Under the pieces are notes generated by a model. That model was not told the origin of the DNA, did not search any database, and worked only from the letters and a program-made list of their open reading frames with translations. A stretch of 64,000 nt of DNA from Lysobacteraceae bacterium NML95-0200 (GTDB lineage Bacteria > Pseudomonadota > Gammaproteobacteria > Xanthomonadales > Xanthomonadaceae). This document shows positions 1 through 64,000 of the stretch, one piece after another (positions within the stretch are counted from its first letter, which is position 1; the number at the start of each line of letters is the position of its first letter). The position numbers and the translations under genes are program-made. The stretch covers positions 1-64,000 of the forward strand of contig NWQQ01000018.1 of the NCBI GenBank assembly GCA_002798255.1, read 5' to 3'.

Positions 1-1957
1 TGACCTGCACGGCGTTATTGATAACGCCGTTGTTGAGCAGCATGCCGCCATTGACCAGCACATCGCTGCCCAGGGTGTTGGCACCGGTCAGCTCCAGGAT
101 GCCGCCCTTGACGTTCAGGCCGTAGAAGCTGTTGTTGCCGCTCATGCGCAGCCAGGCATCGGCAAACGGGCTGGAGAAGGTAAAGGTGGCGTTGTGCTTG
201 TAGTCGGTGATGTCGTTGGTCCACACGTCCCAGACGCGGGCATCGTTCCACCAGTGGGTACCGCCAGCCTTGGCGACCATGCTGACATCGGTATCGACGC
301 GGAACTGGCCATAGCCCTCAATGGCCTTCTTCAGGTTGACCATGCCCCAGCCATAGACATCATCCACCCCGGGCGCGCCAAGGTCAGTGGCGGTGGTCAG
401 CAGCACATCGCGCACCTGGGCATTGCTGAGGTACGGATAACGCTCGAACAACAGCGCCAGCGCACCGGTCACATGCGGCGCCGCCATGGAGGTGCCGGTC
501 AAGTCCCTGTAGCCGAATTTCGTGGTATTGTCGAGGGCATCAATGCTGTCAGGAAGGAAGCGTTTGTTGCCGTCGGCATCGGTTTGAAATGCCGTATTGC
601 CATCTTTCAGATACAGGCCATTTACAAAGGCAGAATTGATTTTTGTCCCAGGCGCGGCCAGGCACCATTCCATTGACAGGCCACACTTCATTGAGCTGTT
701 GCTGAGGATATAAGGACTGGACAAATCGCCCGTTGGCTGCACATTGGCCACGCTCAGCCAGTATTTTTCCAGCTCGGAAAAATGCCGTGGCAGGCTGGCA
801 TGTACACCGGCAATCGGGGCGACATCCAGTGACGGAATGAGGTATTCATGGTTTCCGGCGGCCCAAACCTGAATCAGGCCCATGCCTTTGCCATGCCGGG
901 TTTCTCCGGCCAAACTGCCTTCGCGCAGTATTTCCCAATAGGCTTGCAGTTCCGGGTTGCTGTAGAAGGCGTCTTGCTCGTCCGGGAAATAGGGCTCAAA
1001 TTGCAGTCCCCAGCTATGGTTGATGGCACGAACGCCGTTGGCGTTCATTTGGCTGTACATGTCTTCAAAGGCGCTGTTATCGGCAAATTGGCCATATTGG
1101 CAGCCGGGGCCTCCCAGAAAAATACACAGCGGGCTGAGGTGCCAGAAACTGTTGCCAAACAGCCGGGCCGAGCTGAAATCCGCGCCGAACGCCACGCCAT
1201 GCATGCCATTGCCGTCACGGTTGGCGGCCATGGTGCCAGCCACATGGGTGCCGTGGAGGTCATAGCGCATTGAGGTTTTATCCCTGAATTCGGTCGCCCA
1301 GGCAGCGCCGACGGGATTAATCATGAGCAGAAAATCCGTGTAGGCGGGGTCCCAATAAAGGGCTTCGATGGATGGCCTGCCGCCATCGCTGGCAAAACAG
1401 GCATTGCTGTCCGGGTTTGCCAAATCACCCATGGATGAATCTGCCAGCGTGCAGCGAGTTCCATCTGCCCGCAGATTGCCGATGATGAGCCCTTGATGAT
1501 TTTTACCGGAAAATTCACCGTGTCCGAGGGCAACACCGGAATCAAACAGCCCGATACGGACACCACTGCCAGTCAGGCCGCGCGCATAGGCGTGATGGGC
1601 ATTCATCGCCTCAAGACCCCAGTCTTGCAGGAATTCATCGGTTTTCCAGCTGTCGGCATCACCGAGCTGCGCGGTTTCGGTGTAGCTGCCTGTCACCGGG
1701 ATCGCATTGGTTGCAGGCGCCTTGCCATTTGATGCCGGTTTGCCAGCAAGGGCGAGCTGAAGATGTGCAATCTGGCGTGCCTGGCAGGTTTCGCGTTGTG
1801 CTGCAGTAGCAGCATCTGCACAGATCGCCGTGGCCGTTGCGATATTGCTTATGGGGGAGTCCGCCAATGCCACAGGTGCAACGCTGACCAGCAGGCTGCA
1901 GGCAATCGCCTGAAAAAGCCTGGAACGCATGGGGGTGGGGCATACCTTGAGCTTCAT
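1..1957 (-). CDS. Subtilisin-family (S8) autotransporter serine protease, C-terminus beyond window
   Basis: An open frame of 652 codons runs off the left edge. A signal peptide is likely (residues 1-32, ending near VALA). The S8 catalytic triad is visible: Asp139 in GLFDSG, His235 in DLHGTHVAGT and Ser490 in LTGTSMAAPH, with the oxyanion Asn369 in AAGN. After about residue 560 the sequence turns into Gly/Asn-rich stretches such as LELTGANTLGS and LLNNGVINN, typical of the beta-helix of autotransporter passengers. A C-terminal beta-barrel is therefore expected outside the window. The start is the ATG at 1957, preceded by AGGAAA. It is probably exported by type V secretion and cleaves extracellular proteins, like NalP or SphB1 (family inference). 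The gene is divergent from the methionine sulfoxide reductase gene. Confidence 0.88.
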   Translation of the reverse strand, partial: MKLKVCPTPMRSRLFQAIACSLLVSVAPVALADSPISNIATATAICADAATAAQRETCQARQIAHLQLALAGKPASNGKAPATNAIPVTGSYTETAQLGDADSWKTDEFLQDWGLEAMNAHHAYARGLTGSGVRIGLFDSGVALGHGEFSGKNHQGLIIGNLRADGTRCTLADSSMGDLANPDSNACFASDGGRPSIEALYWDPAYTDFLLMINPVGAAWATEFRDKTSMRYDLHGTHVAGTMAANRDGNGMHGVAFGADFSSARLFGNSFWHLSPLCIFLGGPGCQYGQFADNSAFEDMYSQMNANGVRAINHSWGLQFEPYFPDEQDAFYSNPELQAYWEILREGSLAGETRHGKGMGLIQVWAAGNHEYLIPSLDVAPIAGVHASLPRHFSELEKYWLSVANVQPTGDLSSPYILSNSSMKCGLSMEWCLAAPGTKINSAFVNGLYLKDGNTAFQTDADGNKRFLPDSIDALDNTTKFGYRDLTGTSMAAPHVTGALALLFERYPYLSNAQVRDVLLTTATDLGAPGVDDVYGWGMVNLKKAIEGYGQFRVDTDVSMVAKAGGTHWWNDARVWDVWTNDITDYKHNATFTFSSPFADAWLRMSGNNSFYGLNVKGGILELTGANTLGSDVLVNGGMLLNNGVINNAVQV

Positions 1958-2047
1958 AGCAGTTTCCTGTGGGTTGAAGTATTAATTCTCACTGAATGAT
2001 TTTTAGCACAGTCCCTGCCGGGGTGCCAGCGGTCGGGGCGTGATGGC

Positions 2048-2076
2048 TTGAAATTGTTATTTTGTTGCCCTATCAA
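2048..2076 (+). promoter_or_regulatory. Sigma70-type promoter of the methionine sulfoxide reductase gene
   Basis: TTGAAA (2048-2053), a 17-bp spacer and TATCAA (2071-2076) make a good sigma70 match. Transcription would start 7-8 bases further on, at 2083-2084, which is exactly the ATG at 2084. There is no Shine-Dalgarno before that ATG, so this suggests a leaderless mRNA. Seen by eye only. Confidence 0.5.
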
Positions 2077-2083
2077 TGCTTTC

Positions 2084-3409
2084 ATGAAGCTACCCAATCT
2101 CATTGCTATCGTTGTTTCGTTGGCGGTCGCCAGCTTTCTGGCCATGTTTGCATTGCGGCCACCGCAGGCGGCGCCATTTGTCAGTCATCGAGGAAATGTC
2201 ATGTCCGAACATACCGAAACCATCGTCTTTGGCATGGGCTGCTTCTGGGGCGCGGAAAAGCGCATGGCCGCCATTGACGGTGTGCTTGATGTGGAGTCCG
2301 GTTATGCCAATGGCGATGCCAGCGATACTAGTTACAGGGAAGTATTGGCACTGGAGAAGCAAATCCAGAATGGTGCGGTGGCCGCGCGTAACCACGCCGA
2401 AGTGGTGAAGGTCACTTTCGACAGGCAAAAAGTCGAGCTCGCCACCATTCTGGCCGCATTTTGGGAAAACCACGACCCGACGCAGGCGGATGGGCAGGGC
2501 AATGACATCGGCAGCAATTATCGCAGCGCGATTTACTACACCCGCCCCGAGCAAGCGCAGTTGGCTGCGCAGACTCGTGACATCTACCAGACAGCACTGA
2601 CGCGTGCGGGCTTTGGGCAGATAGTCACCGAGATTGAGGCGCTGAAAAATTATGTGCGCGCCGAGGACTATCACCAAGATTATCTGGTCAAGAACCCGGA
2701 TGGTTATTGCGGCCTGGGGGGTACCGGCGTGAAGTACGGCATGGCGGGCGAGGGCGGTCATCAGCCGCTGGAGCCGGCAAACCTCAATGCCGAGCGGCAG
2801 TTGGTGGTATTCGAGGCCGAAACCTGCCCGTATTGCGAGAAATTCAAGGCCGATATCATCGACCACTGGCAGGCTGATGTGCCGGTAGCGCGCAGCCTAT
2901 CGCCCAACCCGCCTGTCGGTTGGACGCTGGAAAAAGCCCTGTTCGCCACGCCCACCATCGTATTGTTTGAAAACGGCCGCGAAGTGGCGCGTTATACCGG
3001 CTATAACGGCGAGGCGCGCAAATTCTGGCAGTGGCTGGGCTTTCAATTGCTGACCCCCGAGCAGCGCCGCATCGCCTTTGAGCAAGGTACCGAAATCCCC
3101 GGCAGTGGCTCGCATCTGGATGAAAAACGCCCCGGCACTTATGTCGATCCGGTCAGCGGCGCGCCGCTGTTCCGCAGCGATGCCAAGTTTGACAGTGATA
3201 CCGGCTGGCCGAGCTTCTTCAACCCGGTGGAAGGCGCGCTGGAGCTGCGCGAAGACTTGAGCCACGGTATGCGCCGGGTAGAAGTCATCTCGAAAAGCTC
3301 CGGCATCCATCTGGGGCATGTATTTGATGATGGCCCGCCGCCTACCGGCAAGCGCTATTGCATCAATGGCAATGTGCTGAAATTCGTGCCCGACGAGGAA
3401 CGCAACTGA
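2084..3409 (+). CDS. msrAB: Three-domain methionine sulfoxide reductase: MsrA - thioredoxin/glutaredoxin-like - MsrB
   Basis: The protein has 441 residues. The N-terminus has a hydrophobic segment (about residues 5-24) acting as signal or anchor. The MsrA domain (about 45-215) carries the catalytic Cys53 in GMGCFWG. A thioredoxin/glutaredoxin-like domain (about 236-320) has the redox motif CPYC at 248-251. The MsrB domain (about 322-438) has TGWPSFF and the catalytic Cys426 in RYCING. The product reduces both S- and R-methionine sulfoxide in oxidised proteins, with a built-in reductant domain. The order differs from PilB-type proteins, where the thioredoxin domain comes first. A second in-frame ATG at 2201 (residue 40) has a strong AGGA site 6 bases upstream and would give a cytosolic form without the hydrophobic segment. 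The stop overlaps the next gene's start by one base. Confidence 0.9.
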   Translation: MKLPNLIAIVVSLAVASFLAMFALRPPQAAPFVSHRGNVMSEHTETIVFGMGCFWGAEKRMAAIDGVLDVESGYANGDASDTSYREVLALEKQIQNGAVAARNHAEVVKVTFDRQKVELATILAAFWENHDPTQADGQGNDIGSNYRSAIYYTRPEQAQLAAQTRDIYQTALTRAGFGQIVTEIEALKNYVRAEDYHQDYLVKNPDGYCGLGGTGVKYGMAGEGGHQPLEPANLNAERQLVVFEAETCPYCEKFKADIIDHWQADVPVARSLSPNPPVGWTLEKALFATPTIVLFENGREVARYTGYNGEARKFWQWLGFQLLTPEQRRIAFEQGTEIPGSGSHLDEKRPGTYVDPVSGAPLFRSDAKFDSDTGWPSFFNPVEGALELREDLSHGMRRVEVISKSSGIHLGHVFDDGPPPTGKRYCINGNVLKFVPDEERN

Positions 3410-4206
3410 TGCAGGACTTGCGTGTTTCCATTGTCCAGGGCGATACCCGCTGGCACGATCCGGCAGGCAACCGCGATTATTACGCCGGATTGATTTCACC
3501 ATTGGCAGGTAATACCGATGTGGTCGTATTGCCGGAAACTTTCACCAGCGGCTTTTCCAACGAGGCAGTGACAAGCGCCGAGGATATGCAAGGCGAAACG
3601 CTCGCCTGGATGCGTGCGCAGGCTCAAAAACTCGATACCGCCATCACCGGCAGTGTGCAACTGCGCGAGGGCGATGCGGTATTCAATCGGCTGCTGTTTG
3701 TCACCCCCGATGGCCGCGTACAGCATTATGACAAGCGGCATTTGTTCACCTTTGCCGGTGAACATAAGCGCTATGCCGCAGGCCGTGAGCGTCTGATCGT
3801 GGAATGGCGCGGCTGGCGGATTTGCCCACTGGTTTGCTATGACCTGCGCTTTCCGGTATTTGCCCGCAATCGCCCAGACCCTACGCGCGGCAATGCGCCG
3901 GATTACGACTTGCTGATATTCGTGGCCAACTGGCCGGCAGCGCGCGCCTACGCCTGGCAGACACTGCTGCGCGCCCGCGCCATCGAGAACCTCTGCTATG
4001 TGGCCGGGGTTAACCGGACAGGTCGGGATGGCAATGCGCTGGAGTATTCCGGCGACAGCGCATTGATTGACTTCCTCGGCCAGCCCCTTGCCGAAGGCGA
4101 GGGCGAGTTTGTCGCCAGCGCTACACTCTCAGCCAAGGCACTGACCGACTTCCGCCAACGCTTCCCGGCGCTGGATGATGGTGATGCTTTTGTGCTGAGT
4201 CATTGA
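3409..4206 (+). CDS. Omega-amidase, nitrilase superfamily (YafV/NIT2-like)
   Basis: This 265-residue carbon-nitrogen hydrolase has the Glu-Lys-Cys triad: Glu43 in LPETF, Lys109 in YDKRHLF and Cys143 in LVCYDLRFP. By family it hydrolyses alpha-ketoglutaramate or alpha-ketosuccinamate, the products of glutamine or asparagine transaminases, and so takes part in methionine salvage and keto-acid clearance. The start at 3409 overlaps the msrAB stop by one base and has GAGGAA 9 bases upstream, so the two are likely co-transcribed. The methionine-type aminotransferase at 14116 is a natural partner, although it lies about 10 kb away. The assignment to omega-amidase rather than another nitrilase branch rests on overall resemblance. 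Confidence 0.85.
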   Translation: MQDLRVSIVQGDTRWHDPAGNRDYYAGLISPLAGNTDVVVLPETFTSGFSNEAVTSAEDMQGETLAWMRAQAQKLDTAITGSVQLREGDAVFNRLLFVTPDGRVQHYDKRHLFTFAGEHKRYAAGRERLIVEWRGWRICPLVCYDLRFPVFARNRPDPTRGNAPDYDLLIFVANWPAARAYAWQTLLRARAIENLCYVAGVNRTGRDGNALEYSGDSALIDFLGQPLAEGEGEFVASATLSAKALTDFRQRFPALDDGDAFVLSH

Positions 4207-4264
4207 AAATTCAGGCATCGTGTAGAATTCAGGCTTGCTTGGTTCAACCTGAGAGAGTATCTGC

Positions 4265-5257
4265 ATGATTTCAATGAAACCTCTGGCTACGGCATTGCTG
4301 CTGGGTGGCATTACGCTTTCTTTCACGGCTTGCAAGAAAGTCGGTGAAGCCGTGCAAGCGGCCAAGACAGCCACAGAAGCCAATTCTGCTGCCAGTGCAG
4401 AAAACGGCACTGAAAAATTCAACGCCTATATCAGCTGTTACAACGATGCCGATGCCCGTGCGCACAGGAGCATGCGGGAATATGCGAGCTGGGTTCAGGA
4501 CATGGATGCAGGCCCGACTGGCAAGGAAAGCAATATTGATAATCCCGGCACTATTTCAGAGAACGCTATGGAAGGGTGCAACAAAATAACAGCACTGGCC
4601 GATGCCAAGCCGGCGATTGCCGGGTTGGATGAGGCGGCCAAGGCCTATGCCGCTAGCTTGAGTGTCTGGGCTGCCCGGTTGCAGGAGGCCGACAAGTACT
4701 ACAGCAACGAAGATTACAAGGATGACAACATGGCCAAGGGCAAGGCCATGCATGCCGACTTTGTGGCTGCCTACAGAGCCTTTGATGAGGCCAGTGATAG
4801 ATTCAGTGATGCGCTTGAAGAAGTCGGTCACAAGCGTCGACTCGAGGAACTGGCTACCCTGGAAAAATCTGAAGGCAAGAAGTTCCGCTACTGGCATTTG
4901 TCCGCTTCGATGAATGCCGAGTCGCTGATCAACCATATTACCGAGGATGAGTTTGATGTCGAAAAGGCGCAGGCGCTTATCCAGGCTTATGAAGAAAGCA
5001 GCGAGGCATTGAAAAATTACGCCAAGTCAGCTGAGCAACAAGAGGTGCCGTCGGGATTTGGGCTTTTCGTAACTAGACAGGAAAGCTTCCTGCAAGCGGC
5101 CAAGAAGCGCATGCGCCGGGTGCGTGACAAGCAGCCCTACAGCTCTGGAGACATCTCTTATTTCAAGGCAGGCCACGGCCGGATGGTGGAGGGCTCCACG
5201 GAGAGTGTGGTGCACGCCTATAACCAACTGGTTGACGCGAGCAACTTCCTGCATTAA
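4265..5257 (+). CDS. DUF3829 (YiiG-like) lipoprotein
   Basis: The product has 330 residues with a type II signal peptide and a lipobox ending in SFTAC, so Cys23 is the predicted lipidation site. Residues 45-330 are mostly helical and charged, with YNDADAR and an AYNQLVDASN-like ending, matching the YiiG/DUF3829 family of lipoproteins of unknown role. The ATG at 4265 follows GAGAG. The gene stands alone after the omega-amidase and is closed by the bidirectional terminator at 5284-5316. The family assignment is from recall of pattern and length, and no function is claimed. Confidence 0.75.
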   Translation: MISMKPLATALLLGGITLSFTACKKVGEAVQAAKTATEANSAASAENGTEKFNAYISCYNDADARAHRSMREYASWVQDMDAGPTGKESNIDNPGTISENAMEGCNKITALADAKPAIAGLDEAAKAYAASLSVWAARLQEADKYYSNEDYKDDNMAKGKAMHADFVAAYRAFDEASDRFSDALEEVGHKRRLEELATLEKSEGKKFRYWHLSASMNAESLINHITEDEFDVEKAQALIQAYEESSEALKNYAKSAEQQEVPSGFGLFVTRQESFLQAAKKRMRRVRDKQPYSSGDISYFKAGHGRMVEGSTESVVHAYNQLVDASNFLH

Positions 5258-5283
5258 CAAGCTGGCGATTGGCAAGAGCCCCA

Positions 5284-5316
5284 AAACAAGACCCGGCCAA
5301 AAGCCGGGTCTTGTTT
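5284..5316. terminator. Bidirectional rho-independent terminator between convergent genes
   Basis: AAACAAGACCCGGC (5284-5297) pairs perfectly with GCCGGGTCTTGTTT (5303-5316) around the loop CAAAA. The A/T flanks of the stem supply U-rich tails in both directions, which suits the convergent genes on either side. Confidence 0.9.
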
Positions 5317-5330
5317 CATCTTGGTACCAA

Positions 5331-6470
5331 TTAACGACCGCCGGGGGCGTTGGTGACAGAAAGCGTGTAATTGCCTTCGCCATCTCTGACAGAAGTGACG
5401 ACGATGCGTCCCTGGCCTGAAGCGTCCAAGGTGACGGTCAGGCGCGAGTTGGTGCCGCCGCCGCCATCGTCGTCCTCGCTGTCGAGGATGAACTCGCTGC
5501 CATTGAAGATACCCCAACGCAGCATGGCATCGAAGTCATCCGAATCCAGCCGCACTTGCAGGCGTTGTCCGGCGCGTCCCTTGATGCGATAGACATCGAA
5601 TACACGATCGTCGTCCGGATCGACATTGGAATTGCCATCCAGCTTGCCGCGAGTGGAGTTGCCGATATCGATATCGCTCACCCGTGGCGGACGTGCCGGA
5701 GCCGGTGCCATGGCGCTGATGGTATAGCGGCCGTATTGGTCAGTCTGCGCCGTGGTGGCGCGGATGAAACCGCGTCCCTGGGCATCCAGGGTAATGCGCA
5801 GGCGGGAATTCAGACCCTGACCGCCATCATCGTCCTCGGATTCCTTGGAAAAATCGCTGCCGTTGAGCAGGCCGTATTGCAGCATGGAGTCGAGGTTCTC
5901 GGACTTCATCCGCACAACCAGGGTCTGGTTGGGGGCGCCTTGCAGTGTCCACAACTGGTAGGCATATCCTTCGTTAAATACCGGGGAGCTTTCGCTCAAC
6001 ACACCGCTGACTTCGCGGCCGATTTCCAGGGGTTGTGGACGTACCGGCTCGGCGGCAGGCAGCGCGCTGACCTTGAGGCTGTAGCGGCCAAGGTCATCGT
6101 CACCCAAGGCGCCTGCGCGGATTTGCACCTGACCATTGGCAGGCAGGGTATAGCGCAAGCGGCTATTGGTGCCTTCGCCGCCATCGTCGTTGCGACGGCA
6201 ATCACCACATCCTTCGTTGGTGCGGCTGCCAACGGTCAGGAAGGTATCGAACTCTCCGGACTGCATCTCCACCAAGATGCGATCGCCGGCATTGCCGCGA
6301 TAGTGATACAGGGCATAGGCCGAGCCATCGCTTTCCTTGGGGCTGTTCCGGGTCAGACGGCCTTCCACGGTTTGCCCGTTGCGAATCGGGGTCACGCTTT
6401 GCGCCTGAGCCGTGCCCATGGCAAGTACCGTGGCAATGGCCGCGGCAAGATAAAGCGGTTTGCTTTGCAT
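5331..6470 (-). CDS. Secreted protein with three pre-peptidase C-terminal (PPC-like) repeats
   Basis: The product has 379 residues with a clear signal peptide cleaved near residue 23 (GTAQAQ). Three tandem domains of about 115 residues follow (about 24-135, 141-255 and 265-375). Each contains an acidic loop and the same core: DDGGEGTNSRL, DDDGGQGLNSRL and DDDGGGGTNSRL. This matches the PPC/bacterial pre-peptidase fold, a jelly-roll domain normally appended to secreted proteases. No protease domain is present here, so the protein is made of PPC modules alone. The acidic loops could bind calcium (inference). The start at 6470 was chosen because AGGAG lies 8 bases upstream and the signal peptide begins there. 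It is monocistronic and ends in the shared terminator. Confidence 0.8.
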   Translation of the reverse strand: MQSKPLYLAAAIATVLAMGTAQAQSVTPIRNGQTVEGRLTRNSPKESDGSAYALYHYRGNAGDRILVEMQSGEFDTFLTVGSRTNEGCGDCRRNDDGGEGTNSRLRYTLPANGQVQIRAGALGDDDLGRYSLKVSALPAAEPVRPQPLEIGREVSGVLSESSPVFNEGYAYQLWTLQGAPNQTLVVRMKSENLDSMLQYGLLNGSDFSKESEDDDGGQGLNSRLRITLDAQGRGFIRATTAQTDQYGRYTISAMAPAPARPPRVSDIDIGNSTRGKLDGNSNVDPDDDRVFDVYRIKGRAGQRLQVRLDSDDFDAMLRWGIFNGSEFILDSEDDDGGGGTNSRLTVTLDASGQGRIVVTSVRDGEGNYTLSVTNAPGGR

Positions 6471-6558
6471 AAAACGACTCCTGTCAGTCGGTTGGGTGTC
6501 TAGTATTGTGCAGTATTCAGCCATGCCAGCTGCGCTGGGTCAATTATGTTGTGGCTTT

Positions 6559-7551
6559 TCAAAGCGTCAAGGCGATGCGCTGGGTTTGCGTGGCCGGTAG
6601 CTTGATCTTGAGCGGAGCCGATTCAATATCGCCATCCTGTTTTTGCGCGTTGCCGGCAAGTGAGATGCGTGCAGTCAGCAGCACTTCGGCCTGGCTGGAG
6701 AGTTTCATGGTCGGCATCGGGCTATCGGCATCATTCAGTCGCAGTTTCAGCGTGCTGCGCACGGCATGGCGCTCCACGGCAAGCGGCATCGGGCTGCCAT
6801 CGGCGGCACGCGCCAGCACGAAGATTTGTGCATCTGGGTATGGCTGCAGATGGGCAATGAGACTGGGCGAGAGGCTCACTTCCACGTCAATGCCGCTAGT
6901 TGCAGCTGGCTCTGGTACAAGCGCGGCAAGGCCGGCTTCGGCACGGGCATCATTGATTTGCCTGAGAATGCTTTCGCGGGCGTTATCGTCTTTGACCTGT
7001 TTGAGTAGTGGTGCCCAGATGTTGGCGGCCTCGGCGGGATGACCGGCTTGCCGTTGGCTGATGCCCAGATACCAGCGCGCCTGCTGGTGGTCGGGAGCAA
7101 GCTGCAAGGCCTTGCGCAATTGGCCGATGGCGGCTTCATCAAAGCGTAGTTCGGCGTGTGCCCGGGCGGCAGCGATGGCGGCCTCGGTCAGCACATCGGC
7201 GTCTTCAGGCGCAAGCGCCACGGCGCGCTCATGTGCTTGTGCGGCTTCGGCAAAGCGCTCTTCTGCCGCATAGGTGCGTGCCAGGAGCCGCCAATCTTCC
7301 ACCGATTCGGGGTTGATGCGCAGCCGCGCCTGTAGCTGGGCACGGGCTTCGGCCAGGTTTTGCGGGGCGCGCAGCATGGCCGGGTCGAGTGCGGCGGGGG
7401 TGCCCAGTTGCCAGTACAGCGCGCCGCTGCACAGCAGGCTGACCGAAGCGAAAGCGGCGGCGAGCATCGGGCTGCGGGCAAACAGTGGCCGCAGCACGGC
7501 AAACAGCACCAGCAGCGACACAACAACGGCGGTTATCAGAAATGCGCTCAT
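6559..7551 (-). CDS. ccmI: CcmI-like cytochrome c biogenesis TPR protein
   Basis: A 330-residue product. Two transmembrane segments lie at the N-terminus (about 5-22 and 30-48). Tetratricopeptide repeats follow (about 75-205, with NPESVEDWRLLARTY and APDHQQARWYLG). The C-terminal beta-rich domain (about 225-330) contains PMPLAVERH, as in CcmI/CycH C-termini. CcmI chaperones apocytochrome c and delivers it to the CcmF-CcmH haem ligation complex. It is the last gene of the ccm cluster, one base after the ccmH stop. Confidence 0.9.
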   Translation of the reverse strand: MSAFLITAVVVSLLVLFAVLRPLFARSPMLAAAFASVSLLCSGALYWQLGTPAALDPAMLRAPQNLAEARAQLQARLRINPESVEDWRLLARTYAAEERFAEAAQAHERAVALAPEDADVLTEAAIAAARAHAELRFDEAAIGQLRKALQLAPDHQQARWYLGISQRQAGHPAEAANIWAPLLKQVKDDNARESILRQINDARAEAGLAALVPEPAATSGIDVEVSLSPSLIAHLQPYPDAQIFVLARAADGSPMPLAVERHAVRSTLKLRLNDADSPMPTMKLSSQAEVLLTARISLAGNAQKQDGDIESAPLKIKLPATQTQRIALTL

Positions 7552-7552
7552 T

Positions 7553-7999
7553 TCACCACTCCTGCGGCTCGTCGGCAGGGATGTCTCGACCCTGGCCGGA
7601 TTGGCGGCGAATCAGCAAAAACACGGCTATCCCGCCGGCCAGTACCAGCAGCAACGGCCCGAACCACAGTAGCGCGGTATGCGTTTCAAGGCGCGGCTTG
7701 TAGAGCACGAATTCGCCATAGCGCGCAACCATGAAATCGCGGATTTCCGCATCGGTCTTGCCCTGGCGCAGCAGTAGCAGCACTTCGTTGCGCAGGTCAC
7801 GGGCGATTTCGGCATTGGAATCGGCCAGCGACTGGTTCTGGCACATCACGCAGCGCAGCTCGTGGGTCAGCGCACGGAAGCGGGCTTCTTCAAAGCTGTC
7901 GCGGAACTCGGGCGGGGCAATATCCCCCTGCACCTGGGGAAAGGCGCTCTGCGGCAGGCACAGTGCCAGCAGCATCAGCAGTGCGATGAGCGTGCGCAT
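7553..7999 (-). CDS. ccmH: Cytochrome c maturation protein CcmH
   Basis: The 148-residue product has a signal peptide (1-22), the hallmark LRCVMCQNQS motif with the redox pair Cys50/Cys53, and a C-terminal transmembrane helix (about 107-128). CcmH reduces the apocytochrome CXXCH disulfide in the periplasm and works with CcmF and CcmI. Its ATG overlaps the ccmG stop by one base, so translation is likely coupled. Confidence 0.94.
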   Translation of the reverse strand: MRTLIALLMLLALCLPQSAFPQVQGDIAPPEFRDSFEEARFRALTHELRCVMCQNQSLADSNAEIARDLRNEVLLLLRQGKTDAEIRDFMVARYGEFVLYKPRLETHTALLWFGPLLLVLAGGIAVFLLIRRQSGQGRDIPADEPQEW

Positions 8000-8541
8000 T
8001 ATTTCCCCTGCTCCAGCAAGGCCAGTCGCGGCAGCAGTTCTTTTTCGATGATGTCCGGGGTCAGGATGCCGACATGCTTCCAGCGAATCATGCCCTTGGC
8101 ATCAATCAGGAAGGTTTCCGGGGCGCCATAGATGCCGAAATCCAGTGCGGTGCGACCTTCAATATCCTGTATCACCATGAAGAACGGGTTGCCCAATTGC
8201 TCCAGCCAGCGCTTGGCATCTTCCGGCTCGTCCTTCCAGTTGTAGCCCACCACACGCACGCGGCGGGTCTGGGCGAACTCGGTCAGCGCCTTGTGCTCGT
8301 CGCGGCAGGCCACGCACCAGCTGCCCCAGACATTCATCACAAATGGCGCGCCATGGAGCTGTCCCAGGGTGATGGTCTGCTCGGGATTGAACAAGTCCGG
8401 CAGGGCAAATTGCGGCGCGGGCTTGTCAATCAGCGGCGAGGGCAGGGCATCGCGGTTGGGGTTGCGGCTCATCATTACCCCGGCCGCCAGCAAAGCCGCC
8501 AGCAAGGCGAAAACGAGCAAGGGCAGCCAGCGCTTGTTCAT
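7999..8541 (-). CDS. ccmG: Thiol:disulfide interchange protein CcmG (DsbE)
   Basis: This 180-residue thioredoxin-fold protein has an N-terminal membrane anchor (about 5-23). The active site is WCVAC (Cys76/Cys79) within NVWGSWCVACRDEH, in place of the more usual WCPTC or WCEPC. The cis-proline region YGAPETFLID is present. It supplies reductant to apocytochrome c or CcmH in the periplasm. The start overlaps the ccmF stop by four bases (ATGA). Confidence 0.93.
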   Translation of the reverse strand: MNKRWLPLLVFALLAALLAAGVMMSRNPNRDALPSPLIDKPAPQFALPDLFNPEQTITLGQLHGAPFVMNVWGSWCVACRDEHKALTEFAQTRRVRVVGYNWKDEPEDAKRWLEQLGNPFFMVIQDIEGRTALDFGIYGAPETFLIDAKGMIRWKHVGILTPDIIEKELLPRLALLEQGK

Positions 8542-10463
8542 GCGTGCTTCTCCTCTTGATAACGGTAAAAACGCCGGTCGGCAGCGGTGATGAAGCCGCC
8601 CAGTGCAATCAGCAGGGCGGCCAGCCAGATAAAGCCCATCATCGGCTTGGCATGCACGCGCACTGCCCAGGCACCATCACCGAGCGGCTCGCCCAGCGCC
8701 ACATAGCGGTCGCGGAACAGGCCTGAATCCACCGCCGCCTCGGTCATGACCTGGCCGCCACTGGCATAGGCGCGTTTTTCGGGCGTGAGCTGCATCAGTT
8801 CGCGGCCATTGCGCAGCACCGTGACCGTGCCGATATCGGCCATGTAATTGGGGCCTGGCTGCTGGCGCACGCCATCAAAACGGTATTCATCGCCATGCAG
8901 CTCGATGCTTTGACCAGGGCTGAGCGCCAGCTCGCGCTGCTCGTCCAGTGCCGCATTTACCAATGCGCCGGCGACAAACAGCCCCACGCCCAGATGCGCC
9001 AGCGCCATGCCCCACATTTCGCGGGTCAGGCGGCCACTGGCGCGCAGGCGCTTGCCGACGAAGTACAAGGTTCCGGTCACAATCCAGAGCGCAGCGCCGA
9101 TGCCGGAGGCGGTTTTCAGTGCGCCTTGCGGTGCCAAGAAGCCTGCCAGCGCGGCGGCGATGAGCGCCAGCAGCAGCCAGGGTGCGACTACCGGCATGAG
9201 CTTGCCGGGCTGCTCGCGCTGCCAGCGGGTGATGGCCCCCAGCGGCAGCAACAGGATGATGGGCGACATCAGCAGCAAGAACATCAGCGAAAAATACGGC
9301 GGGCCGACGGAAATCTTGCCCAGATCCAGCGCATCGGCCAGCATCGGGTACAGGGTGCCGAGCAGCACCATGGCGCAGCTGACAGAGAGCAGCAGATTGT
9401 TGATGAGTAGCAGGGTTTCGCGCGAAAAGGGAGCAAAATAGCGCGCTTCGGGTTGGGCACCGGGCGCGCGCAGTGCATACAGCAGCAGCGAGCCGCCAAT
9501 CACCACGCCCAGGTAAGCCAGGATGAACATGCCGCGCCCAGGGTCGGCGGCAAAGGCGTGCACGCTGGTGATGGCGCCGGAGCGCACCAAAAACGTGCCA
9601 AGCAGCGACAGCGAGAAGGCGGAAATGGCAAGCAGCAGGGTCCAGCTTGAGAAACTGCCACGCTTTTCGGTGACCGCCTGCGAGTGAATCAGCGCCGCGC
9701 CGACCAGCCAGGGCATGAAACTTGCGTTTTCCACCGGGTCCCAGAACCACCAGCCGCCCCAACCCAGCTCGTAATACGCCCACCAACTGCCGAGTGCGAT
9801 GCCGAGGGTGAGAAAGCCAAAGGCGATATTGGTCCAGGGGCGCGTCCAGCGTTGCCAGCGCACGTCCACACGGCCATCGAGCAGGGCGGCGATGGCGAAG
9901 GCAAACGGCACCGCAAAACCGACATAGCCCAGGTACAGCATCGGCGGGTGGATAATCATGCCCGGGTCTTGCAGCAGCGGGTTGAGGTCACGGCCTTCGG
10001 CAGCGGCCGGAATCAGGCGGCGGAACGGGTCGCTGGTGAAAAGCAGCAGCGCCAGAAAACCCACCGCAACGATACCCAGTACACCCAGCACGCGGGCGCT
10101 GACCGGTTGCGGCAAATGCCGGGAAAACAGCGCCACGGCTGCAGTCCAGCCGGAAAGTATCAGCACCCAGAGCAGCAGTGAGCCTTCATGTGCGCCCCAT
10201 ACGGCGGTGATGCGGTAAATCATCGGCAACAGCGAATTGCTGTTGTCGGCCACGTAGCGCAGCGAGAAATCCTGCACCACAAAGCCGTGAGTCAGAATCA
10301 GGAACGACAGCAACACCAACGCCAGTTGTGCATAGGCCGCCGGGCGCGCAACCGCCATCCAGTCGCTGCGTTGCCAATGCGCGCCGGCCAGTGGAATCAC
10401 TGCCTGCAAGACGGAAACCAGCAGCGCCAGGCAGAGCGTGAAAAGACCCAGTTCTGCCAGCAT
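8538..10463 (-). CDS. ccmF: Haem lyase CcmF
   Basis: This 641-residue polytopic membrane protein carries the tryptophan-rich haem-handling motif GWGGWWFWDPVENASFMPW. Conserved CcmF segments such as LLLWVLILSGW and HPPMLYLGYVGF are also present. It transfers haem from holo-CcmE to apocytochrome c together with CcmH and CcmI. The length is typical of the family. The gene overlaps ccmE by one base upstream and ccmG by four bases downstream. Confidence 0.95.
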   Translation of the reverse strand: MLAELGLFTLCLALLVSVLQAVIPLAGAHWQRSDWMAVARPAAYAQLALVLLSFLILTHGFVVQDFSLRYVADNSNSLLPMIYRITAVWGAHEGSLLLWVLILSGWTAAVALFSRHLPQPVSARVLGVLGIVAVGFLALLLFTSDPFRRLIPAAAEGRDLNPLLQDPGMIIHPPMLYLGYVGFAVPFAFAIAALLDGRVDVRWQRWTRPWTNIAFGFLTLGIALGSWWAYYELGWGGWWFWDPVENASFMPWLVGAALIHSQAVTEKRGSFSSWTLLLAISAFSLSLLGTFLVRSGAITSVHAFAADPGRGMFILAYLGVVIGGSLLLYALRAPGAQPEARYFAPFSRETLLLINNLLLSVSCAMVLLGTLYPMLADALDLGKISVGPPYFSLMFLLLMSPIILLLPLGAITRWQREQPGKLMPVVAPWLLLALIAAALAGFLAPQGALKTASGIGAALWIVTGTLYFVGKRLRASGRLTREMWGMALAHLGVGLFVAGALVNAALDEQRELALSPGQSIELHGDEYRFDGVRQQPGPNYMADIGTVTVLRNGRELMQLTPEKRAYASGGQVMTEAAVDSGLFRDRYVALGEPLGDGAWAVRVHAKPMMGFIWLAALLIALGGFITAADRRFYRYQEEKHA

Positions 10464-10930
10464 CAGTTTTGCGCCGTCCCGGGCTTGCGCTCATCCACAC
10501 CGTGCTTTTGATGCGCTACGCCCATTTTGTCGGCCACTTCCTTGGGCATATAGGTTTCATCGTGCTTGGCCAACACCTGCTCGGCCACGAAAATGCCGTT
10601 TTCCATCTTGCCGGTGGCGACCACTGCCTGATTTTCGCGGAACAAGTCCGGCAGGATGCCGGTATAGCTGACCGGCAGGCGGGCATCGCCATCATCCACC
10701 TCGAAACGGGCTTCCAGCGAGCCGGGGGCGCGGCTGAAAGAGTCCTTCGCCACCATGCCGCCCAGCCGGAAGCGTGCCCGCTCGCTGGCTTCACCGCGCA
10801 GCACTTCGCTTGGGGTGTAGAGATAGGCGACATTGCGTTGCAGCGCCAGCGCGCCCAGGGTGATGGCGATGGCGGCAGCGGCCAGAATCAGCAAAACGGC
10901 GATGAGCCGGCGTTTACGGGTGGGGTTCAT
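10463..10930 (-). CDS. ccmE: Haem chaperone CcmE
   Basis: A 155-residue product with an N-terminal membrane anchor (about 8-28) and an OB-fold domain containing FRLGGMV and [11 protein letters not shown]. The covalent haem-binding His123 lies in [11 protein letters not shown], with Tyr127 nearby. It accepts haem from CcmC and hands it to CcmF. The start is the ATG at 10930, since the frame upstream lies inside ccmD. It overlaps ccmD by 17 bases and its stop overlaps ccmF by one base. Confidence 0.94.
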
Positions 10931-11090
10931 GGGGGAGATTTCCTTGGCGAGTCTGGGCGGCGCGGCGGCGCGCCTGTTGTTTGGCCGCACGCAGGGCGCG
11001 GCTGATTTGCAACTTCGGCCAGAGCCAGTCCCAGAGCATGGCGATGGCAAAAACAAGATAGGCGGCAATGACGTATTCGCGGTAACTCAT
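10914..11090 (-). CDS. ccmD: Small haem exporter protein CcmD
   Basis: A 58-residue frame starting [14 protein letters not shown], with one transmembrane helix (about 7-24) followed by a strongly basic tail ([15 protein letters not shown]). This is the standard CcmD profile. CcmD stabilises holo-CcmE on the CcmABC complex and promotes its release. It starts within ATGA shared with the ccmC stop and overlaps ccmE by 17 bases. It is easily missed because it is under 60 codons. Confidence 0.88.
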
Positions 11091-11863
11091 GGCTTGTCCC
11101 CGATGCTGCGGCGCAGCCAGTCTTTGCCCGCTTCACGGCGCAGGTTGTCGGCGCGGGCGCGCGCCAGCAGCGAGCCGACAAACCAGACATGCGTGCCCAG
11201 CACCATCACCCAGAGCGGTCCCTGCATCGAGGCATCCATGGAGGATTCGCCAAACAGCCGGATGGTCTGCCCCTGGTGCAGCGAGTTCCACCACACCACC
11301 GAATAACGAATCACCGGCAGCAGCACCACGCCGACGATGGCCAGCAAACAAGCGGCACGGGCAGCGGCGCGGTGGTCTTCAATCGCCTGATACAGCCCCA
11401 TCACGCCCAGATACATGAACAGCAAAATCAGCTCGGTGGTCAGGCGCGGGTCCCAGCTCCACCAGGCGCCCCACATTGGCTGCCCCCAAATCATCCCGGT
11501 AAGAAGGGTGACGGCGGTGAACATCGCACCGGGGGCGGCGCAGGCCATCGCCAGGATTTCACATAGCTTGATGCGCCAAATCAGCGCGATGGCGGCATAA
11601 ATCGCCATCCCGGCAAATACGCCAAGACTCATCCAGGCCGCGGCCACATGGATGTACAGGATGCGGAAACTATCGCCCTGCTGGTAGTCGCCGGGGATAT
11701 TGAAGCGGGCAGACAGCGGCGTCAGCCAGTTCAGCCCCCAGGCGATGCCAAACAGCATGATGACAAAGCCAGCGGCATACGCCCACGGCGCCCAGCGTGC
11801 GGCAAAGCGGTCAAAGTAGGGCGGTGAGCCCAATTGGTGAAACCAGCGGATGAGGGGGTTCAT
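11087..11863 (-). CDS. ccmC: Haem exporter protein CcmC
   Basis: A 258-residue polytopic protein with the tryptophan-rich WGAWWSWDPRLT motif and conserved histidines in YIHVAAAWMS and TAVTLLTG-flanked helices. CcmC attaches haem to CcmE in the periplasm. It is the first gene of the ccmCDEFGHI run. It is separated from ccmB by the azurin gene, so its transcription may depend on read-through past the hairpin at 11962-11990 or on a separate promoter in 11864-12011. Confidence 0.94.
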   Translation of the reverse strand: MNPLIRWFHQLGSPPYFDRFAARWAPWAYAAGFVIMLFGIAWGLNWLTPLSARFNIPGDYQQGDSFRILYIHVAAAWMSLGVFAGMAIYAAIALIWRIKLCEILAMACAAPGAMFTAVTLLTGMIWGQPMWGAWWSWDPRLTTELILLFMYLGVMGLYQAIEDHRAAARAACLLAIVGVVLLPVIRYSVVWWNSLHQGQTIRLFGESSMDASMQGPLWVMVLGTHVWFVGSLLARARADNLRREAGKDWLRRSIGDKP

Positions 11864-11961
11864 TACAGCGTTTTTGCAGCGTTTTGCCCCGGGGAAATTC
11901 GCCGAAGCAGGGTGGGGACAGCCCGCAAGGATAACAGCCTGTTGCGCTCAAATCGTGATAT

Positions 11962-11990
11962 GCAAACGCCCGCAGCAGGCGGGCGTTTGC
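11962..11990 (-). terminator. Hairpin downstream of the azurin gene
   Basis: GCAAACGCCCGC (11962-11973) pairs perfectly with GCGGGCGTTTGC (11979-11990) around a 5-base loop. It lies 22 bases past the azurin stop. The U-tract on the minus strand is weak, so it may attenuate rather than fully stop transcription into ccmC. Confidence 0.65.
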
Positions 11991-12011
11991 AAATAACACG
12001 GTACGCAGGGC

Positions 12012-12572
12012 TTACTTGACCGTCAGCGTGCCGTTCATCATTGCCAGATGGCCGGGGAAGGTGCAGAAGAAGTTGTAGCCGCCTTCGGCAATCTTGGCGA
12101 CTTCAAAGGTCACCGAGGTGCTTTCACCACCGCCAATCATGTTGCTCTTGGCGATGACGCGGGCATCGCCTTCTTTGACATGGTCGGGTTTGACGGCTGC
12201 GCCATCGGCGGCCACGGCGGCGGCATCGGCGGCCTTGGCAATCACCACGTTATGCCCCATCGCGGCGACCGGCATGCTGCCGGTGTGCTTCAGGTTGATG
12301 GTGAACTGGGCGCAGGAGGCCGGCACGTCGATATTCTTGGTGCTGTACTGCATGGCATCGTTGCTTTCCAGATTGAAAGCGCATTCACCCGCTTCGCTGG
12401 CAACGGTTTCGCTGGCCGGGGTGGCTTCAGCCTCGGTGGCGGCAGTTTCAGGGGCTGCCGTTTCTGCGGGAGCAACCGGCGTCGCCGGGGCTTCGCTGGG
12501 GGCATCGGCGCCACCACAGGCAGCCAAAGTCAGGGTGATGGAAGCAGCAAGCAGGGTCGAGCGCAGTTTCAT
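12012..12572 (-). CDS. Lipoprotein azurin (Laz-like blue copper protein)
   Basis: A 186-residue product. The type II signal peptide ends in TLAAC (Cys19). A linker rich in Ala, Pro, Glu and Thr (about 20-60) follows, then an azurin domain (62-186). The type 1 copper ligands are all present: His107 in MGHNVV, Cys170 and His175 in FFCTFPGH, and Met179. The structural disulfide partners are Cys64 and Cys87. It carries electrons in the periplasm or at the outer-membrane surface, to nitrite reductase, cytochrome oxidases or peroxidases. It sits between ccmB and ccmC on the same strand, with an FNR-type box about 80 bases upstream and a good GGAG ribosome site. Confidence 0.93.
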   Translation of the reverse strand: MKLRSTLLAASITLTLAACGGADAPSEAPATPVAPAETAAPETAATEAEATPASETVASEAGECAFNLESNDAMQYSTKNIDVPASCAQFTINLKHTGSMPVAAMGHNVVIAKAADAAAVAADGAAVKPDHVKEGDARVIAKSNMIGGGESTSVTFEVAKIAEGGYNFFCTFPGHLAMMNGTLTVK

Positions 12573-12652
12573 GGAGTTCTCCGATTGGGACGATAGGCGC
12601 GCAGTCTCGCGCGGGCGGGCATTATTTTCGCTGATGAGATGTTGAAAAAACG

Positions 12653-12666
12653 TTGATTTGGCTCAA
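12653..12666 (-). promoter_or_regulatory. FNR/ANR-type binding site upstream of the azurin gene
   Basis: The plus strand reads TTGAT TTGG CTCAA, which matches the FNR consensus TTGAT-N4-ATCAA at 9 of 10 positions. Its centre is about 87 bases upstream of the azurin ATG. With an FNR class II spacing (-41.5) transcription would start near 12618, and AAAATAAT (minus strand, 12628-12621) lies where a -10 element is expected. Oxygen-responsive control of azurin is known in Pseudomonas (ANR). Confidence 0.55.
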
Positions 12667-12712
12667 GCCTGAAGTTTTTCGGAATGCGCGGGAATATTTG
12701 TCCTGCACGGGC

Positions 12713-13387
12713 TTATTCGCCGCTCAGGGCGATGCGGATGGCGGCGGCGGCGGCCAAGGGCGCCAGTACGCTGCTTGCGGCCAGGGCTGCGGCCATCATC
12801 AGCAAGGCGCCACTGGCATCCAGCCCCTGGGCTGCGGCATTGACCGAGCCGGCGCCAAAGACCAGTACCGGCACATACAGCGGCAAGGCCAGCAAGGCCA
12901 GCAAGATGCCTGCGCGGCGCATCCCGGCGGTGAGTGCGGCCAGTACCGCGCCAATCAGGCTGAGTAGTGGTGTGCCGATGAGCAGGCTCAGCATCAGTGT
13001 GGGCAGTTGCGCGCGCGGCAGCTGCATCAGTTCTGCCAGCAGCGGGGTGGCAAGCAGCAGCGGCAGTGCGGTGCTCAGCCAGTGACCGAATACCCGGCAG
13101 GCGATGAGCCAAGACAGCGGTACTGGCGAGAGCAGCCATTGGTCCAGCGAGCCGTCCTCGACATCGCTGCGAAACAGGCTGTCCAGTGCCAGCAGGCCGG
13201 ACAGCATGGCGGCCAGCCAAAGCACGGCAGGCGCGACCTTGGCCAGTAATGCCGCCTCGCCGCCCAGTCCCAGTGCGAACAGCATCACCACCAGCACTGC
13301 GAACAGCGCCGGTTGCAGGGCGTCGCCACGCCTGCGCCAAACCAGACGCAGGTCGCGCAGCAGCATGGCGCGGGCGGCGGCCATCAT
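12713..13387 (-). CDS. ccmB: Haem exporter protein CcmB (ABC permease)
   Basis: A 224-residue protein with about six transmembrane helices and the family segments [30 protein letters not shown] and [20 protein letters not shown]. It forms the membrane part of the CcmAB ABC complex that releases holo-CcmE. The start at 13387 lies in ATGATG and overlaps the ccmA stop by four bases. The next gene downstream is the azurin gene, 140 bases away, not ccmC. Confidence 0.93.
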
Positions 13388-14046
13388 GCGGCTTCTCCTG
13401 CAAAGGCGCGTTGCATGATGAGCTCGCGGCTGCGTACCGGCGGTGCGGCATAGGCACCGTGGGTGGTGATGAGGGCAGCGCCGCCTGTTTGCAGATGCTG
13501 CACGATAAGCTGGTTGACCAGTGCGATGCCGTTCAGGTCCAGATTGGCATAAGGCTCGTCCAGCAGCCATAGCGGGGCAGGCGAGAGCCACATCCGCGCC
13601 AGCGACAGGCGTTTTTTCTGGCCGGCAGACAGGGTGCGCGCCGGGTTGTCCTCAAAGCCTGCCAGGCCGGTCAGCTCGATGGCTTGCAGCAGCTCGCGCT
13701 GGTGGCGTTTGCCGTGCAGGGCGCAAAGGAATTGCAGGTTTTCAAGGGCAGACAAGTCGCCCTTGAAGGCGGGCAAATGACCGAGATAGGCAATATGCTG
13801 CGGGCGATTGTCGCGGCTGGCCGGCACCCCCGAGAGCTTTTGCTCGCCGCCATCGGCGCGCAGCAGGCCGGCCAGAATCCGCAGCAAGGTGGTTTTGCCA
13901 ACACCGTTGTCGCCGCGCACCAGCAGGGCTTCGCCGGCTTCAACCGAAAAATCAAGCGCAGCAAACAGCGGCTCGCCATCGCGTGAAAAACCAAGGTTGC
14001 GCACGGCAAGCAGGGGCGGGGCGGGGGGGACAGACACGGGCATCAT
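13384..14046 (-). CDS. ccmA: Cytochrome c biogenesis ATP-binding protein CcmA
   Basis: A 220-residue ABC ATPase with Walker [10 protein letters not shown], signature [13 protein letters not shown], Walker B LWLLDEP and H-loop ITTHG. It drives release of holo-CcmE from CcmC/CcmD in the CcmABCD complex. It is the first gene of the ccm cluster on the minus strand and diverges from the aminotransferase gene, so the shared 69-bp gap (14047-14115) should hold its promoter. Confidence 0.94.
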
Positions 14047-14115
14047 TGCAATCAGGATGCGGCATTTTAACTGGTGGCGCGTACACTCTTGGCATTGTTC
14101 AAACCTGTTTTAGCC

Positions 14116-15258
14116 ATGCAAAGCAAACTTCCCAATATCGGCACCAATATCTTCACGCAGATGTCGCAACTGGCCATGCAGCACCAGGCGGTCAATCTGG
14201 GGCAGGGGTTTCCGGATTTTCCGGTGCCCGAGCGACTGATTGCAGCACTTGCCCGTGCCATGAATGAAGGCCAGAACCAGTACGCGATGATGACCGGCAC
14301 CCCGCGCCTGCGCCAGGCCATCAGCGACAAGACCGAGCGCTGCTATGGCTATCGCCCGGATGCGGATACCGAAATCACCGTCACCAGTGGCGGCTCGGAG
14401 GCTATCTTCAATGCCGTGCAGGCGGTGGTGAATGCCGGTGATGAAGTCATCGTCCTCGACCCCTGCTATGACATCTATCAGCCTGCGGTGGAATTGGCCG
14501 GTGGCCGCGCCGTGCATGTGGCGCTGGATGCGGAAACCTTTGCGCCGGACTGGCAACGGGTGCGTGATGCCATCAGCGCCAAAACCCGGATGATTATCAC
14601 CAACACCCCGCACAACCCATCCGGCGCGATGCTGGGCGAAGCCGACATGAACGAGCTGGCCGCCATCGTGCAGCAGCACGGCCTGTATCTGCTTTCGGAC
14701 GAGGTGTACGAGCACATCGTCTTCGATGGCGTGCGCCATGAGTCGGCACTGCGTTACCCGGCGCTGCGCGAGCGTGCTTTCGTGATTTCCAGCTTCGGCA
14801 AGACCTACCACTGCACCGGCTGGAAAGTCGGCTATGTGGTGGCTCCGGCGGCCTTGAGCGCCGAGCTGCGCAAAGTGCACCAGTACAACACCTTCTGCAC
14901 CTTCCACCCGGCGCAGGCGGCATTTGCCGAAATGATTGAGCAAGAGCCGCAACACTATGAAACGCTCGGCGAGTTTTACCAGCAAAAGCGCGACCGCTTC
15001 CGCGCGCAGTTGGCCGATACCCGGCTGCGTCCGCTGAGCGTTCCGGGCGGCTATTTCCAGCTGGTGGATTATTCGGCCATCAGTGATATGGATGACCTTA
15101 CCTTCAGCCACTGGCTGACCCGCGAGCATGGCGTGACCGGCATACCGCTCTCACCGTTCTATGAAACCGCGCCTGCCGGACAGCGCCTGTTGCGGCTGTG
15201 CTTTGCCAAGAGCGATAGCACCCTGGATGCCGCCATCGGACGCCTGCGAAGGCTGTAA
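14116..15258 (+). CDS. Class I/II aminotransferase, methionine/glutamine transaminase type (YbdL/KAT-like)
   Basis: A 380-residue PLP enzyme. The internal aldimine Lys229 lies in SSFGKTYHCTGWKVGY. The phosphate-binding SGGSEAIF, NTPHNPSG and SDEVYEH segments are also present. The fold type I sequence is closest to E. coli YbdL (methionine aminotransferase) and kynurenine aminotransferases. It is likely to transaminate keto-methylthiobutyrate using glutamine. The product of that reaction is a substrate for the omega-amidase encoded at 3409. ATG 14116 begins the conserved MQSKLPNIGTNIF N-terminus; no strong ribosome site is visible. Confidence 0.88.
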   Translation: MQSKLPNIGTNIFTQMSQLAMQHQAVNLGQGFPDFPVPERLIAALARAMNEGQNQYAMMTGTPRLRQAISDKTERCYGYRPDADTEITVTSGGSEAIFNAVQAVVNAGDEVIVLDPCYDIYQPAVELAGGRAVHVALDAETFAPDWQRVRDAISAKTRMIITNTPHNPSGAMLGEADMNELAAIVQQHGLYLLSDEVYEHIVFDGVRHESALRYPALRERAFVISSFGKTYHCTGWKVGYVVAPAALSAELRKVHQYNTFCTFHPAQAAFAEMIEQEPQHYETLGEFYQQKRDRFRAQLADTRLRPLSVPGGYFQLVDYSAISDMDDLTFSHWLTREHGVTGIPLSPFYETAPAGQRLLRLCFAKSDSTLDAAIGRLRRL

Positions 15259-15278
15259 CTTTCAGGATTTCCTGCAAC

Positions 15279-15303
15279 AAACGCCGGGTTGCCCCCGGCG
15301 TTT
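15279..15303. terminator. Rho-independent terminator between the aminotransferase gene and dapE
   Basis: AAACGCCGGG (15279-15288) pairs with CCCGGCGTTT (15294-15303) and is followed by TGTTT. The genes converge here, and the minus strand also reads into a T-rich tail (TTTGTT), so it can serve both. Confidence 0.85.
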
Positions 15304-15319
15304 TGTTTGCAGAAATCTT

Positions 15320-16474
15320 TCAGCCGCCATCGGGCGTTGCAGGCAGAGCCAGCAGCAGGCGCTCAATCAGGCGCAGGTAAAGCGCTGGCAGGGCTTCCAG
15401 GTCAGTGAGGCGGATATGCTCGTCCACTTGGTGGATGCTGGCATTGACCGGGCCGATTTCAATGCATTCGGCGCCCAGCGGGGCGATGAAGCGGGCATCG
15501 GAGGTGCCGCCGCCGGTGCTTTCTTCCGGGGGCGTGCCGGAAAACTCGGTTAGTACCTGGCGAGCGGTTTGCCGCAAGACGCCTTCCGGGGTGTGGAAGG
15601 GGGCGCCGCTGTGATGCCAGTGGATTTGGTAATCGAGCTGATGGTGTTTGAAGATGGCTTCGCAGGCGGCTTGCAGGGCTGCGGCGTTCCAGTTGGGGTT
15701 GTAACGCAGGTTGAACAGCACTTCCATTTGCCCGGGAATCACATTGTTGGCGTGGTTGCCGGCATGGGTGTCGGTGATTTGCAGGCTGGTCGGCGGGAAG
15801 CTGTCAAAGCCCCTGTCCCATTGCTTGCCGGCAAGCTCGGCCAGCGCGGGCAGGGCGGCATGGATGGGGTTTCGGGCAAGTTCGGGATAGGCCACATGGC
15901 CTTGCACGCCTTGGATGATGAGCCGCGCCGACAGCGAGCCGCGCCGGCCTACCCGCAACAAATCACCCAGACGCTGTTTGGATGAAGGCTCGCCGGTGAT
16001 GCACCAGTCAATGCGCTGGCCTCTTGCGCGCAGCACTTCGGCCACTTGCCGCACGCCGTGCAGCGCCGCGCCCTCCTCGTCGGAAGTCAGCAGCAGGGCA
16101 ATCGTGCCGGGGTGCTCGGGATGGGCGGTGACGAATTGCTCCAGCGCCACCACGAAGGCGGCGACACTGCCCTTCATGTCGGCAGCGCCACGGCCATACA
16201 GCAGGCCATCGCGGATTTCGGGGGTGAATGGGGCGCTCTGCCAGGCGTCCAGATTGCCCGGTGGCACGACATCGGTATGCCCGAGCAGCAGCAGTACCGG
16301 CTCGCCGCTGCCGTGGCTTGCCCAGAGGTTATCGACGTTGTTGAAGCGCAAGTGTTCGATGGCAAAGCCGCAGCGCGCCAGACGTTCGGCAATCAGCGCC
16401 TGACAGCCAGCATCTTCAGGCGTGATGGACGGCCGGGAAATCAGCGCGCAGGTGAGCGCAACAACATCACTCAT
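15320..16474 (-). CDS. dapE: Succinyl-diaminopimelate desuccinylase
   Basis: A 384-residue M20 metallopeptidase. Zinc-site residues are visible: His66 and Asp68 in LGHTDVV, Asp99 in GRGAADMKG, Glu133/Glu134 in TSDEEG, and a late His in IHQVDEHI. The enzyme cleaves N-succinyl-LL-diaminopimelate in lysine and peptidoglycan precursor synthesis. The start (ATG 16474) overlaps the stop of the yffB-type gene by four bases. dapD lies just upstream, so the lysine pathway genes are grouped. Confidence 0.94.
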
Positions 16475-16827
16475 GCCAGCGCAAACAATTTCTTGTAGCT
16501 GTTGTCGGAAAAACCCTGCACTACACGGCCATCGGCCAGTTCCAGTAGCGGGCGTTTGATGAGCGCCGGATGCTCGCGCAACAGCAGCTTCCATTCGGCC
16601 TCGGAGCCGGGCGATTTGCGGTTTTCCGGCAACTGCCGCCAAGTGGTCGAGGATTTGTTGATGAGCTTTTCAAAACCGCCAACATGCGCTTGCCATGCCA
16701 GCAGCATTTCCGGGCTGGGCAGGGTCTCACGCACATCGACAAACTGGTGTGCAATATCAAAGCGTTCCAGCCATTTGCGTGCTTTTTTGCAGGTATCGCA
16801 GTTTTTCAGTCCGTAAAGCGTGGTCAT
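16471..16827 (-). CDS. ArsC/Spx-family thioredoxin-fold protein (YffB-like)
   Basis: A 118-residue ArsC-fold protein starting [16 protein letters not shown], with a CXXC pair at residues 10 and 13 and the family segments [10 protein letters not shown] and IKRPLLEL. In E. coli the homologue yffB also precedes dapE, and the same order is kept here. It is probably a glutathione- or thiol-dependent reductase of unknown substrate rather than a true arsenate reductase (inference). It is translationally coupled to dapE by a four-base overlap. Confidence 0.85.
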
Positions 16828-16862
16828 GGTGAAGTCCGTAGGGTGATTTCGATGGATTCGTC

Positions 16863-17699
16863 TCAGCTTGCCAGGCCGCGCAGCAGCTCGTTGACGGAAG
16901 TTTTGGCGCGTGTTTTTTCGTCCACTTGTTTGACGATGACGGCGCAGTACAGCGAATGCGAGCCATCGGCGGCGGGCAGTTGCCCGGATACCACCACGCT
17001 GCCCGGCGGGATATAGCCATAGCTGATTTCGCCGCTTTCACGGTGGTAGATGCGGGTGGATTGACCCAAAAACACGCCCATACCAATCACGCTGTGATGG
17101 CCGACGATGACGCCTTCCACCACTTCCGAGCGCGCGCCGATAAAACAATGGTCTTCGATGATGGTGGGGGTGGCCTGCAACGGCTCCAGCACGCCGCCAA
17201 TGCCGGCGCCGCCGGAGATATGGCAGTGTTTGCCGACCTGGGCGCAGGAGCCGACCGTCGCCCAGGTATCGACCATCGTGCCTTCGCCCACATGGGCGCC
17301 GATATTGACGAAGCTCGGCATCAGCACCACATCGCGACCGATATGGCAGCCGCGGCGTGCGACCGTGCCCGGCACCACGCGCACGCCCTCGCGGCGAAAG
17401 TCCTCGACATCAAAGCCGGCAAAACGCATCGGCACCTTGTCCCAGTAGGGAGCCGGGGCACCTGCCATCACCTGCATGTCATGGGTGCGGAAATACAGCA
17501 GTACCGCTTTTTTCAGCCATTCATTGACCTGCCAGCCATCTGCCGTGGGTTCGGCCACGCGCAGCGTACCGCTTTCAAGTCCGGCCATGCAGGCCTCGAT
17601 ATCCGGGTGCAGGGCAGCCAGCGCAGCGTTATCGAGGCTGGTGCGCTGCTCAAAGGCGGCTTCAATGCGTTGGCGCAGTGCCGGGTCGAATGCGGTCAT
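16863..17699 (-). CDS. dapD: 2,3,4,5-tetrahydropyridine-2,6-dicarboxylate N-succinyltransferase
   Basis: A 278-residue protein whose central part is a left-handed beta-helix built of hexapeptide repeats ([46 protein letters not shown]). It succinylates tetrahydrodipicolinate in lysine/diaminopimelate synthesis, and the product feeds the aminotransferase and DapE steps. The start at 17699 has GGAGA 6 bases upstream. It is the first gene of the dapD-yffB-dapE run. Confidence 0.95.
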
Positions 17700-17943
17700 C
17701 GGAAATCTCCATGGGGCTAGGGCAAGATGCGTTGCCAGGCCGCCACAGTGGTGGGTGGCCTGGTCTCGGGTAAGCAAAACAGCCGCGATTATCGCTCAGT
17801 CGCGGGGCAGGGCGGCCAATCGTTGCAAATACGGGATGATGTGGTGAGAAAACGCCAGTTTATCCCGCGGCTTCCTGTCCCTACCATGACATCCGTACCG
17901 TTTTTCACGGTGCTTGATGACAACAAATAACAGGATATTTGCC

Positions 17944-18819
17944 ATGACCACCAAAACCGTATTGAGTACCCATAGCGCTCCCGGTCGTCACTGGGTGGGT
18001 GATGGTTTTCCCGTGCACGGCATGTTTGGCTACAGCGGCGCGGGTGTGGCCGAGCGCAGCCCGTTTTTGCTGCTGGACTATGCCGCGCCGACCGAATTTC
18101 CGCCCAACAGCGGCTACCGCCGTGGCGTGGGGCAGCATCCTCACCGGGGCTTTGAAACCGTCACCATCGTCTATGAGGGTGAAGTCGAGCACCGCGACAG
18201 CACTGGCGCTGGCGGCGTGATTGGTCGTGGCGATGTGCAGTGGATGACGGCCGGTGCCGGCATCATTCACGAGGAGTTTCATTCCGAGCGCTACAGCCGC
18301 GAAGGCGGGCCTTTCGAGATGGTGCAGCTGTGGGTCAATCTGCCGAAGAAGGACAAGATGACCCCGGCGCACTATCAGGGCATTACCGATGCGCAAATCC
18401 CCTCCATCGCGCTGCCGGGCGATGCTGGCCGGGTGCGGGTGATTGCCGGGCAGTATGGCGACGGCAAAGGGCCTGCTGCGACTTACAGCCCGATGAACGT
18501 CTGGGATGTGCGCCTGAATGCCGGACAAAGCGCCGACTTGGCGCAGCCCGAAGGCTGGAGCACGCTGATTGTGGTGCTCGATGGCACGGTGCAGGTCAAT
18601 GGCGATACCTTGCTGCGCAAGGCCGAAATGGCCACGCTCTCGCATGAAGGCAGCGGCGTGATCATCGAGGCCAATGCCGATGCCAAGCTGCTGCTGCTCG
18701 CCGGTGAGCCGATTGATGAGCCGGTGGCCGGTCATGGCCCGTTCGTGATGAACAGCCAGGCTGAAATCGCCCGGGCCATTGCCGACTTCAACAGCGGCAA
18801 GTTTGGCCGCATGGCTTGA
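17944..18819 (+). CDS. Pirin family protein
   Basis: A 291-residue bicupin. The N-terminal cupin has the metal-site motif HPHRGFETVT, with further ligands in MTAGAGIIHEEFH. Pirins bind iron or another metal, and some have quercetinase activity or act as redox-linked co-regulators. ATG 17944 has CAGGA 8 bases upstream. It opens the plus-strand accessory stretch and is followed by a GC-rich hairpin at 18825-18848. Confidence 0.9.
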   Translation: MTTKTVLSTHSAPGRHWVGDGFPVHGMFGYSGAGVAERSPFLLLDYAAPTEFPPNSGYRRGVGQHPHRGFETVTIVYEGEVEHRDSTGAGGVIGRGDVQWMTAGAGIIHEEFHSERYSREGGPFEMVQLWVNLPKKDKMTPAHYQGITDAQIPSIALPGDAGRVRVIAGQYGDGKGPAATYSPMNVWDVRLNAGQSADLAQPEGWSTLIVVLDGTVQVNGDTLLRKAEMATLSHEGSGVIIEANADAKLLLLAGEPIDEPVAGHGPFVMNSQAEIARAIADFNSGKFGRMA

Positions 18820-18824
18820 AACGT

Positions 18825-18848
18825 GGCGGCAGGGCATCACCTGCCGCC
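18825..18848 (+). terminator. GC-rich hairpin after the pirin gene
   Basis: GGCGGCAGG (18825-18833) pairs perfectly with CCTGCCGCC (18840-18848). No U-tract follows, so termination strength is uncertain. Confidence 0.5.
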
Positions 18849-19055
18849 GATATGGTAGCCGTCGGGGTTGCATGGTTTTCGTCCAATATCCGGCGCCTGT
18901 CGCCGCTTACCGCTGGCTGGCAACGAGAGCTTTGTTCGCAATCTCCATTGCGGCTGTTTTTGCCTGGAAAAACGGTGACACAAGAAGCTCATGAACAAGC
19001 TCTGAGCACTTGCCTATCCTGCCAGTGCGCAGGCCGCCGTGTTTCAATCGCGCTC

Positions 19056-19829
19056 ATGATTGACGTTGAGACCCTGACAGCGCACATCCGCGCCCAGCTG
19101 CACCAAGACCCCACGCCGGCGCAGATTGCGGCGCATTTCGGGGTGAACCGCTTTGCCCTGAGCCGCTGGTTCCGCGCCGAAACCGGGTTGAGCCTGCGCG
19201 ATTACATCGCGGCGTTGAAGATCGAACAGGGCATTGCCGCGTTGGTCCAGGGGCGGCCGGTGATCGAGTCGCAGCAGGAAGCCGGGCATGCCAGCGCCGC
19301 CACCTTTAGCCACCGCTTTCGTGCCCATACGGGTCTGGCTCCCAGCGACTACCGCCAACTGGCATCCGAGTTGCATCAGCATCTTTGCATCGAGCTTGGC
19401 AAGCCGCAGTCGCGCACCGTGATTCGTCCGGAAAACCTTCTGGCTTCACACCCGCATACTCTGACAGTACACATCGAAGCTGCCAGCGCGCATGGCGTGG
19501 TATTTGCCGGCCTGTTTCCCGAACCCATTCCGCGCGGCATGCCGGTCAGGGGCGCGGCGCTGTTCGGCACGCGCCAATTCCAGATTAAAAACGTACCCGA
19601 CGGGCTTTATTACCTGCTGGCCTGCGAAATCACCCCCAGCCCGAATCCGCTGGATTTCTTCCGCCTCGACCACTGCCTGCGCGCCCTGCATCCGGAGCCG
19701 ATTAGCTTCCCGCTGCCCGCGCCGCAAACGCTCAATTTGCCGTTTCGCCCGATGCGCCCCAGCGACCCGCCCATCACCGTCAACCTGCCCAAGCTGCTGG
19801 CCGACCACCTGCGCCAGCGCAATCCGTGA
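19056..19829 (+). CDS. AraC-family transcriptional regulator with N-terminal HTH
   Basis: A 257-residue protein. The double helix-turn-helix of the AraC type is at the N-terminus (about 18-100: AAHFGVNRFALSRWFRAET and SAATFSHRFRAHTGLAPSDY), which is the reverse of the usual order. The C-terminal 150 residues form a beta-rich sensing part (TVHIEAASAHGVVFAGLFPE, QIKNVPDGLYYLLACE) that I do not recognise. The likely start is ATG 19056; an open frame continues upstream but lacks conservation. Its last codons (RNP-stop) begin a repeat found twice more downstream (21505, 24673). Confidence 0.82.
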   Translation: MIDVETLTAHIRAQLHQDPTPAQIAAHFGVNRFALSRWFRAETGLSLRDYIAALKIEQGIAALVQGRPVIESQQEAGHASAATFSHRFRAHTGLAPSDYRQLASELHQHLCIELGKPQSRTVIRPENLLASHPHTLTVHIEAASAHGVVFAGLFPEPIPRGMPVRGAALFGTRQFQIKNVPDGLYYLLACEITPSPNPLDFFRLDHCLRALHPEPISFPLPAPQTLNLPFRPMRPSDPPITVNLPKLLADHLRQRNP

Positions 19830-19876
19830 CAAATGCCGCGTGGCGCTTTGCGGCAGGATGCGGCTTTTGCTCCGCA
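19817..19876 (+). repeat. araC-tail repeat, copy A
   Basis: A 60-bp stretch covering the last four sense codons and stop of the AraC gene plus about 47 bp downstream. Its core GCGCAATCCGTGACAAAT, the hairpin arms TGCCGC and GCGGCA, and GCGGCAGGAT recur at 21505-21564 and 24673-24733. Copy A ends an intact gene, so it is the likely parent form. Confidence 0.8.
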
Positions 19877-20048
19877 CACCAAATTGCCGTGCGCCAAGGT
19901 GACTGCAGCATGAATCCGCGCCGGGAAGACGGGAGGACTTGTCTGTTTCCGGCTGATACAGTCCATGCAGGATTGGCATGGCTAAAGTGAAGCCTTGCAG
20001 GCGCTGCGAGGCCGCCTGTTGTTCAAAACTGACCTGAAGGAGGTTGAA
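19830..20048 (+). other. Gap between AraC gene and lipoprotein gene
   Basis: After repeat copy A there is a short frame, ATG 19910 to a stop at about 19990 (MNPRREDG start), which I do not recognise. It may be a remnant of a lost gene that followed the repeat. The ribosome site GGAGG of the next gene is at about 20039. Confidence 0.4.
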
Positions 20049-20654
20049 ATGCGTTCCAGGATACTGACCCTCTGTGCATTGTCTGCACTGTGTTTTTTGG
20101 CTGCCTGCAAAAACGAGGCAGGCGCTGAGGCGCCGGCGCAAAAGGCGCCGGACACGCAAGCGCCGGCGCAGCCCGAGCCTGCCGCGCCGCCTGCGCAAAC
20201 CACGCCGCAGCCTTCGGGCGAGAGCCTGATTCGCGAGCCGGTCGCCGCGCCCAGCCAGGGCGCCGAGCAGGCGATTCAGACCAAGGCGCTGGGCAATGGC
20301 ACCATTCACCTGATGAAAGCCAAAGTGGTCGGCGCGATTTTGCATGTGGAATTCGTGGCCGTGCCGCACAAAAAAGCGGACGGCTCATACAGCTCTCTCT
20401 CCATCTCCACGCACAAGTTGAAAAACTTCGACTACATCGACGAAGCCACCAGCAAAAAAGTCACCCTGTTGCAGGATGAAGACGGCAAATACATGGCCGA
20501 CCCTTTGAGCGGAACTGGCGATGAGTTGCTGGTTTCCGGGAGTCAGCCAAAAACTTTGTCGCTGAAATTCCCCGCGCCGCCGGAAACATCGCCGACCATC
20601 ACCATTGATTTTCCCGGTGTGGGCGCGTTTGATTCCGTGCCGGTCAGCCGCTGA
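20049..20654 (+). CDS. Hypothetical lipoprotein
   Basis: A 201-residue product with a type II signal peptide and lipobox CFLAAC. A Pro/Ala/Glu-rich linker (about 24-75) is followed by a compact domain (about 80-201) with KAKVVGAILHVEFVAVPHKK and TITIDFPGVGAFD. It was not recognised as a named family. GGAGG precedes the start by 5 bases. It lies 71 bases before an OmpA-type gene with a similar Pro/Ala-rich linker, which suggests the two envelope proteins work together. A perfect 10-bp inverted repeat (20664-20673 with 20696-20705) separates them. Confidence 0.7.
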   Translation: MRSRILTLCALSALCFLAACKNEAGAEAPAQKAPDTQAPAQPEPAAPPAQTTPQPSGESLIREPVAAPSQGAEQAIQTKALGNGTIHLMKAKVVGAILHVEFVAVPHKKADGSYSSLSISTHKLKNFDYIDEATSKKVTLLQDEDGKYMADPLSGTGDELLVSGSQPKTLSLKFPAPPETSPTITIDFPGVGAFDSVPVSR

Positions 20655-20663
20655 ACATGCAGG

Positions 20664-20705
20664 CCGTCTTGCCTGACGGGCTGCATGCGCCTGATGGCAA
20701 GACGG
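20664..20705 (+). repeat. Inverted repeat between lipoprotein and ompA-like genes
   Basis: CCGTCTTGCC (20664-20673) pairs with GGCAAGACGG (20696-20705) across a 22-base loop. It could be a weak terminator or an mRNA stabiliser; there is no U-tract. Confidence 0.5.
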
Positions 20706-20725
20706 TTCGAGTAAGGAGAAGCGTC

Positions 20726-21382
20726 ATGAAATCTGCCAAAACCTGGCTTGTGTCCTGCACCGCGCTGGCCTTGCTGGCCTGCCATCAACCCGGCGCATCG
20801 ACTGCGCCCGAGTCCGACCCGCCAGCGCCGGAGCCGAAGTCGCAAACGCTCCAACCCGTGGCCCCGGAGCCGGAACAGGCCATGCCCGCCCCGCAGGCTG
20901 CCCCGGCCAGCCGCATTGAGGCCAGCGGCAGCAGCCTGCGGGCGCAAGGCAGCGGTTTGTCGGCCAGCGGCAGCAGCTTGAGTGGCAAGCAATCGGATTT
21001 CAATATCCAAATTGATTTGTCCGCCGATGTGCTGTTTGATTTTGACAAGGCCGAGCTCAAGCCCGAGGCCAATGCCGAGCTGCAAAAAGCGGCCGATGTC
21101 ATCGCCCAGAAAGGCAAAGGGGTAATTCTGATTACCGGCCACACCGACGGCAAAGGCAGCGATGCCTACAACCTGCGCCTGTCACGGGCGCGCGCCGAAG
21201 CCGTGAAAAACTGGCTTATCGCCCAAGGCTTGCAGCAAAACTATCAAACCGAAGGCAAGGGCGCGGCTCATCCCGTTGCCCCCAATACCCATGCCGACGG
21301 CAGCGACAACCCCGAAGGCCGCGCCAAGAACCGCCGCGTTGAAATCGTGGTGAACAAAACCGCTACCTTGGGCGGGCAATAA
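20726..21382 (+). CDS. OmpA-family lipoprotein
   Basis: A 218-residue product. The type II signal peptide ends in LALLAC. A Pro-rich linker (about 22-65) leads to a Ser/Gly repeat region (ASGSSLRAQGSGLSASGSSL). The OmpA C-terminal peptidoglycan-binding domain (about 100-215) has VLFDFDKAEL, ITGHTDGKGSDAYN and the ending GRAKNRRVEIVV. It would tether the outer membrane to peptidoglycan. The start at 20726 has AAGGAG 7 bases upstream. It is probably co-transcribed with the preceding lipoprotein gene. Confidence 0.85.
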   Translation: MKSAKTWLVSCTALALLACHQPGASTAPESDPPAPEPKSQTLQPVAPEPEQAMPAPQAAPASRIEASGSSLRAQGSGLSASGSSLSGKQSDFNIQIDLSADVLFDFDKAELKPEANAELQKAADVIAQKGKGVILITGHTDGKGSDAYNLRLSRARAEAVKNWLIAQGLQQNYQTEGKGAAHPVAPNTHADGSDNPEGRAKNRRVEIVVNKTATLGGQ

Positions 21383-21427
21383 CGGAAAGCGCCGCCCCGC
21401 CTTGGGCGGACCGCGCCCTGCGCTGAT

Positions 21428-21517
21428 TGGGGCAGCTTTATTGCCGACCGCCGCAAGCCGATGACCGTCAGCCTGCCCAAACGGCTGTTTGACTGCCTGC
21501 GCCCGCGCAATCCGTGA
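21428..21517 (+). pseudogene. Remnant of an araC paralogue 3' end
   Basis: In the frame ending at the stop 21515-21517 the last residues read P-M-T-V-S-L-P-K-R-L-F-D-C-L-R-P-R-N-P. This aligns with the end of the intact AraC protein (PITVNLPKLLADHLRQRNP). No matching upstream part is present after the OmpA stop, so only about 30 codons survive. It leads directly into repeat copy B. Confidence 0.72.
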
Positions 21518-21564
21518 CAAATGCCGCGCGGCGCTTTGCGGCAGGATGCGGCTTTTCCCCCGCA
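21505..21564 (+). repeat. araC-tail repeat, copy B
   Basis: It is nearly identical to copy A over about 60 bp, from the last codons of the araC remnant through GCGGCAGGATGCGGCTTTT to CCGCA. It ends 17 bases before the ATG of the DUF1428 gene. Confidence 0.8.
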
Positions 21565-21581
21565 CAACACAAGGAACCGCC

Positions 21582-21935
21582 ATGTCCCCCGAACACTACA
21601 TCGACCTGTGCCTCGCCGCCGTGCCCACGGCCAATCGCGAAGCCTACCGCCAGCACGCCGCCGCCGTGGCCGCCGTGGTCAAGCAGCACGGCGTGCTGCA
21701 AGTGGTGGAATGCTGGGGCGATGACGTCCCAGAAGGAAAACTCACCTCGCTGCCGCTCGCGGTGCAATGCCAGCCGGACGAAACCGTGGTCTGCTCTTGG
21801 TTCGTCTGGCCGGACAAGGCCACGCGCGAGGCCGGTTGGCGCGCCATCAAGGCCGATCCGCGCACGCCCTGGAATATGCCGTTTGACGGCCAACGCGCCA
21901 TCTTCGGCAGCTTCACGCCGCTGCCGCTGGACTGA
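21582..21935 (+). CDS. DUF1428 family protein (YbaA-like)
   Basis: A 117-residue protein with the family features YIDLCLAAVPTANREAYRQHA, VVECWGDDVPEGKLTS and a central FVWPDKATREAGW. The DUF1428 ferredoxin-like fold suggests a small dimeric protein; its function is unknown. AAGGAA lies 6 bases before the ATG. It follows repeat copy B and precedes a VOC-family gene by 45 bases. Confidence 0.85.
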   Translation: MSPEHYIDLCLAAVPTANREAYRQHAAAVAAVVKQHGVLQVVECWGDDVPEGKLTSLPLAVQCQPDETVVCSWFVWPDKATREAGWRAIKADPRTPWNMPFDGQRAIFGSFTPLPLD

Positions 21936-21980
21936 CCCGCGCCACCGGCGCACCCATTCACTTCACCCAAGGAGAACCCC

Positions 21981-22418
21981 ATGAAACTCAGCCCCTATCT
22001 CTACTTCAACGGCAATTGCGCCGAAGCGATGCGGTTTTACGCCGAACTCTTGGGCGGCGAAGCGCAAATCATGACCTATGCGCAAATGCCGTCCGACCCC
22101 GACATGCCGCCGCTCTCCGAAGCCGACAAAACCAAAGTCGCGCACAGCCAGCTGCTGCGCAACGGCGAATGCCTGTTCAGCGCCAGCGACAGTCTGCCGA
22201 TGTTCTGCGATGAAGGCGGCTTCAAGCCCATGCAAGGTTTTCAGGTAGCAATAGATGTGGATACCGTGGCCGAGGGCGAGCGCATCTTCAAGGCGCTGGC
22301 CGCCGGCGGGCAGGTGCAGATGCCCTTTGCCGAAACCTTCTGGGCCAAGGGCTTTGGTATCGTCACCGACCGCTTCGGCACCCCGTGGATGGTCAATGCC
22401 GAGCTGTGCGGCGATTAA
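21981..22418 (+). CDS. VOC (glyoxalase/PhnB-like) family protein
   Basis: A 145-residue protein starting MKLSPYLYFNGNCAEAMRFY, with HSQLLRNGECLFSASD and FGIVTDRFGTPWMVN. These match the PhnB/YjdN branch of the vicinal oxygen chelate superfamily. Members may bind a metal or small toxin; the substrate is unknown. AAGGAGA is placed 6 bases upstream. Confidence 0.86.
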   Translation: MKLSPYLYFNGNCAEAMRFYAELLGGEAQIMTYAQMPSDPDMPPLSEADKTKVAHSQLLRNGECLFSASDSLPMFCDEGGFKPMQGFQVAIDVDTVAEGERIFKALAAGGQVQMPFAETFWAKGFGIVTDRFGTPWMVNAELCGD

Positions 22419-22454
22419 GCGCCGCATGCGCGGCAGACAACAGGAGTCCAAGGC

Positions 22455-22886
22455 ATGAATATCCGGATTCGCCGATTGGCGGCGCAAGATGCGGAGGCTG
22501 CGGCTGCGGTCACGCAATTGATGGCGCGGGTGTTCGAGCACGGCGAGGGCAGCTCGGCCGAGCGCATGCAAACCCTGTTGCGCGATGCGCGTTTCTGGCT
22601 GTTTGCCGCCTTTGCCGGTGATGCGCCGGTGGGCGGGCTTTGTGCACACGTGCTGCCGCTGACCAGCCAACACGGCGCGGAACTGTTCATTTACGACATT
22701 GCCGTGGCCACCGACGTTCAGCGCCGGGGCATTGGCCGCCAACTGATGCAGGCCGCCCTGGCCGCCGCCGCCGAAGCGGGCCTCGTGGCGACCTTCGTGC
22801 CCGCCGAAGGCGATGATGCACAGGCGCTGGCCTTTTACCGTGGCATGGGCGGCGACGAACAAGCCGTGTCGATGTTCAGTTTTTGA
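22455..22886 (+). CDS. GNAT acetyltransferase resembling the AAC(3)-I group
   Basis: A 143-residue protein with the acetyl-CoA-binding segment QRRGIGRQLM and the preceding strand ELFIYDIAVA. This strand, together with LLRDARFWLFAAF, VGGLCAHVLP and the ending AFYRGMGGDE, recalls the layout of AAC(3)-I aminoglycoside 3-N-acetyltransferases. The resemblance was judged by eye, so a resistance function is not established. CAGGAG lies 8 bases upstream. Confidence 0.75.
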   Translation: MNIRIRRLAAQDAEAAAAVTQLMARVFEHGEGSSAERMQTLLRDARFWLFAAFAGDAPVGGLCAHVLPLTSQHGAELFIYDIAVATDVQRRGIGRQLMQAALAAAAEAGLVATFVPAEGDDAQALAFYRGMGGDEQAVSMFSF

Positions 22887-22920
22887 ACGCCCATACCTCC
22901 CAAGGAGCGCCAGACCCCGC

Positions 22921-23253
22921 ATGCAACGCCTATACCTTGCCCTGTGCCTGATCGGCACCGCCTTGCCGCTGGCACAGTTCATCCCCTGGCTGGCCGAACA
23001 CGGCCTGCACTTGCCGCTGATGTGGCAGCAAATTCAGGCCGACCGGCTGTCGGCTTTTGCCTGGGCGGATGTCGTGGTATCGGCTTTGGCGCTGATCGCC
23101 TTTGTGCTGGCCGAAAGCCGCCGCATTGGCATGCGGCATGGGCCGCTGGCCCTGCTGGGGTTGGTTATCGGCGTGTCATTGGCGCTGCCGCTGTTTCTGT
23201 GGCTGCGCCAGCGGCATCTTGACCACGCTTCATCGCAAGGAGCAAACCCATGA
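22921..23253 (+). CDS. DUF2834-like small membrane protein
   Basis: A 110-residue protein with three predicted transmembrane helices (about 4-22, 42-62 and 71-92) and the motif LCLIGTALPLAQFIPWLAEHG, typical of DUF2834. The function is unknown. It overlaps the start of the following SDR gene by four bases, which suggests co-translation. Confidence 0.75.
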   Translation: MQRLYLALCLIGTALPLAQFIPWLAEHGLHLPLMWQQIQADRLSAFAWADVVVSALALIAFVLAESRRIGMRHGPLALLGLVIGVSLALPLFLWLRQRHLDHASSQGANP

Positions 23254-23969
23254 ACACATCCGGCCACAAAGTGCTGATCACCGGCGGCGCCAGCGGCATC
23301 GGGCTGGCGTTGGCCAAGCGCTTCCATGCCGCGGGCAACTCGGTGGTGCTGGTAGGCCGCCGCGCCGATGCCCTGGCCGAAGCGGCGCGCGCCTTGCCCG
23401 GCGCGCAAACGGCAGTGGCTGACATCACCCAGCCTGCCGACCGCGCGCGGCTGTTGCAGGCGCATGGCGATATTTCCATCCTGGTCAATAACGCCGGCAT
23501 CCAGATCAACCGCCCCTTGCTGGAGCAGAGCCCGGCCGACATCCGCCACGAGCTTGAAACCAATCTGGCCGCGCCAGTGCTGCTGACCCATGCGTTTCTG
23601 CCCGCGCTGCTGCGCCAGCCGCAGGCGGCCATCGTCAATGTCTCCTCGGGACTGGCGATCGTGCCCAAGGAAGCGGCCAGCATCTATTGCGCCAGCAAGG
23701 CCGCGTTACACAGTTTTTCGCAAACCCTGCGCTGGCAGCTGGAAGGCACGCCGGTGCAAGTGTTCGAGCTGTTGCCGCCCTTGGTGGATACCGCCATGAC
23801 CCAAGGCCGTGGCAAGGGCAAGATCAGCCCTGATGCACTGGCCGCCGAGTTCTGGCGCGCTTTCGCGGCCGGCCGCCATGAGGTGTTGGGCGGCAAAACC
23901 CGCCTGCTGGCGCTGATCCAGCGCCTCTCGCCCGCGCTGGCGCGGCGCATCATGCGCAAGGGCTTGTAG
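23250..23969 (+). CDS. Short-chain dehydrogenase/reductase
   Basis: A 239-residue classical SDR with the nucleotide-binding motif TGGASGIG (residues 11-18), NNAG, a catalytic Ser in NVSSGLA and the YCASK active site. It resembles DltE-type oxidoreductases that act on small carbonyl or alcohol substrates; the substrate is unknown. AAGGAG lies 9 bases upstream, inside the end of the membrane protein gene. Confidence 0.88.
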   Translation: MNTSGHKVLITGGASGIGLALAKRFHAAGNSVVLVGRRADALAEAARALPGAQTAVADITQPADRARLLQAHGDISILVNNAGIQINRPLLEQSPADIRHELETNLAAPVLLTHAFLPALLRQPQAAIVNVSSGLAIVPKEAASIYCASKAALHSFSQTLRWQLEGTPVQVFELLPPLVDTAMTQGRGKGKISPDALAAEFWRAFAAGRHEVLGGKTRLLALIQRLSPALARRIMRKGL

Positions 23970-24038
23970 CGCGGCTTGGCGATTGGCAAAGGTCGGTGTC
24001 ATCGGTCTTATGCGGTATTGCGGCAGACGTTGCTGGGA

Positions 24039-24061
24039 CTGCCTGAAAGCGCTTCAGGCAG
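24039..24061. repeat. Inverted repeat containing a DUS-like 12-mer (first copy)
   Basis: CTGCCTGAA (24039-24047) pairs with TTCAGGCAG (24053-24061). The minus strand from 24064 reads CGGCTGCCTGAA, which is 11 of 12 identical to the Neisseriaceae uptake sequence dialect AGGCTGCCTGAA (recalled). In Neisseriaceae, paired uptake sequences often serve as terminators, and this one follows the SDR gene. Confidence 0.6.
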
Positions 24062-24150
24062 CCGCGCGCTGATTTGAAGATGCCAAATCCACTGCATGCC
24101 TGTTTCAAAATGAATTTGTTTCATTAAAAATGACGCAAGCGGGGGCTGGC

Positions 24151-24621
24151 ATGATTTATGAAATAAGAGAATTAAGGCCTTGCGAAATCAATCTTTTGAA
24201 TGAATTTCTGTATGAGGCGATTTTCATTCCTGAAGGGGTGCAAGCGCCGCCCAGAGATATTGTAAAGCACCCTGATTTGCAGAAATATGTTGCGGATTTT
24301 GGCAAAAAAGATGATGTCTGTTATGTGGAGGAGGTTGAGGGCAGGGTGGTAGGGGCGGTATGGACGCGCATCATCCATGATTTCGCCCATATTGATGATG
24401 AAACCCCGTCCCTTTCCATTTCGCTTTTCAAGGAATACAGAAATTTGGGTATCGGCACGGCGCTTATGAAGCAAATCCTTTTGACTTTGAAAGGGCGGGG
24501 ATACAGGCAGGTTTCATTATCGGTTCAAAAGGCCAATCCTGCGCTGCGCATGTATGAAAAACTGGGTTTTGAAGTTGCCCGCGAAAATGAACAAGACTGC
24601 ATCATGATTCGCAGGCTTTGA
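24151..24621 (+). CDS. GNAT family N-acetyltransferase
   Basis: A 156-residue protein with the acetyl-CoA loop EYRNLGIGTALMKQIL and the C-terminal NPALRMYEKLGFEVARE, standard for GNAT enzymes. The substrate is unknown. The codons are visibly AT-richer than the neighbours (frequent aaa, aat, ttt, ata), suggesting a foreign origin. ATG 24151 begins the conserved domain; an in-frame ATG at 24130 would add seven residues. It is flanked upstream by the DUS-like inverted repeat and downstream by repeat copy C. Confidence 0.85.
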   Translation: MIYEIRELRPCEINLLNEFLYEAIFIPEGVQAPPRDIVKHPDLQKYVADFGKKDDVCYVEEVEGRVVGAVWTRIIHDFAHIDDETPSLSISLFKEYRNLGIGTALMKQILLTLKGRGYRQVSLSVQKANPALRMYEKLGFEVARENEQDCIMIRRL

Positions 24622-24672
24622 TTTGTGAAACCCCCGGAATATGGCCGGAAAAAACCTGCTTTCTGTGCCCGC

Positions 24673-24733
24673 GCGCAATCCGTGACAAATACCGCGCCGC
24701 GATTTGCGGCAGGATGGCCGCTCTTGCGCCGCA
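24673..24733 (+). repeat. araC-tail repeat, copy C
   Basis: A third copy of the 60-bp repeat, more diverged (ACCGCGCCGCGATTTGCGGC in the middle) but keeping GCGCAATCCGTGACAAAT and GCGGCAGGAT. Only the last few araC codons (RNP-stop) remain. It ends 25 bases before the GST gene's ATG. Confidence 0.75.
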
Positions 24734-24758
24734 GGCGCATCCACTTGGGAGACACGAC

Positions 24759-25388
24759 ATGATGACGCTTTTCACCTTCGACCGCGCGCCGGAGTTTGCC
24801 CACGGCTTTGTGCGCGACATCCGCATCCGCTGGGCGCTGGAAGAAGCGGCGCTGCCCTATCGGGTAGAGAGCGTGCCTTTCGAGCCGCGCCGCCATCTGG
24901 CGCAGCAGCCCTTCGGGCAAGTGCCTTTTTTCCGTGATGGCGAGGTCGAGCTGTTTGAAAGCGGCGCCATTTTGCTGCACCTGGGAGAGTTGAGCGAACG
25001 CCTGCTGCCGCGTGCAGCCACTGCCCGCGCGCAGGCCATCAGCTGGCTGTTTGCCGCCTTCAATTCGGTGGAAATGGAAACCCTGCCCTGGGTGTATTTC
25101 CATTTCAACCGGGTGCAAAACGAGCCTGGCTGGCTGGCGGCGCTGGAAAAGCGGCGCGACCGCCGTCTGGACAGCATGGAAGCGGTATTGGCCGGGCGGC
25201 AATGGCTGGGCGAGGATTTTTCGATTGCCGACATCGCCATGAGCGACGTGCTGCGCCTGGTCGGCCATTTGGGCGGCTTGAAAAACCACCCCGCCTGCCG
25301 CGACTACGTGACCCGCGCCAGCGCCCGCCCGGCGTTCATCAAGGCGTACCAAGACCAGCTGGCCCATTTCGCCCGCGCCGTTGGTTGA
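24759..25388 (+). CDS. Glutathione S-transferase family protein
   Basis: A 209-residue protein with an N-terminal thioredoxin-like domain (FTFDRAPEFAHGFVRDIRIRW, then FGQVPFFRDGEVELFESGAIL, where the cis-Pro and ES motif bind glutathione). An all-helical C-terminal domain contains WLGEDFSIADIAMSDVL. It is probably a cytosolic detoxification enzyme of unknown substrate. The start lies in ATGATG after TTGGGAG. It follows repeat copy C directly. Confidence 0.88.
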   Translation: MMTLFTFDRAPEFAHGFVRDIRIRWALEEAALPYRVESVPFEPRRHLAQQPFGQVPFFRDGEVELFESGAILLHLGELSERLLPRAATARAQAISWLFAAFNSVEMETLPWVYFHFNRVQNEPGWLAALEKRRDRRLDSMEAVLAGRQWLGEDFSIADIAMSDVLRLVGHLGGLKNHPACRDYVTRASARPAFIKAYQDQLAHFARAVG

Positions 25389-25409
25389 CGCCGTCCGTAT
25401 TGGCGGCAG

Positions 25410-25437
25410 CGGCTGCCTGAAGCTGTTTGAGGCAGCC
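25410..25437. repeat. Inverted repeat containing a DUS-like 12-mer (second copy)
   Basis: GGCTGCCT (25411-25418) pairs with AGGCAGCC (25430-25437). The plus strand at 25410-25421 reads CGGCTGCCTGAA, the same 12-mer as in the repeat at 24039-24064. It lies 21 bases after the GST stop and is followed by TTT, so it could act as that gene's terminator. Confidence 0.6.
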
Positions 25438-25461
25438 TTTGACACAGAAGGAGAAGCATCC

Positions 25462-25998
25462 ATGACCCCATCCACCCCGCTGGCCTGCCGCTGCGGCCAG
25501 ACGCGTATGGAAGTGATAGGCGCGCCGTTTATGGTGACCGAATGCTTGTGCAACAGCTGCCGCGCCGCCGCCGGGCGTTTGGCGACGCTTCCGCAGGCGC
25601 AGAACCTGCTCACCCCTCTGGGCGCAACGGCAACCGCCCTGTATCGCAAAGACCGCGTGCGCTTTGTGGAGGGCTTTGAGCGGCTGGCCGAATTTCGCCT
25701 GACGGACGACGCGGGCACCCGGCGCGTGGTCGCCACCTGCTGCAATACGCCCATGTTCATGGAGCTCAAGGGCGCGCACTGGCTGGATATTTACCTGCAT
25801 CTGTGGACGGCGGCTTCCCGCCCCAAGCCGCAAATGCGCACCATGACGAGCGACCTGGCCGACACTTCGGCGCTGCCCGACGACTTGCCCAATCTGCGCA
25901 AACAATCGCTGGGGTTCTACGCCAAGCTGTTGGGCGCGTGGGCGGCCATGGGCTTCAAAAATCCGCCCATTACCATCAAGGAGAAGCTGCATGTCTGA
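25462..25998 (+). CDS. GFA/CENP-V-like zinc-binding protein
   Basis: A 178-residue protein with the zinc-ligand pattern of the GFA (glutathione-dependent formaldehyde-activating) fold: CRCG at 9-12, CLCNSC at 28-33 and CCNTP near 95. The C-terminal part contains LRKQSLGFYAKLLGAW. True formaldehyde activation is not implied. AAGGAGA lies 7 bases upstream. It overlaps the next, broken gene by eight bases. Confidence 0.78.
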   Translation: MTPSTPLACRCGQTRMEVIGAPFMVTECLCNSCRAAAGRLATLPQAQNLLTPLGATATALYRKDRVRFVEGFERLAEFRLTDDAGTRRVVATCCNTPMFMELKGAHWLDIYLHLWTAASRPKPQMRTMTSDLADTSALPDDLPNLRKQSLGFYAKLLGAWAAMGFKNPPITIKEKLHV

Positions 25999-26301
25999 CG
26001 ACAAAATCGACATCGAAAACATCAACACACCGGGCAAAACCGCCCGCGTGGATCGCGCGAATACCTGGCCATGCGCGAAGCTTTGCTGGCGGTACTTCTG
26101 CCCGAGCCGTCGGGCATCACGGTAGCGCAGGCCAAAGAGGCGCTTTTGCCGAAACTGCCGCAAGCGCTGTTTCCCGGCGGCGCCACCGCGGGCTGGTGGC
26201 TGAAAGCGGTTCAGCTTGATCTCGAAGCCAAGGGCATCATCCAGCGCGCGCCGGTAAAGCCGGTGCATTTGTACCGCCTCAATACTTTTTTAAAAGGATA
26301 G
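25991..26301 (+). pseudogene. Frameshifted DUF6958-like gene
   Basis: The first 23 codons from ATG 25991 (MSDDKIDIENINTPGKTARV) are in one frame. The rest, from about 26062 (YLAMREALLAVLLPEPSG ... GWWLKAVQLDLEAKGII), continues in another frame to the stop at 26301. Adding a single A to AA at 26060-26061 restores a continuous frame of about 103 residues. The family (about 100 residues, unknown function) is recalled by its PGGAxAGWWxKxVQLDLEAKG signature. It is translationally linked to the GFA gene, and its loss may be recent. Confidence 0.7.
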
Positions 26302-26492
26302 AATTAAATATTCGTATGGACGGAATTATTATTCCGGATTTTCCGGGGAAAATGCTGGTGGCGCGCCCTTGAAATATTTTCTTGCCACTTGCAGCAGGTG
26401 CTTAAAAAAAAGCCATTTCCGCCAATGCGATTGCACTGCAACACAGGCTTATACTACGGGCGAACTACCACACCTGCGCAGGAGCAACGCAT

Positions 26493-27088
26493 ATGGCCAA
26501 CCGAAGCTATCTTTATGCCATCGATTTTGACCGGACCCAGGGCGAACGCCAAGCCGGCGACAAAATCTACGGCCTGGGCGAATACGGCTACGACATTCCG
26601 TTGGTCTATAAAATACTGGTCAGCCAGAACGACCGCCTTTCTCACTCCATCATCTGGGATTACTTGCACTCCGTCGCCATTCAGGGAGAATTTGAAGCGG
26701 GGGCGGGGGGACTCTTTGCCTTTTTTAAAGCAGCTTGCAGCCGCAAATATCTTCGACTCGGTCGAATTGCAGCGGCAGATTCGGGACGCCGAAGCGTTTC
26801 TGGAGAAAAATCGGCTGCGATACGCGATTTTGGAGTGCGGCGAAATTTACGAGCTGGAGCCGACTGCCCTTGAAGTGCAGAACCAGGAATTGTTTGAGCG
26901 GGAAATCCTGAACATTGACGAACATCTGGCTGGCAGAGCTGGGTGACATGAAGCGCGAAGCCGAGCAACTCGAAGTCGCCGCCCAACAGCCGCCCTCTCA
27001 GACGAAAAGCTTTTTCTCTCGCCTGTTTGGCCGCCAAGAGAAAACGCAAACGGAGCAGCCAGGCCGAGAAGCCAAAGCAATCAGGTAG
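26493..27088 (+). pseudogene. Doubly frameshifted gene of an uncharacterised family (MANRSYLY start, DUF7822-like)
   Basis: The frame from ATG 26493 (MANRSYLYAIDFDR ... YDIPLVYKILVSQND) is conserved up to the G-run at 26705-26710. One extra G there shifts the meaningful sequence to the next frame (LPFLKQLAAANIFDSVELQ ... ALEVQNQELFEREILNIDE). A CTGG duplication at about 26924-26931 shifts it again to the third frame (ELGDMKREAEQLEVAA ... SFFSRLFGRQE), ending at TAG 27086-27088. The reconstructed protein has about 197 residues. The start follows GGAG. Its function is unknown. Confidence 0.68.
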
Positions 27089-27191
27089 GTCATGTGGGAT
27101 CTGCTAGGCATCAATGCATGGAGCAACATTCTCTACTACCATTTTGACAACGAATAAAAGCCGCCTTCATTCCATCACACCGGAGACACCC

Positions 27192-27713
27192 ATGCATGAT
27201 TTTGTTGCCTTTTTGCGCGGGGTGATGCCCCGCGGCAAGAACGCCGTGAAGATGGCCGATGTGCGCCAGGTGCTGGGCGGCAACGGTTTTGGCGATGTGC
27301 GCACCTGGATACAGAGCGGCAATATCGCGCTGCAAACGGATTGGGATACGGCGACCGTGGCTGCGCGCATTCAGTTGCTGCTGAAAGCCCATTTGCAGGT
27401 GGATTTGCCGGTCATTGTTAAAACTCCAGCGCAATTGCAGGAAATACTGGAGCAAAATCCGTTTTCAGGCAGCGCCTATGATGAAAAACGGGTGTTTTAC
27501 ACGCTGTGCAATACGCCGCTTTCCGACCCGCAAGCTTTGAGCGCGCAGGATTATGGCGAGGAACAACTGGCGATTTTTCCGCAGGCGGCCTATCTGTACA
27601 TTCCCGGCGATGCTTCGCGCAGCGCCTTAAGCAATGCGTTTTTGGAAAAGAAACTTGGCCAGGTGCTGACCACGCGCAATGGCAATACCTTACGCAAAAT
27701 GATGGATTTTTGA
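27192..27713 (+). CDS. DUF1697 family protein
   Basis: A 173-residue protein with the DUF1697 signature: an FVAFLRGVMPRGKNAVKMAD N-terminus, GFGDVRTWIQSGNIAL, and the C-terminal LTTRNGNTLRKM. The function is unknown. GGAGA precedes ATG 27192 by 6 bases. It is followed within 7 bases by selO, so they are likely co-transcribed. Confidence 0.88.
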   Translation: MHDFVAFLRGVMPRGKNAVKMADVRQVLGGNGFGDVRTWIQSGNIALQTDWDTATVAARIQLLLKAHLQVDLPVIVKTPAQLQEILEQNPFSGSAYDEKRVFYTLCNTPLSDPQALSAQDYGEEQLAIFPQAAYLYIPGDASRSALSNAFLEKKLGQVLTTRNGNTLRKMMDF

Positions 27714-27720
27714 GCGCCCC

Positions 27721-29217
27721 ATGAACACCCCTGCATTGAACTGGAATCTTTCCCACACCTATAAAACCCTGCCGCCGGTGTTTTATTCGCAGGCAGAACC
27801 GGCTGATTTCCCCGAGCCTGAAACCGTGCTGTTCAATACCGCGCTGGCTCGGGATTTGGGTTTGCTGGCCGATGCCGATGCCGCCATCGACCCGCAAGAA
27901 GCCGCACAAGTATTTTCTGGCAACCGCTTTCCACCCCACGCCCAGCCCATTGCGCAAGCCTATGCCGGGCACCAGTTCGGGCATTTCACTATGTTGGGTG
28001 ATGGCCGCGCGCTGCTGTTGGGCGAGCAAACCACGCCGGGCGGGGCACGGATTGATATTCAACTCAAGGGCAGCGGGCCAACGCCATATTCTCGCCGGGG
28101 CGATGGCAAGGCGGCACTGGCGCCGATGCTGCGCGAATACCTGATTAGCGAGGCCATGCACGCGCTCGGCATTCCCACCACACGCAGCCTGGCCGTGGTG
28201 ACCACGGGCGAGATGATTCGCCGCGAGCGATTATTGCCCGGCGCGGTGCTGACCCGCACCGCGCAAAGCCATCTGCGCGCGGGCACGTTTGAATTTGCCG
28301 CCGCCACGGGGGATATGGCGAATATCCGCGCCCTGGCCGATTACGCCTTGCAGCGGCATTTTCCTAAAGTGCTGGCAGAAAATCCGGCCAATCCCTATCC
28401 GGCTTTATTGCAGGCAGTAATCACCCGGCAGGCGGCGCTGCTGGCGCGCTGGCAGCAGGTGGGCTTTATCCACGGGGTGATGAATACCGACAATATGTCC
28501 ATCCCAGGCCTGACCATCGACTATGGCCCCTGCGCCTTTATGGATGCCTACGACTCGGTCACGGTGTTCAGCGCCATCGACCGCGACGGCCGCTACCGCT
28601 ATGAAAACCAGCCGCCCATCGCGCAATGGAATCTGGCGCGGCTGGCCGAGGCGCTGCTGCCCTTGCTGGATGCGGATGAAAAAACCGCCATCGACATCGC
28701 CAATGCAGAGTTGCGGCAGTTTGCGCCGCTCTTCAACCAGCATTACCAGCAGGGCATGGCACGCAAACTCGGCATTTTCGAGCCGCAAGAAACCGATGCC
28801 GCCTTGCTGGATGACTTGCTGCAACGCATGCAGGCCAAGGCGGCCGATTACAGCAATGCCTTTGTGCGCCTGACGCTGGACATGCTTGATGCCGACGGCG
28901 CGTATCTTGATGGCACGCACGCCCTGTTTGCCGACCCGGCCTTTGCCCAATGGCACACCCGCTGGCAGGCGCGGCTGGCCGAACAGGCGCAAAGCAGGGT
29001 AGACATCGCCGCCTTGATGCAGGCGCACAACCCCTTCCTCATCCCGCGCAACCACCGCGTGGAAGCGGTGCTGAGCGCCGCCGAAGCGGGCGACATGCAG
29101 CCTTTCAACACCCTGCTGGCCGCCTTGCAAAAACCGTTTGACTACAGCGCCGAGCGCCACTGGCAATGTTTGCCGGATACCCCGCAACCGGGCTACCGCA
29201 CCTTTTGCGGTACGTGA
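27721..29217 (+). CDS. selO: Protein adenylyltransferase SelO (YdiU family)
   Basis: A 498-residue pseudokinase-fold protein. The family motifs GNRFPPHAQPIAQAYAGHQFG, IQLKGSGPTPYSRRGDG, GVMNTDNMSI and the metal-binding DYGPCAF are all present. SelO transfers AMP from ATP to Ser, Thr or Tyr of target proteins and helps resist oxidative stress. The C-terminus ends in FCGT with a penultimate-region cysteine, as in bacterial members that use Cys in place of selenocysteine. It is the last intact gene of the plus-strand accessory array. Confidence 0.93.
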   Translation: MNTPALNWNLSHTYKTLPPVFYSQAEPADFPEPETVLFNTALARDLGLLADADAAIDPQEAAQVFSGNRFPPHAQPIAQAYAGHQFGHFTMLGDGRALLLGEQTTPGGARIDIQLKGSGPTPYSRRGDGKAALAPMLREYLISEAMHALGIPTTRSLAVVTTGEMIRRERLLPGAVLTRTAQSHLRAGTFEFAAATGDMANIRALADYALQRHFPKVLAENPANPYPALLQAVITRQAALLARWQQVGFIHGVMNTDNMSIPGLTIDYGPCAFMDAYDSVTVFSAIDRDGRYRYENQPPIAQWNLARLAEALLPLLDADEKTAIDIANAELRQFAPLFNQHYQQGMARKLGIFEPQETDAALLDDLLQRMQAKAADYSNAFVRLTLDMLDADGAYLDGTHALFADPAFAQWHTRWQARLAEQAQSRVDIAALMQAHNPFLIPRNHRVEAVLSAAEAGDMQPFNTLLAALQKPFDYSAERHWQCLPDTPQPGYRTFCGT

Positions 29218-29244
29218 TGGCTTTATTTATATGGGGCTTGGGCG

Positions 29245-29460
29245 GTGATGTGGCATCCGGCACTTGCGCATCGCGTCTGGAAGGCTGATATCGAAAGCTT
29301 CAATGGCAAACTCCGTGATGAGCGCCTCAACGAGCATTGGTTCACTTCGTTAAAGTACACATGGCAAATCATTGCCCTGCGGCGATGTAGCTACAACCAA
29401 GCGCGTCCACATAGCGGTTGTGGATGTATCCTGGCTGCATGTTTTGCATGCTCAACATAA
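29245..29460 (+). pseudogene. Remnant of an IS3-family transposase (OrfB, C-terminal part)
   Basis: The translation contains DIESFNGKLRDERLNEHWFT, the conserved DDE-domain C-terminal motif of IS3-family integrases, followed by degenerate sequence and QARPHS. Everything upstream of the motif (the rest of OrfB and OrfA) is missing, and no terminal inverted repeats were recognised. It marks past transposon activity at the junction between the accessory array and the two-component genes. Confidence 0.78.
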
Positions 29461-29507
29461 AGCCTAAAACATTCCAGAGATGAAGTAACTTTTAATGCCG
29501 AATTTTG

Positions 29508-29891
29508 CTAGGTGTAAAGTCCGAGTTTCAAGATGGCAGGCACGAGCTCGCTCAGGCAGTCTTTGCTGATATGGCCATGCGCCTGGCTGATGGCGGTAGC
29601 CAGTGGGCTTTCGGAGTCGGTTTCGCCGCCGGTGCAGAACAGTACCGGCAGTTGCGGCAGGGTTTGCCGAATCAGGGCAAAGGCGTCCTCGCCACCAAGA
29701 CCCGGCAGGCGCGAGTCGCAGATGGCCAGTGTCCAGTCCTGTTGTTTGAGGGCAGCTTCAAGCTCCTGGCGCAGCTCCACCCGTACCAGTTCGCAGTGGA
29801 TGCCGGCATCCTCCAGCTCAAAGCCGATGAGTTCGGCATCGGTGCTGTTGTCTTCAACTAGCAGGATGCGGATGGGCTTGACCGGCGGCAT
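29508..29891 (-). CDS. Stand-alone response regulator receiver protein
   Basis: A 127-residue single REC domain. The acidic pocket is in LVEDN, the phosphoacceptor is Asp59 in ICDSRLPG, and a Lys follows in ISKD. No output domain is present. It lies directly after another receiver gene and the histidine kinase gene on the same strand. It could be a phosphate relay or sink, or act by protein contact. Confidence 0.88.
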   Translation of the reverse strand: MPPVKPIRILLVEDNSTDAELIGFELEDAGIHCELVRVELRQELEAALKQQDWTLAICDSRLPGLGGEDAFALIRQTLPQLPVLFCTGGETDSESPLATAISQAHGHISKDCLSELVPAILKLGLYT

Positions 29892-30332
29892 TTAGCGTTG
29901 CTCGGGTGACTGGTTGAACACCGCCCAGAAGCGCCCCAGGGTTTTGACCGCTTCAAAAAACTGCATGATGTCCACCGGCTTCACCACATAGGCATTCACG
30001 CCCAGATTCCAGCTGCGGGCAAGGTCGGACTCTTCGCGCGAGGAGGACAGGATGACCACTGGCAGGGCTTTGAATTGTTCGTTTTCGCGCAGCTGTTGCA
30101 GCACTTCCAGCCCGTCCATGCGCGGCATTTTGATATCCAGCAGCAAGACTGCAGGCTCGCCCGGCTCGCGCCCTGCAAACTGGCCGCGGCGCAGCAGGTA
30201 GTCCATCACTTCTACGCCGTCTTCGACGTGCACAATCGGGTTGGCGAGATTGGCTTCGCGCAGGGCATCAATGGCCATTTCCGCATCGGCGGGGCTGTCT
30301 TCGGCCAGTAAAATGGGGCGAATGTCTTTCAT
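29892..30332 (-). CDS. Response regulator receiver protein (Rcp1-like)
   Basis: A 146-residue single-domain receiver with LLAEDSPAD, phosphoacceptor Asp66 in LLLDIKMPRMDG and Lys118 in VVKPVD. The extra loop FAGREPGEPAV is typical of Rcp1-type regulators that pair with phytochrome-like kinases. It lies 15 bases after the kinase gene and shares an operon with it. Confidence 0.9.
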   Translation of the reverse strand: MKDIRPILLAEDSPADAEMAIDALREANLANPIVHVEDGVEVMDYLLRRGQFAGREPGEPAVLLLDIKMPRMDGLEVLQQLRENEQFKALPVVILSSSREESDLARSWNLGVNAYVVKPVDIMQFFEAVKTLGRFWAVFNQSPEQR

Positions 30333-30347
30333 GTCGTTTCGGGTAAA

Positions 30348-32138
30348 TCAGGATGCGGGGCTGCCATCAAGCAGGGATGGCAGGGTAAAGCGGAAGGTGG
30401 CGCCCTGGTCCGGGGCGGCCTCGGCACTGATTTGGCCGCCGTGGCGCAGCAGCACGCGCTGCACATTGGCAAGGCCGATGCCGGTGCCGGGAAATTCGCT
30501 GGGCTTGTGCATGCGCTGGAAAACGCCAAACAGTTTGCTGGCATAGGCCATGTCAAAGCCCACGCCGTTATCGCGCACGCTGAACTCGTGGCTGCCATCG
30601 GCAAGCCGCTGGTGGCTGACCTGGATGCGGCTGATTGCGCGCGGGGCGCTGTATTTGACTGCATTGCCCAGCAGGTTGCTCCACACTTGGCGCATCATGT
30701 TTTCATCGGCAATCACCATCGGCAGCGCCTTGATGTTCCATTCAATATGCCGCCCCGGGGTTTCGTTCTGGGCATTGGCATCGAGCAGGGCGCGGGTTTC
30801 TTCCACCATCGACTGCATGTCCACAGGTTGCAGGCGCAGTGCGCTGCGCCCCAGGCGCGAATACACCAGCAGGTCATCAATCAGTGTGGCCATGCGTTTG
30901 GCGGAGCTGTCAATGACCTGCAGGTAATGGCGGCTCTTGTCATCGGCGCCATCCCCCAGCTGTTTGCCCAGCTTTTCGGCAAAGCCGGAGATATGCCGCA
31001 GTGGCGAGCGCAGGTCGTGGCTGACCGAATAGCTGAAGGCTTCCAGCTCGCGGTTGACATCGGAAATCTGCTCAATTTTGCCTTGTAGCTGCTGGTTGAG
31101 CTCGGAGATTTCGGTCTCTGCGGCCTTGTGAGGGCTGATATCGCTCAAGGTCAGCAGCGTGACTTGCTGCTGATGATCGGGCAGGGACATGCGGCAGGCA
31201 TTGAGCAGCATGGTGCGCTCGATGCCGTCGCGGGTGGTTTGCCGGAGCTCGAAATCCCATAGCTCGCGATCACGGCTCAGTACATCGCGCAGGCGCTGGA
31301 GGATTTCCCGGCCCGCCCAGGCGCCATCGCCAATCTGGCTGATGGGCTGTCCGTCCATATTGGCGTGCGTGGTGTCAGCGTGGCCGTATAGCTCGGCAAA
31401 AGCGGTGTTGTGCATCACTATGCGCTGCTCGCCATCGAGCAGGGCGATGGGCTCGCGGATGGCTTGCACCACGGCAAGCGCGCGGGCGTTGGCGGCCATC
31501 AGCGCGCGCTCGGCGTTTTCACGGCTGGCCTGCTGGCGGCGTAGCATCCACAGCAGCGCCATCAGCAAGGCAAGCTGCACCAGCATGCTGATAAGCGAAA
31601 TGCGCTGGCCGCGGGTGTGCAGTTTTTCAGTCTCTCGGGACTGGCTCATGAAAAGCTGCCGGCTTTCCTTGCGTACCTCGTTGGCGATGCTGTGCATGGC
31701 CATTTCATCGGCCATCATCGCCAACAGGCGCTGGCGCTCTTGGTTGTCGGTGCTTTGCACGATGCGCTGGCTGATGTCCAGGCGCTGCTCAAGACGCCCT
31801 TGCAGATTGCCGATGCGCAGTTGTTGCTGTATGCCCAGCGCATCGCTTTGTTCACTCAGCTCGCGCACCAGTACCGGGATATTGGCCATGCTCTTGGCAA
31901 TCCGGCTGCGCATCTGTGCATTGTCCACGCCGGCGACAACACTGGCAGCGGCTGATTCCAGATTGCGCGCCTCATAAAGCAGCCGGCTCAAGGCAGCATC
32001 GGTGCGGCTGCCATCGGTAAGCGCCTGCTCGGCGTCCTGGATGCGCTGATTCATTTCTCGCAGCATCCAAAACGGCATGATGATGATGGCGGCTACGGCA
32101 ACAAACAGCAGCCATTGGTAGCGTCCGTAGTTGTTCAT
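30348..32138 (-). CDS. Sensor histidine kinase with PAS domain
   Basis: A 596-residue protein. Transmembrane helix 1 (about 9-26) and helix 2 (about 180-199) enclose a helical periplasmic sensor of about 150 residues. Then come a PAS domain (about 215-335), a coiled coil (340-365), a HisKA domain with phosphorylated His374 in FSYSVSHDLRSPLRH, and an HATPase domain (N box around QVWSNLLGNAVKYS, G box DNGVGFD). The catalytic part resembles phytochrome-type kinases, which fits the Rcp1-like partner. The signal is unknown. It follows hflD by 10 bases, in the position that purB holds in E. coli. Confidence 0.9.
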   Translation of the reverse strand: MNNYGRYQWLLFVAVAAIIIMPFWMLREMNQRIQDAEQALTDGSRTDAALSRLLYEARNLESAAASVVAGVDNAQMRSRIAKSMANIPVLVRELSEQSDALGIQQQLRIGNLQGRLEQRLDISQRIVQSTDNQERQRLLAMMADEMAMHSIANEVRKESRQLFMSQSRETEKLHTRGQRISLISMLVQLALLMALLWMLRRQQASRENAERALMAANARALAVVQAIREPIALLDGEQRIVMHNTAFAELYGHADTTHANMDGQPISQIGDGAWAGREILQRLRDVLSRDRELWDFELRQTTRDGIERTMLLNACRMSLPDHQQQVTLLTLSDISPHKAAETEISELNQQLQGKIEQISDVNRELEAFSYSVSHDLRSPLRHISGFAEKLGKQLGDGADDKSRHYLQVIDSSAKRMATLIDDLLVYSRLGRSALRLQPVDMQSMVEETRALLDANAQNETPGRHIEWNIKALPMVIADENMMRQVWSNLLGNAVKYSAPRAISRIQVSHQRLADGSHEFSVRDNGVGFDMAYASKLFGVFQRMHKPSEFPGTGIGLANVQRVLLRHGGQISAEAAPDQGATFRFTLPSLLDGSPAS

Positions 32139-32148
32139 GGCTCGCGGC

Positions 32149-32769
32149 TCAGGCGGCAGCCAGCAGGTCGGTTACGGCGCGCTTCATCGCGCTGCGCTGG
32201 AGAAGGAAATCCCATTGCGTGCCGCCCATTTGCCGCCACAACATCGCCGAGCGAACCGCGGCCAGCAGCAGGGCGCGGATGTCGGTGACCACATCATTGC
32301 GCCCCAGATAATGCGGATTGCCCTGCACCATGACCTTGGGGCGCAATGGACTCAGTGCCCTGGCATACAAGCCACCCAATTCGCGCAGGATATCTGGGTG
32401 AGTGCTGCCATCGTTCTGTGCCTGTGGCGCAAGGCGGCTGATTTCCCGGCGCACCATGTCGATGGATTCCGGGCTGCGCTCGAAGCTGCGCTCCAGCTGC
32501 AAGACCGAAAGCGCCAGCCGCGGCAGTTGCGGGTCGGGCAGGGCGCCATGCAGATAGTCGTGCAGGCTGCGCAGACCGGAATCAAGCGCACGGATGCCGC
32601 CATAGACATCGGCGGTGGAGTCGGCCTCCAGCCGGAACACGCTGTCGATGGCGGTGCCCAGATGGCTTTGGTCAACCCGGCCGTTTTCGGCCAGATGCCG
32701 CACTTCCTTGAGTGATAGCAAAATCCCGGCAAGCGCCAGTACGCGGGAGGGCATCAAATCAGCATTCAT
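32149..32769 (-). CDS. hflD: High frequency lysogenization protein HflD homologue
   Basis: A 206-residue all-helical protein starting near [21 protein letters not shown], with [15 protein letters not shown] and [23 protein letters not shown], matching HflD/YcfC. In E. coli it is a peripheral membrane protein that antagonises the phage lambda CII activator; its cellular role is unclear. The order nudJ-mnmA-hflD is the same as in enterobacteria. The start overlaps the mnmA end by 11 bases. Confidence 0.88.
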
Positions 32770-33907
32770 GCGTGCAGAGATTTCCTTGTGTGAGCAGGGT
32801 ATTGAAGTTCTCGCGCTCCAGTGGCGCATCGCAGGCGGCAATCACCGCACCGCCCAGGCATTCTTGCCCAAGATAAAGCACCAGTGATTGCCCCGGTGTG
32901 ACCGCGCGCTGCGGTTGGTCGAAAGTCACCCGCAGGCTGCCATCATCGCGCACGCTCACATCGCAGTCCTGGTCGGCCTGACGGTAACGAGTTTGCGCCG
33001 TGCAGCGGAACTGCCGGGCAGGGGGCGCGCCGGCAATCCAGTGGGCGGGTTCTGAGAGCAGCTGCTGCGACATCAGCCAGGGGCTGTCCACACCCTGGTC
33101 AACAAACAGGATATTGCGGGCGACATCCTTGCCCACCACATACCAGGGCAATGCCGGGCGGCCTTTCACGCCACCGATGGCAAGGCCGCCGCGCTGGCCG
33201 ATGGTATGGAAAAACACGCCCTCATGCTGCGCCAGCACGCTGCCGTCCACCGCATGTACCTCGCCCGGCTGCATCGGCAGGTACTGGCCAAGAAAGCTGC
33301 GGAAGTCACGCTCGCCAATAAAACAGATGCCGGTGGAGTCTTTCTTTTCTGCGGTGACAAAACCGGCTTCTGCGGCGAGGCGGCGTACCTGGGTCTTGGG
33401 CAGCTCACCGACCGGAAAACGGGTGGCGGCCAGCTGCTTCTGCCCCAGCTGATGCAGGAAATAACTCTGGTCTTTGCTGCGATCCATGCCGCGCAGCAGC
33501 CGGTAGCGGCCATCGACGCAATCGGTGCGCGCATAATGGCCGGTGGCGATGAATTCCGCCCCCAATGCATGGGCGGCATCCAGAAAATGCTTGAACTTGA
33601 CTTCGCGGTTGCACAGCACGTCCGGGTTCGGCGTGCGTCCGGCAGCGTATTCGTTGAGGAAATGCCTGAATACCCCATCCCAATATTCTTTTGAAAAATC
33701 GCGGAAATGGATGGGAATGCCGAGCTTGCCTGCGACCGCCACTGCATCGCGACGGTCATCCTCGGCGCGACATTCGCTGCTGCCATCATCGGCCCAGTTC
33801 TGCATGAACAGCCCGGCCAGCGGCTCGCCGGCGCGTTGCAGCAGCAAGGCGGCAACCGAGGAGTCCACCCCCCCGGACAGACCAACGATGGTGCGCGCCT
33901 GGCTCAT
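32759..33907 (-). CDS. mnmA: tRNA-specific 2-thiouridylase MnmA
   Basis: A 382-residue enzyme with the PP-loop [10 protein letters not shown] (9-18), catalytic Cys99 in [12 protein letters not shown] and Cys195 in [10 protein letters not shown]. It thiolates U34 of tRNA Lys, Glu and Gln. The start at 33907 overlaps the nudJ stop by four bases, and its end overlaps hflD, so the three genes are tightly coupled. Confidence 0.95.
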
Positions 33908-34371
33908 GAAAGCTGCGTCATCAGTGATAGCGGATATACCCGCCCGGCCTGCCAGTCGGCCACCACTTGCCAGACCAGCGGGCTGCGATGGCGGGGTGTG
34001 AGCGCCTGCAATTCTTGCGGCGTCCACCACACCGCGCGGACGATGCCCTCATCGAGCTGGCGGCTTTCGTCAAAGGCCAGCGCCTCGCCGCAGAAGGCAA
34101 AGCGCAGGTAGTGACGGCCGGTTTCCGGCGCTTTCCACTGGTAGGCGCCGATAAAGCCGGTCAGGCGGATATCCCAGCCGGTTTCCTCGCGCGCCTCGCG
34201 CACCGCTGCTTCCAGCAGGCTTTCATCCGGCTCCAGATGTCCGGCGGGCTGGTTGATGACCAGTTCGCGGCCACCTGCGGTTTCTTCCACGCACAGCAGC
34301 TTGCCGTCCTTGACCACCACGGTGGCAACGGTGACATCGGGCTGCCAAAAGCGGTCTTGGCGATGCGTCAT
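33904..34371 (-). CDS. nudJ: Nudix hydrolase NudJ-like
   Basis: A 155-residue protein with a complete Nudix box, from [13 protein letters not shown] to REAREETG, and N-terminal [18 protein letters not shown]. NudJ hydrolyses nucleoside tri/diphosphates and hydroxymethylpyrimidine pyrophosphate. The gene position before mnmA matches E. coli and supports the name. It is the first gene of the run, so its promoter should lie in 34372-34480. Confidence 0.87.
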
Positions 34372-34753
34372 GGTGGGTAAAGCGTATGGGGAGGCGGCCA
34401 TTATCGCGGTTGGCAGGTGAATGCGTCCATTCGCGATGCTCTCTGAGCCTGATGAGTCAAGCAATTTGCTTTCGGTAGTGTTTCAGTGCCGGGATTGCGC
34501 CCGGCAGCGCACCCACTTTCTTTCAAAAAGAAAGCGGGCAAAGAAACTGCCCTGGCTGACGCGCTTCGCTATGCGAAGTCCCCTGCGTTCCTCGCGCCCA
34601 ATGGCGGCAGGGCAAACTCGCTTGCACTCAAACATGCCCTGCCTTCTTCCATTGGTCGCTGCGGTACTCGGCGCGCCAGAACAGGGCAAAAATCAACAGC
34701 AGCTGCACTACCATTCGCGGCCAGTGGCAATGAAAGCTCTATAATCCCCCGCC
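34372..34753. other. Intergenic region with several inverted repeats between nudJ and clpS
   Basis: No credible gene lies here, although open frames exist on both strands. Three perfect or near-perfect stems are clustered. CCC-A-CTTTCTTT pairs with AAAGAAAG-C-GGG (34512-34538). CTTCGC pairs with GCGAAG (34564-34578). GGCAGGGC (34606-34613) pairs with GCCCTGCC (34636-34643). The block 34500-34700 looks like a dispersed intergenic repeat element, but no second copy occurs in this window. Confidence 0.5.
34740..34745 (+). promoter_or_regulatory. Consensus -10 box of clpS, leaderless arrangement
   Basis: TATAAT lies 8 bases before the clpS ATG at 34754, so transcription should begin at or within a base or two of the start codon. 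There is no Shine-Dalgarno. No good -35 is seen at the matching distance. Confidence 0.5.
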
Positions 34754-35077
34754 ATGTCAGGTCATGAACACGAGCGCGAGCACCATCACGGCACCACGGT
34801 AGAGGCTGCGCCGCCGCGGCTTGAGCGCCCGCCGATGTACACCGTGATGCTGCTCAATGACGATTACACACCGATGGATTTCGTGGTGGACGTGCTGATG
34901 CGCTATTTCGGCATGGGCGAGGAACAAGCCACCCAGGTGATGCTGCATGTGCATACCCGTGGGCGTGGCATTTGCGGGGTGTATAGCCGGGAAGTGGCCG
35001 AAACCAAGGTGGCACAGGTGAACGGATTTGCACGCAAGCACCAGCACCCGCTTCTGTGCGCAATGGAAAAAGCCTAG
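34754..35077 (+). CDS. clpS: ATP-dependent Clp protease adaptor ClpS
   Basis: A 107-residue protein with a His/Glu-rich N-terminal tail and a core with [20 protein letters not shown]. The residues that bind N-degrons (the NDDYTPM loop and the [10 protein letters not shown] helix end) are present. It delivers N-end-rule substrates to ClpAP. The stop is 45 bases before clpA, the usual partner. Confidence 0.95.
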
Positions 35078-35122
35078 GTTCGTCCCCATATCGCAGCTTG
35101 AGCGATTAGCAGGATTACCGCC

Positions 35123-37402
35123 ATGTTTTCCAAGGAACTTGAACAAAGCATCCACCGTTCGTACCAGCTTGCACGCCTGGCACGTCATGAATTCATGACA
35201 GTCGAGCACTTGCTGCTGGCCTTGCTGGAGGATGCCGATGCACGCGAAGTGCTCAATGCCTGTGCGGCGGACTATGCCCGGTTGCGCACCGAGCTTGAGC
35301 GCGCCATCGGTGAGTCGGTGGCGGTGCTGCCCGGTGATGATGGCCGCGATACCCAGCCGACACTGGGCTTTCAGCGGGTCTTGCAGCGCGCGGTGTATCA
35401 CGTGCAGTCATCGGGCAAAAAGGAAGTCACCGGCGCCAATGTGCTGGTGTCGATTTTTGGCGAGAAGGATTCGCTGGCGGCATACCTGCTTGACCAGCAG
35501 GACATTACCCGGCTGGATGTGGTGAATTTCATTTCGCATGGCGTTTCCAAGCTGGAATCTGGCGAGCCGGTCAGCGTTGGCGAGGAAGCGCCGCCTGCCC
35601 AGTCCGAAAAAGCCTCCAAATCCGACCCGCTTGGCGAATACACCACCGACCTCAACCAGGCTGCGCGCGAGGGCCGGATTGACCCACTGGTGGGGCGTGG
35701 CGAAGAAATCGAACGCACCATCCAAGTGCTATGCCGTCGCCGCAAGAACAACCCGCTGTATGTGGGCGAGGCCGGTGTCGGCAAGACCGCGCTGGCCGAA
35801 GGGCTGGCCAGGCGCATTGTCGAAGGCCAGGTGCCTGAAGTTTTGCAAGACGCCCAGGTGTATGCGCTGGACATGGGCGCGTTGCTGGCTGGCAGCAAAT
35901 ATCGTGGCGATTTTGAAAAACGCCTGAAAGCGGTATTGAAGGCGCTGAAAGAAGTGCCGAACTCCATCCTGTTCATCGACGAAATCCATACCATCATCGG
36001 CGCTGGTGCCACCAGTGGTGGCACCATGGATGCCAGCAATCTCATCAAGCCGGTGCTGGCTTCGGGCGAGCTGCGCTGCATTGGCTCCACCACCTTCCAG
36101 GAATATCGCGGCATCTTTGAAAAAGACCGTGCGCTGGCGCGGCGCTTCCAGAAAATCGACGTGGTCGAGCCGACCGTCGGAGAGGCGGTAGAAATCCTGC
36201 GCGGGCTGGCTGCAAAGTACGAAGAACACCATGCGGTGCGCTATGCCGAAGATGCCATCCAGGCTGCGGTGGACTTGTCGGTCAAGCATATTCCCGACCG
36301 GCTGCTGCCGGACAAGGCGATTGATGTCATCGACGAGGCCGGTGCCCGGCAGCGGTTGCTGGACGAGGACAAGCGCAAGCAACTGATTGATGTCGAGGAA
36401 ATCGAGGCGATTGTCGCCAAGATGGCGCGTATCCCGGCACGACAGGTCAGCGCCAGCGACAAGGATGTGCTCAAAAATCTGGAGCGCAATTTGAAGATGG
36501 TGATTTTTGGCCAGGATCCGGCCATCGAATCACTGGCTTCGGCTATCAAGCTCTCGCGCTCCGGGCTTGGCAACCCGGACAAGCCCATCGGCAGCTTCCT
36601 GTTTGCCGGGCCCACCGGCGTGGGTAAAACCGAAGTCACCCGGCAGTTGGCAATGCAGCTGGGCATCGAGCTGGTGCGCTTTGACATGAGCGAATATATG
36701 GAGGCGCACTCGGTTAGCCGCCTGATCGGCGCACCGCCGGGCTATGTCGGCCACGACCAGGGCGGGCTTTTGACCGAGAAAATCACCAAAACCCCGCATT
36801 GCGTCCTGCTGCTGGATGAGGTGGAAAAAGCCCACCCGGACATTTTCAATATCCTGCTGCAAGTGATGGATCGCGGTGCGCTGACCGATACCAATGGCCG
36901 TGAAGCCAACTTCCGCAACGTGATTGTGGTAATGACCACCAATGCCGGGGCAAGTCAGGCCGCGCGGCGCAGCATCGGCTTTACCCGTCAGGATCACTCA
37001 AGCGATGCGATGGAGGTGATTCGCAACAGCTTCAGCCCTGAGTTCCGCAACCGTCTGGATGCCATCGTGCAATTCCAGCCGCTGGGCTTTGAACATATCC
37101 TGCGGGTGGTGGACAAGTTCCTGATTGAGCTGGAAACCCGCTTGCACGAAAAACAGGTGGTGCTCTCGGCCACCGCCGAGGCGCGCGAATGGCTGGCGAA
37201 AAATGGCTTCGACCCATTGATGGGCGCAAGGCCGATGGCAAGAGTGATTCAGAACAAGGTCAAGCGCCTTCTGGCCGACGAAATCCTGTTTGGCCGCCTT
37301 GCCCGCGGCGGCCGCGTGGAAATCGGCGTGAAAGAAGACGAACTTGCCGTCGATATCCAGCCTGCCGAACAATCGGCTGAAGCTGCCCCGGTACTGGGCT
37401 GA
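35123..37402 (+). CDS. clpA: ATP-dependent Clp protease ATP-binding subunit ClpA
   Basis: A 759-residue AAA+ unfoldase. The N-terminal ClpS-binding domain (1-145) starts MFSKELEQSIHRSYQLAR. The first AAA module has Walker A GEAGVGKTAL and Walker B ILFIDEIHT. The second has Walker A GPTGVGKTEVT and Walker B LLLDEVEKAH. There is no long middle domain, so it is ClpA and not ClpB. It threads substrates into ClpP. AGGA lies 9 bases before the ATG. Confidence 0.96.
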   Translation: MFSKELEQSIHRSYQLARLARHEFMTVEHLLLALLEDADAREVLNACAADYARLRTELERAIGESVAVLPGDDGRDTQPTLGFQRVLQRAVYHVQSSGKKEVTGANVLVSIFGEKDSLAAYLLDQQDITRLDVVNFISHGVSKLESGEPVSVGEEAPPAQSEKASKSDPLGEYTTDLNQAAREGRIDPLVGRGEEIERTIQVLCRRRKNNPLYVGEAGVGKTALAEGLARRIVEGQVPEVLQDAQVYALDMGALLAGSKYRGDFEKRLKAVLKALKEVPNSILFIDEIHTIIGAGATSGGTMDASNLIKPVLASGELRCIGSTTFQEYRGIFEKDRALARRFQKIDVVEPTVGEAVEILRGLAAKYEEHHAVRYAEDAIQAAVDLSVKHIPDRLLPDKAIDVIDEAGARQRLLDEDKRKQLIDVEEIEAIVAKMARIPARQVSASDKDVLKNLERNLKMVIFGQDPAIESLASAIKLSRSGLGNPDKPIGSFLFAGPTGVGKTEVTRQLAMQLGIELVRFDMSEYMEAHSVSRLIGAPPGYVGHDQGGLLTEKITKTPHCVLLLDEVEKAHPDIFNILLQVMDRGALTDTNGREANFRNVIVVMTTNAGASQAARRSIGFTRQDHSSDAMEVIRNSFSPEFRNRLDAIVQFQPLGFEHILRVVDKFLIELETRLHEKQVVLSATAEAREWLAKNGFDPLMGARPMARVIQNKVKRLLADEILFGRLARGGRVEIGVKEDELAVDIQPAEQSAEAAPVLG

Positions 37403-37408
37403 AAAACA

Positions 37409-37432
37409 CAGGGCGGGCATTGACCCACCCTG
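37409..37432 (+). terminator. Imperfect hairpin after clpA
   Basis: CAGGG-C-GGG pairs with CCC-A-CCCTG around a six-base loop, 7 bases after the clpA stop. There is no U-run, so termination is uncertain. Confidence 0.45.
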
Positions 37433-37457
37433 AAACTCAAAAAATCTTGTCAGCCGA

Positions 37458-37892
37458 TCATTCGCGGCGCTGCCAGGTGGCGGTGCGACAGAACGGCCCC
37501 TTGCAGCCGGTCACCCGCAGCCGGGTGCCGTTTTCAGCGACCTCGACCGAGCGCACCCGGAAGGTATCGCCGGTAGAGGGTTTGAGGCCGTTGCCACCGC
37601 CCCAGCTGCCATTCTCGTTGCGGATATTCCAGAGTACCGGCATGCCGATGATGGACTTGCCCTTGTTGCTGCCGCTGCACTTGCTGCAGGTCGGCGGCGC
37701 GGCAATGTTCTCCACGATTCTGGCTGCCAGTGTGCCGTTCTGCGCCGGGTAGATTTCCACCACGGTCATGGCTCTGCCGGTTTCATCATCCAGCGTGGTC
37801 CACTTGCCAAGCAGCGGATTATTGCTTTGCGCCGTGCTGGCAAAGGGCAGGGCAGCCAATACCAAGGCCAGAGTAAAAAGTGATTTGCGCAT
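37458..37892 (-). CDS. DUF2147 family secreted protein
   Basis: A 144-residue protein with a signal peptide (1-21, ending ASTAQS). The DUF2147 core has LLGKWTTLDDETGRAMTVVEIY, SKCSGSNKGKSIIGMPVLWN and a late LRVTGCKGPFCRTATW. These are small lipocalin-like periplasmic proteins of unknown role. Four cysteines could form two disulfides. GGAG lies 9 bases before the ATG. It is convergent with clpA. Confidence 0.85.
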   Translation of the reverse strand: MRKSLFTLALVLAALPFASTAQSNNPLLGKWTTLDDETGRAMTVVEIYPAQNGTLAARIVENIAAPPTCSKCSGSNKGKSIIGMPVLWNIRNENGSWGGGNGLKPSTGDTFRVRSVEVAENGTRLRVTGCKGPFCRTATWQRRE

Positions 37893-37979
37893 GGGGGTTC
37901 TCCGTTAGACAGCACAAGGCCGCCTTATAGCCAGTCTTTTATGCTTTGTGAAAGCTGCGGTGCAGCATGTGAAGTGGAT

Positions 37980-39212
37980 TCAGCCAGCCAAAAGCTCGGC
38001 AACCGCCTTGCGGTAATTGACGACGATTGTTTCCCGGGCGATATGCACGCCATCGCGCACTAACACCTTGTCTGCCATTTGCACGGTCTTGATGGCATTG
38101 CGGTTGCCGGCGAACAGCCAGCGGTCGGCAATGTCCTGTTCGGTTGCGCCAATCAATGCCGGGATGTCCGCATCCAGCTCAATATGGTCATCGCAGGCGA
38201 AAAAGCCGGTGGAGCTGGCGGCGCTTTCCCACACGCCTTGCAGCAGGGTCTGGCCGACGCTTGGGCATTCAAGGCTTGAGGCGATATTGCGGCGCTGGCG
38301 AATCAGCCGCTGGCCGTATTCCAGCCAGCGCAATTCTTCCACGGGCGATACCGAAACATGCGAATCCGAACCCACGCCCCAGCGACCACCGGCATCCAGA
38401 TAGTCGCGCAGCGGGAACAGGCCATCGCCCAGATTGGCTTCGGTGGTGGTGCAAATCGCCACCACCGCCTGGCTTTGCGCAATGGCAGAGACTTCCGCAG
38501 CATTGAGATGGGTGGCATGCACCAGGGTCCAGTGCTGGTCAACTTCGGCATTGTCCAGCAACCACTGCACCGGCCGCGCGCCGCGCAGGGCCAGGCATTC
38601 ATCCACCTCGGCCTGCTGCTCGGCGATATGGATATGCACCGGGGTCTGGCGCGGCAGTGCGGCCAGCACTTCGCGCATGGCATCAGGCGCGACCGCGCGC
38701 AGGCTGTGCAGTGCGCAGCCGACCCGCAGCATCGGGTTCTGCTGTGTGTGCAGGTGATGGAACAGGCGCAGATAGGCTTCCAGCGTGTGGCCGAAACGGC
38801 GCTGGCGCTCGGAAAGCGCGCGCCCATCGAAGCCGCCCTGCATATACAGTACCGGCAGCAGTGTGAGGCGAATGCCGGTTTGCTGGGCAGCCTCAATCAG
38901 CGCCTGTGACATCGCCGCAGGCTCTGCATACGGGCGGCCATCCAGGTCATGGTGCAGATAGTGGAACTCGCAAACGCGGGTAAAGCCCGCCTCCAGCATT
39001 TCCACATACAACTGCGCCGCGACAGCGCGCAAATGTTCTGGTGAAAAGCGTGCAGCCATGGCGTACATGGTTTCGCGCCAGGTCCAGAAGGAATCATTTG
39101 GATCGCCCTGACGCTCGGCCATCCCGGCCATGGCGCGTTGAAATGCGTGCGAATGCAGGTTGGCGATGCCTGGCAGGTGCCAGCGGTTTTGCTGATAGCG
39201 GATACTGTTCAT
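37980..39212 (-). CDS. hutF: Formimidoylglutamate deiminase
   Basis: A 410-residue amidohydrolase. Metal ligands are in NLHSHAFQRAMAG, a middle His in HIHIAEQ, and the late SDSHVSVSPVEELRWLEYGQRL that is typical of HutF. It converts N-formimino-glutamate to N-formylglutamate in histidine breakdown, the five-step route using HutF and HutG. It diverges from hutI with only 28 bases between the start codons. ATG 39212 directly follows AAAAGG. Confidence 0.93.
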   Translation of the reverse strand: MNSIRYQQNRWHLPGIANLHSHAFQRAMAGMAERQGDPNDSFWTWRETMYAMAARFSPEHLRAVAAQLYVEMLEAGFTRVCEFHYLHHDLDGRPYAEPAAMSQALIEAAQQTGIRLTLLPVLYMQGGFDGRALSERQRRFGHTLEAYLRLFHHLHTQQNPMLRVGCALHSLRAVAPDAMREVLAALPRQTPVHIHIAEQQAEVDECLALRGARPVQWLLDNAEVDQHWTLVHATHLNAAEVSAIAQSQAVVAICTTTEANLGDGLFPLRDYLDAGGRWGVGSDSHVSVSPVEELRWLEYGQRLIRQRRNIASSLECPSVGQTLLQGVWESAASSTGFFACDDHIELDADIPALIGATEQDIADRWLFAGNRNAIKTVQMADKVLVRDGVHIARETIVVNYRKAVAELLAG

Positions 39213-39240
39213 CCTTTTATTCTCGCTCAAACCCAATCCA

Positions 39241-40464
39241 ATGACGATGGACAACTCCCAATCCGATGGCCTGCTGCTCGGCCCCACCCTGGTCACACTG
39301 GATGCCGAAAATGGTTATGGCCTGATTGAAGATGGCGCACTGGCCTGGCGTGATGGCGTTCTCACCCATGTGGGCAAGCGTGATGAGTTGCCCGAAGACT
39401 TCATCGAAAGCTTCGATGTGGTGCTGGAAACCACAGGGCTAGTCACGCCGGGGCTTATCGACTGCCATACCCATGTGGTGTTCGCCGCCAACCGCGCCGC
39501 CGAATTTGAAATGCGCCTGCAAGGCCGCAGCTATGAAGAAATCGCCCGCGCAGGTGGCGGCATCATCTCCAGCGTCAAGGCCGTGCGCGCAGCCAGCCCC
39601 GAGGCCTTGCTGGCCGAGAGCCTGCCGCGGGTGCGCGCCTTGATGGCCGATGGCCTGACCACCCTGGAAATCAAGTCCGGCTACGGGCTGGATCTGGACA
39701 ACGAGCGCAAGATGCTGCAAGTGGCCCGCGCCATTGGCGAGGTCTGCGGCATCAGCGTGCGCACCACCTATCTGGCCGCCCATGCACTGCCGCCGGAATA
39801 TCAGGGCCGCGCCGATGAATATATCGACCGGGTGATTGAATGGATGCCCATTTTGCAGGCCGGAGGCCTGATTGATGCGGTGGATGCGTTCTGCGAAGGC
39901 ATCGGCTTTTCGCCCGAGCAAACCCGGCGCCTGTTCAGCGCCGCACGCACGCTGGGCTTGCCAGTCAAACTACACGCTGACCAATTGAGCGATTTGAATG
40001 GTGCGGCGATTGCGGCGGAGTTTGGCGGCCTTTCCGCCGACCATATCGAATACACCAGCGCCGCCAGCGTGGAGGCGATGCGTGAGGCCGGCACCGTGGC
40101 GGTGCTGCTACCCGGCGCCTTCCATGTCCTGCGTGAAACCAAACTGCCACCGATTGCCGATTTGCGCAAAGCGGGCGTGCCGATGGCCGTCTCCACCGAC
40201 TGCAACCCCGGCACCTCGCCACTGCTGTCACTGCGTCAGGCGATGCAGCTTGCCTGCACGCATTTTCGCCTGACGCCTGAAGAAGCCCTGCGTGGCGCAA
40301 GTATTGAAGCTGCCCGTGCCCTGGGGCTTTCTGACCGTGGCCGCTTGCGGGTCGGCATGCGCGCCGACTTTGCCCTGTGGCGCGCCCAGCACCCGGCCGA
40401 GCTGTGCTACTGGCTGGGCGGCGAGCTGTGTCAGGCAACATATGCTGCGGGTGTGAGACTTTGA
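39241..40464 (+). CDS. hutI: Imidazolonepropionase
   Basis: A 407-residue amidohydrolase with the metal motif DCHTHVVFAANRAAEFEMR, the substrate loop AGGGIISSVKAVR, KLHADQLSD and STDCNPGTSP. It opens the ring of imidazolone-5-propionate to give the HutF substrate. Two start codons (39241 and 39247) are possible; neither has a clear Shine-Dalgarno. hutH and hutU are not in the window. Confidence 0.94.
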   Translation: MTMDNSQSDGLLLGPTLVTLDAENGYGLIEDGALAWRDGVLTHVGKRDELPEDFIESFDVVLETTGLVTPGLIDCHTHVVFAANRAAEFEMRLQGRSYEEIARAGGGIISSVKAVRAASPEALLAESLPRVRALMADGLTTLEIKSGYGLDLDNERKMLQVARAIGEVCGISVRTTYLAAHALPPEYQGRADEYIDRVIEWMPILQAGGLIDAVDAFCEGIGFSPEQTRRLFSAARTLGLPVKLHADQLSDLNGAAIAAEFGGLSADHIEYTSAASVEAMREAGTVAVLLPGAFHVLRETKLPPIADLRKAGVPMAVSTDCNPGTSPLLSLRQAMQLACTHFRLTPEEALRGASIEAARALGLSDRGRLRVGMRADFALWRAQHPAELCYWLGGELCQATYAAGVRL

Positions 40465-40541
40465 AGCAGCGTGCAGAAAACCGGACTGGCGCTACGCGCC
40501 ACCAGCGTGCAATTGCCGAGCTGTTGGCAAGGTGACAAGGC

Positions 40542-41711
40542 TTAACCCAGCGCTGCGGCCAAGTCCTGCCACAGGTCATCGACATGTTCGATGCCGACCG
40601 ACAGCCGCAGCAGTCCGGCCGTGATGCCATGCTGCTGCTGTACCTTCTCGTCCACCACGCGATGGGTAAGCCCTGCTGGATGCTGGATCAGGCTGTCCAC
40701 TGAGCCCAGGCTCACGGCCGGGGTAATCAGCTGCACCTTGCGCATCACCTGGCTGGCCGCTTCAAAGCCGCCATGCAGCTCGAAGGCCATCAGGCTGCCC
40801 GAGCCTTGCATCTGGCTTTGCACAAGTGCGGCGTTTTTGACCGTGCCAAGCCCCGGGTAATGCACGGCCTTGATGGCAGGGTGCTGCGCTAGCCGCTCGG
40901 CGAGTGTCTTGGCATTGGCTTCGGCCTGCCGTACCCGCAACTCCAGCGTGGGCAGGCCGCGATGCAGCAGATAGGCCGCCAGCGGATGCAGCAGGGCGCC
41001 AGTCGCGGCGCGTACCGTGCGCAGCGCGGCAGCATCGGCCTCATTGCAGCACACCACGCCGGCGATGACATCGCCATGACCTGCCAGAAACTTGGTGGCG
41101 CTGTGCAGGACAAAGCGCGCGCCCAGCCGTGCAGGCAATTGCAGTACCGGCGTGGCAAAGGTGGAATCCACCAGCACCGGCACTTCGCCTGCGGCCTTGA
41201 CCACTGCGGCGATATCCACCAAGTCAAGGGTTGGATTGGCCGGGGTTTCGATGATGATGAGCGAAGTCTCTGCGCGCTTTTTCGCTTCGATTTCGCAAGG
41301 CTCGACAAACTCCACCTCAATGCCCAAAAGGCCGCTGGCAAGCAGATGGTCGGAGGTGCCATACAGCGGGCGTACTGCCAGCATATGACGGCCGTGGGCG
41401 GCTTGCGCCAGCAGTACGGCAGTCAAGGCCGCCATCCCCGAGGCATAGGCAACACAGGCTTCGGTTTCCTCAAGCTCTGCCAGGGCGCGCTCGGTACGGG
41501 CGACGGTGGGATTGCAAAGCCGGGCATAAATCGGGTTGCTGGCACTGGCTGCGCCGGCGACCAGCGCATCGAAACTTTCCGTGCCGCTGGCCAAATCCTG
41601 CAGCGGATAAGTGGTGGACAAATCCAGTGGCGGGGCATGTACGCATAGCGAGGAAAAATCTTCCCGGCCTGCATGCGTGGCGCGTGTGGCAAAGCGCTGT
41701 GGTTTGGACAT
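40542..41711 (-). CDS. PLP-dependent transsulfuration enzyme (cystathionine gamma-synthase / methionine gamma-lyase family)
   Basis: A 389-residue Cys/Met metabolism PLP enzyme. The Lys aldimine is in LHSATKFLAGHGDVIAG. Other motifs are the IYARLCNPTVARTERALAEL segment, ASGMAALTAVL for phosphate binding, YGTSDHL with the ring-stacking Tyr, and the C-terminal RLSVGIEHVDDLWQDL. Sequence alone does not separate gamma-synthase, beta-lyase and gamma-lyase activity. The gene is single and diverges from the transglycosylase gene. Confidence 0.85.
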   Translation of the reverse strand: MSKPQRFATRATHAGREDFSSLCVHAPPLDLSTTYPLQDLASGTESFDALVAGAASASNPIYARLCNPTVARTERALAELEETEACVAYASGMAALTAVLLAQAAHGRHMLAVRPLYGTSDHLLASGLLGIEVEFVEPCEIEAKKRAETSLIIIETPANPTLDLVDIAAVVKAAGEVPVLVDSTFATPVLQLPARLGARFVLHSATKFLAGHGDVIAGVVCCNEADAAALRTVRAATGALLHPLAAYLLHRGLPTLELRVRQAEANAKTLAERLAQHPAIKAVHYPGLGTVKNAALVQSQMQGSGSLMAFELHGGFEAASQVMRKVQLITPAVSLGSVDSLIQHPAGLTHRVVDEKVQQQHGITAGLLRLSVGIEHVDDLWQDLAAALG

Positions 41712-41853
41712 GAGGCAGACTCCATCGTGATGAGGACGACAGCACACCTTGCCAGTCTGCGCCGCTGAACGCCGCGATGCAATTGGTTGCGGCGCATTGG
41801 CCTTGTACTGCCATCGCTGGCATGATGGCGGGCTGTTTTTGGAAGGAAGTCCC

Positions 41854-43083
41854 ATGTCCCGTTTATGCCGTCATATTGCCCTTGCCGTGCTGTCTGGCTG
41901 GATGCCGCTGGCTGCTGCGCAGAGCACGCCGGTTGCGGCAAGTGCAGAAGAAGCCGCGCAGTTTTCGCGCTGCATGGCGAGCCTGAAACCTGCGGCTGCG
42001 GCTGCGGGCGTGAATGCAGCGACCTTCGAGCGCCATGCCATGCACATCACCCCGGACATGAGCGTGCTGCCGCTTTTGAACCGCCAGCCGGAGTTTTCCA
42101 CGCCGCTTTGGGACTATCTGGCGATGCTGGTGGATGCGCGCCGGGTGCGCGAAGGGCGCGAGCGGCTTGCCAGTCATGCCGACTTGCTGCGCCAGGTCGA
42201 GGCGCGTTACGGCGTTGACCCGGCCACCGTGGTCGCAGTCTGGGGCGTGGAAAGCGATTACGGGCAGAATTTTGGGCAGCGCTCGTTGCAGCAGTCACTG
42301 GGCACATTGGCCTGCTTTGGCCGCCGCCAGGCGTTTTTCCGCAGCGAGTTGTTCGAAGTGCTGAAAATCATCCAGCGCGGCGATGTGGCGCCGGCGGATT
42401 TGAAAGGCTCCTGGGCTGGGGCTTTTGGCCATACCCAGTTCATGCCTTCCACCTATAACCGCATTGCCGTGGATTTTGACGGCGATGGCCGCCGTGATTT
42501 GGTTGGCAATATTCCCGACGCGCTCGGCTCCACTGCCAATTATCTGCGCCGCTCGGGCTGGCGCAGCGGCCAGCCCTGGGGCTATGAAGTACGGCTGCCG
42601 CGTGGCTTCAATATGGCATTGGCGGGCAGAACCCAGCGCAAACCCTTGAGCCAATGGCAGGCGATGGGCATAGTCCGCATCGATGGCAAACCCATCAATC
42701 TACCTGCGGACACCCGCGCAGCGGTATTGGCGCCGACGGGTGTCAATGGCCCGGCGTTTATCGTTTTCAAAAACTACGACGCCATTTACAGCTATAACGC
42801 GGCCGAGAGCTATGCACTGGCGATTGCGCTGCTTGCCAATGCACTGCGCGGTGAGCCGGGACTGGTGCAGGCCTGGCCGACCGATGACCCCGGCCTTGGC
42901 CGTGACGAACGCATGGAACTGCAACGTCTGCTGCTGGCGCGCGGTCACGATATCGGCAAAGTGGATGGCATGTTGGGGCGTGCCAGCCGCGAAGCCATCA
43001 GCAAGGAACAAGCACGGCTTGGCTGGCCGCAAGATGGCCGGGCGGGTACAAAACTGCTGAAAGCCTTGCGCGAAGGGCGCTGA
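41854..43083 (+). CDS. Lytic murein transglycosylase, MltB type, with peptidoglycan-binding domain
   Basis: A 409-residue protein with a signal peptide (1-22). The SLT/MltB catalytic domain (about 35-330) has catalytic Glu133 in AVWGVESDYGQNFG, then GSWAGAFGHTQFMPSTY and VDFDGDGRRDL. A C-terminal peptidoglycan-binding domain 1 (about 345-405) has LQRLLLARGHDIGKVDGMLG. It cleaves murein glycan strands to 1,6-anhydro products. AAGGAAG lies 7 bases before ATG 41854. Confidence 0.9.
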   Translation: MSRLCRHIALAVLSGWMPLAAAQSTPVAASAEEAAQFSRCMASLKPAAAAAGVNAATFERHAMHITPDMSVLPLLNRQPEFSTPLWDYLAMLVDARRVREGRERLASHADLLRQVEARYGVDPATVVAVWGVESDYGQNFGQRSLQQSLGTLACFGRRQAFFRSELFEVLKIIQRGDVAPADLKGSWAGAFGHTQFMPSTYNRIAVDFDGDGRRDLVGNIPDALGSTANYLRRSGWRSGQPWGYEVRLPRGFNMALAGRTQRKPLSQWQAMGIVRIDGKPINLPADTRAAVLAPTGVNGPAFIVFKNYDAIYSYNAAESYALAIALLANALRGEPGLVQAWPTDDPGLGRDERMELQRLLLARGHDIGKVDGMLGRASREAISKEQARLGWPQDGRAGTKLLKALREGR

Positions 43084-43106
43084 TAGCAAGGGCTGCGCAG
43101 TGGTTT

Positions 43107-43970
43107 TCAGCCGCTACTGCGCGTGGCCCTTTGCACGCCGATGATGGCCGCAAGTATCAGTACAAAGCCGAGGATGCCTTTGCCGTCCAGGGTTTGACCA
43201 AGCAGCAGCCAGCCCAGCACGAAAGCGCAGACCGGGCTCAACAGGCCAAGGGAAGCGACCAGGGCAGAGGGCAGGCGACGCAGGCCACGGAAGAACAGCA
43301 GATAGGCCAGTACCGAGCTGAACAGGCACAGGTACAGGTAGCCGCCGACGTTTTGCCAAGTCAATTGCTGCGGCAGGGGTTCGGTAAGCAGTGCCACCGG
43401 CAGCAACATCGTACCGCCCAGCAGCAACTGCCAGCCGGTAAAGGCCAGCACCGGCAGCGTGCTTTGCCAGTGTTTGGAGAAATACAGCCCCAATGCCACA
43501 GCAGCGGCGCCCGTCAGGGCGGCGGCAATGCCAAGGCCATCAAACGCCGCTTTGGGCGAATGCACCAATAACGCCACACCGGCAATCCCCACGATGGCCG
43601 AGCCCCAGGCCAGCCGCGAGGGGGCTTGCTTGCCCAGCAGCCAGCCCAGCGCCAGCACCATCAAGACTTGCGTGGCAGTGAGGATGGCGGCCACACCGCC
43701 CGGCAGGCGGTAGGCAGAAACGAACAACATGCCCTGAAACCAGGCGATATTGAAAAACGCCAGCAGCGCCAGCCTTGGCCATTCGCCGCGCGCGGGCAGG
43801 TGGCGGGCAAACAGCAGCAGCAAGATGCCTGCGGGCAGGCAGCGCAGCACGGCGGCGGTAAATGGGCGGTCGGCGGGCAAAAACGCCACCGTCACCCAGT
43901 AGGTCGAGCCCCAGATCAGTGGAGCCAGGGCTGAAAGCGCGATATCACGGGTAGGGGGTGGGGATGACAT
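43107..43970 (-). CDS. EamA/DMT-family transporter
   Basis: A 287-residue protein with ten predicted transmembrane helices in two EamA repeats (first about 10-140, starting PLIWGSTYWVTVAFLPADRP; second about 150-285). This is the RhaT/YedA-like drug/metabolite exporter pattern. The substrate is unknown. It diverges from recC with 73 bases between starts. Confidence 0.88.
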   Translation of the reverse strand: MSSPPPTRDIALSALAPLIWGSTYWVTVAFLPADRPFTAAVLRCLPAGILLLLFARHLPARGEWPRLALLAFFNIAWFQGMLFVSAYRLPGGVAAILTATQVLMVLALGWLLGKQAPSRLAWGSAIVGIAGVALLVHSPKAAFDGLGIAAALTGAAAVALGLYFSKHWQSTLPVLAFTGWQLLLGGTMLLPVALLTEPLPQQLTWQNVGGYLYLCLFSSVLAYLLFFRGLRRLPSALVASLGLLSPVCAFVLGWLLLGQTLDGKGILGFVLILAAIIGVQRATRSSG

Positions 43971-44043
43971 GAAGTGATGGGTTGGAAACTCTGGCCAGTT
44001 TAAATCGCAGGATTTGCGACAGGCTTGCGGCATCATTATCAGC

Positions 44044-47000
44044 ATGAGTTCCCATGCTGCTTCCCAACTGCCTGTTTTTGCGCCTGCCGAGCATGAGCAC
44101 GGGCTGGTGATCTATCGTGCTTCGCGGCTGGAGGCCTTGTTGGCGCCGCTGCGTGATTTGCTGGCCGCCACCGCCGATGAAGACCCGTTGCAGCCGCAGA
44201 CGGTATTGGCCGCGCATCCGGGCATGAAGCAGTGGCTGACTGGGGCGCTGGCGCGGCAAATGGGCGTGCAGGGCATTGTTGCCAATCTGCAAGTGCTGCT
44301 GCCTTCAAGCTGGATAGACCGGCTGGCGCAGGCGCAGCTGGGCGAACGCGCGCTGTCCCTGCCGCGCTGGCAGCGCCAGCATCTGCGCTGGAATCTCCAC
44401 GAGTGGCTGGGTGATGCGGCGCAGGTCAAGGGCCTGAATGACCCGCGCATCGCGGCGTTTCTGGACGAAGCCCTGCCTGCCGCTGAGCGTGCGCGTCGCC
44501 GTTATCAACTGGCCGACCGTCTGGCGCGCCTGTATTCGCGCTATCTGGTGTATCGCCCGGACTGGCTGCATGCCTGGGGACAGGGGCAGCATCGCTATGC
44601 CACCGCGGGGCAGGGCGGGCAGTGGCAGGTGAACGAATCGCAACTTCTGGCGCCGCTTTGGCAGCATGCCGTAGCGCAGCTGGGCACGCATCGCGCGCAG
44701 CTCCTGACAAGGCTGGAGCACGTATTGCAGACGCGAACTGGGCAGCCCTTGCCCGCATTGCACGTGTTTGGCTCCAGTCATCTTGCGCCTTCGGAGCTTG
44801 CCATTTTGCGCGCCTATGCCCGGCATGCGCTGGTGGCGCTGTATCTGCCCGACCCCTGCCGTGATTACTGGGGCGTGCTGGAAGATGGCCATGCCGATCT
44901 TTGGCGGCAGCAGGAAGATGCATTGATTGCTGCGGCTGAAGGTAACGACTGGTGGCGGCCGGCGCGGTATGAATTGCTCGCGCGCTGGGGCAGGCTGGGG
45001 CAGCATTTTTTCAGCAGCCTGCTTGAAGGCGAGGTGCGTGAGGACATCCGCCACTGGCAGGATGATGAGCGCTTTGAAGCCCCCAATCGCCTGATGCGCT
45101 TGCAGCAGAGCATCCGTCATCTGGATGAGGCGCTGCTGCTGCCGACAGATGACGTGGCGCGGGAAAAACAGGATGCTTCGCTGCGCATTCATCTGGCGCA
45201 TACCCCGCAGCGCGAGCTGGAAATTCTGCACGATGCGATGCTCTCTGCGCGCGCCAGTGGCATCGAGCCTGGACAAATGCTGGTGATGGCGCCGGACATG
45301 CGTCGCTATCTGCCACTGATTCCGGCGCTGTTTGGCGAGCCGGGCAACCCCGCCGAGCCGCTGCCCTACCACAGCGCCGATGTGCCGATGTCGGCCACGC
45401 ATTCGCTGTTTACTGCCTTTTTGCGCCTGCTCTCAATGCCCGCCTCGCGGCTGCAAGCAAGCGAAGTGCTGGATATTTTGAGCCTGCCGGAAGTGATGCG
45501 CCGCTTCGGGCTGGATGCCGAGGCGCTGCACAGCCTGGGCGAGCATCTGGCGCAATCGCGGGTGGCTTGGTCGCTGGATGCGGTGCATCGTGCCAGCTTT
45601 GGCGTGCCGGCCATCGCCGAGCATGGCTTTGCCTGGGGCATGGACCGGATGATGGCTGGCTATCTGGCCAGCGATGCCGGTGGCGATGCGGTCGAAGTAT
45701 TGAGGCTGCCCGATGGCACGGAAATGCTGCCGCTGGCGCATCTGGGGGCGAGCGATACGGCTGCGCTGGGCGCACTGGATGCGCTGCTGCAACAAGCACG
45801 GAAAATGCTCACGCTGGCCGATAGCAGCCTGCCGGCCAGCGATTGGGCACAGTATTTCGATGCGCTTTGCGAGGCATTGCTGCGCGTGGATGCGCAGGAT
45901 GCCGCCGCGCAGGAAGCCTGGCAGGCGCTCAAGCGCGTCATTGCCGGGCTGCGCAACGAGCCTGCGGTGGCCGGGCTTGACCCGCAGCTGCATTTCCGGG
46001 TGGCGGCGGACTGGCTGCAAGCGGCCTTGCAGGCGGTGCCCGAGCGCCAGCCGTTCCTGCTGGGCGGGGTGACCTTCAGCGGCATGGTGCCGCAGCGCGC
46101 CATCCCGTTTCGCTTTATCGCCGTGCTGGGTTTGAACGAGGGCGAGTTTCCGCGAAGTAGCGATGATGGCGGGCTGGACTTGATGAGCCGCCTGCGTCGC
46201 CGTGGCGACCGTGACCAGCGCCATGATGACCGCTATCTGTTTCTGGAAACGCTGATGTCTGCCAGAGAGCAGCTGCATCTTTCCTATTTGGGTGAAGGCG
46301 TGCAGGACGGCAAACCGCGCAACCCGGCCTCGCCTTTGGCCGAGTTGATGGCGGTACTTGAGCGCGCCGACAGTGCCTGCTCGGAGGCGATGAAAACAGC
46401 CGCGCCCTGGCAGGTCAAACACCCGTTGCAACCATTTGACCGGCGCTATTTCGATGGTAGTGATGTGCGGCTTTTCAGCTATCAGGCTGCCTTTGCCGGG
46501 CTGCATGAACGACCCGATGACAGGCCGCTGCCGCAGGCAGAAGCCGAAAACGCGCCGCAAGAAGCGTGCTCGCTCTGGGCACTCAACGAGTACTGGCGTG
46601 CCCCGGCGCAGCAACTTTTGTACGGACGCATGCGGCTTAGTCTTGAAGCGCTGGAAGACGATCAGCTGAGCGGCGAGGAACCCAGTGATGATGAGCTGTC
46701 CTGGCAGGACAGCATCGCCCATCGCCTGCTGTTTGAAGAAGCACTGGCCGACCCGGCCTGGCGGGGCGATGTCATGCCCGACTGGCTGCGGCTGGACGGC
46801 CGTTTGCCAGTGGGGCAACTGGGGCAGGCGGCTTGGCAGCGTGAGCGTGAGCAGATTCTTTATTTGGCCGGCTGTCTGCGCGAGCAGGGCGTATTGACCG
46901 GTGACATTCAGAGGCAGCGCCTGCCGATTGACCTTATCTTGCCGCTGCAAAATGGTCAGGTGCGGCTCACCGGAGAGGTGCGCAATCTGCTGCCGCATCC

Positions 47001-47568
47001 TTCCGGCGGTTGGCAACTGCTGACCTTGCTGAATCCCGAACAGGATGGCAAAGGCAAGTGGATTGACCGCGAACTGCGCTTTGACAAGCGCTGCCGGATT
47101 TTCATCGACTGGCTGGCGGCACGCCTGAGCCTGCCGCAAACGCTGCCGCTGCACTGCACGTTGAGCTGGTCGCAGCAAGACCCTTGGCTGGCTTCGCTCA
47201 ACCAAGCTGATGCCCTGTTTCGCAGCGGCCAGATTGAACCAGAGCATCTGCAGGCACGTTTGGTCTGGTTGCTGCAAGCCTGGCACGATGCAGCGTTTCG
47301 GCCACGGCGTTATTTCCCGCGCACTAGCTGGGCGGCCTGGCAGGCGATGCAGAAAGATGAAGCTGATGCGGCCAGTATTGCCCGTGCCGTGGCCGCTGCC
47401 TGGGCACCGGCACGCGGCAATGGCGAGCGTGATTACGCCCCCGGCTATAACCGGCTTTTGGCGGGCGATGAGAATTTTGCCGAAGGCTCGCAAGCCCTGG
47501 CCGAATTATGCGAGTTTGCTCGCGCACTGGCTGGGCAACTTGAATATTTCATGGAACTCAAGGCATGA
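44044..47568 (+). CDS. recC: Exodeoxyribonuclease V gamma subunit RecC
   Basis: A 1174-residue protein with N-terminal LVIYRASRLEALLAPL and the segments VLAAHPGMKQWL, RFIAVLGLNEGEFPRSS and RRRGDRDQRHDDRYLFLETLMSAR, characteristic of RecC's inactivated helicase domains. The C-terminal part contains RYFPRTSW. It recognises Chi in RecBCD double-strand break repair. The start was chosen at ATG 44044. The order recC-recB-recD without ptrA differs from E. coli. The stop overlaps recB by four bases. Confidence 0.95.
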   Translation: MSSHAASQLPVFAPAEHEHGLVIYRASRLEALLAPLRDLLAATADEDPLQPQTVLAAHPGMKQWLTGALARQMGVQGIVANLQVLLPSSWIDRLAQAQLGERALSLPRWQRQHLRWNLHEWLGDAAQVKGLNDPRIAAFLDEALPAAERARRRYQLADRLARLYSRYLVYRPDWLHAWGQGQHRYATAGQGGQWQVNESQLLAPLWQHAVAQLGTHRAQLLTRLEHVLQTRTGQPLPALHVFGSSHLAPSELAILRAYARHALVALYLPDPCRDYWGVLEDGHADLWRQQEDALIAAAEGNDWWRPARYELLARWGRLGQHFFSSLLEGEVREDIRHWQDDERFEAPNRLMRLQQSIRHLDEALLLPTDDVAREKQDASLRIHLAHTPQRELEILHDAMLSARASGIEPGQMLVMAPDMRRYLPLIPALFGEPGNPAEPLPYHSADVPMSATHSLFTAFLRLLSMPASRLQASEVLDILSLPEVMRRFGLDAEALHSLGEHLAQSRVAWSLDAVHRASFGVPAIAEHGFAWGMDRMMAGYLASDAGGDAVEVLRLPDGTEMLPLAHLGASDTAALGALDALLQQARKMLTLADSSLPASDWAQYFDALCEALLRVDAQDAAAQEAWQALKRVIAGLRNEPAVAGLDPQLHFRVAADWLQAALQAVPERQPFLLGGVTFSGMVPQRAIPFRFIAVLGLNEGEFPRSSDDGGLDLMSRLRRRGDRDQRHDDRYLFLETLMSAREQLHLSYLGEGVQDGKPRNPASPLAELMAVLERADSACSEAMKTAAPWQVKHPLQPFDRRYFDGSDVRLFSYQAAFAGLHERPDDRPLPQAEAENAPQEACSLWALNEYWRAPAQQLLYGRMRLSLEALEDDQLSGEEPSDDELSWQDSIAHRLLFEEALADPAWRGDVMPDWLRLDGRLPVGQLGQAAWQREREQILYLAGCLREQGVLTGDIQRQRLPIDLILPLQNGQVRLTGEVRNLLPHPSGGWQLLTLLNPEQDGKGKWIDRELRFDKRCRIFIDWLAARLSLPQTLPLHCTLSWSQQDPWLASLNQADALFRSGQIEPEHLQARLVWLLQAWHDAAFRPRRYFPRTSWAAWQAMQKDEADAASIARAVAAAWAPARGNGERDYAPGYNRLLAGDENFAEGSQALAELCEFARALAGQLEYFMELKA

Positions 47569-50500
47569 GTGAGCAAGCGCATTTGCCCGGCTGGCGCCGC
47601 CTGCAACTGGAGGCGGGCGGGCGTAGCCTGATTGAAGCCAGCGCCGGTACCGGCAAAACCTGGACGATTGCGGTGCTGTATCTGCGTCTGCTGTTGGAAA
47701 AGCAATTGAGCCCCGGCAGCATCATCGTCACCACTTTCTCCAAGGCAGCGGCCAGCGAGCTTTCCGAGCGCCTGCGCGCACGCATCGTCTGGGCGCTGGA
47801 ATGGGCGCAGGCGCATACGCACGAGGCCGATAACGACCCGGCGGCGGCATGGCTGGCCGAGCGCTGGCAAGACAGTGCGCAAAAAGATGCCGATATCGCC
47901 CGTTTGCAGCTTGCCCTGGCCGAGCTCGACAGCGCCCCGGTGTCCACCTTGCACAGCCTGTGCAGCCGCATTCTGCGCGAGCATCCGTTCGCCGCAGGCA
48001 GCCGTTTTTCCGGCGATGCGCTGGTGGATGGCGATGCCTGGCATGCCGAGATTGCCGCCGACTTCAAGCGGGTGCTGCAACAGAGTCCGTCTGATGATTT
48101 GCAGGCGCAATTCCCGCAGGCGTTATTGCAGCAGCTGCAAAAACTGCCCGATGGCAAACAAGTCGGCCAGCTTTTGGCACCGGCCACGGTGGTGCCGCAA
48201 GTGCAAATCGACGCATGGCCGGATGTGAGTCTGGCCGAGGTATTGCGTGCGGCGATTCCGGGGCTGCATAAGGGCAAGAAAAGCCTGATCAAAGGTTTCG
48301 AGAATTTGGCGGGTTTCATCGAAACCCAAGGTGAGATTGTTCCGAACCCAAACGAGCTTGATGCACTTGCCAAGGCAAGTTACGAGGGTGGGGCGGTCAC
48401 GGCTGCAGGCAAGAAAATCGCCGCCACAAAAGAGGCCTTCGAGCAGCTGCCGCAGTTGCTGGCACAGGTGGAAAAACACCTCAACCACAGCCAGCAATTG
48501 CTCTGGCAGCGCATCCAGGACTGGGTTTTGCAGCAAAAAGCCTTGAGTGGCGAGCGCCGTGAGCAGCGCAGCTTCGATGACCTGCTGGCGCATGTGCATC
48601 AGGTATTGCAGGCAGAAGCCGGGCAAGCCAGCCGTCCGCTCGCCGATGCCCTGTTCGCCGCCTGGCCGGTGGCGCTGGTGGACGAGTTTCAGGACACCGA
48701 CGGCGTGCAATACGGCATTCTCGATGCCATTTACCGCGATATTGACGGCAAGCCACGCGGGCGCATGGTGATGATCGGCGACCCCAAGCAAGCCATTTAC
48801 CGCTTCCGTGGCGGCGATATTCACAGCTATCTGCGCGCGGCTGCCAGCGTCGTCGATGAGGCGCGCCTGGGGCTTACCGTCAACCATCGTTCCTCACGTC
48901 CCATGGTTGCCGCCATCAACCAGCTCTACGCCTGTGCGGGCGCTGCGCTGGATGTGGATGAGGGCGGTTATTCCTCGCATATCGCCTATCAGCAGGTCGA
49001 GGCCAGTGGCCGCCGTGATGCGACGCCTTTTTGCGTGGACGGTGTGCCGGCCAGCCAGGCGCTGTACATGGTGATGGAAGATGAACCGCCCGATAGCAAG
49101 GGCGAGCGCGAGCTGCGCGCACTAACCGCAGCGGCCAATGACATCACCCGGATGCTGGCCGAAGGCCGGCACAGCATCGGCGGCAAGCCACTTGAGCCCC
49201 GGCATATCGCCGTGCTGCTGCCCAAGGGCGCGCAGATTGAAAAGATGCAATCGCTGTTGCAGGCGCGTGGCGTGCCTTGCGTCACCAGCACCGGCAGCAA
49301 TGTATTTGCCAGCGACAGCGCGCAGCATCTGCAAGTGCTGCTGCATGCGGTACTGCATGCCGAAAAGCAGAGCCTGATTCGCGCCGCGCTGGCAACGCCC
49401 CTGTATGGCATGCCGCTGGAGACCATCGCCAGCCTGGGCGTGGAGGACTGGCTGCCTATCAGCCAGCGTTTTCACGCATGGCGCGAGCTTTGGCAGCGTC
49501 GTGGTGTGCAGGCGCTGGTGGATGCGCTGTTGCAGCAACAGGGCGCCAGACTGCTTGCGGCGAGCCATGGCGAGCGGGTGCTGACCGACCTGCGCCATCT
49601 GGCTGAAATCCTGCAATCCGAAGCCGATGCCGGGCTGGGGCCGCATGAGCTGCTGGCCTGGCTCAAGGATGAGCGCAATGGCGGCAGCGATGGCGAGGAA
49701 GAAGCCCGCGAAGCCCGGCGCTTGCGCATCGAATCCGAAGCGCCGCGCGTCAAGCTGATGACCCTGCACGCCAGCAAGGGCTTGGAATTTCCCGTGGTAT
49801 TCCTGCCGCTGATGTGGGCGCATGATGAGCGCCGCGAAACGGGTCTGGTGGCGCTGCACGATGCGCATACCGGCGAGCGCCAGTTGCGCAGCGACGATGC
49901 GGCATTGGCGCAGAATGCACAGGAGTTGCAGGACGAGCGCTTCCGGCTTTTGTATGTGGCGCTGACCCGCAGCATTTATGCCTGCATCGTGCATATCCTG
50001 CCGCCAGAGCGTTGCCAGGATGGCAATCGCTCAAACCCGGCCAGCGGCACCGCCCGCACCGCGCTGGATGTGATGCTCGCGCGTATCCAGCCTGCGCTTG
50101 GCAGCGCCGAGCTGGCCGCAGCCACTCCGGCGATTGCCTGGAGCAAGGGCTGGGATGTGGACAGCGCCGTATCGCCGCTTGTATCCAGCCCGCCGCCGGT
50201 TGCGCTTAGCGCCCGCAAGCTGCCGGCGCTGCCGTGGACGCCACTGCCTTCGCGGCATAGCTTCAGTACGCTCACGCGCGGCCTGCCTGCGGCCGATGGC
50301 AGCCAGGCCGATGCGGCCAGCGATGAGGGTAGTCAAGCGCCTCTGGACGAGGCCGCGCAATTCGGGCCCGAGGCTGCACCCGAACATCCGCAGTTGCTGG
50401 CCTTGAGTGATATTCGCGGCACCGCCATTGGCAATGCCATCCACGCCATATTCGAGCATCGCCAGATCGGCCAGCCGGTATCGGCGCAAACCTTGCTGCT

Positions 50501-51149
50501 GCACCAATCCTTGCAAGCACAGGGCTTGTGGGGCGAGGCGCGCGAAGGCGAGCTGCTGGCAGAAAAGCTCGGCCATCGCATCGACGCGGTACTTGCCACG
50601 CCGCTTGCCGCAGACATGCCCGCCCTTGGCTGCTTGCCCGGTAGCGATTTGCTGGCCGAAATGGAATTTCACTTCTCTCTGGCGCATACCTCGCTGCAAG
50701 CCCTGCGTGAAGCCTGTAGCGCGCATGGCGAGCCGGCATTGATACCGCATGAAAAGCGGCAGTTGCGGGGTCTTATGACCGGCAAAATCGACCTTGTTTT
50801 TCGCCATGAAGGGCGCTTCCACGTGCTCGACTACAAGGGCAATTTCCTCGGGACACGCCTGGCCGACTACCAAGGCGCGGCACTCACCGATGCCATGAAC
50901 CACAGCCATTACCGCTTTCAGGCCTTGCTCTACACCGTGGCGCTGGATCGCTACCTGCGCCAGCGCCTTGCCGGCTACTGCCGCGACAAGCACCTGGGCG
51001 ATAGCTGGTATCTGTTTGTGCGGGCGGTGGGGCTTGCCCCGGGTGCGGGCATCTGGCGGCAGCGTTTTGGCGATGCGCTTATCGACGCCGTGCAGGCGGC
51101 CTTGCCCGGCGATCCGTTCAACCAGGAGACACAAGCCATATGCACCTGA
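47565..51149 (+). CDS. recB: Exodeoxyribonuclease V beta subunit RecB
   Basis: A 1194-residue protein. The UvrD-like helicase has Walker A EASAGTGKTWTI (Lys31), VDEFQDTDGVQY, GDPKQAIYRFRGGDI and LHASKGLEFPVVFLP. The C-terminal nuclease domain has Asp in MTGKIDLVF (about 1075) and HVLDYKGNFLG (about 1089-1091). It unwinds and degrades DNA ends and loads RecA after Chi. It overlaps recC by four bases and recD by ten. Confidence 0.95.
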   Translation: MSEQAHLPGWRRLQLEAGGRSLIEASAGTGKTWTIAVLYLRLLLEKQLSPGSIIVTTFSKAAASELSERLRARIVWALEWAQAHTHEADNDPAAAWLAERWQDSAQKDADIARLQLALAELDSAPVSTLHSLCSRILREHPFAAGSRFSGDALVDGDAWHAEIAADFKRVLQQSPSDDLQAQFPQALLQQLQKLPDGKQVGQLLAPATVVPQVQIDAWPDVSLAEVLRAAIPGLHKGKKSLIKGFENLAGFIETQGEIVPNPNELDALAKASYEGGAVTAAGKKIAATKEAFEQLPQLLAQVEKHLNHSQQLLWQRIQDWVLQQKALSGERREQRSFDDLLAHVHQVLQAEAGQASRPLADALFAAWPVALVDEFQDTDGVQYGILDAIYRDIDGKPRGRMVMIGDPKQAIYRFRGGDIHSYLRAAASVVDEARLGLTVNHRSSRPMVAAINQLYACAGAALDVDEGGYSSHIAYQQVEASGRRDATPFCVDGVPASQALYMVMEDEPPDSKGERELRALTAAANDITRMLAEGRHSIGGKPLEPRHIAVLLPKGAQIEKMQSLLQARGVPCVTSTGSNVFASDSAQHLQVLLHAVLHAEKQSLIRAALATPLYGMPLETIASLGVEDWLPISQRFHAWRELWQRRGVQALVDALLQQQGARLLAASHGERVLTDLRHLAEILQSEADAGLGPHELLAWLKDERNGGSDGEEEAREARRLRIESEAPRVKLMTLHASKGLEFPVVFLPLMWAHDERRETGLVALHDAHTGERQLRSDDAALAQNAQELQDERFRLLYVALTRSIYACIVHILPPERCQDGNRSNPASGTARTALDVMLARIQPALGSAELAAATPAIAWSKGWDVDSAVSPLVSSPPPVALSARKLPALPWTPLPSRHSFSTLTRGLPAADGSQADAASDEGSQAPLDEAAQFGPEAAPEHPQLLALSDIRGTAIGNAIHAIFEHRQIGQPVSAQTLLLHQSLQAQGLWGEAREGELLAEKLGHRIDAVLATPLAADMPALGCLPGSDLLAEMEFHFSLAHTSLQALREACSAHGEPALIPHEKRQLRGLMTGKIDLVFRHEGRFHVLDYKGNFLGTRLADYQGAALTDAMNHSHYRFQALLYTVALDRYLRQRLAGYCRDKHLGDSWYLFVRAVGLAPGAGIWRQRFGDALIDAVQAALPGDPFNQETQAICT

Positions 51150-52891
51150 AACCTGCGGGCAGTCATTTTGGTTTTCAGCCCATGGCCTTGCCGCTGGCAG
51201 GCGATGACTGGCGCCCCCTGCAATACACATTGGCGCGCTGGGTGCTGGCGCATGGCGGCGATGCCCGGCTTGCGCGGCTGGCGGCCGAGGCCAGCCTTGC
51301 CGATGTGGCAGGTGAGAGTGCGTTGCGGATTGAGGATGAATCCCTGCGCAGCGCGCTTGCCGACATGCCGCTGGTCGGCAAGGGCGAGGGTGAATACACG
51401 CCATTTGTGCTGGAGGGCGAGCTGTTTTATCTGCGCCGCAATTTTGCCCATGAAGTCGCCGTGGCCAGGCTGCTTGCCATGCGCCTGCATGGACGCGCGC
51501 ATCCATTTGCCCGGCAAAGAGTCGATGTCGAGTGCTTGTTTGCCGATGCGCAGGATGCGCGTGTGGCGCGCCAGCTGGCGGCCATCCAGGCCGCGCTTGA
51601 CCAGCCGTTGTTCGTGCTCAGTGGCGGCCCCGGTACCGGCAAAACCACCACCGTGCTACGCATGCTGATGGCGCAGTGGCAGGCGCGCGGCGGTGATGTG
51701 CGTATCCGTCTGGCCGCGCCCACCGGCAAGGCGGCGCAGCGTATTGCCGAGTCCTTGCGTGCAGCGTGCGCCGGGGATTTTGCGCCGGAATGGCAGGCAG
51801 CATTGGCGGCGGTACAAGAGACCGAAGCCAGCACCGTGCATCGCCTGCTCGGCAGTCGCGGCATGCGTGGTGGCTGGACACAGCACCGCGACGAGCCGCT
51901 GCCGGTGGATGTGCTGGTGATAGACGAAGCCTCGATGCTGGATCTGTCGATGCTGCGCGCAGTGCTGGAGGCGCTCTCGCCCGAGGCGCAGCTGATTCTG
52001 GTGGGCGATGCCGACCAGCTCGATTCGGTCGGGACTGGCTCGGTACTGCGCGATATCGTGCAGGCGCTGGGTGAGGGCAGCGCACAGTTCGTGCGCCTTG
52101 AGCACAGCTTCCGCGCCGATCGCGCATTATTGCCGCTGATTGCTGCTGTCCGGCAAGGCGAAGCCGGTGCATTTCACAGCGCGCTGGCAAGCGCCGAACC
52201 TCAAGCACAGCATCTGCCGCTGCCATCACGCACGGCATTGCATGAGCGTCTGGCCGCTTGGGCAAGCGCGATTGCCCGGCAGTGGCAAGAGGATGGCACA
52301 CAGCTGCGTATTGCCACCGACAATCAGGCAGAAATCGCCCGGCAATTGCAAAGCCTGCGCCAGCAGCAATTGCTCTGCGCCCTGCGCGAAGGCGAATACG
52401 GCGCCGAGGGCGCGAACGCGCGGATTGAAGATTGCCTGCGTCAGCAGCAACCCGGCCACAGCGCCTGGGGAGAGAAGAAAAACTGGTATGCCGGACGGCG
52501 CATCCTCATCACCCGCAACGATGCCGCCAGCGGTCTGTGGAATGGCGATGTCGGCCTGTGTCTGGCCGATGAAAACGGCCAGCTACGGGTATGGTTTGAA
52601 ACCGCAGACGGACAGGCGCGCAGCGTCGAAATCGGCGCACTGCCTCCCCATCAGGGCGCATTCGCCATGACCGTGCACAAGGCACAAGGCTCGGAATACG
52701 CCGAAGTCGCGGTATTGCTGCCCCCCCAGCCCGACCACCCGCTGCTGACCCGGCAATGGTTCTATACCGCCATATCCCGCGCCAAACAGCGCCTGCATAT
52801 CTGGGGCAGCAGCGTCGCCATTGACCACGCCATCCACCACCCCAGCGAACGCATCAGCGGCCTGCCCGGGCGCTTGGTCAAACAGCCTTGA
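51140..52891 (+). CDS. recD: Exodeoxyribonuclease V alpha subunit RecD
   Basis: A 583-residue superfamily 1B helicase with Walker A LSGGPGTGKTTTVLRM (about 160-175), DVLVIDEASMLDLSMLRAVL, LVGDADQLDSVGTGSVL and the C-terminal MTVHKAQGSEYAEV. It is the fast 5'-3' motor of RecBCD. The length suits RecD rather than RecD2. The start overlaps the end of recB by ten bases. Confidence 0.95.
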   Translation: MHLKPAGSHFGFQPMALPLAGDDWRPLQYTLARWVLAHGGDARLARLAAEASLADVAGESALRIEDESLRSALADMPLVGKGEGEYTPFVLEGELFYLRRNFAHEVAVARLLAMRLHGRAHPFARQRVDVECLFADAQDARVARQLAAIQAALDQPLFVLSGGPGTGKTTTVLRMLMAQWQARGGDVRIRLAAPTGKAAQRIAESLRAACAGDFAPEWQAALAAVQETEASTVHRLLGSRGMRGGWTQHRDEPLPVDVLVIDEASMLDLSMLRAVLEALSPEAQLILVGDADQLDSVGTGSVLRDIVQALGEGSAQFVRLEHSFRADRALLPLIAAVRQGEAGAFHSALASAEPQAQHLPLPSRTALHERLAAWASAIARQWQEDGTQLRIATDNQAEIARQLQSLRQQQLLCALREGEYGAEGANARIEDCLRQQQPGHSAWGEKKNWYAGRRILITRNDAASGLWNGDVGLCLADENGQLRVWFETADGQARSVEIGALPPHQGAFAMTVHKAQGSEYAEVAVLLPPQPDHPLLTRQWFYTAISRAKQRLHIWGSSVAIDHAIHHPSERISGLPGRLVKQP

Positions 52892-52919
52892 ATTTGGCCG
52901 ATTGTGTATCTGAATCAGG

Positions 52920-52943
52920 TGGCGCAGGGCAAAACCTGCGCCA
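52920..52943. terminator. Hairpin between convergent recD and parC
   Basis: TGGCGCAGG (52920-52928) pairs perfectly with CCTGCGCCA (52935-52943), with loop GCAAAA. It lies between two convergent stops (52891 and 52949), so it probably serves both, although U-tracts are short. Confidence 0.65.
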
Positions 52944-52948
52944 TCGGG

Positions 52949-55195
52949 TTATTCCACTACCAGTGCATCGACTTTCTGCCAGCCGCGTGGCAGCAGGGCG
53001 CCACGGCTGGCGCGGTTGCCGAGGTAGTCGTCCAGTTCTTTCCAGCTCAAGGTCATGGTGCGGGCGCCGGAGTGTACGCGCAGTTTGCTGCCTTCGGGCA
53101 CCACGGCCACGGCCACGACTTTTTCGGTGGCGCGCTTGGCCTTGGGGATGTCGATGAGCTTGTTGCCCTTGCCCTTGTCCAGTTCTGGCAGCTCGGCAAG
53201 TGCAAATGCCAGCACATGCCCGGCGCTGGTGACCACCACGATGCGGTCGCTTTGCGGGTTGGGCGCCAGTGCCGGTGGCAGGACTTGTGCGCCATTGCTC
53301 AGACTGAGCATGGCCTTGCCGGCCTTCTGGCGGCTGGTGAGGTTTTCAAAGCGGGTAATAAAGCCGTAGCCTTCGCTGGAGGCTAGCAGCAGGCGGGCAT
53401 CGTTGTCGGCGCTGACCAGCGCCCGGAAGCTGGCGCCGGCAGCCGGTGCAAAGCGGCCAGTCAGCGGCTCGCCGTTGCCACGGGCGCTGGGCAGGGTATG
53501 TGCCGGGGTGGAATAGCTGCGTCCGGCAGAATCGAGGAAGGCGACTTGCTGATTGCTGCGCCCACGTGTGGCCGCCAGCAGGCGGTCGCCCTCGCGGTAG
53601 GAGAGGCTGGCGGCATCCACATCATGCCCCTTGGCGGCACGTACCCAGCCTTTTTCGCTGAGCACGATGGTGACCGGCTCGCTGGCGAGAAGTTCGGTTT
53701 CGGCCAGTGCCTGCGCGGCGGCGCGCGATACCAGCGGCGAGCGTCGGGCATCGCCAAACTTGGCAGCATCGGCCAGTAGTTCGTCCTTGATGAGTTTTTT
53801 CAGCTTGGCGCGGCTCTCAAGTACGGCCAGCAATTGCTCGCGCTCCTTGTCCAGTGCATCCTGCTCGCCGCGGATTTTCATTTCCTCAAGCCGTGCCAAC
53901 TGACGCAGCTTGGTGTCGAGGATATAGTCGGCCTGTTCCTCGCTGAGGCCAAAACGCGCCATCAGCACCGGCTTAGGTTCGTCCTCGCTGCGGATGATGC
54001 GGATGACTTCATCCAGATTCAGGAAGGCGACCAGCAAGCCCTGCAACAGGTGCAGGCGGCGCTCGACCTTTTGCAAGCGGTGTTGCAGGCGGCGGATGAC
54101 GGTGTTTTGCCGGAAGGCCAGCCATTCACTCAGGAAGGCTTTGAGGTTTTTCACCTGCGGCCTGCCATCGAGGCCAATCACGTTGAAATTGACCCGGTAG
54201 CTTTTTTCAAGGTCGGTGGTGGCAAACAAATGCCCCATCAATTGCTCGGTATCGACGCGATTGCTGCGCGGAATCAGGGTGATGCGCACCGGAGTGGCAT
54301 GGTCGGACTCATCGCGGATGTCCTCAAGCCAGGGCAGTTTCTTGGCACGCATCTGCGTGGCGATTTGCTCAATCACCTTCGATGGCGATACCTGATAGGG
54401 CAGGGCGGTGATGATGATGTGGCCGTTTTCACGCATATAGGTGGCGCGGGCGCGCACTGCGCCATTGCCGGTTTCATACAGCGCCAGAAGATCCTTGGCC
54501 GGGGTGATGATTTCCGCGCTGCTGGGGTAGTCTGGCCCCTGGATGTGCTGGCACAGGTCGGCCACGCTGGCCTCGGGGTCATCCAGAAGGCGAATGCAGG
54601 CGCTGACCACTTCGTTTAGATTGTGCGGCGGGATGTCGGTGGCCATGCCCACGGCAATGCCGGTAGTGCCGTTCAGCAGCAGATGCGGCAGCCTTGCCGG
54701 CAGCCAGGCCGGCTCTTCCAGGGTGCCGTCGAAGTTGGCCTCCCAGTCCGCCGTGCCCTGCGCCAGCTCGCCCAGGAGCACCTCGGCAATCGGAGTCAGG
54801 CGCGACTCGGTATAGCGCATGGCGGCGAACGATTTGGGGTCGTCGCTGGAGCCGAAATTGCCCTGACCGTCAATCAACGGATAGCGGTAGGAGAATGGCT
54901 GCGCCATCAGCACCAGCGCCTCGTAACAGGCGCTATCGCCATGCGGATGGTATTTGCCGATGACATCGCCGACGGTGCGCGCCGACTTTTTGTGCTTGCT
55001 GGCCGCGGACAGTCCCAGCTCGCTCATCGCATAGATGATGCGCCGCTGTACCGGCTTCAGGCCATCGCCAATGAAGGGCAGGGCACGGTCAAGCACCACA
55101 TACATGGAGTAATCCAGATAGGCGCGCTCGGCGTATTCGCGCAGCGGGATTTGCTCAAAACCGTGGAAGGCGGGACGGGAGAGGTCGTTGCTCAT
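52949..55195 (-). CDS. parC: DNA topoisomerase IV subunit A
   Basis: A 748-residue type IIA topoisomerase A subunit. Catalytic Tyr128 lies in [11 protein letters not shown]. The quinolone-determining region reads [13 protein letters not shown] with Ser88 and Glu92, the sensitive (wild-type) residues. The length and the [15 protein letters not shown] segment fit ParC rather than GyrA. It decatenates daughter chromosomes with ParE, which is not in this window. rnk lies 20 bases upstream on the same strand. Confidence 0.95.
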
Positions 55196-55215
55196 GGGCG
55201 ATGGCAGATGGATTT

Positions 55216-55632
55216 TCAGCGGTCGTATTGGCCTGCGGCTTCAGGCTGGAAGCGGATGGACAGCACATGCAGCTTGGCGCTCTGCCCGCCGGGCATCGGC
55301 CAGTCGATGCTGTCACCGACCTTGAGGCCAATCAGCGCGCTGCCCACCGGCGCCAGAATCGAGACCTTGCCGGGGCTGCCGTCGGCATCGTGGGGATAAA
55401 CCAGGGTGATTTCGCGCTCATCACCATTGGTTTCATTGCGCAGCACAATGGTGGAGTTCATCGACACCACATCCGCGGGCATTTGTTGCGGCTCGACCAC
55501 ATGGGCGCGCAGCAGTTCTTCTTGCAGGTTGCGGGTATCGAACTGCCCGCTGCCGGTTTTTTCCAGCAAGGTTTCAAGACGCTCCACATCCAGACGGGAC
55601 AGGGTGAGCGGTGGGCGCGGGGTAGCGTTCAT
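55216..55632 (-). CDS. rnk: Rnk-like nucleoside diphosphate kinase regulator
   Basis: A 138-residue GreA/GreB-fold protein with a short N-terminal coiled coil (about 10-45) and a C-terminal FKBP-like domain: [45 protein letters not shown]. Rnk binds RNA polymerase but lacks the long coiled-coil tip of Gre factors. ATG 55632 has GGAG 9 bases upstream; the upstream extension of the frame is not conserved. Confidence 0.88.
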
Positions 55633-55795
55633 GCAATAAAACTCCGAAAAGTCAAAGGGCGGCGCGTATTGCGTCGCCCAGAAGGGGTTGGCTGTTTGCG
55701 CAGTTTGCCAGAGCCTGACAAACGCTGCATGACTCATGCAAAACAAGCCCCGCAACAGGTGCTGCAAGGCAGATACATGGATTGATTCAAGCAGC

Positions 55796-56161
55796 TTAGT
55801 CCAGCAGTAGCTGCTGGATGACTTCAGTCAATTCAGCCTCGGTAAACGGCTTGGTGATATAGGCCTTGGCACCTTGGCGCATTCCCCAGACCTTGTCGGT
55901 CTCCTGATCCTTGGTGGTGACCAGCACAATGGGGATATGAGCCGTTTCCGGGGCGCGGGAGATGGAGCGAGTCGCCTGGAAGCCGTTGAGATTGGGCATG
56001 ACCACATCCATCAGGATGAGATCGGGAAGTTCGACCCTGGCTTTTTCAACGCCAACGGCACCGTCTTCAGCGGTGAGGCATTCATGACCAAGCTTCTCCA
56101 CAACGCGGCTGATACCAATCAACTGGGTAGGCGAATCATCAACGACAAGAATACGAGCCAT
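55796..56161 (-). CDS. Twitching motility response regulator, PilH-like
   Basis: A 121-residue single receiver domain with ILVVDDSPTQ, phosphoacceptor Asp52 in LILMDVVMPNLNG and Lys104 in ITKPF. The sequence SPTQLIGISRVVEKLGHECLTAEDG resembles PilH of type IV pilus chemosensory systems. The other pil-chp genes are not nearby, so the exact pathway is inferred. Confidence 0.82.
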   Translation of the reverse strand: MARILVVDDSPTQLIGISRVVEKLGHECLTAEDGAVGVEKARVELPDLILMDVVMPNLNGFQATRSISRAPETAHIPIVLVTTKDQETDKVWGMRQGAKAYITKPFTEAELTEVIQQLLLD

Positions 56162-56234
56162 AAGTGTTTTTCCCCTAAGGATGAACGGATTCTAACCGCT
56201 TGCGTACGCTGCGTGAATGGGGTTGTGATGAGCG

Positions 56235-57227
56235 TCAGAATTTGACCACTGTGCGGCCAAGCGAGTGACCAGCCAGCATCCTGTCAAAAACCTCCGGCAA
56301 AGCATCCAGGCGCACTTCAGCGGTGCAGATGGCATCGAGGTTTTCCGGTTTCCAGTCGCTGGCAAGTTTTTCCCAAACCCTTTCGCGAATATCGCGGGCA
56401 GTTCCGGCCGAAGCCACGCCCAGCAAGGAAACACCGCGAATGATGAAGGGCATCACCGTGGCGGGTAGTTCGGCGCTGGCGGCAAGGCCAGCGCTGGCGA
56501 CGTTGCCGTAAGGTACAGTCTGCGCCAGCAAGCTGGCCAGCATGGTGCCACCGACATTGTCCAGTGCACCGCCAAAGCGAGCCGACAGCATCGGTGCCTG
56601 GGTATCCAGTACCTCGCGTCCCAGCACTTGCGCGGCGCCCAGTGATTTCAGGTAATCATGCTGGTCGGCCTTGCCGCTGATGGCATGCACCTCATAACCG
56701 GCCTTGCTGAAAATACTGAGCGCAAGCGAGCCGACGCCGCCAGTGGCGCCAGTCACAGCAACAGGCCCCAGTGCCGGATGCTGGCGGTTTTCTTCCATGC
56801 GCAGCAGGGCGAGCGCGGCAGTGAAGCCGGCGGTACCCAGAATCATCGCCTCGCGCAGCGACAGCCCGGCGGGCAGGGCAATGACCGATTTGGACTCCAG
56901 CTGTGCATATTCGGCATAGCCGCCATCCCGTGTTTCAGACAGGCCACAGCCGGTCACCAAGACCGCATCGCCTTCGCGGAAAGTGGCATCGCGGCTTTGC
57001 ACGACATGTCCGGCCACATCGATGCCGCCCACCAGCGGGAAGCAGCGCAGGATTTTGCCCTTGCCGGTGCCTGCCAGTGCGTCCTTGTAATTGACCGATG
57101 AATAAGCGGTTTTGATGATGACTTCGCCCGGAGAGAGCGCATCCAGCCGCAGGGTTTCGATGCCGCTGCGATAGCCAGCTTCGTCGTTATGGATACGGAA
57201 AGCCTGGAAATGTTCGGGGATTGTCAT
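56235..57227 (-). CDS. YhdH/AcuI-type quinone oxidoreductase (probable acrylyl-CoA reductase)
   Basis: A 330-residue medium-chain reductase. It has the NADPH-binding VAVTGATGGVGSLA, an N-terminal SSVNYKDALAGTGKGKI and GGIDVAGHVV, and no zinc-binding cysteines. This fits the YhdH family, whose members reduce acryloyl-CoA to propionyl-CoA. ATG 57227 is followed downstream by PilH-like and parC on the same strand. It lies 17 bases after the LOG-family gene. Confidence 0.88.
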   Translation of the reverse strand: MTIPEHFQAFRIHNDEAGYRSGIETLRLDALSPGEVIIKTAYSSVNYKDALAGTGKGKILRCFPLVGGIDVAGHVVQSRDATFREGDAVLVTGCGLSETRDGGYAEYAQLESKSVIALPAGLSLREAMILGTAGFTAALALLRMEENRQHPALGPVAVTGATGGVGSLALSIFSKAGYEVHAISGKADQHDYLKSLGAAQVLGREVLDTQAPMLSARFGGALDNVGGTMLASLLAQTVPYGNVASAGLAASAELPATVMPFIIRGVSLLGVASAGTARDIRERVWEKLASDWKPENLDAICTAEVRLDALPEVFDRMLAGHSLGRTVVKF

Positions 57228-57244
57228 GGATATCTTCCGAAAAG

Positions 57245-57838
57245 TCAGAGCGCCAATTCCTGGCGGCGCTCGGCCACCAGGCGGCTGGGGAGTTGCGTAT
57301 CGAAACGGTGCATCCATGCCCAGAGCGCGCCGATGTCCTCGCCTTGCCAGACATTTTCATGTTGCCTAGCGGGCAAGAAGCCTTCGGCGACCATGCGCTC
57401 CATCATCTGCATCAGCGGCTGCCAGAAGCCCGGTGTGCCCAGAAACGCGCAGGGTTTGCTATTGATGCCGAGTTGTTGCCAGGTGAGCATTTCAAACATT
57501 TCATCCAGCGTGCCAAAACCACCGGGCAGCGCCACGAAGGCATCGCCCAGTTCGAACATGCGCATTTTGCGCTGGTGCATGGTGGCAACCACTTCCAGCC
57601 GGGTCAGTCCGGGATGCGCGGCCTCCCAGTCCACCAGCTGCTGGGGAATAATGCCAATCACTTCGCCGCCCGTAGCCAGCGCGGCATCGGCAGCGATGCC
57701 CATCAAACCTACCCGGCCACCGCCGTAAACCAGACGCAAACCGCTGCGGGCTATATGCTCGCCAAGCGCAGCGGCCAGTTGTGCATATTCAGGGCGATTG
57801 CCGGGCTTGGAACCACAATAAAGACAGATGGATTGCAT
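57245..57838 (-). CDS. LOG family protein (TIGR00730, nucleoside-5'-monophosphate phosphoribohydrolase)
   Basis: A 197-residue Rossmann-fold protein with the signature PGGFGTLDE (105-113), MHQRKMRM (87-94) and YGGGRVGLMG (38-47). Members hydrolyse AMP or cytokinin nucleotides to the free base and ribose 5-phosphate. It is often annotated as lysine decarboxylase in error. The start is ATG 57838; a longer frame upstream is less likely. Confidence 0.9.
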   Translation of the reverse strand: MQSICLYCGSKPGNRPEYAQLAAALGEHIARSGLRLVYGGGRVGLMGIAADAALATGGEVIGIIPQQLVDWEAAHPGLTRLEVVATMHQRKMRMFELGDAFVALPGGFGTLDEMFEMLTWQQLGINSKPCAFLGTPGFWQPLMQMMERMVAEGFLPARQHENVWQGEDIGALWAWMHRFDTQLPSRLVAERRQELAL

Positions 57839-57909
57839 GAAAGCTCGGGAGGTGGCCTTGCACACAAGGTGCCAAGAGTAGCGGTAGCAGACCCTTGCCG
57901 GACAGGGTT

Positions 57910-58647
57910 TTAGCGGATTTCCATCAAGCCGTCGGCGCGGAAATGCACCCGGTCAGGGTCAACATTGAGGAATTGGCGAAGGTTCTGTCCTGCCAGTTGT
58001 CGCAATTGTGCCTGCACTTGCCGGTTTGGACTTTGCTTCAATTCGTGGCGGGTAAGTGCCACCAGAATGCCCAAGGTCACCAATTGTTCGTGGCTGTATT
58101 GGCGGTCGGCATTGGACATGCCGGCAAAGTCGGGAAATTCCGCCAGCACATGGCGCATTTGCTCGGTGGCCAGTTTGAATTGCGCATCGGGATAATCCAC
58201 ATCGCGATAGGCCATCCACGAGCCCACCAGATATGCTGCCAGTGCACTGCCCATATCGTTGGCAGGTACGCCCAATTGCTGCGCCATTTGTGGCCAGTGG
58301 TCATACAATCGCTGCATTTTCCGACGCGCCTCGGCACGCTCGGCGGCCGGATAGCGGGCAGCCATTTCATCCAGGCCACGTCCACGTCGGGTAGGCGTGA
58401 AGCGGGTATTGACACTGGCTGTATTGGTATCGGGGCTAGCCGGACGTGCAGGCGGACTGGCTCTGCGGGGTTCTGTCTTCGACGGGCTGCTGCTTTTGAG
58501 GACAGCCTGGCTGAGTAAATAATTGCCCGCACCAACGGACAGGCTCATCCCGGTGTCGCTGCTCATCCAGTACGCCGGAGCCATTACCGGGGTGAAAAAC
58601 AGCCCGCCAGCAAGCAGCAGGGCAGGCAGTAGAGGGGTTCTGCGCAT
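57910..58647 (-). CDS. Hypothetical secreted protein, DUF6683-like
   Basis: A 245-residue protein with a signal peptide (about 1-26). A low-complexity Ser/Pro/Arg region (50-88) precedes a helical domain with LVGSWMAYRDVDYPDAQFKLATEQ and a YSHEQLVTLGILVALTRHEL segment, resembling DUF6683. GAGGAA lies 6 bases before ATG 58647, which decides the start over the adjacent GTG. The function is unknown. It is the only gene between the LOG-family gene and cysS. Confidence 0.65.
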   Translation of the reverse strand: MRRTPLLPALLLAGGLFFTPVMAPAYWMSSDTGMSLSVGAGNYLLSQAVLKSSSPSKTEPRRASPPARPASPDTNTASVNTRFTPTRRGRGLDEMAARYPAAERAEARRKMQRLYDHWPQMAQQLGVPANDMGSALAAYLVGSWMAYRDVDYPDAQFKLATEQMRHVLAEFPDFAGMSNADRQYSHEQLVTLGILVALTRHELKQSPNRQVQAQLRQLAGQNLRQFLNVDPDRVHFRADGLMEIR

Positions 58648-58770
58648 CACATATTCCTCGGGCTGTGAAGGTCAGTGCATGATAGACACGTTATTGGTAG
58701 TGCGCCAAGCAACCTGCAGTTGCTCGATGCACCCGAAGCGTCTCAAGTAAAAGAGCCCTGCCTGAAATTT

Positions 58771-60147
58771 TCAGCGGCGCTGCCAGCGCACGCCTTGCGG
58801 GGTGTCTTCCAGGACGATGCCTTCGTTGGCCAGTTGGTCGCGGATGGCATCGGCGCGGGCAAAGTCGCGGGCTTTCTTCGCGGCAATGCGCTCGTCCACC
58901 AGGGCTTGAATGCGGGCATCGTCGCCCTGGTCAGCGCCGCGGGCAAACCAGGTTGCCGGTGACTGTTGCAGCAGGCCAAGTGCCTGCCCGGCTCCGAGCA
59001 GCGCGGCTTTGGCAGCACGGCGGGCGGCATCACCTTCGGCTTTGCGCGCCACAGCGGCAAGGCGGGCGATTTCGGCCAGTGCCGCCGGGGTGTTGAGGTC
59101 ATCATCAAGCGCGGCCTCGATGCTGGCCGGGATGTGCGCTTGGGCGTTGACATCGGCCAGGTCGCGCAGCGTGCCGTACAGGCGGTCGAGGGTGCGGATG
59201 GATTGCTCAATCAGGCCATCGCTCCATTCCAGCGGCTGGCGGTAATGCGCCGAGAGCAGGGCATAGCGCAGGGCTTCGGGCGGATGGGCGCGCACCAGGT
59301 CATGCACCCGTTCGATATTGCCCAGCGATTTGCTCATCTTGGCGCCGGCAAAGTTCAGCATGCCGTTATGCAGCCAGAAACGGGCAAAGGTCTTGCCGCC
59401 GTGGGCGCATTCGCTCTGGGCGATTTCGTTTTCGTGATGCGGGAATTGCAAGTCCACGCCGCCGGCATGGATGTCGATGGTGTGCCCCAGGTGTGCCGCG
59501 GCCATCGCCGAGCATTCGATATGCCAGCCCGGTCGCCCCCGTCCCCAGGGAGAGTCCCAGCCGGGCAGGTCGTCGCTGGAGGGCTTCCACAGCACAAAAT
59601 CGCCGGCATCGCGTTTGTAGGGGGCGACTTCCACCCGCGCGCCGGCCAGCATGTCCTCCGGGTCGCGGCGCGAGAGTTTGCCGTAGCCGGGGAAACTCGC
59701 CACTGAAAACAGTACATGCCCCTCGGCGGCATAGGCGTGTCCTTCGGCAATCAGGCGCTCACACATCTGGATGATGTCGGCAATGTGTTCGGTGGCCGCA
59801 GGCTCAATATCTGGGGCGAAGGCGCCCTCCACGCCCAACGCTGCCATGTCGTCGCGGTAAGCTTCAGCGAAACGCCCGGTAATGGCGCTGATCGGGCTGC
59901 CGGCCTCCTTGGCGGCGGCATTGATTTTGTCATCCACATCGGTGATGTTGCGGGCATAGCGCAGTGCGCCAAAACGCCGCCGCAACAGCGCTGCCAGTAC
60001 GCCAAACACCACCGGGCCGCGGGCATTGCCGATATGCACATAGTTGTAAACCGTCGGCCCGCAGACATACATCGTGACTTCGGCCGGGTTGGCAGGCGTA
60101 AACGCTTCAGGCTGTCGGGTCAGGCTGTTGTAAAGATGCAGGCTCAT
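58771..60147 (-). CDS. cysS: Cysteinyl-tRNA synthetase
   Basis: A 458-residue class I synthetase. It has zinc ligand Cys29 in [10 protein letters not shown], the HIGH-type motif HIGN (38-41), the zinc-site [10 protein letters not shown] and [18 protein letters not shown], and the KMSKS loop in AKMSKSLGN (about 270). It charges tRNA-Cys. ATG 60147 opens the conserved N-terminus [10 protein letters not shown]. It diverges from the small exoprotein gene at 60281. Confidence 0.96.
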
Positions 60148-60280
60148 GGCGGGTGGCACAAAGAATGGGCTAGGGATTCTAGCGGCTTGCATCCAGTCTG
60201 AGTGGTTAACATGCCGTTAATGCTGGGGTTCAGTCTGTCGCGCATACACTTGCCCGCAAATTTTCTGCCGTGAACTGCCC

Positions 60281-60661
60281 GTGTTCTGTCGTCATCCCCT
60301 GCTGCAAACCTGGTTATTGCTTGCTGTAATGCTTGTGCCTGCTGCACTTGCAGCACAGGAGCAGCTGGTGCCTGCCGAGCAGGTACGCTATGACTATGCG
60401 CAGGTATTGAGTGTGCAGCCGGTTTATCAGGTGCTGAACGCCAGCACCGCAAGAGAGCAGTGCCGTCCACTGCCGGGCAGTGCGGTGCGTGAATGCCGCG
60501 AGGTGCGTGTGCCGCTGGAGTACCGCCGCCCGATTGCCTATGACGTGGATTACACCTATCGCGGTGTGAAGTATCGCTCGCGGATTGCGCAAAATCCCGG
60601 GCGCAGGTTGCGCATCCGTATCGGTATCACCCCGGTGGTGAGTGCGGAAGTCCGGCCATAG
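60281..60661 (+). CDS. Small hypothetical exported protein
   Basis: A 126-residue product (GTG start) with a signal peptide (about 1-25, ending ALAAQ) and a mature part with VRYDYAQVLSVQPVYQVL and VDYTYRGVKYRSRIAQNPGRRLR. The YDYAxVLxVxPVY pattern is common at the start of small outer-membrane or periplasmic proteins of xanthomonads, but no glycine zipper follows. Two cysteines may form a disulfide. The start is uncertain, since no ribosome site is obvious. It precedes the argF' leader region. Confidence 0.62.
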   Translation: MFCRHPLLQTWLLLAVMLVPAALAAQEQLVPAEQVRYDYAQVLSVQPVYQVLNASTAREQCRPLPGSAVRECREVRVPLEYRRPIAYDVDYTYRGVKYRSRIAQNPGRRLRIRIGITPVVSAEVRP

Positions 60662-60761
60662 TGCCCCTTGTCCAATTGCAAAGCGCATGCGAGCATAGCC
60701 GCCCATGAATGCATGCTTTTCCACTGCCGCTTATCAGTCCGCTGCCTGGCAGGCTGCGGGC

Positions 60762-60806
60762 ATGACCTCGCGCGCACGCCGCCGCTGCTTTGACAGGCCG
60801 GCGTGA
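60762..60806 (+). CDS. Putative arginine leader peptide (MTSRARRRCFDRPA)
   Basis: A 14-codon frame with five arginine codons (positions 4, 6, 7, 8 and 12), preceded by GGCAGG about 8 bases from the ATG. It ends 26 bases before the 5' arm of a strong terminator that lies just ahead of argF'. The three consecutive CGC codons fall exactly on the first arm of the pause hairpin. An in-frame upstream ATG (60705) would lengthen it to 33 residues. Translation is proposed to sense arginyl-tRNA supply. Confidence 0.65.
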   Translation: MTSRARRRCFDRPA

Positions 60807-60861
60807 GACTGCGTGCATGCAGATTTTCCAGCCCGGCCTTGTGCCGGGTTTTTTGTTTTTT
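60775..60861 (+). promoter_or_regulatory. Arginine attenuator of argF' (pause, antiterminator and terminator hairpins)
   Basis: Segment 1, CACGCCG (60775-60781, in the Arg codons), pairs with segment 2, CGGCGTG (60799-60805, over the leader stop). Segment 2 shifted, AGGCCGG (60795-60801), pairs with segment 3, CCGGCCT (60833-60839). Segment 3, CCCGGC (60832-60837), pairs with segment 4, GCCGGG (60843-60848), followed by T6-G-T6. The 2:3 and 3:4 pairings exclude each other. This is the standard layout of amino-acid operon attenuators. Confidence 0.68.
60832..60861 (+). terminator. Rho-independent terminator ahead of argF'
   Basis: A six-base GC stem (CCCGGC/GCCGGG) with loop CTTGT is followed by TTTTTTGTTTTTT. 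It ends 17 bases before the argF' ATG, so it is well placed to control read-through into the arg genes rather than to end a distant transcript. Confidence 0.85.
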
Positions 60862-60878
60862 GCCTTCGGGAAAACACC

Positions 60879-61898
60879 ATGAAACATTTTTTGAACACGC
60901 AAGACTGGAGCCGCGCCGAACTGGATGCGCTACTGGCCGAGGCTGCGCGCATGAAGCAGCACAAATGGGGCGATGCGCTGAAAGGGCGCTCGATTGCACT
61001 CTTGTTTTTCAATCCGTCGATGCGTACCCGCACCAGTTTCGAGCTGGGCGCATTCCAGCTGGGCGGGCATGCCATCGTGCTGCAACCGGGCAAGGACGCT
61101 TGGCCGGTGGAATTTGACCTCGGCACGGTGATGGCGGGAGATACCGAGGAACATATCGCCGAAGTCGCCCGGGTGCTCTCGCGCTATGTGGACCTGATTG
61201 CCGTGCGCGCCTTTCCCAAGTTCATCGACTGGCAGGAGGACAGGCAAGACAAGGTGCTGAAGGCGTTTGCCCGCTATTCCACGGTGCCGGTCATCAATAT
61301 GGAAACCATTACCCATCCCTGTCAGGAATTGGCGCATGCGCTGGCCTTGCAGGAGCACTTCGGTAGCCGCGACCTGCGCGGCAAAAAATACGTGCTGACC
61401 TGGACTTATCACCCCAGGGCGCTGAACACTGCGGTGGCGAACTCGGCGTTGACCATCGCCACGCGCTTAGGGATGGATGTGACCTTGCTGTGCCCGAACG
61501 AGGATTACCTGCTGGATGAACGCTATATGCAGTGGGCGGCGCAGAATGTGGCCGAGTCCGGCGGCAGCCTTGTCATCAGCCATGACATTGAAAGCGCCTA
61601 TGCCGGTGCCGATGTGGTGTATGCCAAGAGCTGGGGGGCGCTGCCGTATTTTGGCCAGTGGGAAAGGGAAAAACCCATCCGCGATGCGCACCGGCATTTC
61701 ATCGTCGATGAGGCCAAGATGGCGCTGACCAATAACGGCGTATTCAGCCACTGCCTGCCGCTGCGCCGCAATGTCAAAGCCACCGATGCGGTGATGGACT
61801 CGCCGCAGTGCATCGCCATCAACGAGGCCGAGAACCGCCTGCATGTGCAGAAGGCGGTGATGGCGGCATTGCTTCAGGGGGCAGAGGGCAGGGGCTAG
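60879..61898 (+). CDS. argF': N-acetylornithine carbamoyltransferase (ArgF')
   Basis: A 339-residue transcarbamylase with the carbamoyl-phosphate motif [13 protein letters not shown] and [14 protein letters not shown]. It shows the AOTCase-specific features known from Xanthomonas: [32 protein letters not shown] and [17 protein letters not shown], in which the Lys corresponds to the carboxylated active-site lysine. It converts N-acetylornithine to N-acetylcitrulline, so arginine is made through acetylated intermediates. It is followed by argG after 50 bases and preceded by the attenuator. Confidence 0.95.
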
Positions 61899-61948
61899 AG
61901 GTCAGGGTAAAGCGTTGTCTGTCATCTTTTTCATCAGGGAAATTCATC

Positions 61949-63154
61949 ATGTCCGAATCCAGTAAAACCATCGTGCTCGCTTTTTCCGGCGGGCTGGATA
62001 CCAGTTTCTGCATCCCCTATCTGCGTGAGCAGGGCTGGCAGGTGCATACCGTGTTTGCCGATACCGGAGGAGTGGATGCCGGGGAGCGCGCCTATATCGA
62101 GCAACGCGCGGCGGAGCTAGGCGTGGCCAGCCATCGCACCATTGATGGAGGACCTGCGATTTGGGCGGGCTTTGTCAAACCCTTCGTCTGGGCGGGTGAG
62201 GGTTATCAGGGGCAGTATCCGCTGCTGGTGTCCGACCGTTATCTGATTGTCGATGCCGCGCTGGCGCGCGCCCGTGAGCTCGGCACGCGCGCCATTGCCC
62301 ACGGCTGCACCGGCATGGGCAATGACCAGGTGCGTTTTGATTTGGCGGTAAAGGCCAGCGGCGATTACCACATCGTTGCGCCCATCCGCGAAATCCAGAA
62401 AGAACACACCCAGACCCGCGCCTACGAGCAGAAATATCTGGAGGAGCGCGGCTTTGCCGTTCGCGCCAAACAGCAGCAATACACCATCAACGAAAACCTG
62501 CTGGGGGTAACGCTTTCCGGCGGCGAAATCGACCAATGGCAGGCGCCGGGCGAAGAAGCCCGTGGTTGGTGCAAGCCGCGCGCCGAATGGCCGGAAGCGC
62601 CGCTGCGGGTGCGTATCCGTTTTGTCGAAGGCGAGGCGGTGGCGCTGGATGGCGAGGCACTGCCGGGGCCGCAACTGCTGGCGCGGCTCAATACCCTGTT
62701 TGCCGCCTATGGCGTGGGGCGCGGTCTGTACACCGGCGATACCACCATCGGCCTCAAGGGGCGCATCGTCTATGAAGCGCCGGGGCTGGCGGCCTTGCTC
62801 GCAGCGCACCGGGCGCTGGAAGAAGCTGTGCTTTCCAAACAGCAAAACCGCTTCAAGCCGGAAGTTGCCCGCAAGTGGGTGGAGCTGGTGTACGAGGGTT
62901 TCTGGCATGACCCGCTGAAAACCGACCTGGAAGCGTTCTTGCAATCCAGCCAGCGCAGGGTCAATGGCGAGGTGTTGCTGGAAACCCACGGCGGGCGCGT
63001 GGATGCGGTGGCCGTTGAGTCGCCGCATGTGTTGAGCGCCAAGGGCGCGACCTATGCGCAGTCAGCCGACTGGGGCGTGGCCGAGGCCGAGGGCTTCATC
63101 AAACTGTTCGGCATGAGCAGCACGCTGTGGGCGGAAGTCAACGGGGACAGCTGA
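61949..63154 (+). CDS. argG: Argininosuccinate synthase
   Basis: A 401-residue enzyme with the ATP pyrophosphatase loop AFSGGLDTS (11-19), [14 protein letters not shown] and [18 protein letters not shown]. It joins citrulline and aspartate. In the xanthomonad pathway it acts after deacetylation of acetylcitrulline by the downstream enzyme. AGGGA lies 8 bases before ATG 61949. Its stop overlaps the argE start by one base. Confidence 0.95.
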
Positions 63155-64000
63155 TGTTGGACAAGGTACTGGAACATCTGGCCGCGCTGGTGGCCTTTGA
63201 TAGCCGCAATCCGCCGCGGGCGATGTCGGCCGACAGCCCGATGTTTGCCTATTTGCGTGAGCAGTTGCCGGGGTTTGATATCCGGGTGACCGACCACGGC
63301 GCTGGGGCAGTGTCGCTGCTGGCGGTGCGCGGCCAGCCATCGCTGCTGTTCAATGTGCATCTGGACACGGTTCCAGCCTCGCCCGCCTGGAGCGCCGACC
63401 CGCATATTTTGCGGGTGGAGGGTGGGCGTGCGATTGGCCTTGGCGCCTGCGATATCAAGGGCGCGGCTGCCGGGCTGCTGGCCGTGGCGCAGGCGGCAAG
63501 CGGCGATATGGCGATGCTATTTTCCAATGACGAGGAAGCCAATGACCCGCGCTGCATCGCGCATTTTCTGGCCAGCAATCATGGCTTCCAGAACGTGATT
63601 GTGGCCGAGCCGACCGGCTGCCGCGCGGTGCTGGCGCATCGCGGCATCAGTGCGGTGCGGATGCAGTTTCATGGCCGGGCAGGGCATGCCTCGGGCGCTC
63701 AGGCGATGCAGGCCAGCGCCCTGCATCAGGCGATGCGCTGGGGCACGCGCGCCCTTGAGCATGTGGAGGCGCACGCCCCGCAGGCCTTTGGCGGCTTGCA
63801 GGGGCTACGCTTCAATATCGGCCGGGTCGAGGGTGGCATCAAGGCCAATGTCATCGCGCCCGAGGCCGAAGTGCGTTTTGGCTTCCGTCCGCTGCCTTCG
63901 CAGGACATGGACGAATTGCACCGGCAGTTTCAGGGCTTCGCCGAGCCGGGCACGGATTACGAGGAAACCTTCCGGGGGCCGTCATTGCCCGCAGGCGATG
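63154..64000 (+). CDS. argE: Acetylornithine/acetylcitrulline deacetylase (partial, cut by window end)
   Basis: The open frame from ATG 63154 runs 282 codons to the edge. It is an M20 metallopeptidase with zinc-site His69 and Asp71 in FNVHLDTVP, Asp100 in GACDIKGAAAG, and Glu127/Glu128 in FSNDEEAND. Downstream of argF' and argG, it is expected to remove acetyl groups from N-acetylcitrulline, as shown for the Xanthomonas homologue. The start overlaps the argG stop (TGATG), so translation is coupled. Confidence 0.92.
   Translation, partial: MLDKVLEHLAALVAFDSRNPPRAMSADSPMFAYLREQLPGFDIRVTDHGAGAVSLLAVRGQPSLLFNVHLDTVPASPAWSADPHILRVEGGRAIGLGACDIKGAAAGLLAVAQAASGDMAMLFSNDEEANDPRCIAHFLASNHGFQNVIVAEPTGCRAVLAHRGISAVRMQFHGRAGHASGAQAMQASALHQAMRWGTRALEHVEAHAPQAFGGLQGLRFNIGRVEGGIKANVIAPEAEVRFGFRPLPSQDMDELHRQFQGFAEPGTDYEETFRGPSLPAGD

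Follow-up and report, generated by a model that had tools for sequence, protein, structure and literature searches.

A putative arginine-sensing leader-peptide attenuator upstream of argF' in Lysobacteraceae and related families

The attenuators of the proteobacterial trp, his, leu and thr operons combine a leader rich in the regulated amino acid, a leader stop codon beside segment 2, and an antiterminator and an intrinsic terminator that exclude each other. We know of no established attenuator in proteobacteria that senses arginine, and among the literature matches listed, mostly from open-access journals, there was none for argF'.

A small RNA of Xanthomonas oryzae, sRNA-Xoo5, has been described between PXO_00354 and PXO_00353, the latter coding for N-acetylornithine carbamoyltransferase (PMC3039613). 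Its 5' end was determined by RACE and its 3' end from clones, giving a length of 124 nt, and Northern blots displayed bands of about 130 and 100 nt, with the short band only late in growth (PMC3039613). The words arginine, argF and leader are absent from the main text of that paper, and its section 6 gives sRNA-Xoo5 no role involving a peptide or a terminator switch; PMC3771888 mentions neither Xoo5 nor argF. For Xanthomonas campestris an arginine operon of eight genes has been published (PMC1865377).

Here we analyse a stretch of 64,000 nt from Lysobacteraceae bacterium NML95-0200, referred to as the window. An earlier note on this DNA had proposed an attenuator sensing arginine in front of argF'-argG-argE.

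The arginine operon and its leader in the window

All features described in the following lie on the forward strand. The gene argF' for N-acetylornithine carbamoyltransferase (60879..61898) matches the NCBIfam equivalog NF003384 with 618 bits (cut-off 288). It is followed by argG for argininosuccinate synthase (61949..63154; NF003385, 772 bits, cut-off 603) and by the 5' part of argE for acetylornithine deacetylase (63154..64000; NF006439, 450 bits, cut-off 345), which runs past the window end at 64000. On the extended contig (L190) argE is followed by a Xanthomonas-type fusion acetylglutamate kinase gene, a small frame, argC and argH. These downstream genes exceed the cut-offs of NF003386, TIGR01850 and TIGR00838, and the arginine genes are close together or overlapping. 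Judged jointly with the attenuator reading, the operon under control of the leader very probably comprises argF'-argG-argE-argA/B-argC-argH. The small frame upstream of argC (L190:5576-6061, 161 aa), which follows the acetylglutamate kinase gene, has no NCBIfam match.

Upstream, a frame of 126 aa with a signal-like N-terminus (60281-60661) ends just 5' of the attenuator promoter; a stretch resembling its C-terminus is also found 5' of argF' in L048 and L171. We looked for a phage origin of the region and found no match. A general scan for a consensus sigma-70 promoter returned none at the site. A promoter is nevertheless predicted at 60668..60696, with the -35 element TTGTCC (60668-60673), a 17-nt spacer and the extended -10 element TGC-GAGCAT (60688-60696). 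The layout TTGC.., about 17 nt, TGCGANNAT, 6 to 9 nt and ATG is similar in most relatives compared, the comparison covering spacings of 4-9 nt only.

The leader had been described as a frame of 14 codons, five of them Arg codons. This frame, from ATG 60762 to TGA 60804-60806, translates as MTSRARRRCFDRPA and does contain one CGC codon, a run of CGC CGC CGC and one AGG. The Arg codons stand (CGC at 60771, 60777, 60780 and 60783, with a further AGG at 60795), but the start and the length had to be revised. Ala-6 and Ala-3, which are both encoded 5' of 60762, are invariant in 154/154 near-family loci, and the Ala-3 codon is GCC in 78 of them, GCG in 58, GCT in 15 and GCA in three. As the amino acids are kept while the third bases vary, translation appears to be selected there and the start should lie further upstream. 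The codon 19 positions before the Met of the motif encodes Met in 37 sequences of a set of 56, and we infer ATG 60705 as the start. The leader frame MNACFSTAAYQSAAWQAAGMTSRARRRCFDRPA (60705..60806) would thus have 33 codons plus stop and end in ...GMTSRARRRCFDRPA. From the sequence and the comparison of loci, the conserved peptide core G-M-T-S-R-A-R-R(-R) is placed at 60759..60785. The three leader peptides that were tried match no Pfam or NCBIfam family.

All of the pairings previously described were found in place. Segment 1 (60775..60781) can form seven base pairs with 60799-60805, and segment 2 (60795..60801), the 5' strand of the antiterminator just 5' of the leader stop codon, can form seven with 60833-60839. 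Segment 3 (60830..60839) has two alternatives, namely segment 2 via 60833-60839 or segment 4 via 60830-60837. The 3:4 stem pairs 60830-60837 with 60843-60850 (eight pairs, six of them GC), and segment 4 together with the T6-G-T6 tail (60849-60861) makes up the intrinsic terminator (60843..60861).

The fold energy of the site has a z-score of -0.31, with 70/200 shuffles folding as well or better, and one terminator-like site is observed versus 0.8 in shuffles. A detector was set up that calls a terminator, a complement to it serving as segment 2 and a frame with clustered Arg codons ending there, where the pairing may run past the arm. It matched four of 2122 overlapping window tiles on both strands, all four at the leader site. 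The fold energy being unremarkable, the case for a real element rests on conservation.

No Rfam family matches the window at its cut-off. Matches below the cut-offs are anti-hemB (27.6 bits), Xoo5 (22.2), ncS037 (18.7), asX2 on the other strand (17.9), SorX (17.1) and sX14 (15.6 bits). The match to anti-hemB of Burkholderia (60772-60858; E 9.5e-5, cut-off 49.5) scores above that to Xoo5 at the same place, a resemblance that perhaps reflects merely the common shape of GC-rich terminators.

Conservation of the leader frame and its arginine codons

The first sample held 167 loci after removal of eight duplicates (L115, L116, L117, L118, L120, L122, L126 and L129), 155 of them from near families (f1, f12, f2, f3) and 12 from other families. 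Also left out of the near set were L002, a second carbamoyltransferase, and L018, whose gene is cut short by the end of the contig. The TSRAR-type pattern TG-AC-TC-CG-GC-CG is present 5' of argF' in 155/155 near-family loci from four families; in one of them, L063, the motif lies further upstream and was read separately from the other 154. Since the pattern itself fixes Thr, Ser, Arg, Ala and Arg, the invariance of these residues says no more than that every near locus passed. The pattern is absent before argF' in 12/12 first-sample loci of the other families.

Of 200 genomes of the order scanned for the exact pattern, 81 had a match, namely 80/82 near-family genomes and 1/118 others. In the two near-family genomes without a match (G299 and G317) a contig end removes the upstream region. 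One match of G348 and a second match of G250 are located on contigs other than the argF' contig and are probably due to chance. With a reversed control pattern one match was obtained in the 200 genomes (G086).

We also inspected 80 named loci from Xanthomonas, Stenotrophomonas, Pseudoxanthomonas, Luteimonas, Lysobacter, Thermomonas and others. All but one of them (79/80) have SRAR, with the core MTSRARR in 75, MASRARR in two, and TSSRARR and ITSRARR in one each; the exception, L219, reads GTTSRTRR. In Xanthomonas albilineans (L261) the leader starts with GTG and the core is GMASRARR in place of GMTSRARR. The nearest named relatives of the window are a MAG, "Pseudomonadota bacterium" (98% in ArgF'), and the Lysobacteraceae bacteria NML07-0707 and NML08-0793.

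Set to three Arg codons in six, the detector matches 145/155 near loci and thus overlooks ten; at four in nine it matches 36/155. Arg occupies the first and second core positions in 154/154 near loci and the third in 152. As in known attenuators, the predicted translated leader thus carries codons for the amino acid that the operon itself makes. The attenuator proposal would have been undermined by relatives without the Arg-rich frame or without the alternative pairings; in the near families both are kept, which supports the proposed arginine attenuator before argF'-argG-argE.

In the distant families, a frame with a run of Arg codons likewise precedes a terminator in most loci. The peptides are different and the plan is similar, for example PRRRRV, VRRLRRP, ARRRDRRP and GRRARRTRRP, and many of these loci display GCTGGGT followed by ACCCAGC-loop-GCTGGGT and T's. 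The detector matched 19/32 distant loci at three Arg in six codons and 15/32 at four in nine. Eight more (L169, L170, L172, L302, L306, L310, L311 and L319) have an Arg-run frame and a terminator by eye, the judgement resting on these two features. Five of the 32 (L171, L176, L307, L312 and L315) are without such a leader. The leaders of L168, L303, L304 and L317, among L166-L177 and L301-L320, end in RRPG or QRPG.

The choice of Arg codons in the near loci is narrow. The first is CGC or CGT in 154/154 and the second in 153, with one CGA. The third is CGA in 143/154, while CGA accounts for 1.3% of the 2366 Arg codons in argF' of the same loci. The window is without CGA: its codon at the usual place of CGA is CGC, and that of L005 is CGT, an exception that would need explaining. 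Together with its closest relatives L003, L004 and L005 it has a longer Arg run at the third position (RRR or RRRR). In the distant leaders 44/131 Arg codons of the richest nine-codon stretch are CGA, where a few of the stretches may not be leader.

CGU, CGC and CGA are all decoded by the tRNA with the anticodon ACG, read through inosine. Arg tRNAs with the anticodons ACG, CCG, TCT and CCT were found in the genome of the window (30 of 46 tRNA loci scanned). Isoacceptors are charged unequally, which has been verified for Arg among others (PMC1183508). The nearly fixed CGA offers a natural test of the idea that attenuators pick their control codons by the response of the isoacceptors to starvation.

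Alternative helices and the position of the ribosome

Covariation was assessed in 56 of the 154 sequences with at most 80% mutual identity. The helix columns were taken from the member L020, which favours the structure somewhat, and L016 was aligned without segment 2. The seven pairs of the terminator core are paired in 392/392 cells, so that all 56 sequences are complete, and two pairs have two-sided changes, one in 26 sequences and the other in 24 (50 cells). Of 383 antiterminator cells 93.7% are paired, compared with 22-56% when the helix is slid; a single pair has a two-sided change, T-A to C-G in 17 sequences. Both helices exceed all 500 shuffles in cells paired, in cells with two-sided change and in covariation score, and drop sharply when slid. 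The count of pairs with a two-sided change does not rise above the shuffles, which ignore relatedness (470 and 191 of 500 reach it), nor does the number of pair types for either helix (451 and 500 of 500).

Free folding of the 56-sequence alignment with RNAalifold returned the terminator together with a hairpin of three pairs within the codons. The antiterminator was not returned, as expected, since the two structures are mutually exclusive. The predicted antiterminator (2:3) and terminator (3:4) thus share segment 3, as the two alternatives of an attenuator do. In the free RNA at least four pairs form between the codon region and the region 5' of segment 3 in 142/152 loci, the window included, and a fixed 1:2 pairing is not kept among the loci. 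Covariation in three stems and conserved Arg codons had been suggested as a check; the Arg codons are conserved, and the terminator and the antiterminator covary.

In 152/154 loci the terminator is followed by eight bases of which at least five are T. The remaining two, L041 and L107, have intact stems but no terminator at this T-tail threshold and were left out of the folding. L051, L072 and L077 have no unbroken antiterminator. In 150/150 scored loci (four of the 154 were unscored) the leader stop codon is at most 12 nt from the start of segment 2, and in 149/150 the third Arg codon lies 16-24 nt 5' of it. By this geometry a terminating ribosome is predicted to cover segment 2 and a stalled one to leave it free, as in known attenuators.

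The effect of the ribosome was modelled by folding. With a ribosome on the third Arg codon, represented by deleting the RNA up to it, segment 3 forms at least five pairs with the stretch holding segment 2 in 152/152 loci, against 294/760 folds with a shuffled spacer. With the ribosome at the stop codon the terminator forms in 151/151, and without a ribosome in 139/152. When segment 4 is included and the ribosome sits on the Arg codons, the minimum-energy fold keeps the terminator in 112/152, so the antiterminator would have to win by forming first, that is by folding order.

Taken together, we consider it very likely that the leader functions in ribosome-mediated attenuation of transcription and senses charged tRNA-Arg, chiefly the isoacceptor whose anticodon is ACG. 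A ribosome would start on a nearly leaderless mRNA, as suggested by the RACE-mapped Xanthomonas RNA and predicted in the window. If Arg-tRNA were short, it would stall on the Arg codons and leave segment 2 free, the 2:3 antiterminator would form and transcription would go on. If Arg-tRNA were plentiful, the ribosome would reach the stop codon and cover segment 2, and the 3:4 terminator would release a short leader RNA.

The attenuator may do the work of ArgR, which this lineage was not found to encode. ArgR (PF01316) is present in 8/200 genomes of the order and in four of the 159 most complete, all eight belonging to family f11; as a control, the same search matched 9/14 well-known genomes, E. 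coli and B. subtilis included. In f11 argF' is matched far less well, with best hits of about 1e-57 to 1e-70, or, in G303, not at all, which suggests another carbamoyltransferase and a swap of control. L188 and L189, with their much weaker argF' match, belong to f11, the only sampled family with ArgR. The attenuator suggests how the lineages to which Xanthomonas, Stenotrophomonas and Lysobacter belong can regulate the synthesis of arginine in the absence of ArgR.

Rival readings and known systems

The leader RNA of Xanthomonas is already in Rfam: the Xanthomonas argF' leader is RF02242, "sRNA-Xoo5". The family scores above its gathering cut-off on the argF' leader in 7/9 loci of one set and 1/12 of another (L216, L223, L259, L198, L261, L209, L197 and L026), the complete leader frame lying inside the match. 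In the window, 60707-60812 reaches 22.2 bits, below the gathering cut-off of 50, and corresponds by position and motif, not by score; the cut-off is also unreached in L005 and in the f12, f2, f3 and distant loci tried. The 124-nt model stops 5' of the terminator and begins with CUAUG, which suggests that transcription starts 2 nt upstream of the leader AUG and that the mRNA would be nearly leaderless. In Xanthomonas the start of the model is 7 nt 3' of the -10 element, and the -10 spacing in other genomes agrees. The terminated RNA is predicted to be about 161-167 nt long (seven named loci) versus the bands of about 130 and 100 nt and the cloned end at 124 nt; trimming or processing would have to account for this gap. 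The control had been suggested to be perhaps undescribed. As regards the RNA, this does not wholly hold, for it is on record in Xanthomonas; the passages describing it there give it no role as an attenuator. The description of RF02242 as an sRNA probably needs revision, and a Northern-verified but unexplained sRNA would gain a testable role.

Could the RNA instead act in trans, with the frame being incidental? Both the source paper and Rfam class it as an sRNA, and its Northern bands vary with the growth phase (PMC3039613; RF02242). The frame, however, is kept at the codon and amino-acid level with its stop fixed beside segment 2, the RNA stands before argF' in every locus examined, and its alternative pairings involve the operon's own terminator, so that we regard this reading as improbable. 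An additional by-product role in trans, as for rnTrpL of S. meliloti, may exist. A slightly less probable reading again is that translation of the leader controls Rho-dependent termination or mRNA decay rather than an intrinsic terminator. Arg codons in a leader work that way in speF orf34 of Salmonella (PMC6386406), but here the terminator core is fully paired in 56/56 sequences and followed by at least five T in 152/154 loci. The unremarkable fold stability (z -0.31) would fit a GC-rich frame lying by chance before an ordinary intergenic terminator. Such a coincidence is rejected, with next to no probability left to it, by the conservation over many genera, the covariation, the codon choice and the lack of any other site in 2122 tiles.

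A further reading concerns the peptide. In a nascent-peptide-assisted attenuator A-x-x-A-x-G-M-T-S-R-A-R-R would aid the stall or sense arginine directly, the Arg codons being only part of the signal. Ala-6, Ala-3, Thr+1, Ser+2 and Ala+4 are invariant in 154/154 loci (the last three within the search pattern), and the third-base variation at Ala-3 and Thr+1 is roughly that of argF'. The near families have three core Arg codons, whereas 25/27 distant leaders have four to six in their richest nine codons, a few of which stretches may not be leader. Near-invariant residues other than Arg, and more Arg codons in relatives with other peptides, are left unexplained by a pure codon-counter and give ground for this reading. 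Yet the peptide core is not kept in families f4-f10, whose similar terminator follows an Arg-run frame, and the named loci include MASRARR, TSSRARR, ITSRARR and GTTSRTRR (L219). The Ser codon is TCG in 151/154 near loci versus 41% in argF', which hints at a constraint at the codon or RNA level too. We therefore hold assistance by the peptide to be possible but rather doubtful. A hybrid in Lysobacteraceae and three related families, in which the near-invariant peptide cooperates with Arg codons read by a single tRNA and usually ending in the rare CGA, is put forward just as tentatively. The conserved residues are suggestive of an arrest peptide like TnaC, SpeFL or AAP, as a candidate only. If the hybrid were true, a few control codons would suffice with the peptide, and relatives without it would need longer Arg runs; codon-counting attenuation and nascent-chain sensing would be combined in one switch that serves as the main arginine control where no ArgR was found.

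The ribosome-mediated attenuator, which we prefer, can be set beside several known systems. Salmonella speF orf34 likewise has consecutive Arg codons in a conserved leader, where pausing at low arginine alters the folding of the mRNA; unlike argF' it belongs to polyamine synthesis, works through Rho, translation and RNase G, and has the core HIRRT (PMC6386406). In Sinorhizobium meliloti trpL (rnTrpL/peTrpL) the mRNA also starts at the leader ATG and the attenuator RNA is released, but the amino acid is tryptophan, and its RNA and peptide act in trans (PMC7298713). For the carAB leader of Pseudomonas, upstream of a gene of arginine supply, attenuation has been proposed as well, with a leader peptide in P. 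aeruginosa; the proposed signal, however, is pyrimidine (PMC4997734). In 13 loci of 13 genomes the region before carA gave no detector match to an Arg-run attenuator (one of the two G254 matches being used). The specificity of the cysS leader motif uORFC-8-2 of Rhodobacterales was, as here, found by comparison, but concerns cysteine and a tRNA synthetase gene (PMC8632094). Unlike the argF' attenuator proposed here, RF02242 is described as an sRNA, with a 124-nt model that ends 5' of the terminator.

The closest likeness in plan is to the trp, his, leu and thr attenuators: the argF' leader is also rich in the regulated amino acid, has its stop codon beside segment 2 and can form an antiterminator or a terminator that exclude each other. 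It differs from them in that it would sense arginine, that it has a near-leaderless start and that its peptide core is strongly kept, beyond the control codons, in four families. Most simply, the leader can be read as a classic attenuator whose specificity is new, which would add arginine to the amino acids whose biosynthetic operons use leader-peptide attenuation.
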